Source: Chamaesiphon minutus PCC 6605 | Lineage (GTDB): Bacteria > Cyanobacteriota > Cyanobacteriia > Cyanobacteriales > Chamaesiphonaceae | NCBI RefSeq assembly: GCF_000317145.1 | Contig: NC_019697.1 | Span: 1,240,001-1,304,000, forward strand | Length of the DNA: 64,000 bases | Direction: 5' to 3' | In this document: positions 1-64,000 of the stretch, one piece after another | Layout of the letters: each line of letters starts with the position of its first letter | Numbering within the stretch: the stretch's first letter is position 1 | The notes under the pieces: generated by a model | Told to the model about the DNA's origin: nothing | The model's input: the letters and a program-made list of their open reading frames with translations, nothing else | Database searches by the model: none | Program-made: the position numbers and the translations under genes

Positions 1-2371
1 CTAAATTTGCTATAATCAACGTTGTAAATGTCAATGCACGGATATCTAATTCACCTTGCTGGCGGTAGGTAGCAATTGCAAACACTGTCAGAATAATTAC
101 TAAGATTCCGCCCCCTTGCAGTAGTGCTAAACCCAAAGTTTTCTTGCCGAATAATGGTTCTTTGGGATTGCGAGGTGGACGCTTCATTACATTTGCTTCA
201 GCAGGTTCGGCTTCCAGGACAATCGAACAAGCCGGATCGATAATTAAATGTAAAAAGGCAACGTGAATCGGTAGTAATACTAATGGCAGTTTAAACAATA
301 CGGGAATCAAAGACATCCCCGCGATCGGAATATGAATCGCGATCAGATATGACATTGCCTTGCGGAGGTTATCAAAAATTCGCCGTCCTAATTTCACCGC
401 TTGGACGATCGATGAAAAATCATCATCCAACAACACCAACGCCGCCGATTCACGCGCAACATCTGTCCCGTGTTGCCCCATTGCAATGCCGATTTGAGCG
501 GCTTTAAGTGCAGGGGCATCATTGACACCATCGCCAGTCATGGCAACGACTTCACCCTTATCTTTGAGGGCATTCACGATGCGTAATTTTTGTTCGGGAA
601 CGGCGCGGGCAAAGATACTGGTATTTTCAATCCGCTGCTGAAGTTCGGTGTCGCTCATGCGATCCAATTCCGCGCCAGTTATCGTGTCTCCTGTCTGCAA
701 TAAGCCCACCTGACGAGCGATCGATTGAGCCGTTTCTGAATAGTCACCTGTAATCATCACCACGCGAATTCCAGCGTTATGACATTCTTGAATCGCCGCT
801 GCTACAGTTGGGCGGACTGGATCTGAGAGTCCGACTAAGCCGAGAAACTGAAACGGGAAATCGTGTTGTTTATTGGGTAAATGTTCGGGCGTAAGTATCG
901 GATGCGGTGGCAAAAATGGCGGTGGTGCATCTAAAAGAGACGCTTTGGCAACACCCAATACTCGCAATCCTTGAGCCGCCATTTCACTGACTTGGGTTGC
1001 CAGAAGTTGCTGCTGTTGGGGCGTAAAATGACAGAGATCCGCGATTGCTTCTGGTGCGCCTTTGGTCGCAATTTCATATTTTTTCCCATCTGCTGATTGC
1101 CAAACGTGAGACATTGCCAGCAAATCCGGTGAGAGTGGGTACGCCTTTAACAACATCCAATCATTGTGCAAATGTTCGGTATTTGCAAGAGATCGATCTC
1201 CCAATTGTTTAAACGCTTTCTCCATCGGATCGAATGGATCGCGTTGGCTGGCAAGAATACAGAACTCCACTAACTCGTGAACGGCTTCAGGGAGTGGCAC
1301 TTGTGAATGTAATCCCAAATCATAAAGCTGAGGGTTTTCGGGATGGTTGTAGGCGAATAACTGCTGCACAGCCATCTGATTTAGAGTCAGCGTCCCCGTT
1401 TTATCTACACATAAAACTGTTGCCGAGCCGACGGTTTCGACGGCAGAAGTGCGACGTGCTAAGACATGATTTTGAGAAATCCGCCAAGCTCCCAAGGCGA
1501 GGAAGATCGTCACGACGACTGGGAATTCATTCGGCAAAATTGCCATCGCTAACGTAATCCCAGCGAGGACTCCTTTGAGCCAATCTCCTGTAGTGGCTCC
1601 ATAAATGATGACAATTGCCACACATAATGCCAAGGCAATCCCAAATAAGCGACTCACCAGTCGATTCATTTCTCGTTGCAGAGGAGTCACTTCTGGCGGC
1701 ACTTTTTGTAAAGCGTTGCCAATCTTGCCCATCTCTGTCTGGGTACCGATCGATCGCACCTTGACGATCCCCTGTCCCTGCACCACCAAGGTTCCAGAGT
1801 AGACAAACGGTAATTCATCACCCCCAGGACGCGCCATCTCTACATCGCCTACAGCAGCAACTTTGCGGACGGGTAAAGATTCGCCAGTTAATAACGACTC
1901 GTCGGTGGAAAGATTGGTGCAAGATATGACGATCGCATCGGCAGGGACTCGATCGCCTTCTGCTAACATTAAAATATCGTCCCGCACCACTTCTCGCCCT
2001 GCAATCCGTTTACGTTTTCCATCTCGAATTACCAAGGCACGAGGACTAGAAAGATCGCGCAAGGCTTCTAGAGCGTGTTCGGTTTTGCCTTCTTGGTAGA
2101 GACTAATTGCCGTCAGGAAAACGACGAAGCCCAGCAGAATTAATGCTTCCTGAAGGTCGCCTAAAATCCAATAAATAATGCCACCACCAACTAGGAGCAG
2201 AAAGATCGGATCTTGGATGCTTTCCCACGCGATCGATAATATATTTCGAGCTTGAGCCGAGGGGAGTTCATTGTAGCCATCGCGTTTGAGCTTGGCGATT
2301 GCATCTCGCTCGGATAAGCCAGACATGGAATCACGATCTGTAGATTCTAGCCGAATGACTGGAGAAACCAT
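1..2371 (-). CDS. P-type cation-transporting ATPase, C-terminus cut by window edge
   Basis: ATP-driven cation pump of the inner membrane, PII (calcium-type) family. About 790 residues are visible from the ATG at 2371; the last transmembrane helices lie outside the window. In order: an N-terminal cation-ATPase domain, an actuator domain with the LTGES loop, the phosphorylation motif DKTGT (Asp about residue 323), the ATP-binding domain, the [13 protein letters not shown] hinge and helices M5-M8. In M4 the ion-site motif reads LPNEFP rather than PEGLP, so this belongs to a different PII branch from the pump at 7152-9977 and its ion preference is uncertain. The gene reads away from its upstream neighbour across a repeat-bearing gap. 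Confidence 0.93.
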   Translation of the reverse strand, partial: MVSPVIRLESTDRDSMSGLSERDAIAKLKRDGYNELPSAQARNILSIAWESIQDPIFLLLVGGGIIYWILGDLQEALILLGFVVFLTAISLYQEGKTEHALEALRDLSSPRALVIRDGKRKRIAGREVVRDDILMLAEGDRVPADAIVISCTNLSTDESLLTGESLPVRKVAAVGDVEMARPGGDELPFVYSGTLVVQGQGIVKVRSIGTQTEMGKIGNALQKVPPEVTPLQREMNRLVSRLFGIALALCVAIVIIYGATTGDWLKGVLAGITLAMAILPNEFPVVVTIFLALGAWRISQNHVLARRTSAVETVGSATVLCVDKTGTLTLNQMAVQQLFAYNHPENPQLYDLGLHSQVPLPEAVHELVEFCILASQRDPFDPMEKAFKQLGDRSLANTEHLHNDWMLLKAYPLSPDLLAMSHVWQSADGKKYEIATKGAPEAIADLCHFTPQQQQLLATQVSEMAAQGLRVLGVAKASLLDAPPPFLPPHPILTPEHLPNKQHDFPFQFLGLVGLSDPVRPTVAAAIQECHNAGIRVVMITGDYSETAQSIARQVGLLQTGDTITGAELDRMSDTELQQRIENTSIFARAVPEQKLRIVNALKDKGEVVAMTGDGVNDAPALKAAQIGIAMGQHGTDVARESAALVLLDDDFSSIVQAVKLGRRIFDNLRKAMSYLIAIHIPIAGMSLIPVLFKLPLVLLPIHVAFLHLIIDPACSIVLEAEPAEANVMKRPPRNPKEPLFGKKTLGLALLQGGGILVIILTVFAIATYRQQGELDIRALTFTTLIIANL

Positions 2372-2428
2372 AAGTCTGTTGCCTCAACTAAATTAGTCAG
2401 TTCGTTGGTACAGCCTTTCATTCTGAGC

Positions 2429-2471
2429 GCGTTGGCGTAGCCTCTCTGCGCAGGCAGACGCTTCGCGAACG
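2429..2471. repeat. Small dispersed repeat, long form, intergenic
   Basis: Starts GCGTTGGCGTAGCC and ends GACGCTTCGCGAACG, with a CTCTCTGCGCAGGCA centre. It joins the two sub-types of 24-bp repeat found elsewhere in the window (the GGCGTAGCC type and the ACGCTTCGCG type). It lies between the P-type ATPase and the next minus-strand gene. Confidence 0.8.
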
Positions 2472-2503
2472 GAACGAGAATCCTTATTTGCTTAACTCTG
2501 CGA

Positions 2504-2824
2504 TTAGCGATTCCCAGTCCGGCGACGTTCGGCTGCTGCACGCGACCTGATTTGGGTTCTAAAACCACTCCGTTGCAATCTAAGAGCAGCACGTTGAGCA
2601 TCGAGACGCTCGGCATAAAAACCTGCTAAAGTCCATTTCCGGTTGCGGGGACTACGGTAATGAACCGTATAGCCACGTTGGTAAGTGGGACGTTGGGCTA
2701 CTTGCAAATTTGTTTTCACAAGCAAGTTCTGGCTAAATGGTTGTGAATTCAGTGCATTTGCCTCAAAAGGCATCGTTACTAAAACCCCCGTATATACCAA
2801 TGAGATAATAATGATCTTGTTCAT
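2504..2824 (-). CDS. Small secreted SPOR-like protein
   Basis: A 106-residue protein with an N-terminal hydrophobic signal peptide (residues about 4-24, probable cleavage after EANA). The mature part is strongly basic and contains a stretch (roughly residues 52-95, from YTVHYRSP to FRTQIRSR) in which a strand is followed by a helix rich in Ala/Arg and another strand. That layout resembles small SPOR or SPOR-like repeat domains that bind glycan strands. The assignment is by pattern only. It would act in the periplasm. Confidence 0.55.
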   Translation of the reverse strand: MNKIIIISLVYTGVLVTMPFEANALNSQPFSQNLLVKTNLQVAQRPTYQRGYTVHYRSPRNRKWTLAGFYAERLDAQRAALRLQRSGFRTQIRSRAAAERRRTGNR

Positions 2825-2880
2825 AAAAAATGTCTGAGCGATCGCGAATTGAGATCCAGTGCTGCAAACGCGATCGTCAT

Positions 2881-3303
2881 CTAATTTGTTGGTGAATGTT
2901 CCTTGGCAAAATACGCTCGAACCTTTGCAGCGATCTGAGGATTCGTCATCTTATCAACTGTTTCGATATCGACAATATGTCCGCCAAGGTGATTTTTTTC
3001 AAGTTGTTCTTTTAGTTCACCCTTTGCTTCACCTGGCCCAAAGATGAGAATAGACTCAGCATCTCGAATAGCTGTAATAACCGCAGCATAGTAAATATTC
3101 AGATGTTTCGTAAAATCTCGTTGACGGCGGTCGTCAGCAGGTACCTGAACTGATTCATAATTACCCTCAAGTGGTCGGTCGCCAGCCCGCTGAAGCTGTT
3201 TTTCAACCCCCGATACTATCTCCTCAATCTTTTCCCCTTGCTCGGTAATAGCTACCACGATCGCCTTCCGATGGTCGATCCATATTCCTGCTTTAGTACT
3301 GAT
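2881..3303 (-). CDS. Conserved WIDHRKA-family protein, probable ATC start codon
   Basis: Conserved bacterial hypothetical protein. The first in-frame GTG (3258) gives 125 residues, but the family signature GIWIDHRKAIVV is encoded in frame upstream of it, so the gene must begin earlier. Going upstream there is no ATG/GTG/TTG: the frame reads TAG-TCA-ATC-AGT-ACT-AAA. An AAGGA Shine-Dalgarno core lies eight bases before the ATC, so translation most likely begins at ATC (position 3303), giving about 140 residues. Either ATC is used or an ATG was lost by a single change. The C-terminal part (ILIFGPGEAKGEL, then the region ending near AAKVRAYF) is complete. The biochemical role is not known to me. 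Confidence 0.75.
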   Translation of the reverse strand: MSTKAGIWIDHRKAIVVAITEQGEKIEEIVSGVEKQLQRAGDRPLEGNYESVQVPADDRRQRDFTKHLNIYYAAVITAIRDAESILIFGPGEAKGELKEQLEKNHLGGHIVDIETVDKMTNPQIAAKVRAYFAKEHSPTN

Positions 3304-3545
3304 TGACTATTTCCTTACTATTATGGTAAAAAGAGAATATATCCCTCGTCTACAATTCTAAAAAACCTTTAATTATTGGCAGCAGTTCTTGCTACGTCTC
3401 GCACCCATAAGTATATTAAAAATTCAAAATATATGGAACTATCAAAATGTGGATTTTAGCTTGTATTTTAGAGCCATAATCTCCTCATATTGAGAGAGGT
3501 GAAAAAGCAGATTTAACTCTATGAAATTTAAAAAATATGATTCAG
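3304..3545. other. AT-rich gap without a recognisable gene
   Basis: About 240 bases between two minus-strand genes. It is AT-rich and presumably holds the promoter of the WIDHRKA-family gene. No hairpin with a T tract and no ORF remnant was recognised. Confidence 0.5.
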
Positions 3546-4175
3546 TCATCGATCGCGTAGCGTCTGCTTTGCAGAATCCAGATCTCGGCTGACTAATCCT
3601 TGAATATCGGTTCGCAATCCAGTGATTTCTGCTTGTAATGCTTTAATCGATTTTGCACTCGCTAATTCTGCATCATCGATTTCGGCATCTCTGTCGATAA
3701 AAAATGTGGCTAAAGTTGCCGTTAAATAGCCAAATACCACCACATAGCCAAAGCCGCGCCGCTGAACGCTGGCACCGAATAAGCGCATTCCTCGGTTGGT
3801 GCCGATCGTGATGCGTAATAACTGGAAACCTCGCACCGCATGAACCGATCCAAAGGGCTGAATGACTCGCACGATCCGAAAGATCCGCAAGGCTGGAATC
3901 AGCAGTGAGAGGGCAATTAGCCAGTGATGTTTGAAATAGATAAGTTTGCGTGGAGCAAGGGTGAATTTGATGCTAAAGTCGAGGATAAAAGCAATCCAAA
4001 TGGTCGTTCCAATGGCTTCTAAGATTGGAGTTAGCCCCCAAACCAGCTCGACGATAAACAATCCCAACCACGCAAAACTCAACACCAACATCGGCGTTTC
4101 TGACCAATCTTCCCACTGTTGCAATACTTCGCTGAACTCTCGTTCTAATGCTGGCTGTTGGTTTGGGGGCTTCAT
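3546..4175 (-). pseudogene. Voltage-gated ion-channel-like protein lacking its pore
   Basis: A 209-residue relative of cyanobacterial six-helix cation channels. Residues about 29-47, 51-69 and 84-98 are helices S1-S3, and the Arg-rich stretch about 97-121 (LRIFRIVRV) is S4. The family then normally has S5, a pore loop with the TMG-type filter and S6. Here GFGYVV (about 141-146) runs straight into VFGYLTATLATFF, which is the end of S6, so roughly 70 residues with the selectivity filter are missing in frame. The C-terminal coiled segment (AEITGLRTDIQGL) is kept. The last residues contain an in-frame 24-bp dispersed repeat. The start overlaps the upstream STAS stop by four bases (ATGA). It cannot conduct ions as a normal channel; a dominant-negative or sensor role is possible but unproven. 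Confidence 0.8.
3555..3578. repeat. 24-bp small dispersed repeat inside channel gene
   Basis: On the minus strand it runs from GATTCTGC to GACGCTACGC and encodes DSAKQTLR just before the C-terminal DR. Length 24, so the reading frame is preserved. It is nearly identical to the copy at 14267-14290. Confidence 0.85.
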
Positions 4176-4564
4176 AGCGTATTTAATGAATAGATGGCAG
4201 CGTCCGTAGTTTCAAAGCAGTTCTCTCGTCCGATTTTGTCCATCAAGCCAGTCCGCTCCAGTAGCTTTTGAACTTCGGGTTGCAAGCCACTCAGGAGTAG
4301 GCGGCAATCGTGCCGTTGCAGATCTTGGTAGATGTCTTGCAGGGCGACAAGTCCAGTGGTGTCCATGTTCGGCACATAGCGCAGCCGCAGCACCAAGTAT
4401 TTTACGTCAGGTTCATCTCGCAAGAACGTCACAAACCGTTCAGCCGCGCCAAAAAATACTGGCCCATCGACCCGATAAACTGAAATTTGCTTGCTCAACT
4501 CTAGCGGGATGCCGGGTGGAAACGCCTCTGTTTCAGGAATTTTGCCCAAATTCAACTCACTCAT
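4172..4564 (-). pseudogene. STAS-domain remnant of a SulP-type anion permease
   Basis: A 130-residue reading frame that corresponds only to the C-terminal cytoplasmic STAS domain of a SulP/SLC26 anion transporter (full length about 550 residues). Visible: the ISVYRVDGPVFFGAAERF strand-helix start, the NMDTTGL loop at the nucleotide/phosphorylation position, and the SGLQPEVQKLLERTGL helix. All transmembrane helices are missing. The ATG lies five bases from the left terminus of the adjacent ISAs1-type element, so insertion plus loss of the 5' part explains the truncation. A free-standing STAS protein is the alternative, but the SulP-like linker before the domain argues against it. Confidence 0.75.
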
Positions 4565-4568
4565 TCGT

Positions 4569-6053
4569 CAGGGTGAACGCATCAAAATCGGGTGTAATTC
4601 GATCGATCAAAACTAGAATAGCTAACTCAATCGTACTTACTAACTAATTGCACTTATTACAATGCCAATTGAAACTAAAATCAAACATGAGATCCGATTA
4701 ATTTAATTTAGTGTAGCAGAAAGCTCGACCAACTCATTAGTCAAGCCGAGATTAATTAGTGCAAATAAATTACAAAATAGCTTCTAAAAGTTCAGTTGAA
4801 TATTCTTCGTCAAGTGTCGCCAAGAATCTCTTACTTCTAACACTTAACTTTCGACTTTTATTTTCACTAATTATGTTAACTGCTATATGTCGTAAAATCG
4901 CAAAATTAGCTGGAGCATTATCTTTCCTAATTCGACTATCATCTTCTTTAAAAGCAACATCAAGCACCCAGTGAAGAGAATTTTCTATCGACCAATGACT
5001 TCTAATTCCCTCTGCTAATTTTTGAGCATCGCTCTCTAGACTACTGATAAAATAACGAGTTTCTACACTCGTCTTTCCGCCGACAACTCGAACTGATTCT
5101 ACCATGCCAATACTAGTTAACTTTTTCCATTTTTGCAGTGGATCTATTTGCTCCGCAACATCTGTTATCATTAAATAATTACGAATTTCTTCTCTACCTC
5201 TATTCATCTCTCTACTGTTGAAGCTACTCAGGTTGAGGTCTTTTCCCTGAGTTTCAATTGCTTGTTTAAATAGCTGCTTTACTTGTTTGTACAAGGTCGG
5301 TTGATTCTTTTTTACAGCAATTACATAATCTGCATCTTTTTCGACGATTTTTTTGACTATTTCTCTTTGACATCCCATTGCGTCGATGGTAACGATACAT
5401 CCTGCTAAATCCAAGATTTGAATCAGTTCGGGAAGTGCTGTGATTTCATTAGATTTTCCTTCTACTTTCTTTTGACCTAATACTAATCTATTACTTGCAG
5501 CCCAGGCACTGACTGTATTAATTACACCTTGACCATTCTTTTCATCTCCTGAGTTTCGAGATTGTTTTCCATCAAAGGCAATTATTTCTCCTGCGGTTAT
5601 TTTACTTATTCCTTTAATCCAACTCAGGAATGATTTATTAAATTCATCAGGATTAATTTGTGAAAATACTCTAGCAAATGTATCATGAGATGGGATTCCA
5701 TTCGGTAGTTCTAGGAACTTTTCTAACCATTTTTTTCTGGCTATACCATACATTTCTATATCTATCCATCCGTCCGCCCCACATACTACAGCACAAATGG
5801 AGATCGTGATGATGTCGATTAGTTTATGTTTTTTTCCACGTTCAATCCTAATGTCTTCTATGTCGTCAAAGTGTTCTGCGATACTATGCTTAGGCTTCAG
5901 CTTCATTTTACATGATATTAGTTCCAAATCAACTTAACACAATTAATTAGCTAAAGCTATCGACGGGTATAGATTTCACATCTTTGATGAATCAAATTTA
6001 CATCTAGTTTCTAAGTGTTTTTAATAATATAAGATTTAAGTGCGTTCACCCTG
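4569..6053. mobile_element. ISAs1-family insertion sequence, 1485 bp
   Basis: Both ends begin CAGGGTGAACGCA (13 of 13 bases identical as inverted repeats, then partly matching). It contains one intact transposase gene on the minus strand. The flanks (ATTCGT on the left, TTGCAG on the right) do not show the 8-10-bp direct repeat expected of this family, so one flank was probably deleted or rearranged after insertion. The left end abuts the truncated SulP gene. Confidence 0.88.
4770..5927 (-). CDS. ISAs1-family DDE transposase
   Basis: Full-length (385 residues) cut-and-paste transposase. N-terminal domain with EHFDDIEDIR and ICAVVCGADGW; DDE core with IIAFDGKQSR (first Asp), VTIDAMGCQ (second Asp) and the HWSIENSLHWVLDVAFKEDD block that carries the catalytic Glu. 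No frameshift or stop, so it may still be active. A second start, MKLKPKHS, seven codons in, is equally plausible. It is clearly more AT-rich than its neighbours, as expected for a transferred element. Confidence 0.93.
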   Translation of the reverse strand: MELISCKMKLKPKHSIAEHFDDIEDIRIERGKKHKLIDIITISICAVVCGADGWIDIEMYGIARKKWLEKFLELPNGIPSHDTFARVFSQINPDEFNKSFLSWIKGISKITAGEIIAFDGKQSRNSGDEKNGQGVINTVSAWAASNRLVLGQKKVEGKSNEITALPELIQILDLAGCIVTIDAMGCQREIVKKIVEKDADYVIAVKKNQPTLYKQVKQLFKQAIETQGKDLNLSSFNSREMNRGREEIRNYLMITDVAEQIDPLQKWKKLTSIGMVESVRVVGGKTSVETRYFISSLESDAQKLAEGIRSHWSIENSLHWVLDVAFKEDDSRIRKDNAPANFAILRHIAVNIISENKSRKLSVRSKRFLATLDEEYSTELLEAIL

Positions 6054-6146
6054 TTGCAGCAACCGACTACCCGTGCTCAGTTTGCTGCTGATTTTCTCTA
6101 GATTTTAGTTGATTTGTAAACATAATTAAGGATAGCAATTAATAAC

Positions 6147-6488
6147 ATGAACGTCCAAAATGATAACTTTCAAGAAAACATCGAAACAATCCAAACTGAA
6201 TTAGTAACCGGAGAGCATGAAGTAAAAACAGTAGAAAAGATTGGGGTAGAAGAATTTAGTATTAATGGTGATGCCCTTGGTGCCAAAATTAAGGAACTCG
6301 TTCATCAAGGCAACATTCGGCGGATTATTCTTAAAAATGAAGAAGGACATATATTAATTGAAATCCCCTTAACTGTTGGCGTGGTTGGTGGTGCCCTCAG
6401 TGCGGCTTTCTTCCCGATTCTGGCTGCGGTGGGATCGATTGGGGCGATGGTTGCTCATCTGACGATCGTGGTGGAAAAACGAGAATAG
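6147..6488 (+). CDS. DUF4342 domain protein
   Basis: 113 residues. The C-terminal two thirds match the DUF4342 pattern: an amphipathic helix (ALGAKIKELVHQGNIRR), strands (IILKNEEGHILIEIP) and a hydrophobic glycine-rich segment (LTVGVVGGALSAAFFPIL) ending in a charged strand. The function of the family is unknown; the hydrophobic segment suggests membrane association. The stop is followed directly by the ATG of the ExoD-like gene, so the two are co-translated. Confidence 0.85.
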   Translation: MNVQNDNFQENIETIQTELVTGEHEVKTVEKIGVEEFSINGDALGAKIKELVHQGNIRRIILKNEEGHILIEIPLTVGVVGGALSAAFFPILAAVGSIGAMVAHLTIVVEKRE

Positions 6489-7115
6489 ATGAAACTATCT
6501 CAAACACTTTCCCAATTATTAGTCGAATATGCCGATCGACCTTTACCACTTCATGCCTTACTAAAACAAGCCGGAAATAATGGATTTGGCACGATCGCTG
6601 GGATGCTAACCATCCCGATGCTGATTCCCATCCCGATCCCCTTAGCGGGATTTTCGGCATTAATGGGTAGTGGAATTATTCTGGTGGGTTGTCAACTAGC
6701 ATTAGGCTACGATCGACCATCATTACCGCAGCGAATCGACAGATTAGAATTATCGCCCACTGCATCCCAAAAGTTACTCAAGAATATAGATCGTCTTCTC
6801 CAGCCAATCGAGCGAATTGCTAGGCATCGATTGTCTCGATTTAGTAATAGTTGGTGGGGATATCGAATTATTGGGATTTGTCTGGCTTGGAATGCGCTAT
6901 TGATGTCCTTACCATTACCCATTCCATTTACCAATTTGTTGCCAGCTTATACGATTTTATTTTTAGCGATCGGGTTACTAGAGTCAGATGGATTATTTAT
7001 CCTATTTGGCTATGCTATGACTACGGCGACAACTATTTTCTTTGTTAGTATCACTGGCACGATTTGGCAGCTAATAAATCATTGGTTCCAGACCTTCACA
7101 ATTGGGATGATTTAG
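6489..7115 (+). CDS. ExoD-family membrane protein
   Basis: 208-residue integral membrane protein of the exopolysaccharide-synthesis ExoD family. Signature elements: an N-terminal helix, GFGTIAGMLTIPMLIPIPIPLAGFS with repeated Pro-Ile/Leu pairs, GSGIILVGCQLALG, and the second hydrophobic repeat LPLPIPFTNLLPAYTILFLAIGLL. The family is linked to exopolysaccharide or ion homeostasis, but the exact reaction is unknown. It begins at the base after the DUF4342 stop and precedes the calcium-type ATPase by 36 bases, so the three plus-strand genes look like one operon. Confidence 0.85.
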   Translation: MKLSQTLSQLLVEYADRPLPLHALLKQAGNNGFGTIAGMLTIPMLIPIPIPLAGFSALMGSGIILVGCQLALGYDRPSLPQRIDRLELSPTASQKLLKNIDRLLQPIERIARHRLSRFSNSWWGYRIIGICLAWNALLMSLPLPIPFTNLLPAYTILFLAIGLLESDGLFILFGYAMTTATTIFFVSITGTIWQLINHWFQTFTIGMI

Positions 7116-7151
7116 ACATAAATTTATCCGGCAAATATTTGAAATTTAATT

Positions 7152-9977
7152 ATGTCATCATCCTTATCAACTCGTCCTAAAACAACAAGCAATCTGCCAG
7201 TAGTTGCGGATGTGAAGGCTGCTTGGCATACATTGACTATTGCTCAGACGTTAGTACAGCTAGAAACAGACGAGAACAAAGGTTTAACCGATCGACAGGT
7301 AATCGATCGACAACAAGAATTCGGCGCAAATGAATTAGTAGCCGCAACTAGTCGTCAATGGTGGCAGATTTTACTCGAACAATTTACCAATATTATGTTG
7401 GTGATGTTGATGGTTGTGGCGTTGGTTTCAGGTATCTTTGACTTCATGGAAATCCAGGCTGGAAAGACAACTGGATTGCCGTTCAAAGATACAATTGCAA
7501 TTCTATCGATCGTCATTCTGAATGGACTTTTAGGTTATTTCCAAGAAAGCCGTGCCGAACAAGCATTAGCCGCGCTCAAACGGATGGCTGCACCTAAAGT
7601 CAGGGTATTACGCGACAGTAAAATTAGCGAAATTGAGGGGATCGAAGTAGTACCTGGAGATGTAATTTATCTCGAAGCTGGCAACCAACTCGCCGCTGAC
7701 GCTCGTCTACTTGAATCAGTACAACTCCAAATTCGAGAATCCGCGCTCACAGGGGAAGCCACCGCTAGTAGTAAAACCGCCGAGACAGAATTAGCCACCG
7801 AGACACCTTTGGGCGATCGAATTAACTTAGCTTACCAAGGCACTGAAATCACCACAGGGCGAGGCGTTGCCGTTGTCACCGCCACGGGGATGAATACCGA
7901 ACTCGGTAAAATTGCCGCCCTATTACAAGGTGTCAAAAATCAACCGACTTCACTCCAACAACGGCTGAATCACTTGGGAAATGTGCTAGTTGGTGGCGCA
8001 TTGATAATTGTCGCCCTGACGATTATCGGGGGGATGTTACCCGACTTACTCCGAGGCTCCTTTAATCTGACTACCTTAAAAGAATTAGTCAAAACATCCC
8101 TGAGTGTCGCTGTAGCAGTCGTTCCCGAAGGATTACCCGCCGTCATCACCATCACCCTCGCAATGGGTACCCAGCGGATGGTAAAACGCCAAGCTCTGAT
8201 TCGCAAGCTCCCAGCAGTAGAAACCCTCGGCGGGGTGACGATTATTTGTTCTGACAAAACAGGCACCCTCACCCAGAATAAAATGGTGGTGCAGCAAGTG
8301 GCTACCTTAACGGCTGAATATCAGATTGGGGGCGATGGCTACATTCCCAATGGTGAGTTTCAACTCAATGGTAAATCAGTTGAGCCACTCGCAGATCCCG
8401 CTTTAAAAGGTTTACTCTGGGGCTACGCTCTTTGCAATGATGCGGTGTTGCAGTATATCGATGATCAGTGGCAAATTTTAGGAGATCCGACAGAGGGAGC
8501 CTTACTCGTACTTGCTCACAAAGCCGGAATTGAAGCAACCGCCGAGAATTATCCTCGCGTTCGAGAATATCCATTCGATAGCGACAGACAGCGGATGAGC
8601 GTCATCTGCGAACAGTCCCCATATTACCTATTATTCGCCAAAGGATCGCCCGAATCAATTCTCGATCGATCCACCCACACCCTCATCGCAGATCGGTATG
8701 TCGAATTAACTGAGATCGATCGACAAACCATCCGCGCCCAGAATGCCCGTCTAGCCAGTCAAGGATTGAGAGTCTTAGGTTTCGCCTATCGGTATTTCTC
8801 CCACCTTCCTGATGCAGATAGCGCAGAATCAGAGTTAATTTGGGTGGGTTTAGTCGGGATGCTCGATGCCCCACGCCCCGAAGTTCGCGCTGCTGTTGCT
8901 ACCTGCAAAACTGCTGGCATCCGCACGATGATGATTACAGGCGATCATCCGATCACTGCGCGGGCGATTGCTACCGATTTGGGCATTGCTCCAGCGGATA
9001 GTCAAGTTGTCAGCGGCAATGAAATCGCGCAGATGGATGATGTGACGTTGGGGCAAACGATCGATCGAGTCAGTGTCTATGCTCGTGTCGCCCCCGAGCA
9101 TAAATTACGCATCGTCAAAGCCTTACAACAACAGGGCGAACTAGTTGCCATGACAGGGGATGGGGTGAATGATGCCCCCGCACTGAAACAAGCAGATATT
9201 GGCGTAGCAATGGGGATTACAGGTACTGATGTCAGCAAAGAAGCTAGCGATATGGTGTTGTTAGATGATAACTTTACGTCGATCGTTGCCGCTGTCGAAG
9301 AAGGGCGGATTGTCTACACCAATATTCGGAGGTTCATCAAATACATCCTCGGTAGCAATATCGGCGAAATCCTCACCATTGCCGCCGCTCCGCTGATGGG
9401 TTTGGGTGGTGTGCCGCTTTCTCCCTTGCAAATTCTCTGGATGAATTTAGTCACGGATGGCGTTCCCGCTCTGGCTCTAGCATTAGAACCTGGGGATTCA
9501 AATGTGATGCAGCGAGAACCATTTCAACCGAATGAAAGTATTTTTGCCAGGGGTTTGGGTGGATATATTATTCGGATTGGATTAGTATTTGCGATCGTCA
9601 CAATTGGGTTGATGAAATGGGCTTTCGATCGCACCCACTCAGTCGATTATCCTGGCGATCCCGATACCTGGAAAACGATCGTCTTTACTACGCTCTGTAT
9701 CGTCCAAATGGGTCACGCTTTAGCTGTACGCTCTGTGAATAAACTCGTTATCGAAATTAATCCGTTTAGCAATCCACTGTTGTTGTGGGCGATTCTGGGG
9801 ACGATTCTATTGCAGTTAGCGGTAGTTTATGTCGCGCCATTGCGATCGTTTTTTGGGACTCATCCTTTGAGTTTATTTGAATTGGGAATCTGTTTTGGTT
9901 GCAGTTTACTGATATTTATCTGGATTGAAGGGGAAAAGTTGTTTGTGCGGTGGTTTCGATCTAAAAGTCGATCGTAG
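7152..9977 (+). CDS. Calcium-type P-type ATPase (PII)
   Basis: 941-residue cation pump with every expected domain: N-terminal cation-ATPase domain, actuator loop LTGEA, M4 ion site [10 protein letters not shown], phosphorylation site [10 protein letters not shown] (Asp 368), nucleotide domain with KGSPE, hinge [12 protein letters not shown], and the C-terminal membrane domain ([29 protein letters not shown]). M4 is of the SERCA/PMR1 type, so Ca2+ or Mn2+ export is most likely. It is the last gene of the DUF4342-ExoD-ATPase run and is followed by an attC-like palindrome. Confidence 0.95.
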
Positions 9978-10425
9978 CAATTGCGATCGTGTCATGGCAA
10001 TCGGCCTCCTTCGATCTATCAGAGGAACAATACTGACACCTAACGGTCCCAAATTGAGCGGACGGCCTTACACTTTGAAACACAACAAATCGCGTAAACA
10101 TCCGTTCCGCTCGAATGCGTAGTTAGACACGAAAAGCAAAGCAACCTGAACTAAAAATATTGTACCGCCAGTGCCGAGATTTTAGCTGACTTGTGAATGG
10201 CGATTGCCCTACCACTCCTCATACCCCACCACTCGCTTACCAACCTGCCAGGTTGAGTTCCGGGAGTAGGCCGTTGATGACCTGACTTTGCTCCTCGCTC
10301 CGCCACTGCGACTGGTTCTGGCGCGATCGCTTCTGCTTGGCTCTCTGCTAAGTTCGTATCGCATTGCCCGAAAAATCCAGTTCTAAAGGTTTTGCATAAG
10401 CTAACGCTCTATAGCTACTATTATC
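9978..10425. other. Intergenic region between ATPase and beta-propeller gene
   Basis: About 450 bases. The first part holds the attC-like palindrome at 10038-10128. The remainder (10130-10425) shows no ORF with recognisable similarity; short stop-bounded frames on the minus strand did not match a family I know. Confidence 0.5.
10038..10128. repeat. attC-like (integron recombination site) palindrome
   Basis: The left end ACCTAAC fits RYYYAAC and the right end GTTAGAC fits GTTRRRY, the two terminal boxes of attC sites. Inside, GAGCGGACGG (10056-10065) pairs with CCGTTCCGCTC (10102-10112) with one extra unpaired base, as in the extrahelical bases of attC. A 36-base loop separates the arms. The pattern fits an orphan cassette site downstream of the ATPase gene. 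No integron integrase is in the window, so an unrelated palindromic repeat remains possible. Confidence 0.55.
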
Positions 10426-11465
10426 ATGGAGTCAATCAAAAGTACTTCTATGCCGATGCGTTCTCAGATTCGCCTGCGCTGGATAACTATCCTCATGAGT
10501 CTTGGAGCATTGGGTCTAGGCTGGCTTTCCCTGAGCCAGAGAGTGCCCAGCTTAGTGACGTTAGATGCTCAGAGCGGAAAAGTACTGTGGTCTACTTCTG
10601 TTGACGACCTGCCACCAATCCGAAGAATAGTCAATTATAAAGGTCAAGTGTACTTACTTGCAGCTTCTCGCAAAGAATCTTGCGGTAATTGGTGCATCTA
10701 TATACCATTCCTCAGTCCAGATAACGATGTACCAGGCATCACTAGAGTAACAGCATTTGACGCTTTGTCAGGCAAGCAATTGTGGCAGTTTAACACTGAT
10801 AGTAATGTCTTAGACTGGGCAGATATTCAGGTCACTGAGAAATCGGTGTTGCTGAAAACAGATAAGCTCACTGCGCTTGACCCCACCAGTGGACAGATGC
10901 AGTGGAGTGTTTCTCTACCTGTAAACTCCCAAAAACCTTATGAAGGAGCCTCATCATTTAACCCTAATCTGGTTGTGAGCAGGGATCGAGTTGCACTGCT
11001 GCAAGTATTAGAAACGTTAGATAATCGTACTTCAAGGGCTTTGGTAGAGACATGGCAGAAAACGACAGGCAAGCAGCATCAGGCATTTACGCCTACATTG
11101 TCGTCTGCAAATCTGAATGGGGCTTCACTAGCTGCTACTAGTGATACAATCCTGCTGTTTCTGCCTAACGAACCTATTGCTAAAATTTCTGGCTACGCAC
11201 CCGAGACTGGCAAGCTGAAATTTAGCATTATAACGGTGGTTAAACAAGGAGGTTCGATCGATGACTTTTACCGAAATCTTTCGTTCAGTGGCTCCACAAT
11301 CTATCAATATATTTACAATGGCCCCAACAAGGGTAAATCGATAATATCAGTAGAAGCCTATGAGGCAAACACGGGAAAATTGCGATGGCAGGTGCCCATT
11401 TCTGACTCGCGTTGCAACGGCTTCGGAGCTTTACCTGAAGGGCTTTACTTGAAGTGCGACAGTTC
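10426..11465 (+). pseudogene. PQQ-type beta-propeller protein, N-terminal part
   Basis: 5' part of a membrane-anchored PQQ/WD40-like beta-propeller. An N-terminal signal anchor (residues about 15-37) is followed by blades with the repeated strand pattern ending in Gly-Lys/Gln-x-x-W: TLDAQSGKVLWS, AFDALSGKQLWQF, ALDPTSGQMQWS, APETGKLKF, AYEANTGKLRW. The frame is interrupted after CDSS by an IS607-type element and resumes at 13411. Removing the element at a shared AGTTC restores one open frame of roughly 460 codons. Such proteins are usually scaffolds or dehydrogenase-like; the active role here is unknown. Confidence 0.8.
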
Positions 11466-11600
11466 CGCTTGATAGAACCTATACAAATCTAGACAAGCTA
11501 GATTGATGTCTACTTCCTACTTCAACGGGGGCATCGGAGCGGCTATCCCTCTGTAGGCTTCCAGGCGCAAGCTGCACCCAGTATAGTGTTTAGGCTACTA
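11466..11600 (-). ncRNA. Probable TnpB omega RNA (reRNA)
   Basis: In TnpB elements the guide RNA overlaps the end of tnpB and extends through the element's right end. Here the 125 bases after the tnpB stop are GC-rich with paired blocks (for example GCGCCTGGAAGCC and the CCGTTGAAGTAGGAAG region), unlike the flanking AT-rich ends. The guide would be the host bases just beyond 11466 on the minus strand, beginning GAACTGTCGCAC or slightly later. Assigned by position and composition only. Confidence 0.45.
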
Positions 11601-12750
11601 TAAGCGGCGCATCGAACGGGAGGTTCCCTCCCGTTTGTGTGCGACAAGACAGAGCTTGATGTTCTAGATTGCGTGCAGCATTCAGATCGCGGTCGATAGT
11701 GATATTGCATTGCTGACAGTTAAAAACACGTTCTTTGAGCAGCATGTCTTGGATATGCCCACAACAAGAACAAGTTTTAGAACTTGGAAAAAAGCGACCT
11801 ACAGTAATCAATTCACTACCATATAGCTCACATTTATAAGTTAATTGGCGACGAAATTCATACATACCTAAATCTGCAATTGACTTAGCCAAACAATGAT
11901 TGGATAACATTCCCGATACATTCAAATCTTCAATTACTACTTGGCTGTGGTTCTTAGCCAAGTGAGTAGTTAATTTGTTAAGTGTATCTTTACGAATGTT
12001 GGCAGTTTTTGCATGTTGTTTGGCTACTTTTAAATTCGCCTTTTGTCGATTGTTTGAGCCTTTAACCTTGCGGCTAGCTGCTTTTTGAAGCCTAGCTAAT
12101 CTGGATTGAGATTGACGGTAAGGTTGAGGGTTGGGGAACGTTGCACCTGTGCTTAAAGTAGCTAGTGTTTTAATCCCTAAGTCTACACCACAAACACCAA
12201 CTAGTTTAGCTGTAGTGTTTGGTTCGACTTCATAGCTAAAAGAGACAAACCAACGGTCAGCGGTTCGACTAATTATTGCTGTTTTAGGCGTCAATCCTTG
12301 CGGCAATCGTTCGTAAGTCTTTACTACTCCTATTTTTGGTAATTGAAGCCAACGATGTTCAACTTTAATAGTCCCTTCCAAGGTAAAGCTATCATGCTGA
12401 CCTTTGCGCTTGAATCTGGGAAAGCCCACCCGCCGACCATTCGCAGTTTTCTTTCTAAAGAAATCAGAAAATGCACTCGCTAAGTATCTCAGCGCATATT
12501 GAGGGCTAGTTTTGGATACTTCGTAATACCAAGGGTTTTCAACCTTCACCCACTTGACTAGGAATTTATGCAGATCGATCGCTGATGGAAATCTTAGTTT
12601 CTCTGTTGGATTTTCTCGATTGTAGTCGAGAATTTTTTTACACAGATCTAAGCCCCAGTTCCAAGCATGACGAGCTACACCCGCATGTCTAGCCAGTTGA
12701 GTTCTTTGATAGTTATTCAGTTTTAGTTCGGTTTTAAAACTGATTCTCAT
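11590..12750 (-). CDS. tnpB: TnpB RNA-guided nuclease
   Basis: 386 residues, typical full length. N-terminal helix-turn region (YQRTQLARHAGVARHAWNWGL), oligonucleotide-binding part, then split RuvC: CGVDLGIKTLA (Asp about 190), VVIEDLNVSGM (Glu about 274) and ITIDRDLNAARNL (Asp about 353). A CxxC...CxxC zinc ribbon (CSCCGH, NCQQC) lies between the second and third RuvC parts. All catalytic residues are present, so it should be able to cleave DNA with its omega RNA. The ATG overlaps the tnpA stop by four bases. The C-terminal codons contain a hairpin that also occurs at 43010-43046. Confidence 0.93.
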   Translation of the reverse strand: MRISFKTELKLNNYQRTQLARHAGVARHAWNWGLDLCKKILDYNRENPTEKLRFPSAIDLHKFLVKWVKVENPWYYEVSKTSPQYALRYLASAFSDFFRKKTANGRRVGFPRFKRKGQHDSFTLEGTIKVEHRWLQLPKIGVVKTYERLPQGLTPKTAIISRTADRWFVSFSYEVEPNTTAKLVGVCGVDLGIKTLATLSTGATFPNPQPYRQSQSRLARLQKAASRKVKGSNNRQKANLKVAKQHAKTANIRKDTLNKLTTHLAKNHSQVVIEDLNVSGMLSNHCLAKSIADLGMYEFRRQLTYKCELYGSELITVGRFFPSSKTCSCCGHIQDMLLKERVFNCQQCNITIDRDLNAARNLEHQALSCRTQTGGNLPFDAPLIVA

Positions 12751-13349
12751 AACTGTTTTGCTACCTCCTTTAACTCTTCTACTATTTTCTTATTCTTATG
12801 AGAACGACTACCGTATAAACGAGCAGAAAATACAGTGATGATTTCGAGTACGTCTGATGCTAAATCTTCCTCAAATGTACTATCATCAGAGCGATTGATA
12901 ATTATCACCTCTGTTCCAAATTGTTCGCATAATGTGAAAATTAGATCTGACCCAAATCTAAGTAATCTATCTTTATGAGTTAGAACTAGTCGTTCAACTT
13001 GATAAGATGTAATTAACTTGATTAGCCTAATTAGTCCTTTCTTTTTATAGTTCATTCCACTGCCAAGATCTTGAATTACTTCAAACCCCCAGCCATGTTT
13101 AGCACAATAACTTTCTAAAACTATAACTTGCCTAGTTAGATCTTCTTTCTGGTCGTGACTAGAAACTCTGGCATAGCCTACTGTTAATTGAGTATCCGAT
13201 TTATTGCTAATTAAATCTGCTATGTCATACCGACGATGACCGCCAGCAGTGCGAGTGGACTTGATTTTTCCATCAAGTTCCCATCTGTGTAGGGTTCTAA
13301 CCGTTACACCGAGTAAGGTGGCTGCTTCCTGTGGCGTTAAACTAGACAT
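12747..13349 (-). CDS. tnpA: IS607-family serine recombinase (transposase TnpA)
   Basis: 200 residues. An N-terminal MerR-type helix-turn-helix (LTPQEAATLLGVTVRTLHRWELDGKIK, then RTAGGHRRY) precedes the serine recombinase catalytic domain with GYARVSS (nucleophile about Ser63) and the HKDRLLRFG region. This order, DNA-binding domain first, is specific to IS607 transposases. It is intact and is translationally coupled to tnpB. Confidence 0.93.
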   Translation of the reverse strand: MSSLTPQEAATLLGVTVRTLHRWELDGKIKSTRTAGGHRRYDIADLISNKSDTQLTVGYARVSSHDQKEDLTRQVIVLESYCAKHGWGFEVIQDLGSGMNYKKKGLIRLIKLITSYQVERLVLTHKDRLLRFGSDLIFTLCEQFGTEVIIINRSDDSTFEEDLASDVLEIITVFSARLYGSRSHKNKKIVEELKEVAKQL

Positions 13350-13410
13350 AAAATCATTATAACAGATAATTTGTCTAGTTATGTATAGTTTGATCTAGGT
13401 ATTTAGGTGC

Positions 13411-13767
13411 AGTTCAAAAACCCCTTCAAGCCCTCCTTACCTGAAATTTCTAGATGAGAAAACAGGGCAACAGCGATGGATAAAACGCTTCACAGCAGAG
13501 ACACTGAGGTTAGAATTGGCAACCAATCGGCCTTCGTATATCTCGCTTAATGGGTATGACGTGGCTTCAGACGCGATCGCCGCTCATGTTACTACTAAAG
13601 TCGATGCAGAGAGACAATCTTTCCGCTTGGTGGTGTTTTCAAAAGCCGATGGGCGCGAGTTGTGGAGTGGCGATTCATCTGAGACATCGGTATACGGGGC
13701 AGACGGCGATCGCATTTTCCTTAATTCAAAAGTTCCGCGTCTGTTCAACTTAGGAATCCGATTCTAG
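13411..13767 (+). pseudogene. PQQ-type beta-propeller protein, C-terminal part
   Basis: Continuation of the gene cut by the IS607-type element. Open from AGTTCAAAAACC onward; the first propeller motif is FLDEKTGQQRW, then FSKADGRELWSG, ending LFNLGIRF before TAG. It has no start or ribosome site of its own. Joined to the 5' part at AGTTC it completes the propeller. Confidence 0.8.
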
Positions 13768-14112
13768 AGCAAGTCTTTATTAACTTAAGTCAGATTGTTG
13801 TCGCGTCTCAAATTCCTTTGGCTCTTAGAGAGCGTCTGAGAAGTCAGAATCAATTGCTGAAATAATTTTCTCTCTTCGATCTATAAACGCTGAAACCATC
13901 ATTCCCACGTTAGAAGCCATCATTTTCAGACACCCTCTAACTATTATTAGGCGGAAACTTTCCACCTATCTGCCCAAATTCGGGTAGATAGACTGAAAAA
14001 TTCAGTATATTCCCTATACAAAAGCGGAAACTTTCTGTCTATCCTGCTATTTAAGGTGGATCTGCTGAATTTTTCAACTTATTGTAACATTATACAAGAC
14101 CCGTCAAAAAAA
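13768..14112. other. Intergenic region with a MITE and direct repeats
   Basis: Contains the MITE at 13825-13940. Beyond it, GCGGAAACTTTC occurs twice (13952 and 14024), each followed within a few bases by a CTATC, separated by about 72 bases, just upstream of the small antitoxin-type genes. The spaced repeats could be operator sites. Confidence 0.5.
13825..13940. mobile_element. Miniature inverted-repeat element (MITE), 116 bp
   Basis: Ends TTAGAGAGCGTCTGAGAA and TTTTCAGACACCCTCTAA are 18-base inverted repeats with three mismatches. A TA at each outer edge fits a TA target duplication, as in IS5/IS630-like elements. No coding capacity. The parent element is not in the window. Confidence 0.65.
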
Positions 14113-14331
14113 ATGCTAGAGCAAGTTACAGACGCAATCTGCCTCAAGCATTTGATGTTAGCTGCATTCCCGAATCACGTTAGAGAAGCGTTTGAACGAC
14201 GAGCAAAGGAAACCGATTATCCAGTCGAAGCAGTGTTAGAAATGGCGATCGCGGGTTTTCTCGTTCGCGTAGCGTCCGCTTTGCGGAATCGAGAGGCTCT
14301 GAGTTTTGTAGATTGTCAACCACGCTATTAA
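14113..14331 (+). CDS. Small cytoplasmic protein upstream of HigA-like gene
   Basis: Start chosen at the ATG giving MLEQVTDAICLK (72 residues); a GTG at 14056 extends the frame but adds unconserved sequence. The body is helical (FPNHVREAFERRAKETDYPVEAVLEMAIAGFL). A 24-bp dispersed repeat inserts eight residues; removing it gives FLVREALSF. It ends 12 bases before the HigA-like gene, so the two are probably co-transcribed. No toxin signature is recognisable. Confidence 0.6.
   Translation: MLEQVTDAICLKHLMLAAFPNHVREAFERRAKETDYPVEAVLEMAIAGFLVRVASALRNREALSFVDCQPRY
14267..14290. repeat. 24-bp small dispersed repeat inside small gene
   Basis: GCGTAGCGTCC...CGGAATC. It sits in frame and matches the repeat at 3555-3578 with a few differences. 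Confidence 0.85.
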
Positions 14332-14343
14332 TTAAACGTCATC

Positions 14344-14676
14344 ATGGTTCGTATTCCCACCAATCGTCCGCCGACTCATCCAGGCGAAATGCTACTTACC
14401 GAATTTTTAGAACCTTTGGGCTTAACCCAAAAACATTTGGCTGACAGTATCCATGTCCCATACCAACGGATTAACGAAATTATTAATGGCAAACGTGGTG
14501 TGACCCCTAGTACCGCCCTGCGACTAGCGAAGTTTTTTGGTGTGTATAATGACTTCTGGTTGAATTTGCAGTTGCGATGGGATCTGGATCGTGTCCAAAA
14601 ACAAGAAGGGGAATCGATTGCCTCGCGGCGCGGCTACGCCAACGATCGAATTCAAGTTTTTAGCAAAGCTTCCTAA
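14344..14676 (+). CDS. HigA-like antitoxin / XRE regulator
   Basis: 110 residues with the HigA/VapI helix-turn-helix: HPGEMLLTEFLEPLGLTQKHLADSI, VPYQRINEIINGKRGVTPSTALRLAKFF and the downstream FWLNLQLRWDL. Normally it represses its own operon and neutralises a HigB RNase; no HigB is seen next to it, so it is an orphan or its toxin was lost. Residues near the C-terminus (IASRRGYAND) come from a 24-bp repeat; without it the protein reads ESIDRIQVF. Confidence 0.85.
   Translation: MVRIPTNRPPTHPGEMLLTEFLEPLGLTQKHLADSIHVPYQRINEIINGKRGVTPSTALRLAKFFGVYNDFWLNLQLRWDLDRVQKQEGESIASRRGYANDRIQVFSKAS
14621..14644. repeat. 24-bp small dispersed repeat inside higA-like gene
   Basis: CCTCGCGGCG...GGCTACGCCAACG, in frame, of the GGCTACGCCAACG sub-type. 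Confidence 0.8.
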
Positions 14677-15383
14677 TTTTGAATACTATCGACAAGTTTT
14701 AGTCGGACTATCGCTGAGTGCATTGCCGACAACCGTCGCACAAGTTGGTCGATCTCCAAATCTAGAATGCTATAGTCGATGACTGCTTGACGAGTTAGTG
14801 TATTGCCTCGTTGGCAAAGCCTCTCCCCTGGAGAATCGATTTCTAGTTCGCTCATTCGGGCTGTTCGCAATGCTTGTAAGTGCGATCGAATTCTTCGCAG
14901 CATTGCGTCCAAATCAGGCAAAGGTGGGGGGATAATTTCCTGCTCGACTGCATCAGCCAACTGCTCTAACACCAGCCCGACATTTGCACCAGTATTACCA
15001 TACAGCGACGCAAAACCTGAAGCCAGTCCCCACAAAAATGTCAGCACTACAGCGAGGATGGGAATGCTAGCGACTAGAGTACCGACAAATACCAAGATAA
15101 TTATACCTAAAGTGGCGATCGCCATCGCCTTAGCTTTAATCTGGTAAGATCCAGCAACGTTGGCTAAATTAACAAAATAAGCGATTAAACCAACAAATAA
15201 TCCGCTTTCTCTTTGGTCGATCGATTGCCCAATTAACATCGGAATACCCAATGATAATGCAGCCCGCAAGCCATTTGCGATTGCTGGTTTTCCTGGCTCT
15301 GACTGGACGAGAAACTTCAGAAAATTATTTCGGTTTAATTGCCTTGTTTTGCGAATAAAATAACGCCAACGCTTGACCTGCAA
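14673..15383 (-). pseudogene. FUSC-family membrane protein with large internal deletion
   Basis: 236 residues, against about 700 for FUSC/YccS-type exporters. Residues 1-138 are the N-terminal membrane half (GLRAALSLGIPMLIG, GLFVGLIAYFVNLA, helices to about 121, then GFASLYGNTGANVGLV). At about residue 138 the sequence jumps directly into the C-terminal cytoplasmic region (LEQLADAVEQEIIPPPLPDLDAMLRRIR ... RQAVIDYSILDLEIDQLVRRL). The middle third and the second membrane half are missing without a frameshift. A 33-bp repeat adds DSPGERLCQRG in the tail. Transport function is unlikely. Confidence 0.75.
14805..14837. repeat. Small dispersed repeat (33 bp) inside FUSC gene
   Basis: GCCTCGTTGGCAAAGCC then CTCTCCCCTGGAGAATC; related to the GGCTACGCCAACG sub-type but longer. 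Length is a multiple of three. Confidence 0.65.
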
Positions 15384-15507
15384 AATAACTTTGAAAACAG
15401 GAATGATAAAGTAGCAAAATTAGCCACCCGTTTAGAAAAATCAACGGGAACGTCAAGCTAACTTTGAGCCATTGGGGTAATTTTTGGTAGGAGAGCATCG
15501 ATATTAC

Positions 15508-16416
15508 CTAAACATGACTCTCTGATTCTAAATGACAGGGATAATCGGGATGACCTGTTTCGATTTGTAGTGTTGAGTGGTCGATCCCAAAATAAGTTTG
15601 GAGAGATGCTGAGGTATCGGTGAAAAATCGATCGCTTACACATCCTTCCGGCATCACTAAATGCGCTGTGAGAGCGGTTTGGGTCGTGCTCATCGCCCAG
15701 ATATGCAGATCGTGAACTCGTGTCACCCCTGGTAAATCCTCCAAGAAAGTCCGCACTGCGATTGGCTCTATCTGTTTGGGAACTCCATCTAAGATTAGAT
15801 CCAGAGCCTCTCTAAATAAATTCCAAGTCCCAAATATAATTACCACAACGATAATCAAACTAATAACTGGATCGAGCCATAGCCACCCTGTCAGCAAGAT
15901 CGCGATGCCAGCTAACACCACTCCCACCGACACCAGCGCATCGGCAGCCATATGCAAAAATGCACCGCGAATATTTAGGTCGCGTTCTCGTCCCGACATA
16001 AATAACAGCGCAGTGATAGTATTGATTACTACCCCAATTCCCGCGACCAAAATCACCGTACCACCAGCAACCGGACTAGGATCTGACAACCGACGAATTG
16101 CTTCCCAAGCAATGCCCCCCATTGCTAACAGTAACAGAATCGCATTTAGTAAGGCTGCCAAAATTGAGGAACGGCGCAGTCCGTAAGTATACTTGCGATT
16201 GGGGGGACGCTGGACGAGATAACTTGCTGCCCATGCCAACAACAATCCCAAAACATCGCTGAGATTATGTCCAGCATCTGCTATTAATGCTAATGAATGG
16301 GAAATTGCCCCAAACCAAGCCTCAACTAATACAAAGCCAATATTCAAACTCGTACCGATTAAAAAGGCTCGATTATATGTTTTTGGAGCATGGCTGTGCT
16401 GGTGAGGATGAACCAT
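15508..16416 (-). CDS. CDF-family divalent cation efflux protein (CzcD/ZitB-like)
   Basis: 302-residue proton-coupled metal exporter of the inner membrane. Six helices; metal site residues in SLALIADAGHNLSD (helix 2) and AFLHMAADALVSVG (helix 5); a His-rich start (HPHQHSHAP); C-terminal cytoplasmic domain with VHDLHIWAMS. Zn2+, Co2+ or Cd2+ are the usual substrates. Complete at both ends. Confidence 0.93.
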   Translation of the reverse strand: MVHPHQHSHAPKTYNRAFLIGTSLNIGFVLVEAWFGAISHSLALIADAGHNLSDVLGLLLAWAASYLVQRPPNRKYTYGLRRSSILAALLNAILLLLAMGGIAWEAIRRLSDPSPVAGGTVILVAGIGVVINTITALLFMSGRERDLNIRGAFLHMAADALVSVGVVLAGIAILLTGWLWLDPVISLIIVVVIIFGTWNLFREALDLILDGVPKQIEPIAVRTFLEDLPGVTRVHDLHIWAMSTTQTALTAHLVMPEGCVSDRFFTDTSASLQTYFGIDHSTLQIETGHPDYPCHLESESHV

Positions 16417-16515
16417 CGCAATGACCTCAATAAATAGAATAGATTATAGTGCAATTACACTTTTTCGATCCCTGCCGAACTCGAAGCGCAAGCGCGACGA
16501 CAAGTCGTTCGATAA

Positions 16516-17694
16516 CTAGTTATTGAATCTTGAAATGTAAATTGCCACAACTAGCGCAATAATTCCACTTAATAAAAATGTTGTGGATGCACCAGCATAA
16601 AACCAGATTAGTCCAGCGAAAGAACTCGCGAGTAGTGTAGCAATACTTTGAAATGCAGTAAAAGTACCGATCGCTGTTGCTGTATCGTCTGGGTGGCAAA
16701 TATTCGTAATCCACGCTTTGGCAATCCCCTCTGTCGCTGCTGCATATACTCCATAAATAGCGAATAAAACTAGGAAGACTGAATTACTGTTGGCGTAAGC
16801 CATACCTACATAAACTATTGCAAATAAAATCAATCCCGAAACTAAGATCTTTTTTATGCCAATTCTATCTGCTAAAGATCCTAGAGGATAAGAGGAAATA
16901 GCATAGATTAAATTGTAAAAAATGTAAGCTCCGATCGCAGATGTGTCTCCAAGTCCTGCTTCTTTGATTTTTAGTAGGAGAAATACATCAGAAATATTGA
17001 ATAATGTAAATATCAATAATGCCGTGGATAATTTTCGATAGAGTGGCGGACTTGTTTCCCAGTAATTTAAAAAGTCTAGCCAGCCAGTTTTTGACTGCTG
17101 CAAACTTGTTCGTTGGCGAACTCGGTTTTCTTTGATTAAGAAAGTGAATCCAATCGAAATCAATCCTGGTAAAAATGCAATGTAGAAAAGTGTCTTGTAA
17201 TCATCAGGATGATACGCCAGATAAATCAATGCTAACGATGGCCCAATGACGGCACCAAGTGTATCCATAGACCGATGAAAACCAAATACTCTCCCCTTGG
17301 TAGCGGGAGTCGCTTCATCAGATAGTAAAGCATCTCTTGCACCTGTGCGGATACCTTTTCCCAACCGATCGATTGTCCTGGCGAAGAAGATCCACAGAGG
17401 ATAAGTAAACAACGCCATCATTGGCTTGGAGATAGCACTAAGCAGATATCCAATTTGGATGAAGGGTAAACGGGTACCTGTTTTGTCACTTAAATTCCCA
17501 AAATACCCCTTACTCAAGCCTGCGGTTGCTTCTGCAAAACCTTCTAATACGCCTATTAAAACAATCGAAAAACCAATTGTTTTTAAATAAATTGGCATGA
17601 TGGGATAAAGCATTTCGCTGGCTATATCTGTAAATAGACTCACAGCCGAAAGTACTAAAATATTGTGGGTTATTATCTTTGCTTTTTTAGACAT
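16516..17694 (-). CDS. MFS transporter
   Basis: 392-residue, 12-helix major facilitator. The N-terminal half has SLFTDIASEMLYPIMPIYL and the loop-2/3 motif GNLSDKTGTRLPF; the second half has GSLADRIGIKKIL, the equivalent repeat. The DRLGKGIRTGARDALLSD block is typical of a bacterial MFS clade without a fixed substrate. The gene is more AT-rich than its neighbours, which hints at transfer. Confidence 0.9.
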   Translation of the reverse strand: MSKKAKIITHNILVLSAVSLFTDIASEMLYPIMPIYLKTIGFSIVLIGVLEGFAEATAGLSKGYFGNLSDKTGTRLPFIQIGYLLSAISKPMMALFTYPLWIFFARTIDRLGKGIRTGARDALLSDEATPATKGRVFGFHRSMDTLGAVIGPSLALIYLAYHPDDYKTLFYIAFLPGLISIGFTFLIKENRVRQRTSLQQSKTGWLDFLNYWETSPPLYRKLSTALLIFTLFNISDVFLLLKIKEAGLGDTSAIGAYIFYNLIYAISSYPLGSLADRIGIKKILVSGLILFAIVYVGMAYANSNSVFLVLFAIYGVYAAATEGIAKAWITNICHPDDTATAIGTFTAFQSIATLLASSFAGLIWFYAGASTTFLLSGIIALVVAIYISRFNN

Positions 17695-17744
17695 TAGCGA
17701 TTATTTTAAATAAGCTGAAATCCGCACGACCCAGATGCTAGATC

Positions 17745-18005
17745 TTAACGATTGACAGCCGATGCGGGATCTAATTCCCAACGATCTAGATCCCGCTGTT
17801 CGAGCATTTCTTCAGTATCAAGGGGTGTGTCATCATCTACCACAATCCCCACAGCCTCCGCCAATTCTTCCGTGTCATTTTGACTAGGAACTGCTGTGCT
17901 GCCGCCAACGGCTTCATCGCCATTCACTTCTGCTCGATAGGCATCATCCTCCGCGTCGTCCGCTGCATCTGTACCGATTAATGAATTCAATTGTGGGTCT
18001 GGCAT
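17745..18005 (-). CDS. DUF6335 family acidic protein
   Basis: 86 residues, very acidic. Contains the family pattern EAVGGSTAVPSQNDTEELAEAVGI and RDLDRWELDPASA. A cyanobacterial family of unknown function, often near stress genes, as here. Confidence 0.8.
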   Translation of the reverse strand: MPDPQLNSLIGTDAADDAEDDAYRAEVNGDEAVGGSTAVPSQNDTEELAEAVGIVVDDDTPLDTEEMLEQRDLDRWELDPASAVNR

Positions 18006-18035
18006 ATATTTTCTCCTTTTAATTTAAAGATTTAT

Positions 18036-19124
18036 TTATTTCCGAGTGGCAATTTTCGATCCAGATAGCATCGCTTCAATTTGCAGATTTGCCCATCCTG
18101 CTGCGATGCTAAAAAATTCAGGATCGTCATTGACGCATTCGAGCCGTGTGTAAGTTACGGTAGGATATTGACGTTGCAAAGACTCGATCGCATCTTCTAC
18201 ATCAATAATAGTTTCATAATTTTCAGTTACCCACCCCAATGGTTTAAATATAATAGTTTGGGCACCCGATCCGATTAGGCTTTTTGCAGCTTGTTCGAGA
18301 TTAGGTTGCGACCATTTGATGAACGGCATATCATGATTTATCCAGCCGATCGAGATTAATGGATATTGATGCTGTAGTTGGGCTTGGACTCGATCGAATA
18401 GAGCTTGTCCATCAATTACCCCAGTCAACAACCCATTAGCTTTTTCGGGGCCACCATGAACCGTTAAGATGACACCGATCTGCGACTCAAAACAGCCACA
18501 TGTAGATAGCTGATTTAGAGATTCCTTAATCTGACGCACTAGCAGATCGATGTAAGTGGGTTCAGTTGCGAAAGAGGGAATATATCTAATCGATCGGAAT
18601 GGCAAATCTTCAGATTTGTTTGTAGCAATAACTTCATTAACTTGCTCGATCGCTATTTTGCCAGTAAATGCAGAATCGACTACCAGCAAAGGAAAAACCA
18701 GTAAGTTTTCAAAGCCTTGCTCGATCGTCTCGGTCACAACTTCTTGGACAAAAGGTTCGCAAAAATAAAAGCCTTTGAACACTTGCACCCGATTTCCCCA
18801 GCGGTCTTGTAACTGCTGCTCGATGCCAATTCGTTGTTTTTCAAACATCTCATTTTCAGGGGACATGAAATGATGATGTTTGAAGCCAAAGTCGTACCAA
18901 TCTAGTAGTCCCAAGAACCAACCAGCCGCCGGATATAACCACTCAGGGATAGAGACGAACTGAGATGCAATGTACTTAGTAGCAGCTTGGTTATAACTAC
19001 TTAGATCGCGGTAGGATTCCACTTCGCCGTACCCTGCTAGCAAAACTGCAACTCGCGTTGGCTCTGCTGAATCTTCTTTGTGAGGCACGACAGTATGTGT
19101 CGCTTGAGATTGAGAACCGATCAT
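18036..19124 (-). CDS. Ferrochelatase-like protein
   Basis: 362 residues with the two-domain class II chelatase layout. N-terminal VAVLLAGYGEVESY; the iron/porphyrin site equivalents are TVHGGPEK (His) and VTENYETIIDVEDA (Glu, compare EHIETL in HemH). It differs from housekeeping HemH around the first helix (IASQFVSIPEWLYPAAGWF), so it is a paralogue that may act on another tetrapyrrole or metal. It lies eight bases downstream of a PepSY-type membrane protein gene and probably in one operon with it. Confidence 0.75.
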   Translation of the reverse strand: MIGSQSQATHTVVPHKEDSAEPTRVAVLLAGYGEVESYRDLSSYNQAATKYIASQFVSIPEWLYPAAGWFLGLLDWYDFGFKHHHFMSPENEMFEKQRIGIEQQLQDRWGNRVQVFKGFYFCEPFVQEVVTETIEQGFENLLVFPLLVVDSAFTGKIAIEQVNEVIATNKSEDLPFRSIRYIPSFATEPTYIDLLVRQIKESLNQLSTCGCFESQIGVILTVHGGPEKANGLLTGVIDGQALFDRVQAQLQHQYPLISIGWINHDMPFIKWSQPNLEQAAKSLIGSGAQTIIFKPLGWVTENYETIIDVEDAIESLQRQYPTVTYTRLECVNDDPEFFSIAAGWANLQIEAMLSGSKIATRK

Positions 19125-19132
19125 TATTTTGC

Positions 19133-19441
19133 CTAAGTAGATTGTTTTTTAGAAGTACGTCGCAAATTAAGCCACATTGAAATTCCTGTAAAAAGTAATA
19201 CGCATAAACCGATCGCATTAAAAAATGGATAAATCATGTCTAGATTAACCGATCCAAAATGTCCCTTATGCCAACCTAATATCCATTTGAAATTATCTTC
19301 TTTACCTGCGAGGTCGAAAATCTGATAAACAGTTCCGGTAATGGCTGTCAGTAATAGAGGTAACATCATAATCGTTGCAATTAGGCGATGAAGATGGCGG
19401 ATACTTTTAAAATACTGGGCATTTTGTTTGGTAGCAGTCAT
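19133..19441 (-). CDS. Small PepSY-type membrane protein
   Basis: 102 residues. Two hydrophobic helices (about 22-42 and 70-90) flank a short outer loop; the start RHLHRLIATIMMLPLLLTAITGTVYQ resembles the first helix of PepSY_TM iron-reductase-like proteins. A GGAG lies upstream of the ATG. Between NDH-2 and the ferrochelatase-like gene on the same strand, so haem or iron metabolism is a reasonable inference. Confidence 0.7.
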   Translation of the reverse strand: MTATKQNAQYFKSIRHLHRLIATIMMLPLLLTAITGTVYQIFDLAGKEDNFKWILGWHKGHFGSVNLDMIYPFFNAIGLCVLLFTGISMWLNLRRTSKKQST

Positions 19442-19481
19442 AATCTAATCTCCACTTTTTTATAATAATTAACCGTTAATA

Positions 19482-20789
19482 TCATTTTTCGGCGATGTAG
19501 TGAAATAGCTCATCAGACAACCATTCAATCGTTCCTTTGAAATTGCGGGCAGGAGTAGGTAAAAGATCGACATAGGCGGCTTGGCGAATCAAGTGTCCGA
19601 GATGACCTTTGACTTGATAGCGATCGAAAAGATCGGCGACACTCTCATCTAAACCTAGCTTCAAGAGTGTTCCCCGCAACCCAATTTCTACCGGAAGGAG
19701 TGGGCGATTTTCGCTAAGTGCTTGCAAGTTATGTGAGATCGCGGCTCCTTGCTGATATGCTACTTGAGCGGTAGCTGGCAACTGTGGCTCCATTACAGTG
19801 CAATCTCCACCTGCAAACACTTCTGGGAAACCGAGCAGTTGTGAGGTGTTCGTCAGTTTAAGTTGTCCGTGTCGATCGCGACTTGCTTCAGGAATCGACA
19901 ATGTATCGATTAATGGATTCATTGCGGTTCCTGCCGTCCAAATCATCGTCGCGGCGCAGAGCTGCTCGATTTGGTTGTTTCGCTTCAGGACAACCGTGTT
20001 TGGACGAACCTCTATTACTTCAGTTTCTAGCATCAATTCAACGGCTACATTCCTCTCTTGCAATGCGGTTTGAGTAGTCTCTCGGATGCTGTCGCTATGA
20101 CCTTTGAGAATCTCCTGTCCCCGTTGAATTACAACAACTCGCAGATCGGTAATGTCACCACCTAACAGCGCGTACCAGTTCGGCAATAAATCCGCCAGAG
20201 TTGCAGCTAGCTCGATGCCAGTACAACCAGCACCCATAATTGCAAAGGTTAATAAGGTCTGTTTTTCTAATCCGGTTGCTTGGGTGGCGCGTTGTAAACA
20301 ATCTCGTAAATGTTTAGCCAAAACGACCGCATCTTCAGTGCTGGAAAATTGTAAAGTGTGTTCTTTGGCTCCTTCCACACCACAGTAACCCACTACGCTG
20401 CCGAGTGATAAAACTAGATTACGATAGTTGTAATGCAATCCAGAGGCTAATTTAACTTGTCGCTGATGTAGATCGATCGATTGAACTGTATCCTGAATGA
20501 ATTCAATCCCACTTTTATGTAAAAGATTGTCATAGCGGGGACAAATATATTGAGTATTCATCTCACCACTAAGAAACTCATAGAGTAGCGGTTTGAAGAT
20601 AAATCTCGAACCTCGATCGATCAGAATAGTTGGTGTTTGATAATGTTGATGACTGAGATGTAAAGCGGTAAATAATCCGGTAAAACCACCACCTAAAATT
20701 AAAGTTGGCAGCTTTTGAGCCGCAATAAGTTGGGTAGGAATTGTTAATGTTTCATCTAAGGTATCTACTTCAGTCATAATATTCGACAT
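19482..20789 (-). CDS. Type II NAD(P)H dehydrogenase (NDH-2)
   Basis: 435-residue peripheral flavoprotein that passes electrons from NAD(P)H to quinone without pumping protons. Two dinucleotide folds: PTLILGGGFTGLFTALHL (FAD) and FAIMGAGCTGIELAATLADLL (NAD). Later VFAGGDCTVMEPQLPATAQVAYQQG closes the FAD site. The C-terminal amphipathic tail is present. Start supported by AGGAG seven bases upstream. Confidence 0.92.
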   Translation of the reverse strand: MSNIMTEVDTLDETLTIPTQLIAAQKLPTLILGGGFTGLFTALHLSHQHYQTPTILIDRGSRFIFKPLLYEFLSGEMNTQYICPRYDNLLHKSGIEFIQDTVQSIDLHQRQVKLASGLHYNYRNLVLSLGSVVGYCGVEGAKEHTLQFSSTEDAVVLAKHLRDCLQRATQATGLEKQTLLTFAIMGAGCTGIELAATLADLLPNWYALLGGDITDLRVVVIQRGQEILKGHSDSIRETTQTALQERNVAVELMLETEVIEVRPNTVVLKRNNQIEQLCAATMIWTAGTAMNPLIDTLSIPEASRDRHGQLKLTNTSQLLGFPEVFAGGDCTVMEPQLPATAQVAYQQGAAISHNLQALSENRPLLPVEIGLRGTLLKLGLDESVADLFDRYQVKGHLGHLIRQAAYVDLLPTPARNFKGTIEWLSDELFHYIAEK

Positions 20790-20827
20790 CTTTATGCTCC
20801 TATTGGTTCGATCGATCTAGAGTGAAT

Positions 20828-21244
20828 TTATGATTCGTGGTAAAAGATAAATTTGACCAGTGAAGCAGCTAAATAGCTCAATAGAGCGTAAGCAACGATC
20901 GCGATCGCAATATTGACATCGAATATATATCCACCACCACCAAAAGTTGGGCTAATAAACAAAGTCGAGAATGGAGCGATAAAAGGTGCAGATAAATTAT
21001 TGATTAATCTAGCAAATTCATTTTGAGGGTTGGCTGCAAACAACCGCAGTAAAAATCTTATGCCTAGTAATATTTCTAATGCTCCTACTAGCCAGAAAAT
21101 AGTATTAAGTATCCAAATAAAGGGAGTATTTAATCGAGCAGATCGTAGACGTTTCTCTTCTTGGCGAAGTCGGAAAGCTTCTTCGTCATGTTGGAGTTCT
21201 TGTCGCCGTTCGATGTTGGTATCATCCTGTCGATCGTGAGCCAT
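20828..21244 (-). CDS. YggT-family membrane protein
   Basis: 138 residues. Charged N-terminus (about 40 residues), then helix LNTIFWLVGALEILLGIRFLLRLF, the NNLSAPFIAPFSTLF loop typical of YggT, and a second helix pair. Possibly linked to cell division or osmotic response. GAGG precedes the ATG. Confidence 0.85.
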   Translation of the reverse strand: MAHDRQDDTNIERRQELQHDEEAFRLRQEEKRLRSARLNTPFIWILNTIFWLVGALEILLGIRFLLRLFAANPQNEFARLINNLSAPFIAPFSTLFISPTFGGGGYIFDVNIAIAIVAYALLSYLAASLVKFIFYHES

Positions 21245-21283
21245 AATTAGACCTCAGTATTAATATTTTCAAGGGTGAATTAA

Positions 21284-21312
21284 GTAGGGTCAATATCTTG
21301 ATTTGCCCCTAC
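21284..21312. repeat. GTAGGGGCAAT-type palindrome, degenerate copy
   Basis: GTAGGGTCAAT, a short loop, then ATTTGCCCCTAC: an imperfect hairpin of the same family as those at 40081 and 57729. It overlaps a direct repeat CCTACCTAAATGG at 21308 and 21329. Confidence 0.6.
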
Positions 21313-21344
21313 CTAAATGGTTGAATTGCCTACCTAAATGGAAG

Positions 21345-22019
21345 CTAGAACATCCAATCTACTTCGAGGCGATTGTCCACAGAGGATACACCTGCTTCAG
21401 ACCAAGCAACTCGTTCGGCTTCGTCATACTCGCTGTAGTTGCGAACTTGACCGTGGAGGATGACGTTGTTGCCAGAAGTTTCCACGCGGATGTGTTCGGC
21501 ATCCAACATCGCACTGCGTTTGAATGCAGCTTTGATGTCCGTTTCGACTGCCTTTTTGGTCACTTTGGGCGAGATGGAGATTGAATTAGTGACTCCTTTA
21601 ACACCCGCCATTTGCTTGACTAGGCTGCCTGCCGCGTTCTTTTGATACCACCATTCCACTTCGCCATCTAAGGTGATCCAGCCATCACGGACTGTTGCCT
21701 GAACGGTGCCGTTGGGGATTGTCGTAGACCATTCGATTTGGTTTATCGCGGCTGCGGCAATATCGGTGTCGGTGCGGTGGTACGAAGCTGGTGGCTGGAT
21801 TTTGATGTCATCGGCGATCGCTTTGACCCCTGCAACCCGTTTAGTAGCGTGTACGGCTTCCCATTTCTCGTTATAGCTGGTGGCATAGCCATTGAGTGTT
21901 ACCGTCCCATTTTTGGCTAATACGCCGATGTCTGAGACTTTGACGCTGGGATCGTATTTGAGTTCGGATAGCACATCATTTTTTAATTCTGTGTCAGTTT
22001 TTTCGATGGTACTTTGCAT
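21345..22019 (-). CDS. Triple-BON-domain protein, copy 1
   Basis: 224 residues formed of three BON (OsmY-like) repeats: residues about 9-75 (VSDIGVLAKNGTVTLNGY), 80-147 (TVQATVRDGWITLDGEVEWWYQKNAA) and 155-224 (HIRVETSGNNVILHGQVRN). No signal peptide, so cytoplasmic or membrane-surface. BON domains bind phospholipid or are induced by osmotic stress. One of four full paralogues in this island; it lies after the split TspO-like gene in the BON-TspO-BON order. Confidence 0.88.
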   Translation of the reverse strand: MQSTIEKTDTELKNDVLSELKYDPSVKVSDIGVLAKNGTVTLNGYATSYNEKWEAVHATKRVAGVKAIADDIKIQPPASYHRTDTDIAAAAINQIEWSTTIPNGTVQATVRDGWITLDGEVEWWYQKNAAGSLVKQMAGVKGVTNSISISPKVTKKAVETDIKAAFKRSAMLDAEHIRVETSGNNVILHGQVRNYSEYDEAERVAWSEAGVSSVDNRLEVDWMF

Positions 22020-22157
22020 GTTATTTATGGTTGGTTTAAATGAAGTAGACTAAATGGATTTATTAATCCATCGTGGGTATGTCAGAGGTTGACCCCTACA
22101 CCCTTTGGCTCCGGGTGAAAAGCTGGTCATGGTTTTATCCTCATTTACAAATCGAAT

Positions 22158-22347
22158 TCAGTAGTTGTTGCCAAAAGATCTAGGTGCGACTTCTATGCTA
22201 AACAGAATTAAAAAGATCGCAGATCCCGCAGCAGTTACCGTAATTAAAGGCGTATCCAGATGGCGAATACCAATCGCAATTAATGCCCAAATAATTACTA
22301 ATAGGTAGGCAGTATCGTGATGTTTCATCGTTACTAAAGTAGCGATC
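22158..22347 (-). pseudogene. TspO/MBR-related membrane protein, C-terminal part
   Basis: 3' part of the gene split by the element at 22348-23786. It encodes the last two helices (HHDTAYLLVIIWALIAIGIRHLDTPLITV) and aligns without gaps with the intact paralogue at 37075-37872. Confidence 0.85.
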
Positions 22348-23786
22348 AATAGTCCGGACAGATTTATGGAGCTAGAGAGCCATAGTGGAGAAGACTATCG
22401 TAGTTAGGATGGGATTTAATCAAAGTCGGGTCAAGTTCTAACATGGAAATAAACCGCTCAAGTAGATGTCCATTGAGAGCTAGCCGCTTGTAAGTTGCCA
22501 TTGAAAAAGATTGCGGCTGTGAATCTTCCCCAGTATCCGACTGAGTTTTTTGCTGTTCAAGCTTGGCAATATTGAGAGCTGCCAAGGATGCATTGAAATG
22601 AAAATCCAGGGATTGTTGGTGGCGGGATTGACAGTCGCAAAGCCCAGTAAATTGTTTGGCATCACGAAAGATGAATTCGATTTGAAACCGAGATTTGTAG
22701 TACTCGTACAGACTGATGGGATTAATCATCGTGTCGGTAGAAAAGAGCAAAGCTACTCGCTGCTTCTCGGGATGACGTTGGTCAACCAAGTAAACGATGC
22801 GAATTTTACGTTTAAGTGAAACATGCCAAACCACTTGGCTATACAATTTAGTGCCATTAGCTAACTCACCACCGAATTCCAGTCGGGACAAATCACTCAA
22901 ATTCACCTTGCCATCATACTTACGCGGCGCACCTTTGGGCTTTTGCTTGCCAGTGTAGCAGTATCGTAGATCCGCATCAATCCGCAATTTGCTAATCAAA
23001 TGAAGGTCTAGCTCAATCACCCCATCAACAACAGATTTCTTACTGTAAAAGCTGTCTGCGGTTAAATATTTTACTACCGCAGGCAAATGGGAGCGAGCTA
23101 TTTTCAGTTGTTTCAGATAGCCTTTGACTCGCTCAGAAATCACTGGTTCTGTTTTCGCTTTCGATTTAGATTTAGATTTCGACTTCGATTTCGACTTCGA
23201 TTTCGACTTCGATTTACGCTTCTTCTTCGCCGTTGGTTTCGCGTCGGGGATGGGTTGACGCTCGGTTTTTGCAGTTTGTTGTACTGAGAGAGTGTAACCT
23301 TGATGGGCTAATACATCCACCACTGCAATCACCGAAATTTCTAACCCTTTTTGAGACTTGCTGATACTACCGTTATAGAAATTATCTACTCCCCATGTCT
23401 GTTTTCCACTCTTGCTGATAAATGAGCAATCAATCGCTGCGATCTGCTCTCGATTTGGTTCAATTGCTGCTGCAATTGTCTGCGCGTGGAAGGGAATGAA
23501 ATCGAATGTTTTTTTGTACTGACGACGGTATGTTCGTTCGCTATACTGCCCATAACGACTGAGATTAGTAAAGTTTGCCTTGCCGCATACCACAAACAAC
23601 GTCACAAATATACTGGCTAAGAACTGGCGTTGCGGTTTGCTAAATTACCCACTTTGGCAAGTAGGTTCTGTACAATATCCATAGGGCAATTCATCTGGTA
23701 CTTGGGTTCTACTTGTACTTTAAGCGATGAATTGCTTTTTTTGGATCGATCGATCATTTTTCTTTTCAAAAGGTGTCCGGACTATT
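22348..23786. mobile_element. IS4-superfamily insertion sequence in a HIP1 site, 1439 bp
   Basis: Perfect 13-bp terminal inverted repeats AATAGTCCGGACA. GATC is duplicated at both flanks (22344-22347 and 23787-23790). Joining the flanks recreates GCGATCGC, the HIP1 octamer, and restores the TspO-like reading frame with exactly the length of its paralogue. A 4-bp duplication suggests the IS701 or ISH3 branch. Confidence 0.9.
22364..23682 (-). pseudogene. DDE transposase of the HIP1-site element, frameshifted
   Basis: The main frame (22364-23605, 413 codons) has DDE features: AAIDCSFISKSGK (Asp), LTADSFYSK (Asp) and YYKSRFQIEFIFRDAKQFTG (Glu). The true N-terminus MDIVQNLLAKVGN starts at 23682 but is one base out of frame: GGTAATTTAGC lacks one T relative to the GGT-AAT-TTT-AGC needed to reach SKPQRQFLAS. 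The main frame has no start before GTG 23605. The insertion domain carries about ten Lys-Ser repeats near residues 131-149. Either inactive, or expressed by ribosomal slippage. Confidence 0.8.
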
Positions 23787-24389
23787 GATCGCAGTACCGA
23801 CGATTATCATAATGACTGCCCAGATTGCGGGTGCAATCCCCCATCCATCCCAGTCGGTGCTGTAGAGCGCGAGTGACGCATTCACAACAGTGGCGACGGT
23901 AATCCAGCCGAGGTAAATGCTAATCGGGATCTGGATAAACCATCGTTCGGCTGGCGAAACGTGGTTTTGACCGATTTGCAGGCGTTGATAGAGGACAATC
24001 AGCGGTAGCAAGATGCCCAACATCGCAACGACAGATAAGGGAAACAGACGGGCGAGAAAGAGATAAATCCAGGCACATTGAGCGATACAGGCAAATACCA
24101 AGAGATAGCCACCGCGCTGTAAGCTGGGATTGTGACGTTGAGCGGGTTGGACTTGATAAATCCCCAAGGCAACCAGCCCCAGATAAATCGGTGCCCAAAT
24201 CGCAAAGGCGTAGTTGGCGGGCAGAATTTGAACAGAACTAAACAGGCGATCTGATAGGGTTGCCATATCAACACCATCAGGCGGAAAAAAGTTGGAGATA
24301 GTATTAATGACAATGCTGCCGATAATCGCGGCGAGAATCGTTACTTGTCTGACTAAATCTGGATCGGTACGTTGGGTGGTGAGTTTCAT
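23787..24389 (-). pseudogene. TspO/MBR-related membrane protein, N-terminal part
   Basis: 5' part of the gene split by the insertion sequence. Starts at ATG 24389 (MKLTTQRTD), eight bases after the stop of the preceding BON gene; the longer frame from 24416 lies inside that gene. Six hydrophobic helices; PANYAFAIWAPIYLGLVALG and IAQCAWIYLFLARLFPLS match the intact paralogue at 37075. The frame runs into the element and stops shortly after. Confidence 0.85.
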
Positions 24390-24394
24390 TAGTG

Positions 24395-25078
24395 CTAACC
24401 CCCACTGGGATACCACTTGACGGCGAGATGATCTTCTACTGAAAATACGCCTTGAGCAGCCCAGGCAATGCGTTCGGCTTCCTCGCGCTGGGCAAGCGTC
24501 CGCACGGTGCCGTGGAGGATGACTTTGCTACCAACAATCTCGATGCGGATTTTGCTCGCATCTAGCATGGCACTGCGATCGATCGCCGCTTCAATCCCCA
24601 TGCCGACTGCGGGGATTTTATCATTGGGTTTAATCGACATCGAACTTGACACCCCATGAACGCCTGAGATCGATCGCATGACAATTTCCGCTGCATTCTT
24701 TTGATACCACCACTCCACCTCGCCTTCGAGGATAATCCAACCATTCCGCACCGTTATCTCAACAGATCCCTTGGGGATTGTGGTAGCCCAGGCAATTTTG
24801 TGGGCGGCGGCGGCGGCGATTTCGCCGTCGGTGCGGTGATTGGCATCGGGGATATGCAGTTCGATGTCGTCCGCGATCGCGACTACTCCAGCAACTCGTT
24901 TCACAGCGTGGACGGCGGCTAATTTCTCGTCAAAACTGGTGGTGTAACCAGTGAGGGTGACAACGCCATCTGTGACTAATACACCGATTTCGGTAACATT
25001 GAGACTGGGATCGTATTTAAGTTCTGATAGCACATCATTCTTGATTTCGGTATCAGTTTTATCTAAGACATTAAGCAT
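24395..25078 (-). CDS. Triple-BON-domain protein, copy 2
   Basis: 227 residues, three BON repeats, closely similar to the other copies (start DKTDTEIKNDVLSELKYDPS; middle ITVRNGWIILEGEVEWWYQKNAA; last KIRIEIVGSKVILHGTVR). It begins the first BON-TspO-BON module. No signal peptide. Confidence 0.88.
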   Translation of the reverse strand: MLNVLDKTDTEIKNDVLSELKYDPSLNVTEIGVLVTDGVVTLTGYTTSFDEKLAAVHAVKRVAGVVAIADDIELHIPDANHRTDGEIAAAAAHKIAWATTIPKGSVEITVRNGWIILEGEVEWWYQKNAAEIVMRSISGVHGVSSSMSIKPNDKIPAVGMGIEAAIDRSAMLDASKIRIEIVGSKVILHGTVRTLAQREEAERIAWAAQGVFSVEDHLAVKWYPSGG

Positions 25079-25149
25079 TTTATTTTCCTGTTTTTATGCG
25101 ATCGATTGATGAATCAAATATTCAATTTGGTAGCTAAGTTTTGAGTTTA

Positions 25150-25398
25150 TTACCTAGCCACTCGATAGTAGAATTCCATTACGCCCTCAAGCACGTAGTA
25201 AGTCTCATGCTCCCACTGATTCCGATATGGGGGTGGCTCGTTACCAGGTTTCGCTCAGTACTCAATCGTTGCGTCGCGACCTCCCGAATCTTCCCCCTTG
25301 ACCAGGAAGGAAAATAAACCGCCTTTGTAGAGTATGGTCGATTCGAGTGTAGATCCGCGCTGGTAGGCGACTGGTGGTGCTGATTTAGTTTGGGTCAT
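25150..25398 (-). pseudogene. Cupin-domain protein, nonsense mutated
   Basis: An open start MTQTKSAPPVAYQRGSTLES runs 47 codons to ATIEY, then an in-frame TGA (25255-25257). After the stop the same frame continues with KPGNEPPPYRNQWEHET and YYVLEGVMEFYYR, the conserved metal-site region of quercetinase-type cupins, and ends at TAA. The family is about 150-170 residues, so the C-terminal half is lost as well. It is flanked by BON genes. Confidence 0.75.
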
Positions 25399-25446
25399 GG
25401 TTTTCCTGTTGTTTGTATTTAGTAACTTCAAGGCTTTAATCGATCG

Positions 25447-25881
25447 TTATTCCACAATCGAAGACCAATTAACGCCGAGATGATTGTCTACTGAATACAC
25501 ACCTGGTTCCGATCGAGCAATGCGTTCGGCTTCATCTCGTGCGGCAAAGCTGCGAACATCACCACGCAGCACGACTTTATTGTTCTCACTCTCCACTTGA
25601 ATCCGATCGACATCTACGATCGCACTGCGTTTGAGTGCTGAGTTAATGTCTTGTTCGATCGCCATTTTTACCGCTTTGGATTTGATGGAGATCCGATCGG
25701 ATATTCCTGTGACACCCATCATTACTGTGCAAGTCGAACAAATGCCCTGCCGACAGGAGTAAGGCAGTTCCATTCCTTGCTCTTCAGCAGTTTCTAGGAT
25801 GTAGCTATCTTCTGGCACTTCAACAGTTTGGTCGATCCCTTCGGCTTTGTTAAATAGTCTGACTTGGTAAGAATTTGCCAT
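25447..25881 (-). CDS. Ferredoxin/BON chimera
   Basis: 144 residues in one open frame. Residues 1-53 are the N-terminal half of a plant-type [2Fe-2S] ferredoxin, with Cys43, Cys48 and Cys51 in PYSCRQGICSTC. At about residue 53 it changes into the end of BON domain 2 and all of BON domain 3 of the neighbouring family (GVTGISDRISIKSK ... RIQVESENNKVVLRGDVR ... VYSVDNHLGVNW). The fourth cluster Cys is missing, so a stable 2Fe-2S cluster is unlikely. The simplest origin is a deletion joining a ferredoxin gene to a BON gene. Confidence 0.8.
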   Translation of the reverse strand: MANSYQVRLFNKAEGIDQTVEVPEDSYILETAEEQGMELPYSCRQGICSTCTVMMGVTGISDRISIKSKAVKMAIEQDINSALKRSAIVDVDRIQVESENNKVVLRGDVRSFAARDEAERIARSEPGVYSVDNHLGVNWSSIVE

Positions 25882-25950
25882 CCGATAAAATCTCCAATAT
25901 TTATGCCAACATTTAATCGATCGAAAAATCTCGCTCTTTTCAATGTCTTC

Positions 25951-26964
25951 CTATTCCAATTTCACGACCATCTTGCCGATGTTTTTTCCGTCAAATAAAC
26001 CGAGAAACGCGCTTACCGCTTTATCGATTCCGACTACTACTGTTTCCTTATTTTTCAATTTGCCCGATCGATAATAGTCACCCACTACTTGCTCGAATTC
26101 AGCCCGACAACCCAGCCAATCGCCAACAATTAAACCTTTCATCGTCAATCGTTTGGTAGTGATATTAAATAGATTGCTCGGCCCAGGTTGGGGGATTTCC
26201 GCGTTGTAACCAGAGATGCCACCACAAGCGATAATCCGACCATTCACGCGCAACGCTGAGAGTGCCGCTTCGAGCATTTCACCGCCGACATTATCGAAGT
26301 AGACATCAATCCCGTTGAGGGCTGCTAGGTTCAATTGTTCGATAACCGAGATCGCGGGACTGGATTTGTAGTCAAATGCACGATCGAAGCCGCATTCTTC
26401 CAGTAGAAACTCGACCTTATCTTGCGAACCTGCCGAGCCGATGACTTCACAGCCGCGTATTTTTGCCAGTTGTCCGGCCACATTTCCCACTGCACCAGCA
26501 GCTCCCGAAATGAAAATCACATCGTCAGCTTTGACATCGACCAAGTACATCCCCGCCCAAGCAGTTAAACCCGTCATCCCCAGGGCACCGAGGTAAACGG
26601 AGAGCGGTTGAATGTCGCGGCTGACTGGATGTAGCTCTGGCGGTGTGGCGATAAAATACTCTCGCCAACCATAGTTAGAAGTGACGACATCACCTGGTTG
26701 GAATGCTTCAGCGTGGGACTCAACGACTTCGCCAACTGCGCCGCCAGTCATCGGTTTGCCCAACTCGAATGGTGGCACATAGGATTTGCCGCCATTCATC
26801 CGCCCGCGCATATAGGGATCTACGGATATATAGAGGTTACGAACTAGTACCTGCCCATCTTGCAGCGGCTCCAGTTTGGTTTGGGCGAGGGCAAAGTTAT
26901 TTAGGGTAGGCATCCCTGTGGGATGCGAGATGAGTTGAATTTCACGGCTGATAATATCTGTCAT
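25951..26964 (-). CDS. Zinc-independent MDR oxidoreductase (NADP-dependent)
   Basis: 337 residues from the ATG with GGAG six bases upstream; a TTG four codons earlier is less likely. Medium-chain reductase of the prostaglandin/2-alkenal reductase type: substrate region YISVDPYMRGRM, nucleotide site ISGAAGAVGNVAGQLAKIRG, and IDVYFDNVGGEML. Reduces alpha,beta-unsaturated carbonyls or quinones with NADPH, fitting a detoxification cluster. Confidence 0.9.
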   Translation of the reverse strand: MTDIISREIQLISHPTGMPTLNNFALAQTKLEPLQDGQVLVRNLYISVDPYMRGRMNGGKSYVPPFELGKPMTGGAVGEVVESHAEAFQPGDVVTSNYGWREYFIATPPELHPVSRDIQPLSVYLGALGMTGLTAWAGMYLVDVKADDVIFISGAAGAVGNVAGQLAKIRGCEVIGSAGSQDKVEFLLEECGFDRAFDYKSSPAISVIEQLNLAALNGIDVYFDNVGGEMLEAALSALRVNGRIIACGGISGYNAEIPQPGPSNLFNITTKRLTMKGLIVGDWLGCRAEFEQVVGDYYRSGKLKNKETVVVGIDKAVSAFLGLFDGKNIGKMVVKLE

Positions 26965-26987
26965 AATTTTCTCCAAAATAATCCTGT

Positions 26988-29927
26988 TTAAAGAATTGGT
27001 ATTACTATGGGTTGAGAGAATTTTTCTGGAGCTAGTTTTAATTGAGCTTGGAGATCGACCAGGTGAACGCCAATCAGGTTTGGTAGAACGATATCAGCGG
27101 CTCCAACGCGAGTTATGGGGCCAATTCCGATCGATCGCATTCCTGCCGCGATCGCCGCTCGAACGCCCACAGTGGCATCTTCCACGACAACACACCGATC
27201 GGGTTCGAGTCCGATCTGTTGAGCTGCGTATAGAAATAGGTCTGGGGCTGGCTTCGGAGCTTCGACACTATCTCCATCAGCGATCGCATCCACCAGATTG
27301 CCAATCCCTAATTTCTCGATGACAGTGCGGGCATTTTTACTCGCAGAACCGATCGCTATTTTAATTCCCGCTTGTCGGAGTTCTGTTAATAACTCAATTG
27401 CGCCTGGAAATAGATTTTGAGGGGTAATGGTGGCGATCGATTCCACGTAATAACGATTTTTGCGTTCCATCATCGCCTGAAGCTGCGCTTCCGAATATTG
27501 TCGAATGCCGATGATGTGCATCAGCGACTCGCGGCGAGATACGCCCCGCAGTGCTTCGTTCGCCTGCCTGTCGAAGGGCAATCCCTCTTCGTCAGCCAGT
27601 CGTTGCCAAGCCCGATAATGATATTCGGCAGTATCCGTCAACACGCCATCGACATCGAAGATAAAGCCCTGAATAGCTGTAGTTGAAACAACTGAGGGTG
27701 AGAGGTTGAACTGGTGCCAGGTACCATGCCAGTTGAGTTTAAATTTGAGCCGCGTCCAATTCTGTGGCAGATGGGGAGTCGCCACGGGGCCGTTTTCCGT
27801 CAGTTGGATACCGCCAAAGCCGAAGACGAGAGCTTGCCAAACACCACCAGCCGAAGCCGCATGAATGCCATCTTCGGTGTTACCGAAAGTGTTTTGGAGA
27901 TCGATTAGAGCTGCCCGCATAAAGTGTTCGTAGGCATCTACCGATTTATCCAGGCTGGCGGCGAGAAGTGCTTGAACGGATGAACCGAGGGATGAGCCTT
28001 GGGTGATATCAGTGCGGGGAGTGTAGTAGTTCCAGTTCTCGTGCATGACATCCTGACGATTGGCAAATTCTGGCGTGTTGAATAATAAATAGAGCAGCAT
28101 CAGCACGTCGGGTTGCTTGATGACCTGGCTCAGATTCGTTTTTGCCATGCCGAGGACAGATTGGATCGATCTCGTGCGCGGTTCGTAGTCGCTCAAGTTA
28201 AGATCTTGGAGTGCGAAAAACCCCTCAAACTGCTCGATCAGCAATGTCTTCGGATCGTAAGGAATGTACATCTGAGCGATCGTCGTGTGGAACGCTAGTA
28301 GCTGTACTGGCGTGATTTGTAGCTGTTGACTGAGTTCATTTGCTCGCGCTGGAAACGTTTCTTGTAGCCACTCGTAGACTTCTACCGCCTTTTGCAGATG
28401 CCATTGCACCAGCCGATTGGTGTAGGCATTGTTTCTTACTTCCTCGTGATATTCATCGGTACCAATTACCCCACACAATTCGTAGCGTTGCTGTTTCTCG
28501 TGCCACTCTACCCGACTCAGCCAGAATAGAGCTGTATCGAGGATAATTTCGGCTCCGCGATCGCGCATCCAGATGTCATCGCCCGTTATTTGCCAGTATT
28601 GCCAGACAGCATAGGCAATGTCCGCACTAATGTGAATTTCGCGCTCCCCATTCCAGATGCGGACGGGTTCCACATAAGGATCGCTCGATAGCGACCATTT
28701 GGGGGTCATTTCATCGCCAGTTGCCGCACTTTCCCAGGCAAACATCGCCCCTTTGTAACCACTGTGGATGGCTTTGCGTCTCGCTCCAGGGAGGGTGTCA
28801 TAGCGATAGTTGAGGAGGCTACGGGCGATCGCGGGTTGCGTGAAGGTGAAAAAGGGCAGGATAAAAATTTCGGTATCCCAAAAGATATGCCCCCGATAGC
28901 CAAACCCCGATAAGGTTTTGGCAGGAACGCTGTCAGGGTCGGTATTGAGACACCCCTGAGCGGTACAGCCACCAATGAAAAGTTGAAACAAGTTGTAGCG
29001 CACTGCTAACTGAGCGGTAAGATCGCCCTCAATCTCGATATCGCTGTACTCCCAAACTGCTCTCCACGCCTGTTGATGGGCGGCGAGGAGAATCGGATAA
29101 GCTGGTAGTTCGGCTAATTTGGCCTGAGCCGCCTGGACTGGCGATTTGGTCTCGCGAGAGGTGAACACCGTTACTAGCTTCTCTACGCTGACGCTTTGAC
29201 CTGTTCTGGCGACAAAAGTGGTCGTCAGGGTGGGACAGTCGGGGGTATTTATGACTTGTGATATTGCCTCAGTACCGCTCGCGGTCATTTTCGCAGCCAT
29301 GCCGAGTTCGATCTGGGTACTGCGGGTGCGAACGTGGAGCCAGACTCCTCGATCTGTCTTGCCTCGATCGAGATGCTCCCAATGGTCCAAGCCTTGATTT
29401 TCGGGATAACCATTGATACTGGACTGTACCTCGATGGTGCCATCAAAATCGTTGGCTAGCCTACCGGAGGTAATCGGCGTAATCTCACAGCGCAGTGCTA
29501 GTACCTGCTCGTCTGCCAGACTTGCAAACCGATCGAACTTTAAATCTACGGTATGACCGATCGGACTCCGCCAGCGGATCGATCGACTCAACACCCCCTG
29601 TCGCAAGTCCAGCCGCCGCTCGTAGGAAAGGATTTCACCGCGATCTAACCGAAACTGTTCGCCATTGACGATGACTATTAATAACAGCCAGTCAGGACAA
29701 TTTGCTAGCTCCGTATACACCACGGGGATATCGTCATAAACCCCATTAATTAAGGTAATGGGCAACGCATTGGGGTAGCCTTCTTCAAAACTGCCGCGCG
29801 TGCCTAAATAACCATTGCCGATCGTAAATACGGTTTCTCTGGCGCGTAATTTTGCCGGGTCGAATTCAGGCTCAATTAGCGTCCAGTCGGTGTAAATCAG
29901 TTCGCGAGGGCGGGTGAGAGTGTTCAT
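26988..29927 (-). CDS. GH65 disaccharide phosphorylase fused to beta-phosphoglucomutase
   Basis: 979 residues. Residues about 1-745 are a glycoside hydrolase family 65 protein: N-terminal beta-sandwich, then an (alpha/alpha)6 barrel with GYRGHIFWDTEIFILPFF and the catalytic-acid motif GTDEYHEEV (Glu about 491-495). Residues about 754-979 are a HAD phosphatase-fold beta-phosphoglucomutase: FDVDGVLTDT (nucleophile Asp), IGSASKNA and VVEDATVGVRAA. Together they would phosphorolyse a disaccharide (trehalose, maltose or kojibiose) to beta-glucose 1-phosphate and convert it to glucose 6-phosphate. Confidence 0.93.
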   Translation of the reverse strand: MNTLTRPRELIYTDWTLIEPEFDPAKLRARETVFTIGNGYLGTRGSFEEGYPNALPITLINGVYDDIPVVYTELANCPDWLLLIVIVNGEQFRLDRGEILSYERRLDLRQGVLSRSIRWRSPIGHTVDLKFDRFASLADEQVLALRCEITPITSGRLANDFDGTIEVQSSINGYPENQGLDHWEHLDRGKTDRGVWLHVRTRSTQIELGMAAKMTASGTEAISQVINTPDCPTLTTTFVARTGQSVSVEKLVTVFTSRETKSPVQAAQAKLAELPAYPILLAAHQQAWRAVWEYSDIEIEGDLTAQLAVRYNLFQLFIGGCTAQGCLNTDPDSVPAKTLSGFGYRGHIFWDTEIFILPFFTFTQPAIARSLLNYRYDTLPGARRKAIHSGYKGAMFAWESAATGDEMTPKWSLSSDPYVEPVRIWNGEREIHISADIAYAVWQYWQITGDDIWMRDRGAEIILDTALFWLSRVEWHEKQQRYELCGVIGTDEYHEEVRNNAYTNRLVQWHLQKAVEVYEWLQETFPARANELSQQLQITPVQLLAFHTTIAQMYIPYDPKTLLIEQFEGFFALQDLNLSDYEPRTRSIQSVLGMAKTNLSQVIKQPDVLMLLYLLFNTPEFANRQDVMHENWNYYTPRTDITQGSSLGSSVQALLAASLDKSVDAYEHFMRAALIDLQNTFGNTEDGIHAASAGGVWQALVFGFGGIQLTENGPVATPHLPQNWTRLKFKLNWHGTWHQFNLSPSVVSTTAIQGFIFDVDGVLTDTAEYHYRAWQRLADEEGLPFDRQANEALRGVSRRESLMHIIGIRQYSEAQLQAMMERKNRYYVESIATITPQNLFPGAIELLTELRQAGIKIAIGSASKNARTVIEKLGIGNLVDAIADGDSVEAPKPAPDLFLYAAQQIGLEPDRCVVVEDATVGVRAAIAAGMRSIGIGPITRVGAADIVLPNLIGVHLVDLQAQLKLAPEKFSQPIVIPIL

Positions 29928-29991
29928 GATGTTTGAAATAATGGGACTGGAGACTAGTCGTATTTCACCTTTGATTCAGAAGATTTGCTAC

Positions 29992-30399
29992 TTAGCTGAG
30001 AATTTGTTGGAGTTCGATAATGTTACCGTCTGGATCGCGAATACCAGCACTGAGCCACCCGCCTGCTAGCCCGTCATCTGAGAATTGCCAAGGACTGCTG
30101 AAGACCACCACGCCTTTGGCTTTCAACTGAGCGATCGCATCATCCAAATTAGGCACGGCAAAAGTCAAGATTATCTTGGCATCGTTGCGATCGTAAGTTG
30201 CTGATTCGATCGAGTCAACGTAGTCTTTCAACCTCGCTCGATTGAGAATCGTAATTTTAGTTGCGCCTGCATCAAACTCGGCATATTCCTCGGCATCATT
30301 GGCTAGAGAGACTTTCAAGCCTAAAATATCCTGGTAAAAACGCTTACAATCTAGATAGTTTTGAACGTGCAATCGAGTGTAAATATATTTAAGATTCAT
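29992..30399 (-). CDS. VOC-family protein (glyoxalase/dioxygenase fold)
   Basis: 135 residues with one VOC module pair: YIYTRLHVQNYLDCKRFYQDILGLKVS, EYAEFDAGATKITIL and WLSAGIRDPDGNIIELQQ. His at the first strand and Glu at the last are the usual metal ligands. Substrate unknown. Next to a DJ-1-type gene, so aldehyde/methylglyoxal handling is plausible. Confidence 0.88.
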   Translation of the reverse strand: MNLKYIYTRLHVQNYLDCKRFYQDILGLKVSLANDAEEYAEFDAGATKITILNRARLKDYVDSIESATYDRNDAKIILTFAVPNLDDAIAQLKAKGVVVFSSPWQFSDDGLAGGWLSAGIRDPDGNIIELQQILS

Positions 30400-30410
30400 G
30401 TATGTCCAGC

Positions 30411-31112
30411 CTAGTGAGATTTAGTTGCAAGCAGACTGAGCTGTTCTAGTAGTTCCTTGGCGGCTGGTGCCGAAGATGCGGGGTTTTGCCCAGTAATTAG
30501 CAGACCATCTTTAACAACATAAGGATGCCAGTCGGCTCCTTTGGCATAATGCCCACCGTTTTGCACGAGCATGTCCTCGACCAGAAACGGGACGATCTCG
30601 GTCAATCCGGCTGCTTGCTCTTCGGTATTGGTAAAGCCTGTGACTGCCTTACCTTTGACGATCGAAGAGCCGTCAAGACCCTTGACATCACGGAGTACGC
30701 CTGGAGCATGACAAACTAGGGCGACTGGTTTACCTGCGGCTAGCATGAACTCGATGAGATCGATCGAAGATGCGTCTTCAGCCAAGTCCCAGAGCGGGCC
30801 ATGACCGCCAGGATAAAATACTGCATCAAAATCACTACTAGCGGCAATCTCGCTGAGTTTGAGTGTGTGCGCGAGCGCGGCTTGGGCGGCGGGATCTGCC
30901 TTGAAGCGTTCTGTGTCTTCGGTCTGAGCATCTGGGGTGTCGCTCTTGGGATCGAGTGGCGGCTGACCACCCAGCGGTGACGCGAGAGTAACGATCGCAC
31001 CTGCGTCTTTAAACGTATAGTAGGGGGCGGCGAATTCTTCAAGCCAGAAACCAGTTTTTTTGCCTGTATTGCCCAGCTTGTCGTGTGAGGTTAGCACCAT
31101 TAATATTTTCAT
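30411..31112 (-). CDS. DJ-1/PfpI family protein (Hsp31-like)
   Basis: 233 residues. FYPGGHGPLWDL and PVALVCHAPGVL place the nucleophile Cys after the central strand, as in Hsp31/glyoxalase III proteins, and EDTERFKAD is typical of the eukaryote-like Hsp31 group. Likely a glutathione-independent glyoxalase or deglycase. It ends 11 bases before the VOC gene. Confidence 0.9.
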   Translation of the reverse strand: MKILMVLTSHDKLGNTGKKTGFWLEEFAAPYYTFKDAGAIVTLASPLGGQPPLDPKSDTPDAQTEDTERFKADPAAQAALAHTLKLSEIAASSDFDAVFYPGGHGPLWDLAEDASSIDLIEFMLAAGKPVALVCHAPGVLRDVKGLDGSSIVKGKAVTGFTNTEEQAAGLTEIVPFLVEDMLVQNGGHYAKGADWHPYVVKDGLLITGQNPASSAPAAKELLEQLSLLATKSH

Positions 31113-31150
31113 CTTAACTCCTTTAATTCATAATATTTAGTCCCTTAATT

Positions 31151-31175
31151 CCCCAACTTCTTGGAGAAGTTGGGG
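31151..31175. terminator. Hairpin CCCCAACTTC/GAAGTTGGGG
   Basis: Perfect 10-bp stem with a TTGGA loop between the cupin and DJ-1 genes, without a clear T run. A similar hairpin is a frequent dispersed repeat in cyanobacteria, so it may be a repeat rather than a terminator. Confidence 0.5.
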
Positions 31176-31190
31176 AGCTAGATCGAGGAT

Positions 31191-31583
31191 CTATTCCGTC
31201 GTTTTACCATCGAAGTGTTCGTTATCGGCTTGCGCGTCAGCGCGGGTATGATGAATAACGCCATCCCGATGATTCGGCGGTGAATAGATTGTATAAAGAC
31301 TCATCTGAATACTGCCAGTATTGATGATGTTGTGCTTTGTTCCGGCTGGAATGACGATCGCCAAACCAGCTTGTATCGGTGTCTGAACGCCATCCAACAC
31401 CGCTTCACCCGTACCCGCTTCCACCCGAAAGAATTGGTCGAGTTTGTGGACTTCAGCCCCGATCTCTTCCCCAGGTTTTAATGCCATCACCACGAGTTGG
31501 CAGTGTTTGGCAGTATAAAGTACCTGGCGAAAATCATGATTCGCGATCGAGATCTTGCTGATATTTTGCAAATAACCTTTCAT
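31191..31583 (-). CDS. Cupin-domain protein
   Basis: 130 residues, single small beta-barrel. Metal-site motif 1 around EEIGAEVHKLDQFFRVEAGTGE and motif 2 at PAGTKHNIINTG. Substrate unknown; complete, unlike the broken cupin at 25150. Confidence 0.88.
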   Translation of the reverse strand: MKGYLQNISKISIANHDFRQVLYTAKHCQLVVMALKPGEEIGAEVHKLDQFFRVEAGTGEAVLDGVQTPIQAGLAIVIPAGTKHNIINTGSIQMSLYTIYSPPNHRDGVIHHTRADAQADNEHFDGKTTE

Positions 31584-31671
31584 GAGGACTCCTTTTAATT
31601 ACTTTGATTTTTTCAACTAACATGAATTCGACGATTACCGACCGTAGGCTACTCCAACGTGTATAATCGCA

Positions 31672-33243
31672 TTACTTAAATGCTTTAGCTAAAGCCTCAA
31701 ACTCCACCATCAGAGACTTGTCATGAGGGGTTACAGGCGGAATGTGGCGATCGATATGCAAAAACTCATAAACCGCCATCTGCGCCGCTCGGACTGAATA
31801 TTCGACAGTAAAAACAACGTCTTCGGGAATCTCCACAAACTGACTGATGAAAGCGAGGTTGCGGGAATTATGAGGAATCGGTAATGGTCGATCTGTACGC
31901 GAGCGCGGCATAAACATACTGGTGATATACGGCATCCGGCAAGGGATACAGTTCGCCGATATCATCGTGTCTAAATCGAAGCGGAGATGACCGCAAAGTT
32001 CTTGGAGGATTTCGGCACCATTGCAGTCAGCCATTGGTTTGGGGACGAAATTCCCGACTCGATCGGGAAACAAGGCATATCCCCAAAACACTTGTACATC
32101 AGCAGGTTGATCGATAAAATGAGGTTGATGAGCGAGGACGATCGATAACAACCAATTAGAGTCTTTAAACGTCACCAATCCGCCAATTCCCGCCTCATTA
32201 CCGCTAAACTCGAACATCTTGTCAAAAAATGCCGGATTTTTGAGCGTGACAGTAAACGACTCCCAGCAAGATTCAGCAATACTGCTATTAAATACAGATG
32301 GATGTCCAAAACCGGAGTTTTCCGCTGCTAACTTTTCCCATAGCTGCCAACTGGTGCAATCCTGTTTGGTTAGCTGCGGCGGCGCAGTCGTCATCGAACC
32401 CAGACTCGAAGCGTCAGTCATCGAGCCATTTTGGAGAAAGACCAGATCGCCATTTTCAACAACAATGGTTTTATTTTCACCCAATTGCTGATAATGAATA
32501 CCTGTGACTACCAACTTATCTGTGGCGATGTGTCGCTCTAAATCCGTTACCTGGCAATCTACATAAAAATGGACATTTTGAGTTGCCAGCCAACTTTGCA
32601 AGGGACGCACAAAAGAATCGTACTGATTGTAGACGGTGCGCTTCACCCCAGCAAGGGTTTCAATCCGCGAGAATTCCATCATAAAACGATGTAAATACCG
32701 CTTGAACTCGATCGCACTATGCCACGGCTGAAAAGCGAATGTCGTCGCCCACATATACCAAAATTCAGTCTCAAAAAATTCTGGAGACAGCCAATCGGTA
32801 ATGCAACTATTACTTAATTCAGCTTCACTAGCCTCAGTCAGTCGTAATAGTTCCTGACGATCGTGCATCGCAAATCCCATCGATTTTACAGGCACTTTTG
32901 CCCGCCGCCGATCGACTAATCGCGCCATCGCATGTGACTTGTACTTTTCGTTAAACTCGATCGTTTCATCGAATACCGATTTACCTGGTAGAGTCAACGA
33001 GGGAATCGACTTAAACAGATCCCAAGTGCATTCATAATTATCAGTTGTTAACATCCGTCCGCCCCGCAAGGAGTAACCGTCTGTTGGGTTCCCCGCTCCA
33101 TCCAAACTTCCGCCCATAACAGGCTTCGCTTCGAGGATCGTAATATTTTCGCCCGAAAATTCGCCGTCGCGAATCATAAATGCGGCGGCTGCTAAAGAAC
33201 CAATTCCACCACCTAACAAGTACGCTTTAGATAAATTACTCAT
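31672..33243 (-). CDS. ohyA: Oleate hydratase
   Basis: 523 residues. FAD-binding start AYLLGGGIGSLAAAAFMIRDG, then GGSLDGAG, LRGGRMLTTDNYECTWDL, WYMWATTFAFQPWHSA and SMTDASSLGSMTTAPP, all characteristic of FAD-dependent oleate hydratases. Adds water to the cis-9 double bond of free fatty acids (product 10-hydroxystearate). Length is near the short bacterial branch. Sits with SDR, HdeD and DsbA-like genes on the same strand. Confidence 0.93.
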   Translation of the reverse strand: MSNLSKAYLLGGGIGSLAAAAFMIRDGEFSGENITILEAKPVMGGSLDGAGNPTDGYSLRGGRMLTTDNYECTWDLFKSIPSLTLPGKSVFDETIEFNEKYKSHAMARLVDRRRAKVPVKSMGFAMHDRQELLRLTEASEAELSNSCITDWLSPEFFETEFWYMWATTFAFQPWHSAIEFKRYLHRFMMEFSRIETLAGVKRTVYNQYDSFVRPLQSWLATQNVHFYVDCQVTDLERHIATDKLVVTGIHYQQLGENKTIVVENGDLVFLQNGSMTDASSLGSMTTAPPQLTKQDCTSWQLWEKLAAENSGFGHPSVFNSSIAESCWESFTVTLKNPAFFDKMFEFSGNEAGIGGLVTFKDSNWLLSIVLAHQPHFIDQPADVQVFWGYALFPDRVGNFVPKPMADCNGAEILQELCGHLRFDLDTMISANCIPCRMPYITSMFMPRSRTDRPLPIPHNSRNLAFISQFVEIPEDVVFTVEYSVRAAQMAVYEFLHIDRHIPPVTPHDKSLMVEFEALAKAFK

Positions 33244-33282
33244 ATCAATTAATCCCCTAAAAAATGTGGTTTAATCTCGAAT

Positions 33283-34020
33283 TTAAATTTGATGAGTGGG
33301 GCGAATGATGATTTCATTGACATCGACATCCAGTGGTTGCTCGATGGCATAAGCAATCGCCCGCGCAATCGCATCCGCATCGATCGCGGTCTTTGCATAA
33401 TAGGCATTCGTGCTTGTGGCTGTGTCTCGATCGCTAATCGTGCTCGTCAACTCCGTCGCAATCGCTCCAGGTGAGATATTTGTCGAGCGAATCTCACCCT
33501 TCGACTCTTGCCGCATTCCCTCCGAAATCGCTTTGACTGCAAACTTAGTCGCAGAGTAAACCGCCCCCGATGGAGATACCGTATGTCCAGCCACGGAGGA
33601 TAAATTGATAATGTGACCAGATTTTTGGTGGCGCATCGTCGGTAACACCGCCGCAATTCCATACAGAACGCCCTTGATGTTGACATCAATCATCCGCTCC
33701 CATTCGTCTACCTTGAGCGCATCCAGCGGCGAGAGCGGCATCAATCCAGCGTTATTGATTAGTACGTCGATGCGACCGTAGGTACTCAAAGTCTTTTGTG
33801 CTAGGGCTTCCACTTGGGCGCGATCGGATACGTCGGTGACGAGGTAATCTGCCGTCCAGCCCGATTTGGCGATCGCCGCCACCATTTCTTTGAGTCGATC
33901 TTCCCGGCGAGCTGCCAGCATCAGTTTGGCTCCATTAGCCGCCAGTCGCTCGGCGGTGGCTGCACCCAGTCCACTACTAGCTCCGGTGATGATAACCACT
34001 TTGTTTTGAATCTCAGACAT
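33283..34020 (-). CDS. Short-chain dehydrogenase/reductase
   Basis: 245-residue classical [23 protein letters not shown] (cofactor site), [12 protein letters not shown], catalytic Ser in [14 protein letters not shown], and [13 protein letters not shown] (Tyr-x3-Lys). NADP(H) use is likely from the Arg at AARRED. Substrate unknown. Confidence 0.92.
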
Positions 34021-34058
34021 TTAACTCCATGTGCGCGATCGCGTGTGGGTCGTGAAAT

Positions 34059-34637
34059 CTACTCAACTCCGTTCTGTAAATTGAGAGCGCGTCGTTGTCC
34101 CGAAGGCAGCATCAGCATCCAAAAGCCATCAAACAAAAGGTCGATCCCAATTAAAATTCCGATCGACCAAGCTGCGCTCATGATTGAGCTAGACCAAATA
34201 TAAACACCGAAAATAATGCCGATGATGCCACTCGATAACATCCACCACCAATTAGGGATAGTCCGCCGCATTTGCAACGAGAGCGACACTTGAATCAGCC
34301 CTTGGGCAAAAATAGTACTCCCGACAACTAAAGTGAAGACACTAAATACACCTGAGAGCGGATAGATCGTCACAAAAATGCCAGCGACGAGATATAAGCC
34401 GCCTAAAGTTAGCTTCCAAAATACTTGACCGATTCCCCACGATCGCAAAGCATAAAAGATTTGCATAATTCCAGCGAGGATGAATATTAAGCCAAAGAAC
34501 AATGTCGCATCGAGAGCGGCAAATAAAGGGAAGATAACGGCAAAGGTGCCCAGTCCGATCGTTATAATCGCCAGCGGAATTAACCAGCTAGAACTAACAA
34601 GTGTAATTTTCTTAGGTTTAGGTGTAGTAACTTTCAC
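34059..34637 (-). CDS. HdeD-family membrane protein
   Basis: 192 residues, six hydrophobic helices built as a repeated pair of DUF308 units (FGLIFILAGIMQIFYALRSW; LGGLYLVAGIFVTIYPLSG). The HdeD family is involved in acid resistance in enterobacteria; no biochemical role is known. Confidence 0.9.
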   Translation of the reverse strand: MKVTTPKPKKITLVSSSWLIPLAIITIGLGTFAVIFPLFAALDATLFFGLIFILAGIMQIFYALRSWGIGQVFWKLTLGGLYLVAGIFVTIYPLSGVFSVFTLVVGSTIFAQGLIQVSLSLQMRRTIPNWWWMLSSGIIGIIFGVYIWSSSIMSAAWSIGILIGIDLLFDGFWMLMLPSGQRRALNLQNGVE

Positions 34638-34699
34638 GATTTATTTTTCAATGGCTAAGGAGCAACATAATTTTGACTCGCGAACTACGATCGATCGAA

Positions 34700-35260
34700 T
34701 TAGTAATGCTCGTTGGCGTAGCTACCGTGATGGGGCATCGCATTTAATAATGAAACTGTATCCCAGTTCCCAAAGTAACGAATCCCATTAATAAAAAATG
34801 TCGGCGTACTATCTACGCCACTTTCTATCCCCGTTTTGATATCCTCCTCGATGTGTCGAAAGTGATGTTGATTGTTGAGATCGCGATCGAATAAATCGCT
34901 ATCTAATCCCAACTTGCGGGCGTAATGGAATATATTTGTCTCGCTTAAAGCAGATGGAAACTCAAACAAAGAATAGTGCATCTGCCAAAACTGATTCTGA
35001 GCTGCTGCTGCCTCTGCCGCTGATGCCGCTCGCATGGCTTGAAAGTGCAGATCGATGAGTGGAAAATGCCGCACGACATAACATAATCGCTCCCCAAGTT
35101 CGTATTGAAGCTCCCGGACGATACCGACAGCTTGAGCGCAATAAGGACATTGATAATCGATGTATTCAACTAAGACGATCGGAGCTGCAAGCATTCCTTG
35201 GCTATGGTCGCGAGTGCCGACAGGCAGGACTAGATCTAAGGTAGTATTTGTGAAAATCAT
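34700..35260 (-). CDS. DsbA-like thioredoxin-fold protein
   Basis: 186 residues with a thioredoxin fold and the active-site CPYC in YIDYQCPYCAQAVGIV, an all-helical insertion, and the cis-Pro motif in VDSTPTFFINGIRY. No signal peptide, so probably a cytoplasmic FrnE/DsbA-like disulphide oxidoreductase. The C-terminal GSYANEH residues come from a dispersed repeat at 34711-34733. Confidence 0.9.
   Translation of the reverse strand: MIFTNTTLDLVLPVGTRDHSQGMLAAPIVLVEYIDYQCPYCAQAVGIVRELQYELGERLCYVVRHFPLIDLHFQAMRAASAAEAAAAQNQFWQMHYSLFEFPSALSETNIFHYARKLGLDSDLFDRDLNNQHHFRHIEEDIKTGIESGVDSTPTFFINGIRYFGNWDTVSLLNAMPHHGSYANEHY
34711..34733. repeat. Small dispersed repeat at end of DsbA-like gene
   Basis: CGTTGGCGTAGCTACCG... 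; GGCGTAGC sub-type, encoding the last residues of the protein. Confidence 0.6.
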
Positions 35261-35305
35261 CAGTTCACCTATTCAATTACTAATTGTGTTATTGGGAGTT
35301 AATTT

Positions 35306-35665
35306 CTATGGTTCGACTGGTTGTAACTTAATTAATGTTTTTGTCCCAGTAGCATCACTAATCCAAACCGCCAGCATCCGTCCGCTTTCGCTTTGTCCGG
35401 TTAATACTTCAGTAGGTGCATCGACGGTATGAGCGTAGGTGACTTCATCTTTACCTGTTTCAATTACGAGATCGTTGCCTTTTCCAGGGCGATCGTAAAC
35501 CATTGCCATTAATGGTGCATTCTGAATCAATTCTTCATCGCCTAGTTCGGGATTCATGATTTCAATTGAAATATGTCGCCCCCGATTTCCATCAGAAAAC
35601 TGGTCGAAGAATTCACCCCAGCGTTCTTGAGGTACAGTCTTGGTTAGTTCGATTTGATTTAACAT
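35306..35665 (-). CDS. DUF5335 family protein
   Basis: 119 residues; pattern matches the DUF5335 family (WGEFFDQFSDGNRGRHISIEIMN, PLMAMVYDRPGKGNDLVI, a strand-rich small domain). Function unknown; usually found in stress or membrane-lipid contexts. Confidence 0.75.
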   Translation of the reverse strand: MLNQIELTKTVPQERWGEFFDQFSDGNRGRHISIEIMNPELGDEELIQNAPLMAMVYDRPGKGNDLVIETGKDEVTYAHTVDAPTEVLTGQSESGRMLAVWISDATGTKTLIKLQPVEP

Positions 35666-35700
35666 GTGTTTTTTGAATCGATATAGTTGTCAATTTCTAG

Positions 35701-35904
35701 CTAGTTCAGATCGTTGAAGGGATCTTGCGTAGTTAGAGAATTGAAGATATTTTGCGTAGTCAGATAGGCGATTGTCGCCTGCTGTGAAAGGTAGATTAGA
35801 TGTAGATCGACTAGTAATTGTTTAGCATTTTCGATCTCAACGCCTTGGATTTGTTGACAAAAGATTGAATGAGCGAGTTGCTTATCGAAAGATAAAGTAT
35901 TCAT
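35701..35904 (-). CDS. Small helical protein, possibly NblA-like
   Basis: 67 residues, two helices. The block VEIENAKQLLVDLHLIYLSQQATIAYL has the spacing of NblA proteins (two-helix adaptors for phycobilisome degradation, with QAKELL...LM...). The match is by pattern only; it could be an unrelated small protein. Confidence 0.4.
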   Translation of the reverse strand: MNTLSFDKQLAHSIFCQQIQGVEIENAKQLLVDLHLIYLSQQATIAYLTTQNIFNSLTTQDPFNDLN

Positions 35905-35946
35905 TGGTTTTCTCCTAAAACATTAGATGTCAAGAGATCGAGACAT

Positions 35947-36300
35947 TTACTTAGAGTTGCTAGGATTGCTCATTTTATTTCGATCGGCATTACCTTGAAC
36001 TTCATTTAATGCGCCTTTAGAGCGTTCCTCGATCGTTTTCAGCGATGTCGCTGGTTTATCAATTGCTTTTTCGGTATTCTGTTCGATCTTGTCTAGCTGG
36101 ACTGTGCCATCGGTCGAATCACTCTTAGCAATTGGAGGATAGCCACGTTTAATATTCTCGATTCGGACTGCTTTTGCTGATGCCTCCTTAGCTGATTCTC
36201 CGTTACAGCCGCTGGCGAAAAACATTACAGCAACAAGTAAAACAGACATGAACATCTGCATGGGGCGCAGGTGGGATAAGAATGTCGAAATATATTTCAT
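35947..36300 (-). CDS. Small lipoprotein
   Basis: 117 residues from the ATG with GAGG nine bases upstream (a TTG five codons earlier is less likely). Signal sequence and lipobox VMFFASGC, then a charged hydrophilic domain with KDS/ASAKAVRIEN and a long coil (KIEQNTEKAIDKPATSLKTIEE). Family resembles cyanobacterial DUF6658-type lipoproteins; function unknown. Confidence 0.7.
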   Translation of the reverse strand: MKYISTFLSHLRPMQMFMSVLLVAVMFFASGCNGESAKEASAKAVRIENIKRGYPPIAKSDSTDGTVQLDKIEQNTEKAIDKPATSLKTIEERSKGALNEVQGNADRNKMSNPSNSK

Positions 36301-36358
36301 CTTAAAAATCCTCAAAATTAGTAAATAATGGTGGTGTTGACATTAATTGAAAGCGTTA

Positions 36359-37072
36359 TTACGAACGCTCAAACCACTTCACGGTAAGTTGATTGTCCAC
36401 AGAAAATACCCCTGGCGCAGCCCAAGCAGCACGTTCGGCTTCCTCTCGTTCAGCCAAGTTCCGCACGTTGCCAGAGAGTTCCACGTTGCTACCATTCGTC
36501 TCGACGCGGATCTTGTTAGCATCCACCACAGCACTGCGTTTGAACGCCGATTTAATCGCTCTTTCGACTGCCACTGGCTTCACCGTGGGTTCGATGTTCA
36601 TCTGAGGTGGCGGGGTGAGGGAGAGTCGATTAGATACTCCTTTGACACCCAGCAGGTGCCGCACGACGTTTGCGGCAACGTTCTTTTGAAACCAGCTATC
36701 TACCTCGCCTTCTAAGGTAATTTCGCCAGCACGGACAGTGACTCGAACGGTTCCTGGTGGAATTAATGTCGCCCAATTGATTTGGTTGGTAGCGGCGGCA
36801 GCGATATCTCCATCAGTGCGGTGGTAGGATTCGGGTAGCTGGATCTCGATGTCATCCGCAATCGCTTTTACTCCGGCAATCCGTTTAACTGCCTGTACGG
36901 CTTCCAATTTCTCAACATAGCTACTGACGTAACCATTGAGCGTCACCGTACCATTTTTGACTAAGACACCGATGTCTGTAACTTTGACAATTGGCTCGTA
37001 TTTGAGTTCGGCAAGTACATCATCTTTTAGCTCCATGTCAGTCTTTTCAATCGCTCTTATCGTGTTATTCAT
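36359..37072 (-). CDS. Triple-BON-domain protein, copy 3
   Basis: 237 residues, three BON repeats, with a slightly longer linker (TPPPQMNIEPTVKPVAVERAIKSAF) before the last. It follows the intact TspO-like gene by two bases, completing a second BON-TspO-BON module. Confidence 0.88.
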   Translation of the reverse strand: MNNTIRAIEKTDMELKDDVLAELKYEPIVKVTDIGVLVKNGTVTLNGYVSSYVEKLEAVQAVKRIAGVKAIADDIEIQLPESYHRTDGDIAAAATNQINWATLIPPGTVRVTVRAGEITLEGEVDSWFQKNVAANVVRHLLGVKGVSNRLSLTPPPQMNIEPTVKPVAVERAIKSAFKRSAVVDANKIRVETNGSNVELSGNVRNLAEREEAERAAWAAPGVFSVDNQLTVKWFERS

Positions 37073-37074
37073 AG

Positions 37075-37872
37075 TTAGTTATTAGTGGTAATTTTTGAGC
37101 GAAATTTAAGTTCATTAGCAAAGTTTAGTACCGTCAAGGCGATCCCTAGTCCCCAGCCAGTCATCGCAATTAGGGGCGTGTTTGCTTGCCGAATCGAGAT
37201 CGCTACCAGTGCCCAGACAATTACCAGCACATAGGCAGTGTCATGGCGTTGAAGACTAACAACAGCCGCAATTACGCCTACGATCGTCATCATCACCACC
37301 GTCCACACACTCGGCGCAATCCCCCAGCCGTCCCAGTTGAGGCTGTATAAGCCAATGGCGACGTTCACGATTGTCGCAACGCTAATCCAGCCGAGATAGA
37401 TCGAAATCGGCAGGTGAATAAACCAGCGTTCTTGCCGCGAAACCCGCTCCCGTCCGATCTCCAGGCGTTGATACATCACCATCAGCGGTATTAAGATCCC
37501 CAACATCGCTAGATTGGATAATGGGAATAGACGGGCAAGAAAAAGGTAGATCCAGGCACATTGAGCGATACAGGCGATCGCGAGTAGGTAGCCACTGTGT
37601 TGTAATCGAGGATTTTCTCGCTGACTGGGCTGGAGTTGATAAATACCAAAGGCAATCAAACCGATATAGATCAATCCCCAAATCGCAAAGGCATAGTTAG
37701 CTGGAATAATCTGGACAGATGCAAATAAAGTATTGGAAAGATTGCCAATGCTCACTCCATTGAGTGGAAAGACGTTGGATAAAGTATTAATTGCAATACT
37801 CACCAGCACGGCGGCAAGAGTCGCTATTTGCCTTTGGCGATCTGGATCGGAACGTTGGTTAGAGCTGTTCAT
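37075..37872 (-). CDS. TspO/MBR-related membrane protein, intact copy
   Basis: 265 residues, seven or eight hydrophobic helices. IPANYAFAIWGLIYIGLIAFGIYQ and IAQCAWIYLFLARLFP match the split copy; GWGIAPSVWTVV and the HDTAYVLVIVWALVAISIRQANTP block are at the C-terminus. Related to the TspO/MBR tryptophan-rich family but longer, with more helices. Its ATG overlaps the stop of the small basic protein gene (ATGA). Confidence 0.82.
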   Translation of the reverse strand: MNSSNQRSDPDRQRQIATLAAVLVSIAINTLSNVFPLNGVSIGNLSNTLFASVQIIPANYAFAIWGLIYIGLIAFGIYQLQPSQRENPRLQHSGYLLAIACIAQCAWIYLFLARLFPLSNLAMLGILIPLMVMYQRLEIGRERVSRQERWFIHLPISIYLGWISVATIVNVAIGLYSLNWDGWGIAPSVWTVVMMTIVGVIAAVVSLQRHDTAYVLVIVWALVAISIRQANTPLIAMTGWGLGIALTVLNFANELKFRSKITTNN

Positions 37873-37976
37873 GGCTTACCGTCATACCGCTTGGGATCTT
37901 TCTTTTGCTTCTTAGTTGCATCCAGTGGTGCTTTAGGCTTTTTGGCTTCTTTGTTGCCTTTTTTCTCTCTTGACAT
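37869..37976 (-). CDS. Small lysine-rich protein (35 residues)
   Basis: MSREKKGNKEAKKPKAPL to KDPKRYDGKP: a very basic, unstructured peptide with a clear start and an ATGA overlap with the TspO-like gene. A known type of short basic protein of unknown role. It lies exactly between the BON gene and the TspO-like gene, so co-expression is likely. Confidence 0.75.
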   Translation of the reverse strand: MSREKKGNKEAKKPKAPLDATKKQKKDPKRYDGKP

Positions 37977-38012
37977 CACAGTTCTCCCATAAAATCTCGT
38001 TCCGTACCGATC

Positions 38013-38696
38013 CTATTCCCCAAAAAAAGGCCACTTCACTTCGAGATGATTTGCCACGGTGAGTACTCCTGGTGCTGCCCAAGCGACTCGTTCGGCTTCC
38101 TCCCGCTCTTGATAGTTACGAACGTCACCACGCAGGATGACCTTATTTCCCGAAGTTTCTACTCGGATGTGTTTGGCATCTACCACGGCACTGCGTTTAA
38201 ACGCCGCTTGGATGTTTGTTTCGAGTTCTGCTGCATTGAGTGTGGGGGCAATCTCGATAAAATTAGATACTCCTTTGACACCGACTAGATGCTGCACGAC
38301 TTGTCCGGCAGCATTCTTCTGATACCACCACTCCACATTGCCTTCTAAGGTAATCCAGCCGTCGCGGACTGTTGCTTGCACGATACCTGTGGGAATTGAT
38401 GTGCCAATATCGATTTGATGTGCGGCGGCGGTGGCAATATCTCCATCCGTGCGTTGGAGCGAACCTGCTAGTTTGACTTCGATGTCGTCAGCGATCGCGA
38501 TTACTCCTGCCACCCGTTTTACCGCGCGGACGGCTTCCCATTTTTCGCCATAACTGGTGGCGTAGCCGTTGAGTGTCACTGTGCCATCTTTGACTAAGAC
38601 ACCAATGTCTGTAACCTCTACGCTCGGCTCATATTTGAGTTCGGCAAGCACATCAATTTTCAGTGTTGCGTCAGTCTTTTTGGTAATAGTTTGCAT
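38013..38696 (-). CDS. Triple-BON-domain protein, copy 4
   Basis: 227 residues, three BON repeats (VTDIGVLVKDGTVTLNGYA; VQATVRDGWITLEGNVEWWYQ; HIRVETSGNKVILRGDVRNYQE). First gene of the second module. No signal peptide. Confidence 0.88.
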   Translation of the reverse strand: MQTITKKTDATLKIDVLAELKYEPSVEVTDIGVLVKDGTVTLNGYATSYGEKWEAVRAVKRVAGVIAIADDIEVKLAGSLQRTDGDIATAAAHQIDIGTSIPTGIVQATVRDGWITLEGNVEWWYQKNAAGQVVQHLVGVKGVSNFIEIAPTLNAAELETNIQAAFKRSAVVDAKHIRVETSGNKVILRGDVRNYQEREEAERVAWAAPGVLTVANHLEVKWPFFGE

Positions 38697-38727
38697 GTTA
38701 CTTATTTCCTAGTAGTGAAAATTGAGA

Positions 38728-38950
38728 TTAGTGAGTGACTTGTAACACCAACTTGCCGTAGGGATGACCGTGCTGGCTGAATTCTTGGGCTGCTGCGGCG
38801 GCTTCGAGTTCAAAAGTTTTTTCGACAGTTACTTCAATTTGGTGGGCATCAATTAACAAAGAATGTTTGCCAAGCGGTCATTGCCGCCAACGGTACAGCA
38901 GCAGCGTGGATGTAATCGAGGGTATAGGCATGAATGCGGATTGCTTTCAT
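38728..38950 (-). pseudogene. NADPH:quinone oxidoreductase remnant
   Basis: Three blocks of a zinc-independent quinone reductase are stitched together: MKAIRIHAYTL (start), AAAVPLAAMTAWQTFF (conserved middle) and LIDAHQIEVTVEKTFELE ... HGHPYGKLVLQV (C-terminus). The intermediate coding regions are missing and the last block is in another frame. A clear deletion derivative. Confidence 0.78.
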
Positions 38951-39045
38951 CGTTGTCACGATCGTCTACTCCTCATAAATAAAATCGGTGTCCAGAATAC
39001 CTGTGCCGATCGCTAAAATAGTCATCAAACATTGTTATGGCTATA

Positions 39046-39402
39046 TCAACGCTGGGCTGCCAGCAATCCGCCAGGTGTCCAGACGAACTCGTCCCCATCC
39101 CCAAAATATCCATCAAATTTGGTCACGAGCAAATCGCCCAGCACCTTAGTCTGGCAAGCCAGCCGCCGTTTGTTGTCATTCACATGCGGATGAAGCAGCG
39201 TCGGTCGTGTTTCTGCTGCTGTCGGTACTGAAACCGATCCTTCCACTTGTACCAAGCAAGTACCACAGATGCCATGTCCGTGACAGTTGAAGATTTTTGC
39301 GCCAGCATTGTAGAGATCGATATCTTGCGCGAGCAGAGCCTCGCGGAGGTTAGTGCCTTCGTCAACCTCAAAAGTCTTGCCTTCAGCAATGATTCTTGCC
39401 AT
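39046..39402 (-). CDS. [2Fe-2S] ferredoxin-like protein
   Basis: 118 residues, adrenodoxin/plant-type ferredoxin fold. Cysteines in IFNCHGHGICGTCLVQV (C-x5-C-x2-C) and RRLACQTKVLGD (fourth). All four ligands are present, unlike the chimera at 25447. Carries electrons, partner unknown. Confidence 0.88.
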   Translation of the reverse strand: MARIIAEGKTFEVDEGTNLREALLAQDIDLYNAGAKIFNCHGHGICGTCLVQVEGSVSVPTAAETRPTLLHPHVNDNKRRLACQTKVLGDLLVTKFDGYFGDGDEFVWTPGGLLAAQR

Positions 39403-39440
39403 GTTCGTGCTCCTGTTGGGGTAATGGGTTAGATGGAAAT

Positions 39441-40031
39441 TTAGCTGCGAACTAGTGGCGTATCGACTAGATGTTCGGCGATAAACCAGACTTGTGATTC
39501 ATTTGTCCGCAACACGTCACTCGTCAATAAATCGCTCGTGCCTTCGTCGTGATTGGCAGCACTGGCAATAATTCCTTCCCGAACTTCCCGCAAAATTGAC
39601 TCATGTGCCTCTAACAAGCGCGATAACATCACGGGCACCTCTTCCACACCATTGGGCGGACGATCGATCTTAGTTACTTCAGCGACATGGCGCGGATCGG
39701 CGATCGCCACACCGCCTAATGTCTGCACTCGTTCGCCGATCGTATCGATTAACTCCAGTTGTTCGCCTGCATGTTTGTCGAATAACAGATGCAATTGATA
39801 AAAAGTATTGCCCCGCATCAACCAATGATGTTTTTTATAGAGGCTATAGAGAATCATGCTGTCTGCGAGAATCTGGTTGAGTTGTTCGCAGCTTTCCTCA
39901 CGGGCAATACTGCCCAGTGCGAGTGGCAAATTTCGGAGGGTGCCAAACTGTTGAATTTCCCGCCCATGCTGATGCAAAATAGGCTGACTGTTCTCTTTGC
40001 GATTATTTGAACTTGAAGTTTGAATCTGCAT
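39441..40031 (-). CDS. dps: Dps-family ferritin-like protein
   Basis: 196 residues from the ATG with AAGGA nine bases upstream; the longer frame to 40076 lacks support. Four-helix bundle with the inter-subunit ferroxidase ligands in LYKKHHWLMRG and HLLFDKHAGEQLELID. Mineralises iron and protects DNA in starvation or oxidative stress. Confidence 0.92.
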   Translation of the reverse strand: MQIQTSSSNNRKENSQPILHQHGREIQQFGTLRNLPLALGSIAREESCEQLNQILADSMILYSLYKKHHWLMRGNTFYQLHLLFDKHAGEQLELIDTIGERVQTLGGVAIADPRHVAEVTKIDRPPNGVEEVPVMLSRLLEAHESILREVREGIIASAANHDEGTSDLLTSDVLRTNESQVWFIAEHLVDTPLVRS

Positions 40032-40080
40032 TTGGATTTTTCCTTGCGTTTCAATTTCTGTTCGACGATGCCTCAAATGT

Positions 40081-40106
40081 GTAAGGGCAATTATGGATTG
40101 CCCCTA
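40081..40106. repeat. GTAGGGGCAAT-type palindrome
   Basis: GTAAGGGCAAT, TATGG loop, ATTGCCCCTAC: near-perfect 11-bp stem (one mismatch) of the family seen at 21284 and 57729. Confidence 0.7.
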
Positions 40107-40115
40107 CTTCAGTTC

Positions 40116-40655
40116 CTATGCTGCTACCGACATGCTGATGCCATGACTGATTTTGTCGAGCATCTGCTTGGCTTGAGTGACATCCTCAGTGGTACCTGTC
40201 ACCAAGATGATGAATTCACCTGCTTGGATTTTGGTTTCATACTTGAGCACCTCATCTTTGGGGATACCCAAACCGCCCAAAGCACCTGCTAAACCACCGA
40301 TCGCCGCCGCACCAGTAGCCCCTACCAAAGTCCCTTCCAACCACCCTGCCAATACACCAGTAATCGGCCCAGCAATGATCAGCGGAGCCATACCAGGAAT
40401 AAATATCACGCCAGCACCAACTAAAATCCCAAACAAACCACCAAAGAAGGTACCCCAATAAACACCTCCTGTGGCTCCGGCTGTGGCTGTATCTTGCCAG
40501 CTTAGAAATCCGCGTACATGCTCGTTTGTCTGGTAATCTTTGCCGACGATCGATAGTTTCTGCATATCGAAGCCTTGTCGTTGCAGCTCCCGTACTACTG
40601 TTTCGGCTTCAGTATGGGAGGGGAAATGAGCGACGATTGTATGTGTAAATGCCAT
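40116..40655 (-). CDS. General stress protein, GsiB/YflT-like domain with membrane segment
   Basis: 179 residues. N-terminal strand-helix unit (IVAHFPSHTEAETVVRELQRQGFDMQKLSIVG) of the heat-induced stress family, a long glycine-rich hydrophobic hairpin (GVYWGTFFGGLFGILVGAGVIF ... GATGAAAIGGLAGALGGLGI), and the strand-helix second half (KIQAGEFIILVTGTTEDVTQAKQML). Probably membrane-associated; DUF1269-like. Confidence 0.85.
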   Translation of the reverse strand: MAFTHTIVAHFPSHTEAETVVRELQRQGFDMQKLSIVGKDYQTNEHVRGFLSWQDTATAGATGGVYWGTFFGGLFGILVGAGVIFIPGMAPLIIAGPITGVLAGWLEGTLVGATGAAAIGGLAGALGGLGIPKDEVLKYETKIQAGEFIILVTGTTEDVTQAKQMLDKISHGISMSVAA

Positions 40656-40717
40656 ATTTTTATGTCCTCAGATCGTAAAGTGATTATTTGAATTAAATTA
40701 GTTACCCAATCTTCGAT

Positions 40718-41146
40718 CTAGTGTTTTTTGGAATTTCCATTAGCGGCTTCAGCATCCATCCGATCGCAAATTGCTTCTAAACTTGCTGCTTCTGCTTCTT
40801 CCATCATTGCTAGTGCCAAGTAGACAGATGTAGCCGCATAGTCCTCAGCTTTTTCCGCCCGATGTTCGAGTTTCTTAACCTCACGATTCGCTTTCCACTC
40901 ATCGACACTCGATTGCATCTCAGATTCTTTTTCCTCAAATTGGGTTTTGAGCTTGGCTCGGTAATCATCGAATTCTTGTTTCTTCGCTGCTAGGCTGGCT
41001 TTAGCTTCATCGAGTTTCGATTGAATCTCAGTTTGATTTTTTTTGGTCGCAGATTTGATATTATGTTTGAGCGATTTCGCCCGATCTTCAACTGCCGTTA
41101 GATTGTCATGCAGTTGACTTGTGAAGTTGTCGATTGCAGTACTCAT
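40718..41146 (-). CDS. Coiled-coil cyanobacterial protein
   Basis: 142 residues, almost entirely helical: a Lys/Glu-rich coil from about residue 20 to 95, then a less charged helix pair (VYLALAMMEEAEAASLEAICDRMDA). No enzymatic motif. Looks like a stress-related or structural protein. Confidence 0.75.
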   Translation of the reverse strand: MSTAIDNFTSQLHDNLTAVEDRAKSLKHNIKSATKKNQTEIQSKLDEAKASLAAKKQEFDDYRAKLKTQFEEKESEMQSSVDEWKANREVKKLEHRAEKAEDYAATSVYLALAMMEEAEAASLEAICDRMDAEAANGNSKKH

Positions 41147-41600
41147 GGTGTTTTAGCCAATAAACTAAATTTACAAAACCTGTCGTTAGTATCGTCACCG
41201 AAGAAAAAAACATCCTATTAAGCTATCGTTTTATACCGAAGCTTTTACAGTCAGCTACTCTGGTATCAAATGGCAACCAAAATAACTATTTAATAAATCC
41301 ATAATCTGAACTTATTGACTTTCATCCTAAGCTAGAGTTGTGAGGATTTCGTGAGGAAAGTATTTTTTATTAATCATTATTAGAAGCATTTATCTTAACA
41401 TTTAATTCATTACTTTGTTAATTTTAGTTGCTATACTTAGCCGAAATCATCTATTTTGCCTATCTGCACATTGACAGATTTTAATCTTATTCTTCCAACA
41501 TAGTCTTAGTCAAAAGGGGTAGGCGAAAATTAAAAACAATCTCAAAAAAGCTCGCATATTATGCGAGCTTTTTTGAGATATAACTTGAATAGATCGTCAT
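41147..41600. other. AT-rich intergenic region
   Basis: About 450 bases, AT-rich, with several A/T runs. It holds the terminator at 41540-41578 and probably the promoter of the coiled-coil gene. No ORF remnant recognised. Confidence 0.55.
41540..41578. terminator. Bidirectional intrinsic terminator
   Basis: 18-bp perfect stem TCTCAAAAAAGCTCGCAT / ATGCGAGCTTTTTTGAGA with an ATT loop. It works from either side because an A run precedes the GC core and a T run follows it. Ends the minus-strand FAD gene at 41601. Confidence 0.9.
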
Positions 41601-42872
41601 CTATGCAAACGAAATCCGCTCTCGTTTGCTTTCGACTGAGGAAATAGACTCCTGGCTCATACCAATTAATTCGGCGACTCGTACAGCAGAGGTAATCGCT
41701 CCCCCATGCAAACCATCACCAAGATAGGCTCCCGCATGATAGGTATGATTCTCGCCATTAGTCGCAACCACTTCATCGCGATATTGAAAAGATTCAGTGG
41801 TATACATCGGAGTGTGATGTGCTTGGGTATGAATAATTTGCTCTGGTGCAATTAATTCTTCTAGTTGGAATGAGAGGAAATAATGCTGTGGTGATGAGAT
41901 GCCACAAAGTTGATTGAGATAGCCGTTATAGCCCCAGCGGGTATCTGTTTGAAAGAAATCAAATTCTGAGGGTTTATGGATAGCAAAGAGATCGTACATA
42001 GTAGCATCCTTGTGAGCTACGCTAGTTATATGGTTAGCTTTCCAATCAGAAAATCGTTTAGTTTCGGCAGCCGTTGGATCGGCGAGTAGTGCCATTATTT
42101 GGTCTGGTGGCGTAGCAAATACGACTCGATCGAACTCGTGAATTTCACCTGTAGACATCATGATTTTAACACCATCAGGACTTCGCAAAATCCGATCGAT
42201 CTCCACACCCAGTACAACCTCACCTTTAAATCGCTCTAAGATTTTTTCGATATAAGTATATACACCACCTTTAACCCGTACCCAGTTAGTCGAAATATAA
42301 GCACGCAAAGTCGGAATCGCTAATTCTGCTGGAAAATCATTAATTAGTTCAAACGGAATTGAGTAACTATACATAACTAGCAATTTCAACCAAGTATCGC
42401 GAGTACCTGAACTTTTTAGATATGCTGATAAAGGGAGATCTGCTAAATTTTCTAGATTAGCACGTTGGACTCTCAACCATAAGCTAGCAGAACGCGCATC
42501 AAGGGTATCAAAACGTAAATGTTCGATGAGGCGGTGAATACCTGAAAAGTTATTATTAGTTGTGACTGAAGATAAAAAGCGATCGCCATTATTAAAAAAC
42601 ATCCCCGAACCTACATTCACAGGTTCTAATTCGACATCCAATTCTGTCATCAACTCGATAAAATCTGTAAATGCCGTCGGAAATTCTAGCACGCCACATT
42701 CAAGAATTTCGGTGCAATCGGATTGATTCGGCTGGACGTTTTTATTCAGTGTCCGAATATGTCCGCCCAACATCGGTTGTCGTTCAAATACGGTGACATG
42801 ATGCCCTTGTTTGTCGAGTAGATAGGCTGACACCATCCCACTCGCACCACCACCAATTACTGCAATTTTCAT
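41601..42872 (-). CDS. FAD-dependent amine-oxidase-like protein
   Basis: 423 residues. FAD-binding start KIAVIGGGASGMVSAYLLDKQGHHVTVFERQPMLGGH, central VRVKGGVYTYIEKIL, VVFATPPDQIMALL, and a closing GAYLGDGLHGGAITSAVRVAE. Belongs to a clade found near cyclopropane-fatty-acid-type synthases; the substrate is unknown. Followed by a strong terminator. Confidence 0.85.
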   Translation of the reverse strand: MKIAVIGGGASGMVSAYLLDKQGHHVTVFERQPMLGGHIRTLNKNVQPNQSDCTEILECGVLEFPTAFTDFIELMTELDVELEPVNVGSGMFFNNGDRFLSSVTTNNNFSGIHRLIEHLRFDTLDARSASLWLRVQRANLENLADLPLSAYLKSSGTRDTWLKLLVMYSYSIPFELINDFPAELAIPTLRAYISTNWVRVKGGVYTYIEKILERFKGEVVLGVEIDRILRSPDGVKIMMSTGEIHEFDRVVFATPPDQIMALLADPTAAETKRFSDWKANHITSVAHKDATMYDLFAIHKPSEFDFFQTDTRWGYNGYLNQLCGISSPQHYFLSFQLEELIAPEQIIHTQAHHTPMYTTESFQYRDEVVATNGENHTYHAGAYLGDGLHGGAITSAVRVAELIGMSQESISSVESKRERISFA

Positions 42873-43144
42873 GTGTTAACCTCTAAATTATTAATGTTAT
42901 GTAATGCGAAAAATCCCCTCCGTTCGCGTAGCGTCTCCGCTAGGAGAGGAGGAGCTGGGTGAAAATCCCCTCCTCGGAGGGGTGTCTTGGAAAGGTGCTC
43001 TACTTGCGGCGCACACAAACGGGAGGGAACCTCCCGTTTGTGTGCGTCAAGACAGGGGAAACCCCAAGACCGCACTTTCCGCTGCCCGTAGGGCGGGGTG
43101 GGTTGGATCTCCACAACAAATCAAACAAACCCGATTATGCCGCC
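42873..43144. repeat. Mosaic of small repeats between FAD genes
   Basis: No coding sequence is convincing here. It contains a dispersed repeat (42925-42948, GTTCGCGTAGCGTCTCCGC), a CCCCTCC/GGAGGGG hairpin near 42967-42982 and the TnpB-tail hairpin at 43010-43046. Confidence 0.65.
43010..43046. repeat. 17-bp stem hairpin shared with the end of tnpB
   Basis: CGCACACAAACGGGAGG, GAA loop, CCTCCCGTTTGTGTGCG: perfect. Its first 29 bases equal the 3' end of tnpB at 11590-11650 (CRTQTGGNLPF codons), and the GTCAAGACAGG that follows resembles the same area. It is probably a relic or derivative of a TnpB element end. Confidence 0.7.
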
Positions 43145-44361
43145 TCAGCCATCCCCTAAAACCACATCCCCAGACAATCGTTGATACAACAACGCCCCCG
43201 TCCAAACCGTCGGCGCAAAACCTGGATAACCAGATGAAGCATTGCAGAAATAAAAACGATCGAGTGAAGTTTCATGATTCAATCGCCCCAAACCCATATT
43301 GCGTGGAGTCAAAATAGACCTATAAGAATTCCCTTCAGGACACCAGCAATAGCGTTCGTTAGTAGTCGGACTACCTGTAATCTCAAAGACCAGATGTTTC
43401 CGAAAATTCGGCACATAATGTTTCTCCACCACATCGAGAATCGCATCTAAAATCTCTTGTTTTTTCTGCCTGTAAGCTTTAGGATCGCTATCCCGTAATT
43501 GCTTAAAGTAGGCATAATTAGCAACAGTCAGAAATTCGACAATCTGACAATCTGCCGGACAATCCCGACTCGCCTCTGTCAGCAAAGTAGGCGTGGTGAT
43601 AGCAAAACTCGGATTAGAATAGTCATGGCGATCGTACATTTGGGCGAAAGCTTCATTCAGACTTTCGTGTCCGGTATGGGAGACATTCCACTTGCCAAAT
43701 CCATAGTCGCGCAGATCGAGATCTTTGACGACGCAATAAACCATGTAGTTAGATGCCGAATATTCATAGTCGAGTTTGCGGCGGACAGCTTCGGAAAACT
43801 TATCTAACCCGATCTGTTTGGCAGCTCGTTGCGGATCGATATTACAGATAACTGTATTACCCGTAAATTCTGCGGTTTGATGGGTGGTGAGATTCATTGC
43901 TTCAACTCCCGTCACTGTTTTATCTATAAATTTAAAATTTGTGACTTCATGGTTGAGTAGTACCTCTCCACCATGAGACTCGATAACTTTAACCAACGAA
44001 TTAATTACAGATTCAAAATGCTGAGTTGGATAAAATGCGCCTGCTTGATAACCTCGAAATAATGCCACCCAGGCAAAGAACGAAAGTTGATTTGGTGGTA
44101 GTAAAAAATCTAGCCATTGTAGGGCTAAAAGCGTCTGAGCGGCTTGAGGAAGCTGGAATTTGTCAAATACATCCTGAAGGGTGCTATTGAGGTTCCAGAC
44201 AGTACTCCAGACCTCACTGGGATGTTTGATTAGTTCGATTGCTGTCGCAGACGGCAAGCCGTTCGGTTTCAGTGGTGGCGCAACTATTTTCAAGCCTGCA
44301 CCAGTTTTCTCGACTTCATTGCTGATAAACCACTGCCAATAATCAGGTAATCTGGTTGCAT
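43145..44361 (-). pseudogene. Carotenoid isomerase-like FAD oxidoreductase, deletion and frameshift
   Basis: Starts at ATG 44361 (GAGGAA seven bases upstream) with MQPDYLIIGSGLSAM, the beginning of a CrtISO/phytoene-desaturase FAD site, but stops after 23 codons. The frame is regained out of register as NEVEKTGAGLKIV and then runs open (43145-44293, 382 codons) through the rest of the protein: SFFAWVALFRGYQAGAFYP, VEAMNLTTHQTAEF, NASSGYPGFAPTVWTGALLY. About 60-80 residues of the FAD domain are missing. Without the first glycine-rich loop it cannot bind FAD normally. Confidence 0.75.
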
Positions 44362-44408
44362 AGAACAGTTCCTCGCATCATAAATATTAGTTATTTTTGA
44401 TAGTTCGG

Positions 44409-44783
44409 TTAGAAAAAGACTTTTTGGATTGAGAGCAGTACTCTTTGCAATTTTCCAAGTCGTTTTGCTTTAATCTTTAATCGATAATCTAGACAGTCAG
44501 CCGATTCTTCAGTGAGCACGGTTGCTGGATGGAGCGCACATTGCAGAAAGTGGTTATCGTTAAAATATTTACAGCGATCGCAAATAGCTTGAGACTGCTT
44601 GGGCGGGAATGAGTCCTGCTGTCTCTTTGACCTATAAGCATAAATAAGAACGGCGATCGCGATCGAAGTACTAATGCCGATCGCCGCTACTAAAGCTAGA
44701 TCCAGTCCAGAAATTCGATCGCTTTCTCGATGGCTGTAATGAGCTGAATTAGCTGATTGGATTACGATCGATTTTTCTCTCAT
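44409..44783 (-). CDS. Single-helix membrane protein with Cys motif (DUF6464-like)
   Basis: 124 residues. One transmembrane helix (about 29-49, LALVAAIGISTSIAIAVLIYAY) followed by ICDRCKYFNDNHFLQCALHPATVLTEESADCLDY with four cysteines, a pattern I associate with cyanobacterial DUF6464-type proteins. The Cys residues could bind metal. Function unknown. Confidence 0.7.
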   Translation of the reverse strand: MREKSIVIQSANSAHYSHRESDRISGLDLALVAAIGISTSIAIAVLIYAYRSKRQQDSFPPKQSQAICDRCKYFNDNHFLQCALHPATVLTEESADCLDYRLKIKAKRLGKLQRVLLSIQKVFF

Positions 44784-45092
44784 TTATGTTAATTAAATGA
44801 TTTGATGAATCCTCATGCCATCATTGGTATAGCTACTTAAAAATCTACAAAAATTTACATTGGCCGATTAAAGTTTGGCGCGTAGTACTGCTAAAAATTA
44901 TTTGTAAATACATTAGTATTTGTTCATACTAAGCCCAATTTACTAATTTAGTCTCTATCAATAGTGGTAGATTATAAATAAGATAAAAATCACTTAAAAA
45001 TTATTATTCGATTTAATTTTTTCAGGATAGTTTTTGAGCTATAAGATTCAATCTAATTCTCTAGATAGGAAGCCAGATCCGCGATCTAAACT
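44784..45092. other. AT-rich gap, no gene seen
   Basis: About 310 bases, strongly AT-rich, between two minus-strand genes. No hairpin or ORF remnant recognised. Probably promoter of the gene at 44409. Confidence 0.45.
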
Positions 45093-45566
45093 TCACTGAC
45101 TGCTGACACCATCAGTCGTGCGACCACTCATTCGATCCGATTCTATCTGATAAATCGAAATAACTTCCGCACGTCCCCAGGAGTCAGTCCAAGTTCGATT
45201 AATTGCTGGGGAAAGGTTAGCATCACGCTGTTTGACAAGTTTCATCACTCGGTCTATTTCTGGTTTTGCCGTCAGATGTTTGGCTCGACCCATCACGATT
45301 ATCGTTCCGATAGGCTACGCCAACGCACTCCGCCAATGTTCAGGACTATGTAACTCTTCAACCTGCAAACAAACATCAGGATCTGCGTCTATGTCATGAG
45401 TCTTCATGCCAACGGTTGTAAATAGGTAAATATTGGCATTTTCGAGATAATAGTGCATCGGCATTACACAAGGTTTACCCTCGTGGATAAAACCCAAATG
45501 ACCATACCCCACTTTATGTAGCAATTCATGGATCTCGTCCTGTCCCATTTCATCGATATCTAACAC
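45093..45566 (-). pseudogene. Pyridoxamine-5'-phosphate-oxidase-like protein split by a repeat
   Basis: Two open pieces of one flavin-binding split-barrel protein in the same frame: 45315-45566 (MLDIDEMGQDEIHELLHKVGYGHL ... MPMHYYLENANIYLF ... LQVEELHSPEHWRS) and 45093-45302 (IVMGRAKHLTAKPEIDRVM ... INRTWTDSWGRAEVISIY). Between them sits a 24-bp dispersed repeat (45303-45326). It keeps the frame but carries a TAG, so translation ends after HWRSALA. Without the repeat the protein is about 150 residues, normal for the family. Confidence 0.85.
45303..45326. repeat. 24-bp small dispersed repeat introducing a stop
   Basis: On the minus strand it reads GCGTTGGCGTAGCC ... GGAACG. Its in-frame TAG inactivates the host gene. 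Confidence 0.85.
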
Positions 45567-45611
45567 GATTTTTCTCCTAAAAATTTAGTTAATCTGTAAT
45601 ATTTAACAGAG

Positions 45612-46103
45612 CTAATTCATACTTGATTTCTGTTGAATCACCAATACCGAGCAAGGTGCATGATGCAAAACATAGTTGCTAGTACTACCCAAAAAAATCT
45701 CACTCAACATCGATTTTTGGTTACGTCCCATCACAATTACATCTGCCGCATAGTTTTTTGCTGTTTCACAGATCGTGCGTCCGGCATCCCCAAGATTTTG
45801 AAAGATTTCGACTTTAATATTTATTGCTATAGCCTCTCTTGCATAAGATTCTAACCGCTCCATCCCCTGTTGTTCGCGGTCTTGTAGTTCTTTCTGATAT
45901 TGTTGAATTGCTAGATCGTTCATTATTGGATAAGTACCACCCATCATTGGAGTACCTACTAACTCAAAACCATTTTGAAAGAGATTGAGGACATGTAAGA
46001 CCGAGATCTGGGCACCATATTTCTGGGCGAGTGTGAGTCCAGATTTGAAAACTTCTGCCGACTCTGGTGAGTCACCAGTTGCAATTAAGATTTTTTGTAG
46101 CAC
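45612..46103 (-). CDS. Universal stress protein (UspA family)
   Basis: 163 residues, single Usp domain: KILIATGDSPESAEVFKSGLTLA start, and DVIVMGRNQKSMLSEIFLGSTSNYVLHHAPCSVLVI, with the ATP-binding pattern G-x2-G-x9-G(S/T). Starts at GTG 46103. Nucleotide-binding stress protein. Confidence 0.92.
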   Translation of the reverse strand: MLQKILIATGDSPESAEVFKSGLTLAQKYGAQISVLHVLNLFQNGFELVGTPMMGGTYPIMNDLAIQQYQKELQDREQQGMERLESYAREAIAINIKVEIFQNLGDAGRTICETAKNYAADVIVMGRNQKSMLSEIFLGSTSNYVLHHAPCSVLVIQQKSSMN

Positions 46104-46158
46104 TCAGATTCATTTGCCTCAATAATTGTTAGCTAGAATTGACAGCTTGCCGCATCGA

Positions 46159-46671
46159 TTATAGAAAGACAATTTTAGATGTCGGTGCATGTCCCAGAAA
46201 TAGATAGGCAGCAGGTCGCAACACACTTTCAGAATAGATAATCTTTTGAATAATTAGACTGGGAGCGCGTTTAGCAGTGGCATTGTAAGTTGCGAGTTCC
46301 CCCTCCATACTAAAATCGCTATGAGTGCGATAGTGGTCGTGGTTATGCACTGCATAGAGGATGAAGTTATAAATTGGATTGATACCCAGGCTGGTATCGT
46401 AATTTTCAGCAGACACCCACAGATGACTTTGCTTGATATCGGCAAACATTTCTGCGGCATTCTGGTAACGTTCATACCATGAGAATTCAAGGTTGAGTGG
46501 GGTAGTTTGAAATTCACCCCACAACCAATCACATAGTTCGACGAGCGTTGCATCATCAATTTGGGCAGGTTCGCTATCTAAATAGAGTTTAGCCAGGGTT
46601 TCGACTCTGGACGTTTTGATGTTAGGTCGAGTACTCACATCAGTATATAGATCTGCTGCTTCTAAAATCAT
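46159..46671 (-). CDS. Hypothetical protein
   Basis: 170 residues, mixed helical protein. Notable: LCDWLWGEFQ and the His-rich HNHDHYRTHSDFSMEGE, a possible metal site. No family recognised. Confidence 0.6.
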   Translation of the reverse strand: MILEAADLYTDVSTRPNIKTSRVETLAKLYLDSEPAQIDDATLVELCDWLWGEFQTTPLNLEFSWYERYQNAAEMFADIKQSHLWVSAENYDTSLGINPIYNFILYAVHNHDHYRTHSDFSMEGELATYNATAKRAPSLIIQKIIYSESVLRPAAYLFLGHAPTSKIVFL

Positions 46672-46946
46672 GATAATTATTGTGAAGGATATTAAATTTG
46701 TAAGACTTGTTGGTGATGCTATTAAATTGCTATTTGACGATCGCTTCGATCGTAGCGGTCTTTATTAAAATCTCAAGGTATATACTTAATATTTTAACAA
46801 CAGCAAGTAGTAAATACAGATATTAGATTAATAACATGAGGATCTTGTGAGGGAATATACTTAATATTTTCTAATTTATAATTTTTAAATTTCACCAAAA
46901 ATATCAACTATATAATCAATAAGTACATCTATAAATAGATAGATTT
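46672..46946. other. AT-rich gap, divergent promoter region
   Basis: Between a minus-strand gene and the plus-strand GIY-YIG gene. A GATCGCTTCGATCGTAGCGGTC palindromic patch occurs near 46740; the rest is AT-rich and probably holds both promoters. Confidence 0.5.
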
Positions 46947-47780
46947 GTGAAGATAATTTACTCTTTTCATATCTATCGATATGAAGATATTTCAATTGTC
47001 GATTGTGTAAGCGCAAGATGTCTAATATTTAATTATTGCGAACTGACTCAGATTATTTTTATCAGGTTTAATTTACATTCAACACCCAAAGAAATCGATT
47101 ACCCAGATTTTCTCATCGATTTAAAGATTTATCGCGATCGGATTAGATCGGCATTAGCCAACCATCTTTACTATTTAAAAGTTACCGCAGATGGTGAAGA
47201 ATTCTATAAAATTGGCGTGACTGGGCGCACGGTACCGGAACGGATTATAGAAATAAATTCAGATCTCAACAGTCACTTTAGAACAGTAGAGATCGAAATA
47301 TTAGATACTTGGTTACATCGTGGTAATCTGGAGAGATACTTTATTTATAAATACGAACGATATCTTTATCGAATCGGTACGCATAGTGAATATTTTAAGT
47401 TCGATGAAAAGCTGAGTAAATCGGTTTTACGCGAACTCAGACGGATTGAAGTAAAGGATCTGTCCAGCGTCGAATGCGATCTGTTAAATAGATTACCATC
47501 CCAGGTCGAATGCGAAATTGAGGCAGTAGAACGATCGCAGCAGCGTCGTCAGGCAATTAAAGTTGGTATGGAACGAGCCAAACAATGGGGCGGTCATGTT
47601 GGTAGACCAAGCGGTAGTAGGACGACAGATGATGACTTTCTAGCAAAACCCTCGTCTGTAACGATTCTAGATGCCTTAGCACGAGGTTTATCGATTCGAG
47701 CAACTGCTGTTGCTGTTGGGGTATCGCCTGCTACCGTACAAAAGGTGAAGGCGGCATCTAGTGAAAAGGATACTCAGTAA
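46947..47780 (+). CDS. GIY-YIG-type nuclease fused to a resolvase-like HTH
   Basis: 277 residues from a GTG; the true start may be internal, since the first 60 residues are unconserved. Residues about 70-170 form a T5orf172/Mug113-type GIY-YIG domain: LYYLKVTADGEEFYKIGVTG, VPERIIEIN, HRGNLERYFIYKY. Residues about 205-270 are a serine-recombinase C-terminal DNA-binding motif: GMERAKQWGGHVGRP ... ILDALARGLSIRATAVAVGVSPATVQKV. A targeting nuclease built from a helix-turn-helix and a GIY-YIG core. Its target is unknown. Confidence 0.75.
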   Translation: MKIIYSFHIYRYEDISIVDCVSARCLIFNYCELTQIIFIRFNLHSTPKEIDYPDFLIDLKIYRDRIRSALANHLYYLKVTADGEEFYKIGVTGRTVPERIIEINSDLNSHFRTVEIEILDTWLHRGNLERYFIYKYERYLYRIGTHSEYFKFDEKLSKSVLRELRRIEVKDLSSVECDLLNRLPSQVECEIEAVERSQQRRQAIKVGMERAKQWGGHVGRPSGSRTTDDDFLAKPSSVTILDALARGLSIRATAVAVGVSPATVQKVKAASSEKDTQ

Positions 47781-47794
47781 GCTTTTTGAGACAA

Positions 47795-47875
47795 CCTTTT
47801 TTTAGTACAGTAGCAAACAGCCGAATGGTCCCAAACTTGCCCCAAATCGAGCGAGATTGGTGTACTAAAAAAAGG
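47795..47875. terminator. Inverted repeat between convergent genes
   Basis: CCTTTTTTTAGTACA (47795-47809) is repeated as its reverse complement at 47861-47875, with 51 bases between. Positioned between the plus-strand GIY-YIG stop and the minus-strand integrase remnant. May be a terminator for both or the ends of a tiny mobile element. Confidence 0.55.
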
Positions 47876-47927
47876 AATCGACAAGAATTGCTTCCAGAGT
47901 GATTTGTAGAAATACAAGCCCCATTCT

Positions 47928-48464
47928 CTAATCCACACCTCGCTCCAAAATTGCATCAGCCAGCGTCTTCGCCGCCTTACCCTGCAACTGCTGCCGCCCA
48001 TCATCATAGCGAATCAATGTAGCCAAATTCTTGTGCCGAGAATGCGCCTGAGCCGAGCGCACGTCCCCACCATTAAGATCTAGTAATGCAGTAATGCTAG
48101 AGTGTCGAATCTTATGCGGACTCACCACCCGTTGGCGTAGCCCCTCGGAACGAGGCTCGATTCCCGCAGCCTCAGCCAATCCCCCGACGATCAGATAGAG
48201 ACGATCGACACTTATCCGTGTATCTCGACTAGAGACAAATAAAGCTGGACTTCTACTTTCGCCCATACTCACCAACCAATCCGAGATCGCCTCAACTGTG
48301 GCAGGAGCCAGATCGATCGGTTCTTTATCGATTCTCCCCTTGCCCTTGAGCATCAATCTTGCCTCTAGGGCGTGAAAATCTACTCGATCGAGTCCACACA
48401 CCTCAGCACGCCTCAAGGCATTATCCCAGAGCAACCTTAGCATCGCATAATCGCGCTTACCCAT
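47928..48464 (-). pseudogene. Tyrosine recombinase remnant (catalytic domain only)
   Basis: 178 residues of an XerC/D-type integrase: Arg in LLWDNALRRAEV, HKIRHSS (His-x2-Arg), HSRHKN and the nucleophile Tyr in LIRYDDGRQ. The N-terminal SAM-like DNA-binding domain is missing. Upstream in frame, IDRTTVMGKRDYAM is recognisable inside the overlapping PD-(D/E)XK gene, which marks a deletion junction. A dispersed repeat adds EPRSEGLRQR. Confidence 0.8.
48132..48158. repeat. Small dispersed repeat inside integrase remnant
   Basis: TTGGCGTAGCCCCTCGGAACGAGG; GGCTACGCCAACG sub-type, in frame. Confidence 0.7.
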
Positions 48465-49093
48465 GACTGTCGTTCGATCGATCGCATCAATTTGAGAATA
48501 CCCAGAATTCTGTCGATCGGATCGAGTGGATATTCAGTAACATCAATCGTTAAAATTTGCCCTGTCAATTTGAGAAATTGCCACATCGTTCCGGTGGTAA
48601 CGCTGCCATAGATCGTCGGTACTTCTTGTCCATTAGCTTGATTAAATTTCACAGCGGCAATCATTTCAGCCGCACATTGCCCCCAGCCAGCATTCAACTC
48701 CCCTTTGTTAGCTTCGATGATGATAATCGCTGGAGCTTCAATACTCACTTCAGAAGTCGAGCGAGTCAGAAGAAAATCACAGACTCCGTTTAGTCCTGAC
48801 TCTAGATCGATGCTGAAATCTGTGCCTGAGAAAAAACTGACCTGACGATCGAGTAATTCTCGAAATTCAAACAACAATGGTGCAATAATTAACTCCGAAG
48901 CTTGCGCGTCGTCTAACGACGATCGCACCTTCTCAGTCCCCAGTGTCACAGCCAGCGGAGCTGATTTTGCTAATAGAGTAGTTAACCACTCACCAGGAGT
49001 AAGTGTGGGTACATTATTAAAGAACGGCTCAGTGACCACCTCGATTTGAAATTGTCGCTTAACTTGAGCGATCGTGAAGCTACTGTAAGGCAT
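48437..49093 (-). CDS. PD-(D/E)XK nuclease-like protein, fused end
   Basis: 218 residues resembling a cyanobacterial family with a restriction-endonuclease-like fold. FEFRELLDRQVSFFSG, then Asp in GLNGVCDFLLTRS and Glu/Lys in IIIIEANKGELNAGWGQCAAEM. The natural end is probably near DRILGILK; the last residues (LMRSIERQSWVSAIMRC) are read from integrase DNA, so this gene was joined to the integrase remnant by a deletion. Role unknown; defence is a possibility. Confidence 0.65.
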   Translation of the reverse strand: MPYSSFTIAQVKRQFQIEVVTEPFFNNVPTLTPGEWLTTLLAKSAPLAVTLGTEKVRSSLDDAQASELIIAPLLFEFRELLDRQVSFFSGTDFSIDLESGLNGVCDFLLTRSTSEVSIEAPAIIIIEANKGELNAGWGQCAAEMIAAVKFNQANGQEVPTIYGSVTTGTMWQFLKLTGQILTIDVTEYPLDPIDRILGILKLMRSIERQSWVSAIMRC

Positions 49094-49215
49094 AAATCAG
49101 TATCTTACCTATCCTGGTATTGTTGGGAAAGTTAAATCTTCAAGTAAAGTTGTATTCTGTAATTGAATTTCTAGATTAACTTCATTAATAACTAGCCACT
49201 GGGGTTCGGGCCAAC

Positions 49216-49635
49216 TCATTCGTCTTCATCCGTTAGTATTGCGTCGAGATCGAGATCGACTTGGGCAACCAATGGCTGAATCCGGTTTAGCAGATCGGTA
49301 TTAACTGCTTGTAAATGCTTGGTAGTTTGAAGATCTCGTGCTAGAAAATTCAGAAACTGACCTAAGAGTGGATCGCTATTTGACTCTCCAACGGAGAGCG
49401 ATACCTGCCGAGCAGACAAGGCTGTTTGCAACCCTTGTCCAGTGATACCAATTTGTGCAGCCATATCACCAACACTTCGCACGCGATCGAGAACGCGCAA
49501 TGATGCAAATAATGCGTCATTGTCGCGATCTTCAGCAAAATCTTGGAAAATTTCCGTCAGGTAATCGTCGATCTCTTCAGGACGATCTCGGAAATATGCC
49601 TCGGTAACTTCATTAAGGGTTCTCAGTTTTCGCAT
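49216..49635 (-). CDS. Addiction-module antidote-like protein
   Basis: 139 residues. The start LRTLNEVTEAYFRDRPEEIDDYLTEIF and the HTH DMAAQIGITGQGLQTALSA match the probable addiction-module antidote family (HigA-like), with an additional C-terminal helical tail. No matching RelE/HigB toxin is adjacent. Confidence 0.8.
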   Translation of the reverse strand: MRKLRTLNEVTEAYFRDRPEEIDDYLTEIFQDFAEDRDNDALFASLRVLDRVRSVGDMAAQIGITGQGLQTALSARQVSLSVGESNSDPLLGQFLNFLARDLQTTKHLQAVNTDLLNRIQPLVAQVDLDLDAILTDEDE

Positions 49636-49694
49636 TAATGTGATACTCTTTAAAAATTCTATTTACTGGCGAAGAGTAGATCTCGATCCCCGAT

Positions 49695-50150
49695 CTACAC
49701 TAAAGATTCTAGTGGCTCGATCTCAATTTCGACGCTGTGTTTAAAACTAATACCCAAAGCACCGACAATCTTCATCAATCGATCGAAACTAATAGCATGA
49801 TAATGATTGGCTTCATAACGTTGAATTTGCTGTTCTTGAGTATCAATCTTTTCTGCCAGCTCTTTTTGAGTCATTCCCAATGCAATTCGAGCTTTAATTA
49901 GGGCTGTTGGCAGCTCGTTGAAGGATTCGATTTGGAATACTGCAATCCGACCGCTCTTGAGTTCCTCATATTCAGCAATCTCTTGTTTTAAGGTACCAAT
50001 TACTCGATTGTAACTATTCTTTTGAGATAGTATTTGCCGAGGGTGTAAACTGGGATCTTCAAGATCTATATTAGCAGATGCCTGTTCTAATTCTCTTAAT
50101 TTAGTCTGGGTAACTTTATACTGACGTTCGTTTTGAATCATATTTTTCAC
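49695..50150 (-). CDS. XRE-family antitoxin with N-terminal coil
   Basis: 151 residues. A coiled N-terminus (RQYKVTQTKLRELEQASANI) and an HTH: LPTALIKARIALGMTQKELAEKIDTQEQQIQRYEANHY. It ends six bases after the neighbouring DUF6932 gene begins its run, and on the same strand, so the two form a toxin-antitoxin-type unit. Confidence 0.85.
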   Translation of the reverse strand: MKNMIQNERQYKVTQTKLRELEQASANIDLEDPSLHPRQILSQKNSYNRVIGTLKQEIAEYEELKSGRIAVFQIESFNELPTALIKARIALGMTQKELAEKIDTQEQQIQRYEANHYHAISFDRLMKIVGALGISFKHSVEIEIEPLESLV

Positions 50151-50156
50151 TCCAAC

Positions 50157-50561
50157 TTAACTAATTAATTCTCTAGGATCTAAAGCGACAACTCCTCTGG
50201 GATTACCTTCTTTATCGGTTTGTAAGAAGCGGTCGTAACCAATTGTCGGAAATAGTTCGCCACAGAACACATCCTGTTGAGAATCGGTGTGTTCAACAAA
50301 TAATGCGTCGAGCAGCTCGAAATCGAGTCCAAAATTATCGTAATAAGCATCGAAATCACGAGGTTCTGCTTTAGCCGAGATAAAGCTACCACCAATAACG
50401 ACGCGGGTACAACCAGCGATTGCTAATTTACGAAGGGCTGCGGCCAATCCAGTCACAATCCGTTGTCGCTGTGGATTAGTTGCAAACCGTTCCATCAACT
50501 CTGGCCACCGAATTTCATAGACTCCAGGCGGCAGATAACCCAGTTCGTTAAATGGTGGCAT
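50157..50561 (-). CDS. DUF6932 family nucleotidyltransferase-like protein
   Basis: 134 residues. Motif VVIGGSFISAKAEPRDFDAYYD is a nucleotidyltransferase Gly-Gly-Ser / Asp-x-Asp site. Paired with the XRE protein, so it is the likely toxin (AMP- or other nucleotide transfer). The substrate is not known. Confidence 0.8.
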   Translation of the reverse strand: MPPFNELGYLPPGVYEIRWPELMERFATNPQRQRIVTGLAAALRKLAIAGCTRVVIGGSFISAKAEPRDFDAYYDNFGLDFELLDALFVEHTDSQQDVFCGELFPTIGYDRFLQTDKEGNPRGVVALDPRELIS

Positions 50562-50866
50562 TCATCAACCCAGCAAAAAAAGCGTGTCATACAACGATAA
50601 TAACATGCTTTTGAGATTCGATCGATCGTGCTTGAGTGCCAATTCCCGTGTAAAGATCGAAATAGATCGAGATCCGAAACTAAATCGATCCTTAATTTCT
50701 GAAGCCTATATACCAAAGCAATTTCACAAAACACAGGTGTGATAAAGTTATCCGATCGATTGCCTGAGTTCCAGATACTGCAACTGTTTGACCGGATGAG
50801 ATCGAAATGATTCTGGATCTCGATCTATATCGATCTAACTTTATCTCTGTAAACGTTCAGATAGAC

Positions 50867-50999
50867 TTGGAGTTGTGTGCCTCAACCGTCTGATAAAAAG
50901 CCGCTTCAGCCGCCTTTGCTGGATACCGACGAAAACTAATAGCCGTAGAGCGATATTGAGGTCGTTAAAAGGGCTAGGTGAGACATCTACATAAGATTT
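50867..50999 (-). pseudogene. Frameshifted C-terminal gene remnant
   Basis: On the minus strand, SYVDVSPSPFNDLNIALR is followed, after loss of one base, by AISFRRYPAKAAEAAFYQTVEAHNS and a stop. The junction is at CGG|CTATTAGT, where a single G would restore one frame. The family is unknown to me. No start remains. Confidence 0.5.
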
Positions 51000-51010
51000 A
51001 ATTTCCCAAA

Positions 51011-51029
51011 GGCAACGCTACGCGAACGG
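51011..51029. repeat. Small dispersed repeat, intergenic fragment
   Basis: GGCAACGCTACGCGAACGG, a partial copy just upstream of the DUF1016 gene. Confidence 0.6.
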
Positions 51030-51047
51030 TAATCCCCTCAAACCCGC

Positions 51048-51836
51048 ATGGATCGACTCAGTACTGAATATCAAGAACTCCTTATCAGTCTCAAACAGCG
51101 GATTCTCACCAGCCAAATTCGGGCGGCTCTGGCGGTTAATCGGGAGTTGATTCTGCTCTACTGGCAAATTGGGCGAGAAATTCTGTTGAGACAGTCTCAA
51201 CAAGGTTGGGGGGCGAAAGTCATCGAATTCGCTTCGCGAACGCTCCGCGATCGATTGTCCCAGGACTTACAGGCGGAGTTTCCCGAACTCAAAGGATTAT
51301 CTGGTCGCAATCTCAAATATATGCGGGCGTTTGCAGAGGCTTATCCAGAAGATGAATTTGTGCAACAGCTTGTTGCACAAATTCCTTGGGGTCATAATGT
51401 TGTGCTACTCGATCGGGTGAAAGATAGTGAGGCTAGACTTTGGTACGCCCAACAGGTGACGACTAATGGCTGGTCGCGGAATATACTGGCAATGCAGATT
51501 GAGAGCCAGCTATATCAACGCCAGGGTCAAGCTGTAATCAATTTTGAAGCAACTTTACCTCCAGATCGCACAGATCTTGTTTACCTGTCAGCAGTAGACG
51601 ATTTGCTGCGCCATCCTGATGATGAACCGACGATTGGGATGTTGCTGTGTCGGTCTAAAAATGGGGTGGTGGCTGAATATGCGCTGCGGGATATTAATCA
51701 GCCAATGGGGGTGGCCCAGTGGACTCAGGCTTTGACTAAATCGTTACCAGATCCCCTGGTGTCGAAACTACCTTCGATCGCGGAGTTGGAGGCGGAATTA
51801 GGTGCGATTGAGTTGGGGGCAGGTGGCGATGGTTAA
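51048..51836 (+). pseudogene. DUF1016 (YhcG-type) nuclease lacking its catalytic core
   Basis: 262 residues, against about 340-370. The N-terminal helical domain is normal (RILTSQIRAALAVNRELILLYWQIGREIL ... LSGRNLKYMRAF ... IPWGHNVVLLDRVKD). After NFEATLPPDRTDL (residue about 177) the sequence skips straight to YLSAVDDLLRHPDDEPTIGMLLC, so about 85 residues carrying the PD-(D/E)XK active site (GRQYHLEV...DLLFYH...VVIELK in relatives) are missing in frame. A 24-bp dispersed repeat (EFASRTLR, residues 60-67) is also inserted. Nuclease activity is lost; a protein-binding role could remain. Confidence 0.85.
51225..51248. repeat. 24-bp small dispersed repeat inside DUF1016 gene
   Basis: GAATTCGCTTCGCGAACGCT ending CCGC, in frame, between VI and DRLSQDL. 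Confidence 0.85.
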
Positions 51837-52321
51837 GTCCAAGCAAATTCCTGAGAAGTGTCACCGTTGCGCTTTGCTAGGTGCTGCGGAGGCACGATCG
51901 AATCACCCTCATTGTTGGGACGATCGATTGTGTCATTCGCGGCGTTCTTATGCGCGTAACCGCGACAAAATCAATCAGAAACGGGCACGAGTAAGAATCG
52001 AGCAGGTACATCAGGTGGATGTGCCCCAGGTAAATTATGGAGTCTTGCAGGTGTGGCGGGAGTTACGGGAAGATTCGCCGATTCATGCGAAGCTTGCGCG
52101 CCGCCTCGGCGGTCGGGATTGAGGTCTGGGATGGGCATAATAAGTTAGCAGTGGTGCAGCCAGTCCATTGTGCTGGATGGTTGCCATCTCAAGTGCATGA
52201 GTATCTTCGGCAAGTTTTAGAAGTGTTAGGGACGGAGTATGGATTTAAAAAGTTGGCATCTCAAGAACTAATCCATCCCAGTCAATGCCCGATTCGTCCA
52301 TGTTATCTATGCCAGAAATAA
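51829..52321 (+). pseudogene. Conserved cyanobacterial protein, frameshifted by a 25-bp element
   Basis: Starts at the ATG overlapping the DUF1016 stop (MVKSKQIPEKCHRCALLGAAEARS, with CHRC...HPHCWDDRLC Cys pairs that suggest a zinc site). The first frame runs to PIHA and is then derailed by the 25-bp element at 52090-52114; the second frame (GIEVWDGHNKLAVVQPVHCAGWLP ... FKKLASQELIHPSQCPIRPCYLC) is the rest of the same protein. Excising the element gives SPIHAGIEVWDG. Confidence 0.85.
52090..52114. repeat. 25-bp inserted element, orientation 1
   Basis: AAGCTTGCGCGCCGCCTCGG then CGGTC. Identical (as the reverse complement) to the copy at 52570-52594; identity extends to 29 bp (52087-52115 and 52569-52597). 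Disrupts the gene at 51829. Confidence 0.9.
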
Positions 52322-52996
52322 TTCAGTTAACTATCTGGGACAGATTGGATCTAGCTACAACTAACTCAGTTGGAGCAGACTTCTTGGGGCTGTTGACAGA
52401 AGTTGATGAATCGATCGATCGGTTACTTCCAGAAGATAAACTAGAAGCAGCCGGAGAAGCAATCCGTAGGCTGGGTGAGATTTATGCCGATCGATCGGCG
52501 ATGCAGCTCTCGGAGATCGAATATCTGTTTCGTCCAGAACAAGAACCTGTAATGTCTCTGGATGCTTTCGACCGCCGAGGCGGCGCGCAAGCTTCGCTAT
52601 GTGCGACAATCAATGCTGGTGGATCTGGAGCAGTTTATTGAGGCTCCAGCGTTGCCGGAATACGAGCGAGAATATCATCTGACGGTAGTGCGCGAGCAGT
52701 CAAAAGCTGAGATCTTGGCGGCAATCAGTGAGTCTGAAGAGATCGATCCAGAAGTAGCCTATCAACAAGCAATGGCATTAGCACACGATGAAAATGTATC
52801 TGAGTGGGGAGCAGCAATCTCTGTGGGATTGGATGAGTGGGATAATGAGTCAGTGCCATTATTGGAGTTACAGAGATCGATTGAGATGCCCCTGGTGCAA
52901 GTTTGGCTTGGTTTGCTACTGAATGGGTTTAAGATCGAACAGCGTGGTGAATTCTACGAGACAGAGCAGGTTTGGGTTTTGCGAGAAATACTCTAA
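52309..52996 (+). pseudogene. Conserved cyanobacterial protein, frameshifted by the inverted 25-bp element
   Basis: First frame MPEIIQLTIWDRLDLATT ... SEIEYLFRPEQEPVMSLDAF, then a frame change at 52570-52594 and continuation YVRQSMLVDLEQFIEAPALPEYEREYHLTVV ... LLLNGFKIEQRGEFYETEQVWVL. Excising 25 bp gives SLDAFRYVRQSM. Follows the previous gene by overlap, so both were one operon with DUF1016. Function unknown. Confidence 0.85.
52570..52594. repeat. 25-bp inserted element, orientation 2
   Basis: GACCGCCGAGGCGGCGCGCA then AGCTT: exact reverse complement of the copy at 52090-52114. Disrupts the gene at 52309. Confidence 0.9.
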
Positions 52997-53261
52997 AATA
53001 CGATCGATCTTACGGGAGGCTGTGAGTTTGACAGAGACAGCGTAGATTCTACGGTACCCACACTCAGTGCCAGGAAGGGATACACCCTACGGATTTAACG
53101 ATCGTCGAAACAGTAAAATAGAATACTTGTTGGAGATCGATTTTCGTTCCGTAAGCGCAAAGCGCAACCGTTGCCAAAATGTAGCGTTTGCCCCCGCAGA
53201 AAGGCTGCGCCAACGAGTCTCAATTACCATCATCAGCCCCTGAATCATTTTTGAAAAGAGA
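52997..53261. other. Gap before the XPB operon
   Basis: About 265 bases without a gene. Contains a dispersed repeat near 53193-53215 (GCAGAAAGGCTGCGCCAACG). The operon promoter is probably here. Confidence 0.5.
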
Positions 53262-55136
53262 ATGCCCTACTACAGCCAGATCGATCGCATCCCCACTTTA
53301 TTAGAGGCACTCAACATCCACACGGTTGACGTGCTCAAGAAACTGGCGGGTTTGTTACCTGGAGGTAAATCCCCAACTCGCAAAGCCGAACTAGTTGAAT
53401 ATATCCATCAATCGCTGGAAGGCTCGACGCTGATGAGATTGTGGGGACAGTGCGATCGACTTCAGCAAGCGGCAATTGCTGAGACTGTCCATTCTAGCAC
53501 CAGCGATCGATACGAAAAAATTAGGTTTGTGAGTAAGTATAATGAAGCTCCTAGCTGGGGTGCGGGGAAGTATGGTTATAGCTATGATTTTAAGCCGACG
53601 GCGTTGGATTTGTTCTTCTATAATTCCATCATGCCGCAAGACTTGAAACAGCGGTTGCGGGGGTTTGTACCGCAGCCAGCATCTACTCAGATTGCCAGTC
53701 AGGAGACGATTTCAGCTACGCTGTCAGTGACGAGAATGGAGTTCGATCGCCAAACTCGTACGCGGACACCTTATGAGGTGGAGTTCCCGATGCAAATGCG
53801 GGAAACCGAGCAAGTGGCAAGGCGGGAGTTGCTGACGGTATTGAGATTGGTGGATTTGGGGAAAGTGGCGGTTAGCGATAAAACTTTTAATCCTGCCACT
53901 GCGACACTAAAAGCGATCGAACAAGTCTTAGAAGAAGGTGACTATTATAGTGAATGGAAATTCGATAAATCTCCAGAAGGTTGGCGTTATAATTACTCGA
54001 TCGGTCAGATTAAACCCTTTGCTTGGGTAATGTTATTACAAGCAGGAAAACTGGTAGAGTTGAGTGGTAAAAATCTCAGACTAACAAAAGCTGGGCAAAA
54101 AGCTTTAATCGAACCAGCCGAGAAAACACTGCAAATTATCTGGAAAAATTGGCAAAAAACTACGTTATTCGATGAACTACGGCGAGTAGATGGGATTAAA
54201 GGACAAACGGGAAAAGGCAAACGTTCCCTGACTGCTGTTGCTGGAAGACGCACCCAACTTGTGGCAGCATTGAAAGATTGTCCAGTCGGAGAATGGATCA
54301 GAATTACTGAATTCTTTCGCTATATTCTAGCGGCGGGATACGATCTAGTCGTCTGTCGCAGCCTCGAAAATTTGACGATCGATGGGGAAAGTGGTAGTTA
54401 CTATGATGCTAATTTCAATATCGTCGAAGCTCGGTATATAGTCTGTTGTTTGTTTGAATATATCGCGACATTGGGCATAATTGATGTGTCGTTTCTTCAT
54501 CCTGATGATAGTCTGGCAAACTTTAAAAATGATGGTAATGATTATTATATTGACAATCCTTTAAGCAGTTATGATGGGTTGGCATATTTTCGGATTACGC
54601 CTTTGGGTGCTTATTTATTAGGCATTAGCGATCTATATATTCCCAAAGAATTATCTCAGAAACAAATTCTGCGAATTTTGCCGAATTTAGAGGTTGTCGC
54701 GGTGGGTGAATTATCTCGTGCAGATCGATTAATGCTCGATAGTAGTTTGCAGAATGTTTCTGATTCAGTGTGGACATTCGATCGAGGTAAATTATTAGAA
54801 GCAATTGCTCAAGGGCGAAGTGTTGAAGAACTGAAAACTTTTTTGGTGGCTAATAGTGGTGAAGTTCTGCCCCAAACTGTGCTCCAGTTTCTCGCAGATC
54901 TCCAAACTCGTACCACCAGTTTGCAAGATCTCGGTGCGGCTAGATTGATTCGGTGTGTAGATCCCGCTTTGGCTGTCCTGATTGCTAATGATACTCGCAC
55001 GAAGGCTTTTTGTTTCCTCGCAGATCGACCGACGGCGATGATGGCGGGAGCCGCCTGTTATTTAGTCGTCCCGACAGAAACCGAAACTAAGTTTCGCAAC
55101 GCACTCAAGAAGATTGGATATAGTTTGCCGAATTAA
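53262..55136 (+). CDS. XPB-associated protein with helicase N-terminal-like domain
   Basis: 624 residues. N-terminal helices (IPTLLEALNIHTVDVLKKLAGLLPG ... RKAELVEYIHQSLEG) form a SAP/HeH-like unit, then a long region of winged-helix type (LTKAGQKALIEP, ITPLGAYLLGI). The last 180 residues (LPNLEVVAVGELSRADRLML ... LPQTVLQFLADLQTRTTSLQDLGAARLIRC ... KIGYSLPN) resemble the N-terminal domain of the neighbouring helicase (Helicase_C_3/XPB-N). No catalytic motif. It ends six bases before the helicase gene, so they are one operon and probably one complex. Confidence 0.8.
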   Translation: MPYYSQIDRIPTLLEALNIHTVDVLKKLAGLLPGGKSPTRKAELVEYIHQSLEGSTLMRLWGQCDRLQQAAIAETVHSSTSDRYEKIRFVSKYNEAPSWGAGKYGYSYDFKPTALDLFFYNSIMPQDLKQRLRGFVPQPASTQIASQETISATLSVTRMEFDRQTRTRTPYEVEFPMQMRETEQVARRELLTVLRLVDLGKVAVSDKTFNPATATLKAIEQVLEEGDYYSEWKFDKSPEGWRYNYSIGQIKPFAWVMLLQAGKLVELSGKNLRLTKAGQKALIEPAEKTLQIIWKNWQKTTLFDELRRVDGIKGQTGKGKRSLTAVAGRRTQLVAALKDCPVGEWIRITEFFRYILAAGYDLVVCRSLENLTIDGESGSYYDANFNIVEARYIVCCLFEYIATLGIIDVSFLHPDDSLANFKNDGNDYYIDNPLSSYDGLAYFRITPLGAYLLGISDLYIPKELSQKQILRILPNLEVVAVGELSRADRLMLDSSLQNVSDSVWTFDRGKLLEAIAQGRSVEELKTFLVANSGEVLPQTVLQFLADLQTRTTSLQDLGAARLIRCVDPALAVLIANDTRTKAFCFLADRPTAMMAGAACYLVVPTETETKFRNALKKIGYSLPN

Positions 55137-55142
55137 TAAATT

Positions 55143-56813
55143 ATGTCCTACATTCCAGATAATGCCCTAATTATTCAAAGCGATCGATCTGTATTGCTCG
55201 AAGTTCATTCACCCCAGGCAAATGCAGCGCGAGATGCGATTGCTCCATTCGCAGAATTAGTCAAAAGTCCCGAACATATTCATACTTATCAAATTTCACC
55301 CTTGAGCATTTGGAATGCTAGGGCGGCGGGGATGCCTGTGGTGGAGATGATTGCCGCATTGCGATCGTATAGCAAGTATCCCATGCCAGACGCGATCGCG
55401 CAGGAACTAGAGACGTTGGGGAGTCGGTATGGATTGACGACAATCGATCGGGTAGACGATACACTCCTACTGACGATGGTAGATTTACCCCTGGCGGAAT
55501 TACTCAGTCGAGATCGAGATGTTTCCCAGTTCCTTGCCCAGCGGCGCAGCGATCTGGTATTTGAAGTCGATCCCGCCCATCGGGGGATACTCAAGCAAGC
55601 CTTGTTAATTGCCGGATATCCGGCAGAAGATTTGGCGGGATATGTCGATGGTGACAGGCTGGAAGTTGAATTACGAGAGACTTGTCGATCGGGACAACCG
55701 TTTGGGTTACGTGACTATCAAACTGAAGCTGTAGCTGCATTTTACCAGGCAGGATTGGCACGGGGTGGGAGTGGCACGATCGTTTTACCTTGTGGGGCGG
55801 GCAAAACGATGGTAGGATTGGCGGCGATCGCCACGATCCAGGAAAATACGCTCATCTTGACGAGTAGCTTAACCTCCGTGCGCCAGTGGCAGCGAGAATT
55901 GCTGGATAAGACCAATTTAGCACCCAACTCGATCGCCGAATATAGCGGCGAGAGCAAACAAACTGCCCCGATTACCCTGGCTACCTATCAGATTTTGAGC
56001 TATCGCTCAAGTAAAACCGATGAATTTCCCCATTTTCAACTCTTTAGTGCCAGAGCTTGGGGCTTGATTATCTATGACGAGGTACATTTACTCCCCGCAC
56101 CAATTTTTCGGATTACCGCCCAATTGCAAGCTCGGCGGCGATTGGGATTGACTGCAACACTAATTCGGGAAGATGGAAAAGAAGGCGATGTCTTTGCCCT
56201 AATCGGCCCGAAACGCTATGATGTCCCCTGGCGGGAACTTGAAGGGCAGGGGTTTATTGCTCCAGCCGAATGTACAGAAATTCGAGTCGCCCAAGATCCG
56301 GCTGGACAAATGGAATACGCCCTCGCTGCCAAAAGACATCAATTTCGCATCGCTGCCGAAAATCCGCGCAAAAATACGGTAGTGCAGTCTCTCTTGGCAA
56401 AATTACCCGGACATCGCATTTTAATCATCGGCGAGTATTTAGACCAATTAAATGCGTTAGCCAAGCTAACTGGTTTACCACTAGTGACAGGCAAAACCTG
56501 CCAACCGGAACGCGATCGACTGTATGATGAATTTCGGGCTGGGAAGATTACAGGTTTAATCCTCTCACGGGTGGGTAACTTTGCCTTGGATCTGCCCGAT
56601 GCCGATGTGTTAATTCAAGTCTCCGGTAAATATGGCTCGCGCCAGGAGGAAGCCCAACGGTTGGGGCGGGTATTGCGGCCTAAATCTGATGGTCGGGCCG
56701 CGCAATTTTATACCTTAGTTTCACTCCGTACCTGCGAGGAGGATTTCGCTCGCCACCGCCAACTGTTTTTGTCAGAACAAGGCTACCTCTATCGGATCGA
56801 ATCTAACGGATAA
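55143..56813 (+). CDS. XPB-like DNA helicase (superfamily 2)
   Basis: 556 residues. N-terminal helicase-XPB domain (PDNALIIQSDRSVLLEVHSP ... GMPVVEMIAALRSYSKYPMP), damage-recognition-like segment, then DEAD-like core: FGLRDYQTEAV (Q motif), VLPCGAGKTMVG (Walker A Lys221), DEVH (312-315), TATLIREDGKE with the XPB RED motif (342-344), and QRLGRVLRPK (motif VI). Matches bacterial XPB. Likely opens DNA in repair or transcription-coupled processes; the bacterial role is not established. Confidence 0.93.
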   Translation: MSYIPDNALIIQSDRSVLLEVHSPQANAARDAIAPFAELVKSPEHIHTYQISPLSIWNARAAGMPVVEMIAALRSYSKYPMPDAIAQELETLGSRYGLTTIDRVDDTLLLTMVDLPLAELLSRDRDVSQFLAQRRSDLVFEVDPAHRGILKQALLIAGYPAEDLAGYVDGDRLEVELRETCRSGQPFGLRDYQTEAVAAFYQAGLARGGSGTIVLPCGAGKTMVGLAAIATIQENTLILTSSLTSVRQWQRELLDKTNLAPNSIAEYSGESKQTAPITLATYQILSYRSSKTDEFPHFQLFSARAWGLIIYDEVHLLPAPIFRITAQLQARRRLGLTATLIREDGKEGDVFALIGPKRYDVPWRELEGQGFIAPAECTEIRVAQDPAGQMEYALAAKRHQFRIAAENPRKNTVVQSLLAKLPGHRILIIGEYLDQLNALAKLTGLPLVTGKTCQPERDRLYDEFRAGKITGLILSRVGNFALDLPDADVLIQVSGKYGSRQEEAQRLGRVLRPKSDGRAAQFYTLVSLRTCEEDFARHRQLFLSEQGYLYRIESNG

Positions 56814-56861
56814 GGCGTGTCATCAATTAAATCTAGGCTCTGTGCAGAGACAGCTATTCAG

Positions 56862-57200
56862 TCAAGGAATATCTAATAATTTGCGGACTAGATCTATCAG
56901 TTTTCGTCCTTGAAAAGTTGGTTTTCCATAAATCCAATCGTCTCCCAGCCAAAACTTTGGCTGTTTACCACCTTTGTGAGTGTGTGAAAACGGATGAGTC
57001 GCTCCGCCCCAAATTCCAAATTCATAGGCAATCGCAGCTTCTAATTCTCGATCTGTGAGTCCTTGTTGTTTTCGGGCACTCCATCGTTCTTTGGCACCAG
57101 AAAAGGAATGTAGAGAACTCAACAAACACTGAATTTTAGGAGTATTTAGATCGATCTTTTCTACTGCTTCTGGGAATAGTTCTAACTGAAAAATATTCAT
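56862..57200 (-). CDS. Hypothetical protein (QLELF family)
   Basis: 112 residues from the inner ATG (MNIFQLELFPEAVEKI); the longer frame to 57287 reads through the divergent fragment and is unlikely. KERWSARKQQGLTDRELEAAIAYEFGIWGG and FWLGDDWIYGKPTFQGRKLIDLVRK are conserved-looking. Function unknown. Confidence 0.65.
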   Translation of the reverse strand: MNIFQLELFPEAVEKIDLNTPKIQCLLSSLHSFSGAKERWSARKQQGLTDRELEAAIAYEFGIWGGATHPFSHTHKGGKQPKFWLGDDWIYGKPTFQGRKLIDLVRKLLDIP

Positions 57201-57557
57201 CCGATCGAACTTAATCAAAATCAAACGGTAGTAACTGCAACGATCGCCAATCCCGAAAGAATTGATGGCATTGCCGCCCAAGTGCAATTACCAGACTTTA
57301 GTAAAGAGGAAAAGAAGTACTTGCAAATGACGGCGCAACCAAGTTATCAAAGCCAAGCGGAATTAATGCAAAGGTTAACCGAGCTGTTGCATTATCAGCA
57401 AAACCGATTGGCATACAGAAAACGGACTGAAATCGCAGTGGACATCGTGCGGCAAGTCGAGGCAGAAGGAGCATTTCCACAAGCAGACTATGCTTTTGAC
57501 AACGGAGTGCTAACACTAGAATTAACTCAACTAATTGAGTCTTCGGGAAAACATTAA
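57186..57557 (+). pseudogene. Transposase-like fragment
   Basis: Open from 57186 without a start. ANPERIDGIAAQVQLPDFSKEEKKYL, LMQRLTELLHYQQNRLAYRKRTEIAVDIVRQV, FPQADYAFDNGVLTLELTQLIESSGKH, then a stop. This has the look of the N-terminal part of a DDE transposase that continues WVSEIE in intact copies. Truncated at both ends. Confidence 0.55.
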
Positions 57558-58229
57558 TTCGGTCTCAAGCGACCGGATAGTTGCAGCTAATGTGGTCTCA
57601 AAATCGCGATGATTGTGGTCTGGAGTGATTAGTATTGTGGGTCGCTACACTTATTGACTTGCCAAATTAGGTAAAAGTTTCGATTAGGAATGAGGATTTA
57701 ATAATATACACGCCTGCCCTCGTGCCAACCTTTGGTAGGGGCAATTTATGAATCGACGCTCGTTCTGGAGGTTTCCTCCAGGTTGAGAGCGTCAAGACAT
57801 TGCCCCTACCAAAGGAGGAATTGCAAGTTATTTAATCCTCATTCAGTAGGATCGGTAACTGTAAATATCTTCCTAAAGGATGATGGTTCTAAATTGATTA
57901 GTTGATATTCTACAATTAATAATAAATACTTAATTTACCGACTGAATTAACGAGTGAATTTTTAGTTCTGTACTGAATTTAATTTTCACAAGATGCTGAT
58001 TCCATGCGAAGCAATGTAAAATTAAATGCATTACCCAATTAGAACTCCAAAGCCTTCTACTTTTTTATGCTGTAATTGTCGGTTCTTTAGTCCATACAGT
58101 TACCGATCCGGAAATTGCCGTCGAATGAATGTTCTCGTTGCTAGTAGAGACTCATCTTGTCATTTGGGAATTAAAGCTTTCCAGAATTCTGGAGCCTAAG
58201 CGAATCTTGGCTAATATCGATCTCAAAAG
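57558..58229. other. Repeat-rich intergenic region
   Basis: About 670 bases. Begins with GGTCTCA/GTGGTCT direct repeats (three copies between 57560 and 57620), which may be transposon-end repeats linked to the fragment before it. Then the palindrome at 57729-57815. The rest is AT-rich; no gene seen. Confidence 0.55.
57729..57815. repeat. GTAGGGGCAAT-type nested palindrome, 87 bp
   Basis: Outer arms CCTTTGGTAGGGGCAAT / ATTGCCCCTACCAAAGG (17 bp perfect). Inside is a second hairpin, GACGCTC-TCTGGAGG / CCTCCAG-GAGCGTC. The GCGTCAAGACA after the inner arm resembles the tnpB-tail hairpin at 43046. Nested palindromes fit a non-autonomous element. Confidence 0.8.
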
Positions 58230-61200
58230 TCAAATCTCGGAGAGCCAAGTAAATTTAAAAGTCGTCCCGATGCCGAGCTGAGATTCGAGGGTAATTTCGC
58301 CGCCCTGAGTTTCGACGAGCTTCTTGACGATCGATAGCCCGATGCCAGTATTATTTTTATCGGCACCAGACAGTGTTCTAAAAATATCAAACACCTCTGC
58401 TTGGTTTGCTGGAGCGATCCCCCGACCATCATCTGTGACACTAAATTCCCACATCTGAGCATCCGGCTGGACAGTGACTTGAATTCTGCCATCGGGACGA
58501 TCGTGATGTTTGTAAGCATTCCCAATCAAATTTGCTAAAACTTGACACAATAAGACGCGATTGGTGGTAATTGGTGGTAGCTCGGCGGGTAGCTCGACCA
58601 CAAAACTGTCGGGAATGCTCAATGAATCGACGATCTCGGCCAGGAGCTGCTCGACTCTAAAAGTTGCCAGACTTGCAGCGTTACTTCCGACCCGAGCATA
58701 TTCTAGTAAACCAGTGATGAGGCTATCCATGCGATCTACCCGCGATTGCATCAAGTCTAGATTCGTGAGAATATCTGGATCGATCGTTGGCGGTAGGTCA
58801 TCGCGAATCCAGGCGGCGAGATTGGAAATCCCGCGCAAAGGGGCTTTGAGATCGTGAGAAACTATATACGAGAAGCGATTTAACTCTTGATTGCGTTCTT
58901 CTAAGAGTTGGTTAATCTTTTGTAAAGCTGATTCAGCCCGGATGCGTTCGATCTCGATGTATATTCGCACAATCAATTCACCCATCAACTCTAGTTCGTC
59001 CTCGCGCCAAAGTGATGGCATCTGCCGAGCACCGGACATCATAAATTTAAACTTACTATTACCTATGTAGGGAATGTTGACTACGGAACGCACTTGCAAT
59101 GAGTCGTAAGCCCTGCCTCCATCTTTCACCTTTGGATCTGCATACACATCCTCAATTGCCATATTTTGTCCAGATTGAAGCTCTTGCAGATGGATTTCGC
59201 TAAAGTAATCTAAGAGGCGATGGACACCTAAAGCATTGGATAGATCGTCATCTTTGTTGGCATAGATAACTCGAGCTTCATCGGCATCAACATCACTAAA
59301 AGTTAAAATCGAAAAGTCAAACCACAGGCGGATCTTCTCTCCCACGACATTAATAATTTGCTCTAGATTTTCGATGATGGCAAGGTCATTTTGAATCTCG
59401 GCTAGAAAATTATTATTTAGCTCCTGTTGTTTGTGATCGGTAATATCGATCGCAGCGAGAATCGCATAACTGGGGCGATGAACCGCGCCCGAACGATCGA
59501 AAAAGACTTGTTTGCGGACGCTCAGCCAGCGGACTTCGCCATTAGAACAGACGACCCGATGATCCTGGGCAAACCAACCCTGACCCGCTGGATCGATAAC
59601 CCGCGAGATCGTCGCTTCGAGTTCGGCCCGCTCGTCAGGATGGAACGTAGCGTGGATCTGTGCTCGCGTGACGACTAATTCATCGGTAGAAAATCCATAT
59701 AAAACAGCAGCTTCGGGCGATAGCTCGACTAGATTGGTGGCATAGTCAAATTTAGCCAGTCCCACACCTGCTACTGCAATTCCTGTATTCAATCGCTCTT
59801 CACTCTCTAGCAAAGCTGCTTCAGTACGTTTGAGATGAGTAATATCGTAGCCTTCACCTACTAACGCCGTAACTCGTCCGAGTTCGTCAAATACAGGTTT
59901 GAGCGAAAAGTTGGTAATCATGGTTTGACCACCAGCGGCGGGAAATGACACTTCATAGCTAATGAATTCCCCTTGGGCTGCCAGATCGATCGAGCTTCTG
60001 AGTTGCTGTTGTAACTCCGGCGAATGCGTCCACCACGGTGTTTCCCAGAAGTTTTTGCCGACGATCTCAGCTTTGGCAGTGCCCACTGAGTTTAATGCTG
60101 CTTGATTGACTTCGAGTAAAACGCCATCGATACTCAACAGTCCGATAAATTCAAAGGTCTGATCGAAAATCGCGCTGAACTTGCGTTCGCTCTCCAGCAA
60201 GGCTAGTTCTGCCTGTTTGCGATCGGTGATTTCTTGCACGACGGCATTAATGCCGACACTCTGTCCGGTTACATCCTTGAGTGGATAATAATTTGCGATC
60301 CAAGTCCGGCAAACTCCAGGCTGAGCGAGCGTTTCACCGCTAATTTCTAGATTCAGTAGGGCTTCTCCTGTTTCTAATACGCGTCGCTGTAGCGGTTCGA
60401 TTTTATCAGCTAAGTCCGGGACGATTTCGCGCACGGTGCGCCCAATGGTATCGGCTATCGCAATGCCGTCAATTTCTGCTAGCCGTTGATTGAGTCGCTC
60501 AAAGCGCAAGTCAACATCGAGAATTGCCATCCCGATGGGTGCGGTTTGATAAATGGCTTCAATTTTCATCAGTTGGCTGTGAACCAGTTCCTGACTCTGA
60601 CGCAGTGCGTCTTCTGCTTGCCGTCGCTCGGTCAGATCGTGCGAAATCACGAGGAACTGCTCGACATTCCCATCTGCGTCATGCAGGGGAATCACATTCA
60701 CTTGCCACCATTTGGGCACCCCTGTCGCGGTCGGACATTGCCCTTCAAATTTACCGATCGTTCCGGCTGTAGCAGTTGCCAGAGCGGCTTGAGCCAGTTC
60801 CTGTTCGCTCCCACCCCAAAACTGCGTCCATAAAGATCGATCGTAGTCGGCAAAATCATCGATTTCTAACAGCCGTTTGCCCCTATCGTTCAGATACAGG
60901 AGCCGACCTTCAAGATCCAGCACCTTGATACAATCTTGATTATTTTCTAAGATCCGGCGATTAAATTCCTCACTGCGACGCAGGCTAACCTCGGCTTGCT
61001 TGCGATCGGTGATGTCTAAATCTACGCCCGACATCCGAATCGGTTGCCCACTCGCATCGTAAAACACTTTGCCCTGACTCAGTGCCCACCGAACGGTGCC
61101 ATCTGGATAAACCACCCGAAATTCGATGTCGTAGTTTGCACCAGGGGTCATTGCCGCAGCGATCGCTGCTAAAACGCGATCGCGGTCTTCTGGATGCAGC

Positions 61201-62324
61201 CGAGCCACAAACTGCTCATAGGAACCATCAAATTCTCCAGGAGCCAACCCAAACAGGGCTTCCATGTTGGCTGACCAGGTAATTTGGTTGTCTAGAATAT
61301 TCCAATCCCAGGTTCCCATCCGGGCAGCTTGTAGCCCCAGCAGCAGTCTTTCTTCACTGCTGCGCAGCACCTCCTCTGTCCGTTTGCGCTCCGCGAGTTC
61401 GGTTTGGGCTTGCTGATAAAGCTCCGCCTGACGGATAGCAACGCTGACCTGAGTGGACAATTGCTGAAGCAAATCAATCTCTAACGGTTTCCACTGACGA
61501 GGGGCAGCGCAGTGATGAGCAATCAGCACACCCCAAAACTGGTTGTCGTGCAAAATGGGCACCACTAGGTTTGCTCTCACTTGACACCCAGCCAAGAGTT
61601 GGACGTGGCATGGATCGATGCTGCCATCGTAAATATCGGCTTTGACGGTCACTCTTCCTTGACGCTGGGGATCGACATAGCTCTCGGCAAAACAGGGATC
61701 GTAGATCTGCTCGGACAGAATCGATTGCCACTGTGCTCCCACAGATTCTGCGACCACCCTGCCGTTGCCGCCTGCCTCCACCTGGAACACAACCACTCGA
61801 TCGGTCTGAAGAAATTGCCGCACTTCTATGACGGTAGTGTGCAAAATCTCATCTAAGTCTAGCGATCGAGACACGTTCTGAGCAATCTGGGCAACGACTC
61901 GCTCTCGATCGATGCGCTCTTGGAGTTGAGTTTGCAACTGCACCGTCTTAATCGTTGCATCCAATGCCAGTTTCAGACTCTCCGGCGTAATTTGTCCCTT
62001 AACTAGATAATCTTGTGCGCCCGCTTTAATCGCTTGGACGGCGATCGTTTCGCTACCAACGCCCGTCATCATCACGATCGGGAGCGGCTGCTGAGTTTGC
62101 AGGGCAGCAAGAAATTCTAGCCCGTCCAGGTCGGGCAGTTGATAATCTAGCAACACTGCATCGGGCTGGTGCTGTCGCCAAAGATTCAATCCTTCGTTGC
62201 CAAAGCTCGCCTCGACGATCGTGTAGTCATAGTCGCGATCTCGCAGCAAATATCGTCGATACATCTCGCGGTCTTCTGGGCAATCCTCCACAATCAAGAC
62301 AGTGCGACAAAGTTGAGTGTTCAT
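58230..62324 (-). CDS. Hybrid multi-PAS sensor histidine kinase
   Basis: 1364 residues. An N-terminal receiver (Asp60 in LLDYQLPDLDG), a GAF domain (about 150-300), five PAS/PAC units (about 315-960, each ending in ITDRKQ-like motifs), a second GAF-like domain (about 975-1110), HisKA (His1157 in IVSHDLKAPLRG) and HATPase (NLIGNAYKHH, TDDGRGI, GIGLSIVKK) at the C-terminus. All kinase boxes are intact. The GAF domain CxxH-type spot may bind a chromophore, but no clear bilin Cys was identified. The start overlaps the upstream response regulator stop by one base. Confidence 0.93.
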   Translation of the reverse strand: MNTQLCRTVLIVEDCPEDREMYRRYLLRDRDYDYTIVEASFGNEGLNLWRQHQPDAVLLDYQLPDLDGLEFLAALQTQQPLPIVMMTGVGSETIAVQAIKAGAQDYLVKGQITPESLKLALDATIKTVQLQTQLQERIDRERVVAQIAQNVSRSLDLDEILHTTVIEVRQFLQTDRVVVFQVEAGGNGRVVAESVGAQWQSILSEQIYDPCFAESYVDPQRQGRVTVKADIYDGSIDPCHVQLLAGCQVRANLVVPILHDNQFWGVLIAHHCAAPRQWKPLEIDLLQQLSTQVSVAIRQAELYQQAQTELAERKRTEEVLRSSEERLLLGLQAARMGTWDWNILDNQITWSANMEALFGLAPGEFDGSYEQFVARLHPEDRDRVLAAIAAAMTPGANYDIEFRVVYPDGTVRWALSQGKVFYDASGQPIRMSGVDLDITDRKQAEVSLRRSEEFNRRILENNQDCIKVLDLEGRLLYLNDRGKRLLEIDDFADYDRSLWTQFWGGSEQELAQAALATATAGTIGKFEGQCPTATGVPKWWQVNVIPLHDADGNVEQFLVISHDLTERRQAEDALRQSQELVHSQLMKIEAIYQTAPIGMAILDVDLRFERLNQRLAEIDGIAIADTIGRTVREIVPDLADKIEPLQRRVLETGEALLNLEISGETLAQPGVCRTWIANYYPLKDVTGQSVGINAVVQEITDRKQAELALLESERKFSAIFDQTFEFIGLLSIDGVLLEVNQAALNSVGTAKAEIVGKNFWETPWWTHSPELQQQLRSSIDLAAQGEFISYEVSFPAAGGQTMITNFSLKPVFDELGRVTALVGEGYDITHLKRTEAALLESEERLNTGIAVAGVGLAKFDYATNLVELSPEAAVLYGFSTDELVVTRAQIHATFHPDERAELEATISRVIDPAGQGWFAQDHRVVCSNGEVRWLSVRKQVFFDRSGAVHRPSYAILAAIDITDHKQQELNNNFLAEIQNDLAIIENLEQIINVVGEKIRLWFDFSILTFSDVDADEARVIYANKDDDLSNALGVHRLLDYFSEIHLQELQSGQNMAIEDVYADPKVKDGGRAYDSLQVRSVVNIPYIGNSKFKFMMSGARQMPSLWREDELELMGELIVRIYIEIERIRAESALQKINQLLEERNQELNRFSYIVSHDLKAPLRGISNLAAWIRDDLPPTIDPDILTNLDLMQSRVDRMDSLITGLLEYARVGSNAASLATFRVEQLLAEIVDSLSIPDSFVVELPAELPPITTNRVLLCQVLANLIGNAYKHHDRPDGRIQVTVQPDAQMWEFSVTDDGRGIAPANQAEVFDIFRTLSGADKNNTGIGLSIVKKLVETQGGEITLESQLGIGTTFKFTWLSEI

Positions 62325-62854
62325 TAGCGTTGCTCCATCGGATCGATAGGCAAAACTGTAGTATTAAACCAGTAGTCGATTAAACTTTCAATACTGTGCT
62401 TCAATCGAGCAAAATTCATCGGTTTGACAATGTAGCTGTTAACCCCCTGTCGATAACAGGCTTCAATATCCTTAGGATTGTTGGAAGTTGTAAAGATAAT
62501 GACCGGAACTAACTTTAGTGTCTCATCTTGTTTAATTTTTCGCAATACTTCGCGTCCGTCCGTTCCAGGTAAGTTGAGATCGAGCAAAATTAGCCCCGGA
62601 CGCGGCGCGCTTTGAGGATCGGCGTAGCGATCGGTGCGATACAGAAATGCCAGCGCGTCATCGCCATTTACACAGCGATAAATCGGGATCGTCAACGGCG
62701 ATCGACGAACATAGCGTTGAAATGCTTCAAAATCTTCATTGCTGTCTTCAATCACTAACAAGAGTGGGGGTTGCTCGATCGAGGTTACGGGTGCTTCGCT
62801 CCTTGCAGCCGATTTCCACCCATTTCTCAGCTTTGTCGTTGTACTTGATGGCAT
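62324..62854 (-). CDS. Response regulator (Rcp1-like), 5' end rearranged
   Basis: A single receiver domain, [19 protein letters not shown] ... [20 protein letters not shown] ... [21 protein letters not shown], of the Rcp1 type that pairs with phytochrome kinases. The ATG at 62854 and about the first 27 codons ([20 protein letters not shown]) are phytochrome-kinase DNA read in another frame, so the native start was lost in a deletion or lies internally near [12 protein letters not shown]. Followed with one-base overlap by the hybrid kinase. Confidence 0.82.
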
Positions 62855-64000
62855 TGGTCAGCAGGTTGGTGAATAGCTCGCTGATTTGGGTGCGATCGCA
62901 GGAAATCGTCGGCAAGGAGCGAGGCAACCGAAACTCGATCGAGCTTTGCGGCTGGCTGATTCTCAAGGTGTCGATCGCTTGTCGCACCACTTCAGCCAAG
63001 TTGGTGGGTTGACGAGAGAGTTCGGCACGTCCGAGTCGAGAATAGTGCAGCAGCGAATTAATCAGATCTTCCATCCGCTGCGTCAGCCGCACGACGGTAT
63101 TTAGTTTGTCAACGCCATCGGCATCCAACACTCGGGCATAATCCTCCATCAAGATATTGGAGTAGTTATGAATCCCGCGCAGTGGCTCTTTGAGATCGTG
63201 AGATGCAATGTAGGCAAATGAATCGAGTTCGCTGTTGCTGCGCTCTAGCTCCAGGTTAATTTCTGCCAAATCGTCTGCCTGCTTGAGAATCACGCCCACA
63301 ATTAGGCTCCGCAGCTCGGTGACAATTTCGATCTCACAAGCTCTCCAGAGCAAAGAGCAACCCTGCACGGTTTCTTGCCACCGTTCAAAGGATTTGCGCG
63401 GCGATAGCCGTGTTTCTCCATCGTCTGTGATTTCTACAGGTTTGTTAGGGTTGCCGCCCCAGTTCACCGTTTGAATCACCTCTGGACGAAACCAGAGAAT
63501 GTAATTTTGATGGAACGCAGAGATCTCTAGCACCAACACGCCACTGGCAACTGCCTTAAAGGATGCTGCGGCTGGGTAAAGCTGAGCGAGCGAGCGCGTC
63601 TCAAATAGGTTGTGCTGAATCTGGGTTTTGACCCAATCTCGCAGGGCTGGCAATTCGGTCTCTGGGGGTGTTTGACCGACACAAATGATTTGGTCTCCCG
63701 CACAAATTGCCGCTCCTGATGCGCTAACGAGATCGAGCAAATTTGAGTCGAGTTGGAGCAACCCATCCAAAAAACGTTCTGACTGAGACAGCGATTCAAC
63801 TAGCTTGCCTTGCAGCGATTTCAAGCTCATCTTGTAATCTAAGTCTTCATGATTTTCCTTGTTGGTCAGTTCGACTGACATCACCTGCCCCACAAACTCA
63901 CAAATCGTTCGCACGTTATAAGGCACATGGCGAGGGGTCGAATGATGACAGGCAATCAGCCCCCACAGCTTTTGGTCTTGGATCGGCGAAATTGACATGG
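62748..64000 (-). pseudogene. Phytochrome-type histidine kinase, C-terminal ATPase domain deleted
   Basis: At least 416 residues visible; the N-terminus lies beyond the window. End of a GAF domain (SISPIQDQKLWGLIACHHSTP), a PHY domain (LLDLVSASGAAICAGDQIICVGQTP ... YILWFRPEVIQTVNWGGNPNKPVEI), HisKA (YIASHDLKEPLRGIHNYSN) and the N box of HATPase ([23 protein letters not shown]). It then ends CKERSTRNL... and stops, instead of the D, F and G boxes. The break coincides with the start of the response regulator, indicating a deletion that removed about 100 residues of the ATPase. Cannot autophosphorylate normally. Confidence 0.85.

What the first reader, a model, noticed from the sequence alone, without database searches (positions are those of the whole stretch)
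52087..52597. One 25-bp element in opposite orientations frameshifts two adjacent genes
The same 25 bases (AAGCTTGCGCGCCGCCTCGG-CGGTC) interrupt the gene at 51829 and, reversed, the gene at 52309. Cutting exactly 25 bp from each restores a single continuous protein (SPIHA|GIEVWDG and SLDAF|RYVRQSM). Identity extends to 29 bp. Both insertions shift the frame by the same amount. The 453-bp stretch between them is flanked by inverted copies, so homologous or site-specific inversion is conceivable.
Basis: partly seen in the sequence, partly recalled or inferred. Interest (0 to 1): 0.85.

Follow-up and report, generated by a model that had tools for sequence, protein, structure and literature searches.

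The report
Tiny 22-bp mobile element breaks genes
A 22-base repeat, one of a family of extremely short and apparently mobile DNA elements in the cyanobacterium Chamaesiphon, has inserted at the same six-base motif in two neighbouring genes and put both out of frame; it resembles the known SDR5 element of Nostoc but has its own sequence and insertion point.

Summary
A perfect 29-bp inverted repeat interrupts two adjacent genes. Relatives lack exactly 22 bp (AGCTTGCGCGCCGCCTCGGCGG), not 25; the other 7 shared bases are the target, GCGATCG. The insert sits at the centre of CGATCG (CGA^TCG), with no duplication and no base lost. It is an insertion: gene A is empty in 4 of 4 relatives whose alignments cover the site, gene B in 5 of 5, and paralogues in this genome are empty. 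The element belongs to a family (nearly fixed 10-nt head, 5-bp hairpin with paired changes) with 39 model hits in this genome and 80 in 10 of 11 Chamaesiphonaceae genomes. A third member in the window (48899-48922, 24 nt) sits in frame in another gene. The closest known thing is SDR5 of Nostoc, described as inserted between bases 3 and 4 of HIP1. An SDR5-like 21-mer recovered here has other letters, a cut one base away, and no match in the 7 Chamaesiphon genomes tested. Best reading: a new family of the SDR kind, placed by an unidentified trans-acting process, that disables genes by chance. Inversion or programmed bypass has no support here.

The parts
52091..52112 (+). 22-bp element copy 1, AGCTTGCGCGCCGCCTCGGCGG, in gene A
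   Evidence: 22-base gap in G001, G002, G006 and G008 orthologues; model R1 hit, 46.0 bits
52572..52593 (-). 22-bp element copy 2, identical, reversed, in gene B
   Evidence: 22-base gap in G001, G002, G003, G007 and in two paralogues of this genome; in G006 two alignments abut at the site; model R1 hit, 49.7 bits
52088..52115 (+). Target halves CGA and TCG with copy 1 between them
   Evidence: empty sites in G001, G002 and G006 read GCGATCGG; G008 reads GCGATTGG
52569..52596 (-). Target halves CGA and TCG with copy 2 between them
   Evidence: G002 empty site reads TTCGATCGCTATGT; the other empty homologues keep CGAT but not the whole CGATCG
51829..52321 (+). Gene A, interrupted; its pieces match no family in Pfam, PHROGs or NCBIfam
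   Evidence: uninterrupted 165-aa orthologues in L015, L016
52309..52996 (+). Gene B, interrupted; its pieces match no family in Pfam, PHROGs or NCBIfam
   Evidence: uninterrupted 221-258-aa homologues in L015, L016, L017, L024, L039
48899..48922 (+). Third family member, 24-bp subtype AGCTTGCGCGTCGTCTAACGACGA, between CGA and TCG
   Evidence: 24-base gap in four homologues L292, L283, L293, L285; the placement can slide a few bases, and only L293 keeps an intact CGATCG; model R1 hit, 49.6 bits
48437..49093 (-). Gene carrying the 24-bp member in frame (218 aa filled, 210 aa empty)
   Evidence: end points computed by hand; no Pfam match to its longer piece

Best explanation
The two copies are seamless insertions of one non-coding 22-nt mobile element into CGATCG sites of two neighbouring genes. 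The element belongs to a Chamaesiphon family made of a nearly fixed head (AGCTTGCGCG) and a 5-bp hairpin whose sequence changes in step on both sides. It codes for nothing. An unidentified machinery acting in trans must place it at the centre of the palindrome, CGA^TCG, as a blunt insertion without target duplication. I infer that a hairpin-forming single-stranded (DNA or RNA) copy is the intermediate, and that the second copy came from the first, or both from one source, by a short-range event, since these are the only two exact copies of this 22-nt variant in the genome and they lie 481 bp apart. The effect on the host is incidental: 22 or 23 nt in a gene breaks its frame; 24 nt can be carried in frame. 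Shown: exact insert, target, family, paired changes in the stem, absence in relatives, gene interruption. Inferred: mobility in trans, the intermediate, the local hop, recency.
For: Exact 22-base gaps at CGA^TCG in relatives and paralogues. Family: 39 hits in this genome, 80 in 10 of 11 Chamaesiphonaceae genomes. Of the 25 places in this genome that match the head plus NCGNC exactly, 23 follow CGA, and 22 have both CGA before and TCG 22-25 nt on. Hairpin, without selection for stems: on the 53 places (55 rows, two overlapping pairs counted once; one string, C1:5935697, lengthened by four bases to the TCG seen), 250 of 265 arm cells pair, shuffles mean 225 and maximum 238 of 10,000; 44 of 53 have all five pairs. 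On the 26 distinct strings 115 of 130 cells pair (maximum shuffled 113) and 17 of 26 have all five. On alignment A1 (38 rows, preselected for stems; 8 pairs counted, flanks included) 26 cells are changed on both sides against 6.6 shuffled, 0 of 500. A third insertion in the window has four empty homologues. Family hits cluster: 6 of 37 neighbour gaps under 2.5 kb, 0.55 expected, none of 20,000 random draws as many; without the six IS-borne copies 5 against 0.40 (C3 was entered there 31 kb too long).
Against: No enzyme was found: the loci of the five Y1-type transposase genes hold no convincing member. Folding energy of four test strings is no better than shuffles, z from -0.63 to +0.74 as RNA and DNA. 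In one search only two of the eight pairs show both-side changes, and the counts of such pairs (2 against 1.8, 410 of 500 shuffles as high) and of further pair types (6 against 5.4, 204 of 500) are not above shuffles; the case for structure rests on cells and score. Of the clusters other than the window pair, most join different subtypes, so they may reflect tolerant regions rather than local hops. For gene B only one of five empty relatives (G002) keeps an intact CGATCG. No movement was observed.
Confidence: 0.85

Rival explanations
1. The element is removed after transcription or skipped by the ribosome, as the byp elements of yeast mitochondria are (recalled), so that genes A and B still make full proteins.
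For: Apart from the 22 nt both genes are open from end to end (165 and 229 aa). Members also sit in other reading frames: tyrosine recombinases, a NACHT gene, a histidine kinase, lipoyl synthase.
Against: The element is in opposite orientations relative to the two genes, so no single RNA signal serves both. Open paralogues of both genes exist at C1 1.61 Mb, and one of gene B on C3, so loss is affordable. The histidine kinase and lipoyl synthase members are of the 24-nt form, in frame, which needs no bypass.
Confidence: 0.04
2. The 29-bp inverted copies serve a site-specific or homologous inversion switch of the 453-bp segment.
For: Perfect inverted repeats flank the segment.
Against: Members of the same family are scattered through the genome; of 47 rows examined 33 have no spanning reading frame of 100 aa or more. 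The current orientation is the ancestral one. None of the six frame pieces tested is a recombinase; other frames of the region were not tested.
Confidence: 0.02
3. The family is a REP-like passenger moved by an IS200/IS605-type (RAYT, Y1) transposase, which inserts single-stranded DNA without target duplication (mechanism recalled).
For: Short hairpin element, no duplication, five Y1 genes over cut-off in the genome. REPINs occur in RAYT-bearing genomes including Nostoc punctiforme (PMC3116915, passages).
Against: No convincing member within the loci (16.6 kb in all) of the five Y1 genes, best score 7.6 bits. The target is kept on both sides as a palindrome, while IS200/IS605 targets are set by the 5' side (recalled). 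No GTAG or CGTC tag at either end of the 18 element sequences (by eye; CGTC does occur inside the stem of some subtypes).
Confidence: 0.12
4. Assembly or sequencing artefact.
For: None beyond the surprise of two identical insertions 481 bp apart.
Against: The family occurs in ten separately held genomes and in named records of several projects; one insertion is shared by two species at the same place in a gene.
Confidence: 0.01

Closest known systems
SDR5, small dispersed repeat of Nostoc (Elhai et al. 2008, not held; mentioned in PMC4390886)
   Same: Short non-coding repeat, many copies, inserted precisely inside the HIP1/CGATCG palindrome.
   Different: SDR5 is said to sit between bases 3 and 4 of HIP1 (PMC4390886, passage). 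The SDR5-like 21-mer recovered here is TAGGCGTAGCCCGTCGTAGAC at GCG^ATCGC, with 75-163 matches (up to 3 mismatches) in each of five f33/g87 genomes and none in 7 Chamaesiphon genomes. Ours sits between bases 4 and 5, needs only CGATCG (3 of 40 preselected sites are full HIP1), has no evident sequence kinship and is 22-25 nt in 47 preselected rows.
REP / REPIN elements with RAYT transposases
   Same: Short dispersed hairpins, no coding capacity, moved in trans.
   Different: No GTAG/CGTC tag at the ends, no Y1 gene nearby, insertion at one palindromic hexamer, also inside genes.
Byp elements of yeast mitochondria (recalled)
   Same: Short mobile inserts inside coding sequence.
   Different: No evidence of bypass; both orientations occur; dispersed through the genome, also outside long reading frames.

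Membership tests
SDR kind (very small dispersed, mobile repeats of cyanobacteria) | 21-27 nt, dispersed, multi-copy (range recalled from the 2008 abstract) | tested here: met
   47 rows of 22-25 nt (preselected for stems, six of them copies of one IS-borne insertion); 39 hits in this genome; a few short-headed or nested copies fall outside this range
SDR kind (very small dispersed, mobile repeats of cyanobacteria) | insertion shown by empty sites | tested here: met
   three sites of the window; for the histidine-kinase copy no spanning homologue was found; other copies not tested
SDR kind (very small dispersed, mobile repeats of cyanobacteria) | secondary structure kept by compensatory change (recalled for SDR4-6) | tested here: met
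   limited to two pairs, and two of the five measures are not above shuffles
SDR5 | insertion between bases 3 and 4 of HIP1 | tested here: not met
   ours is between bases 4 and 5, unambiguous for the 22-nt form; 3 of 40 sites are GCGATCGC
SDR5 | SDR5 sequence | tested here: inconclusive
   the published letters were not available; the SDR5-like 21-mer, identified by its insertion point only, has other letters and no match in the 7 Chamaesiphon genomes tested
REP/RAYT | GTAG or CGTC tag at one end | tested here: not met
   none at either end of the 18 element sequences (by eye)
REP/RAYT | Y1 transposase gene flanked by the repeat | tested here: not met
   5 of 5 Y1 loci without a convincing R1 hit; best 7.6 bits, E 0.37

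The most novel reading that the evidence does not exclude
Chamaesiphon holds an active, separate lineage of roughly 22-nt mobile elements whose machinery opens CGATCG at its exact centre and seals in a hairpin-bearing copy; the identical inverted pair in this window is a snapshot of one short-range copying event. Together with SDR5 in Nostoc, one base off in the same palindrome, this would mean that unrelated tiny elements repeatedly exploit a cut at the CGATCG motif, linking the unexplained HIP1 sites to a cutting activity.
Probability: 0.3. Interest if true: 0.75.

Novelty: new variant of a known kind. Interest (0 to 1): 0.52.

Why it matters
These would be among the smallest mobile elements known, and how a 22-nt piece without a gene moves is open. 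A second family with other letters, using the same palindrome one base away from SDR5, suggests that the target rather than the element is the shared part. It points to an activity that opens CGATCG, the core of the over-abundant HIP1 motif whose role is unsettled. An identical pair in two adjacent genes, with empty sister genomes, gives a concrete place to look for movement.

Tried and rejected
Looking for Nostoc punctiforme plasmids by accession (numbers recalled) for the true SDR5 letters failed; the 2008 paper is not held. De novo search for split HIP1 in the first 276 kb from two Nostoc-like genomes gave nothing clear; with 710 kb from five genomes it gave the 21-mer. Of 30 stretches there within six mismatches of the 21-mer, 10 have both GCG before and ATCGC after. 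The first genome-contig scan, with the neighbouring 624-aa protein, confirmed no relative. A plasmid search with genes A and B gave two short matches in Trichormus plasmids. Single-sequence folding did not separate the element from shuffles. Y1 transposases as neighbours: none convincing. Rfam: no match in 48000-53600 at gathering scores. Families for the pieces of genes A and B: none in Pfam, PHROGs or NCBIfam. An empty-site test for the histidine-kinase insertion found no spanning homologue, mostly other element copies. Papers: the searches listed nothing that describes this Chamaesiphon family; I read passages only of four papers. This says nothing of papers outside the held library.

Full report
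What is there. A perfect 29-nt inverted repeat lies at 52087-52115 and 52569-52597. Each copy interrupts an open gene: gene A (51829-52321) and gene B (52309-52996). Their pieces match no family in Pfam, PHROGs or NCBIfam. The gene before them, 51048-51836, is a DUF1016/YhcG nuclease.

Insertion, and its size. A DNA search of the window's own genome and ten relatives (11 genomes) brought in homologues. One alignment spans the site with a 22-base gap for gene A in G001, G002, G006 and G008 (4 of 4) and for gene B in G001, G002, G003 and G007; for G006 gene B two alignments abut at the site (5 of 5). G004, G005, G009 and G010 gave no spanning alignment. In this genome, the paralogues of gene B at C1 1.61 Mb and on C3 have the same 22-base gap, and the C1 paralogue of gene A is empty as judged from two alignments; the C1 pair and C3 gene B are open. 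So the insert is AGCTTGCGCGCCGCCTCGGCGG, 22 bp. Gene A's empty site reads GCGATCGG in G001, G002 and G006 (GCGATTGG in G008); gene B's reads TCGATCGC in G002, while the other homologues keep CGAT with altered following bases. The element sits at CGA^TCG; for this 22-nt form the placement is unique and there is no duplication. Of the 29 shared bases, 7 are the target.

A family. In this genome the head plus NCGNC occurs exactly at 25 places; 23 follow CGA, and 22 of 25 have both CGA before and TCG 22-25 nt downstream. The exceptions are L182 (CGC before), L194 (unrelated surroundings) and L198 (another insert in the loop). A model of 36 positions and 5 pairs (R1) finds 39 hits at E <= 0.01 in this genome and 80 in 10 of 11 Chamaesiphonaceae genomes; some weak hits lack an intact CGA or TCG, such as those at 1838239 and 5602882. 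Six of the 39 share 495 bp to the left and 65-73 bp to the right, as copies of one larger element would. In 388 genomes of the order a stricter pattern matches in 10: seven of the genus and G025, G031, G057. A scan of named species records gave 45 stretches: 23 Chamaesiphon, 8 other cyanobacteria and 14 from other bacteria, which I take for chance without having tested it. That scan, by equal coordinates, is also the evidence for the genus name and for G001 being C. polymorphus; that the window's strain is C. minutus PCC 6605 is recalled from the chromosome length.

Anatomy. A 10-nt head AGCTTGCGCG, nearly invariant, then a hairpin of five pairs with a loop of 2-5 nt. The 47 rows collected have lengths 22 (8), 23 (8), 24 (19), 25 (12); they had been selected for at least four pairs. 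Without that selection, on the 53 places, 250 of 265 arm cells pair (shuffles: mean 225, maximum 238) and 44 of 53 have all five pairs; on the 26 distinct strings 115 of 130 and 17 of 26. Two positions show C-G, U-A and A-U. Against this: the number of pairs with both-side changes and of further pair types is no higher than in shuffles, and folding energies are ordinary. A few hits have a shortened head (AGCG...) or carry another insert in the loop.

Effect on genes. Both window copies (22 nt) break the frame. Judged by reading frames alone, without an empty-site test, a 24-nt member cuts a NACHT gene of this genome's C3 (L058) and a tyrosine-recombinase gene of G002 (L086, both pieces match integrase domains), and a 23-nt member one of G006 (L108, only the longer piece was searched). 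Members of 24 nt are carried in frame in the window gene 48437-49093 (four homologues lack 24 bases there; only one of them, L293, has an intact CGATCG), in a histidine kinase of C. polymorphus (L099), near the start of a lipoyl synthase of G031 (L105), and in a gene shared by this genome and C. polymorphus (L068, L085). In that pair the 24 nt are identical in both species while the 3-kb loci are 87.6% identical, so this insertion appears inherited. Of the 47 rows, 33 have no spanning frame of 100 aa or more.

How it probably works. The element codes for nothing, and its stem is kept by paired changes, so it is probably recognised as a folded strand. The target is read as a whole palindrome and opened at the centre. 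The 22-nt variant with these exact letters occurs only twice in this genome, 481 bp apart; by chance two points on a 6.28-Mb chromosome fall that close with a probability near 1.5e-4 (my arithmetic). Family hits cluster in general (6 gaps under 2.5 kb, 0.55 expected), but the members of the other clusters mostly differ in subtype, so the local hop is inferred for this pair only. The enzyme is unknown; the five Y1 loci hold no convincing member.

Against the known. Elhai 2015 (PMC4390886, passages read) states that SDR5 is inserted between the third and fourth bases of HIP1 and suggests cutting at HIP1 as a partial explanation; it also lists TCGATCGA as the dominant octamer of C. minutus PCC 6605. 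In 710 kb from five unnamed f33/g87 genomes (taken for Nostoc by size and family, not by name) a search for split HIP1 gave a repeated 21-mer at exactly that place. The full pattern, up to 3 mismatches, has 75, 101, 163, 150 and 136 matches in the five genomes and none in the seven Chamaesiphon genomes searched (7 of the 9 of that genus). I take it for SDR5 on its position alone. Ours differs in letters, length, insertion point (one base on) and target: among 40 distinct sites (preselected for flanks and stems) 3 are full HIP1 and 9 TCGATCGA, against 27 and 29 of 218 CGATCG octamers in the window. So it works like SDR5 but is not shown to be SDR5, and it fails the one SDR5 feature that could be tested.

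Verdict. Real, and more than the two genes: a new family of the small-dispersed-repeat kind, with two clean insertions and a third in the window. The frameshifts are ordinary gene damage by a mobile element. The interest lies in the element's size, its exact target and the unknown way it moves.

Noticed in passing
L004, L005, L006, L007, L009, L010 (centre): Six identical 25-nt members sit in one repeated element (495 bp shared to the left, 65-73 bp to the right); by eye the left part looks like the end of a transposase frame, so an insertion sequence carries the member along.
   Followed up: partly
L068 and L085 (centre): A 24-nt member sits at the same place in a gene of two species, just behind a signal-peptide-like start; read in frame (by eye) it adds residues including AQAS, which could serve as a signal-peptidase site.
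   Followed up: partly
L086 (G002) and L108 (G006): Two different tyrosine-recombinase genes appear to be interrupted by family members.
   Followed up: partly
L272 1937-1995 and L269 1929-1993: Other short sequences are nested in the hairpin loop of family members, as if elements insert into each other.
   Followed up: no
L265 4160-4189, L267 1888-1919: A short-headed subtype (AGCG in place of AGCTTGCGCG), still between CGA and TCG.
   Followed up: no
window 16479-16514: Weak model hit (21.2 bits, E 4.6e-4 over 120 kb); may be a worn copy or chance.
   Followed up: no
L105 (G031): A 24-nt member in frame near the start of a lipoyl synthase gene, in a genome outside the family Chamaesiphonaceae.
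   Followed up: partly
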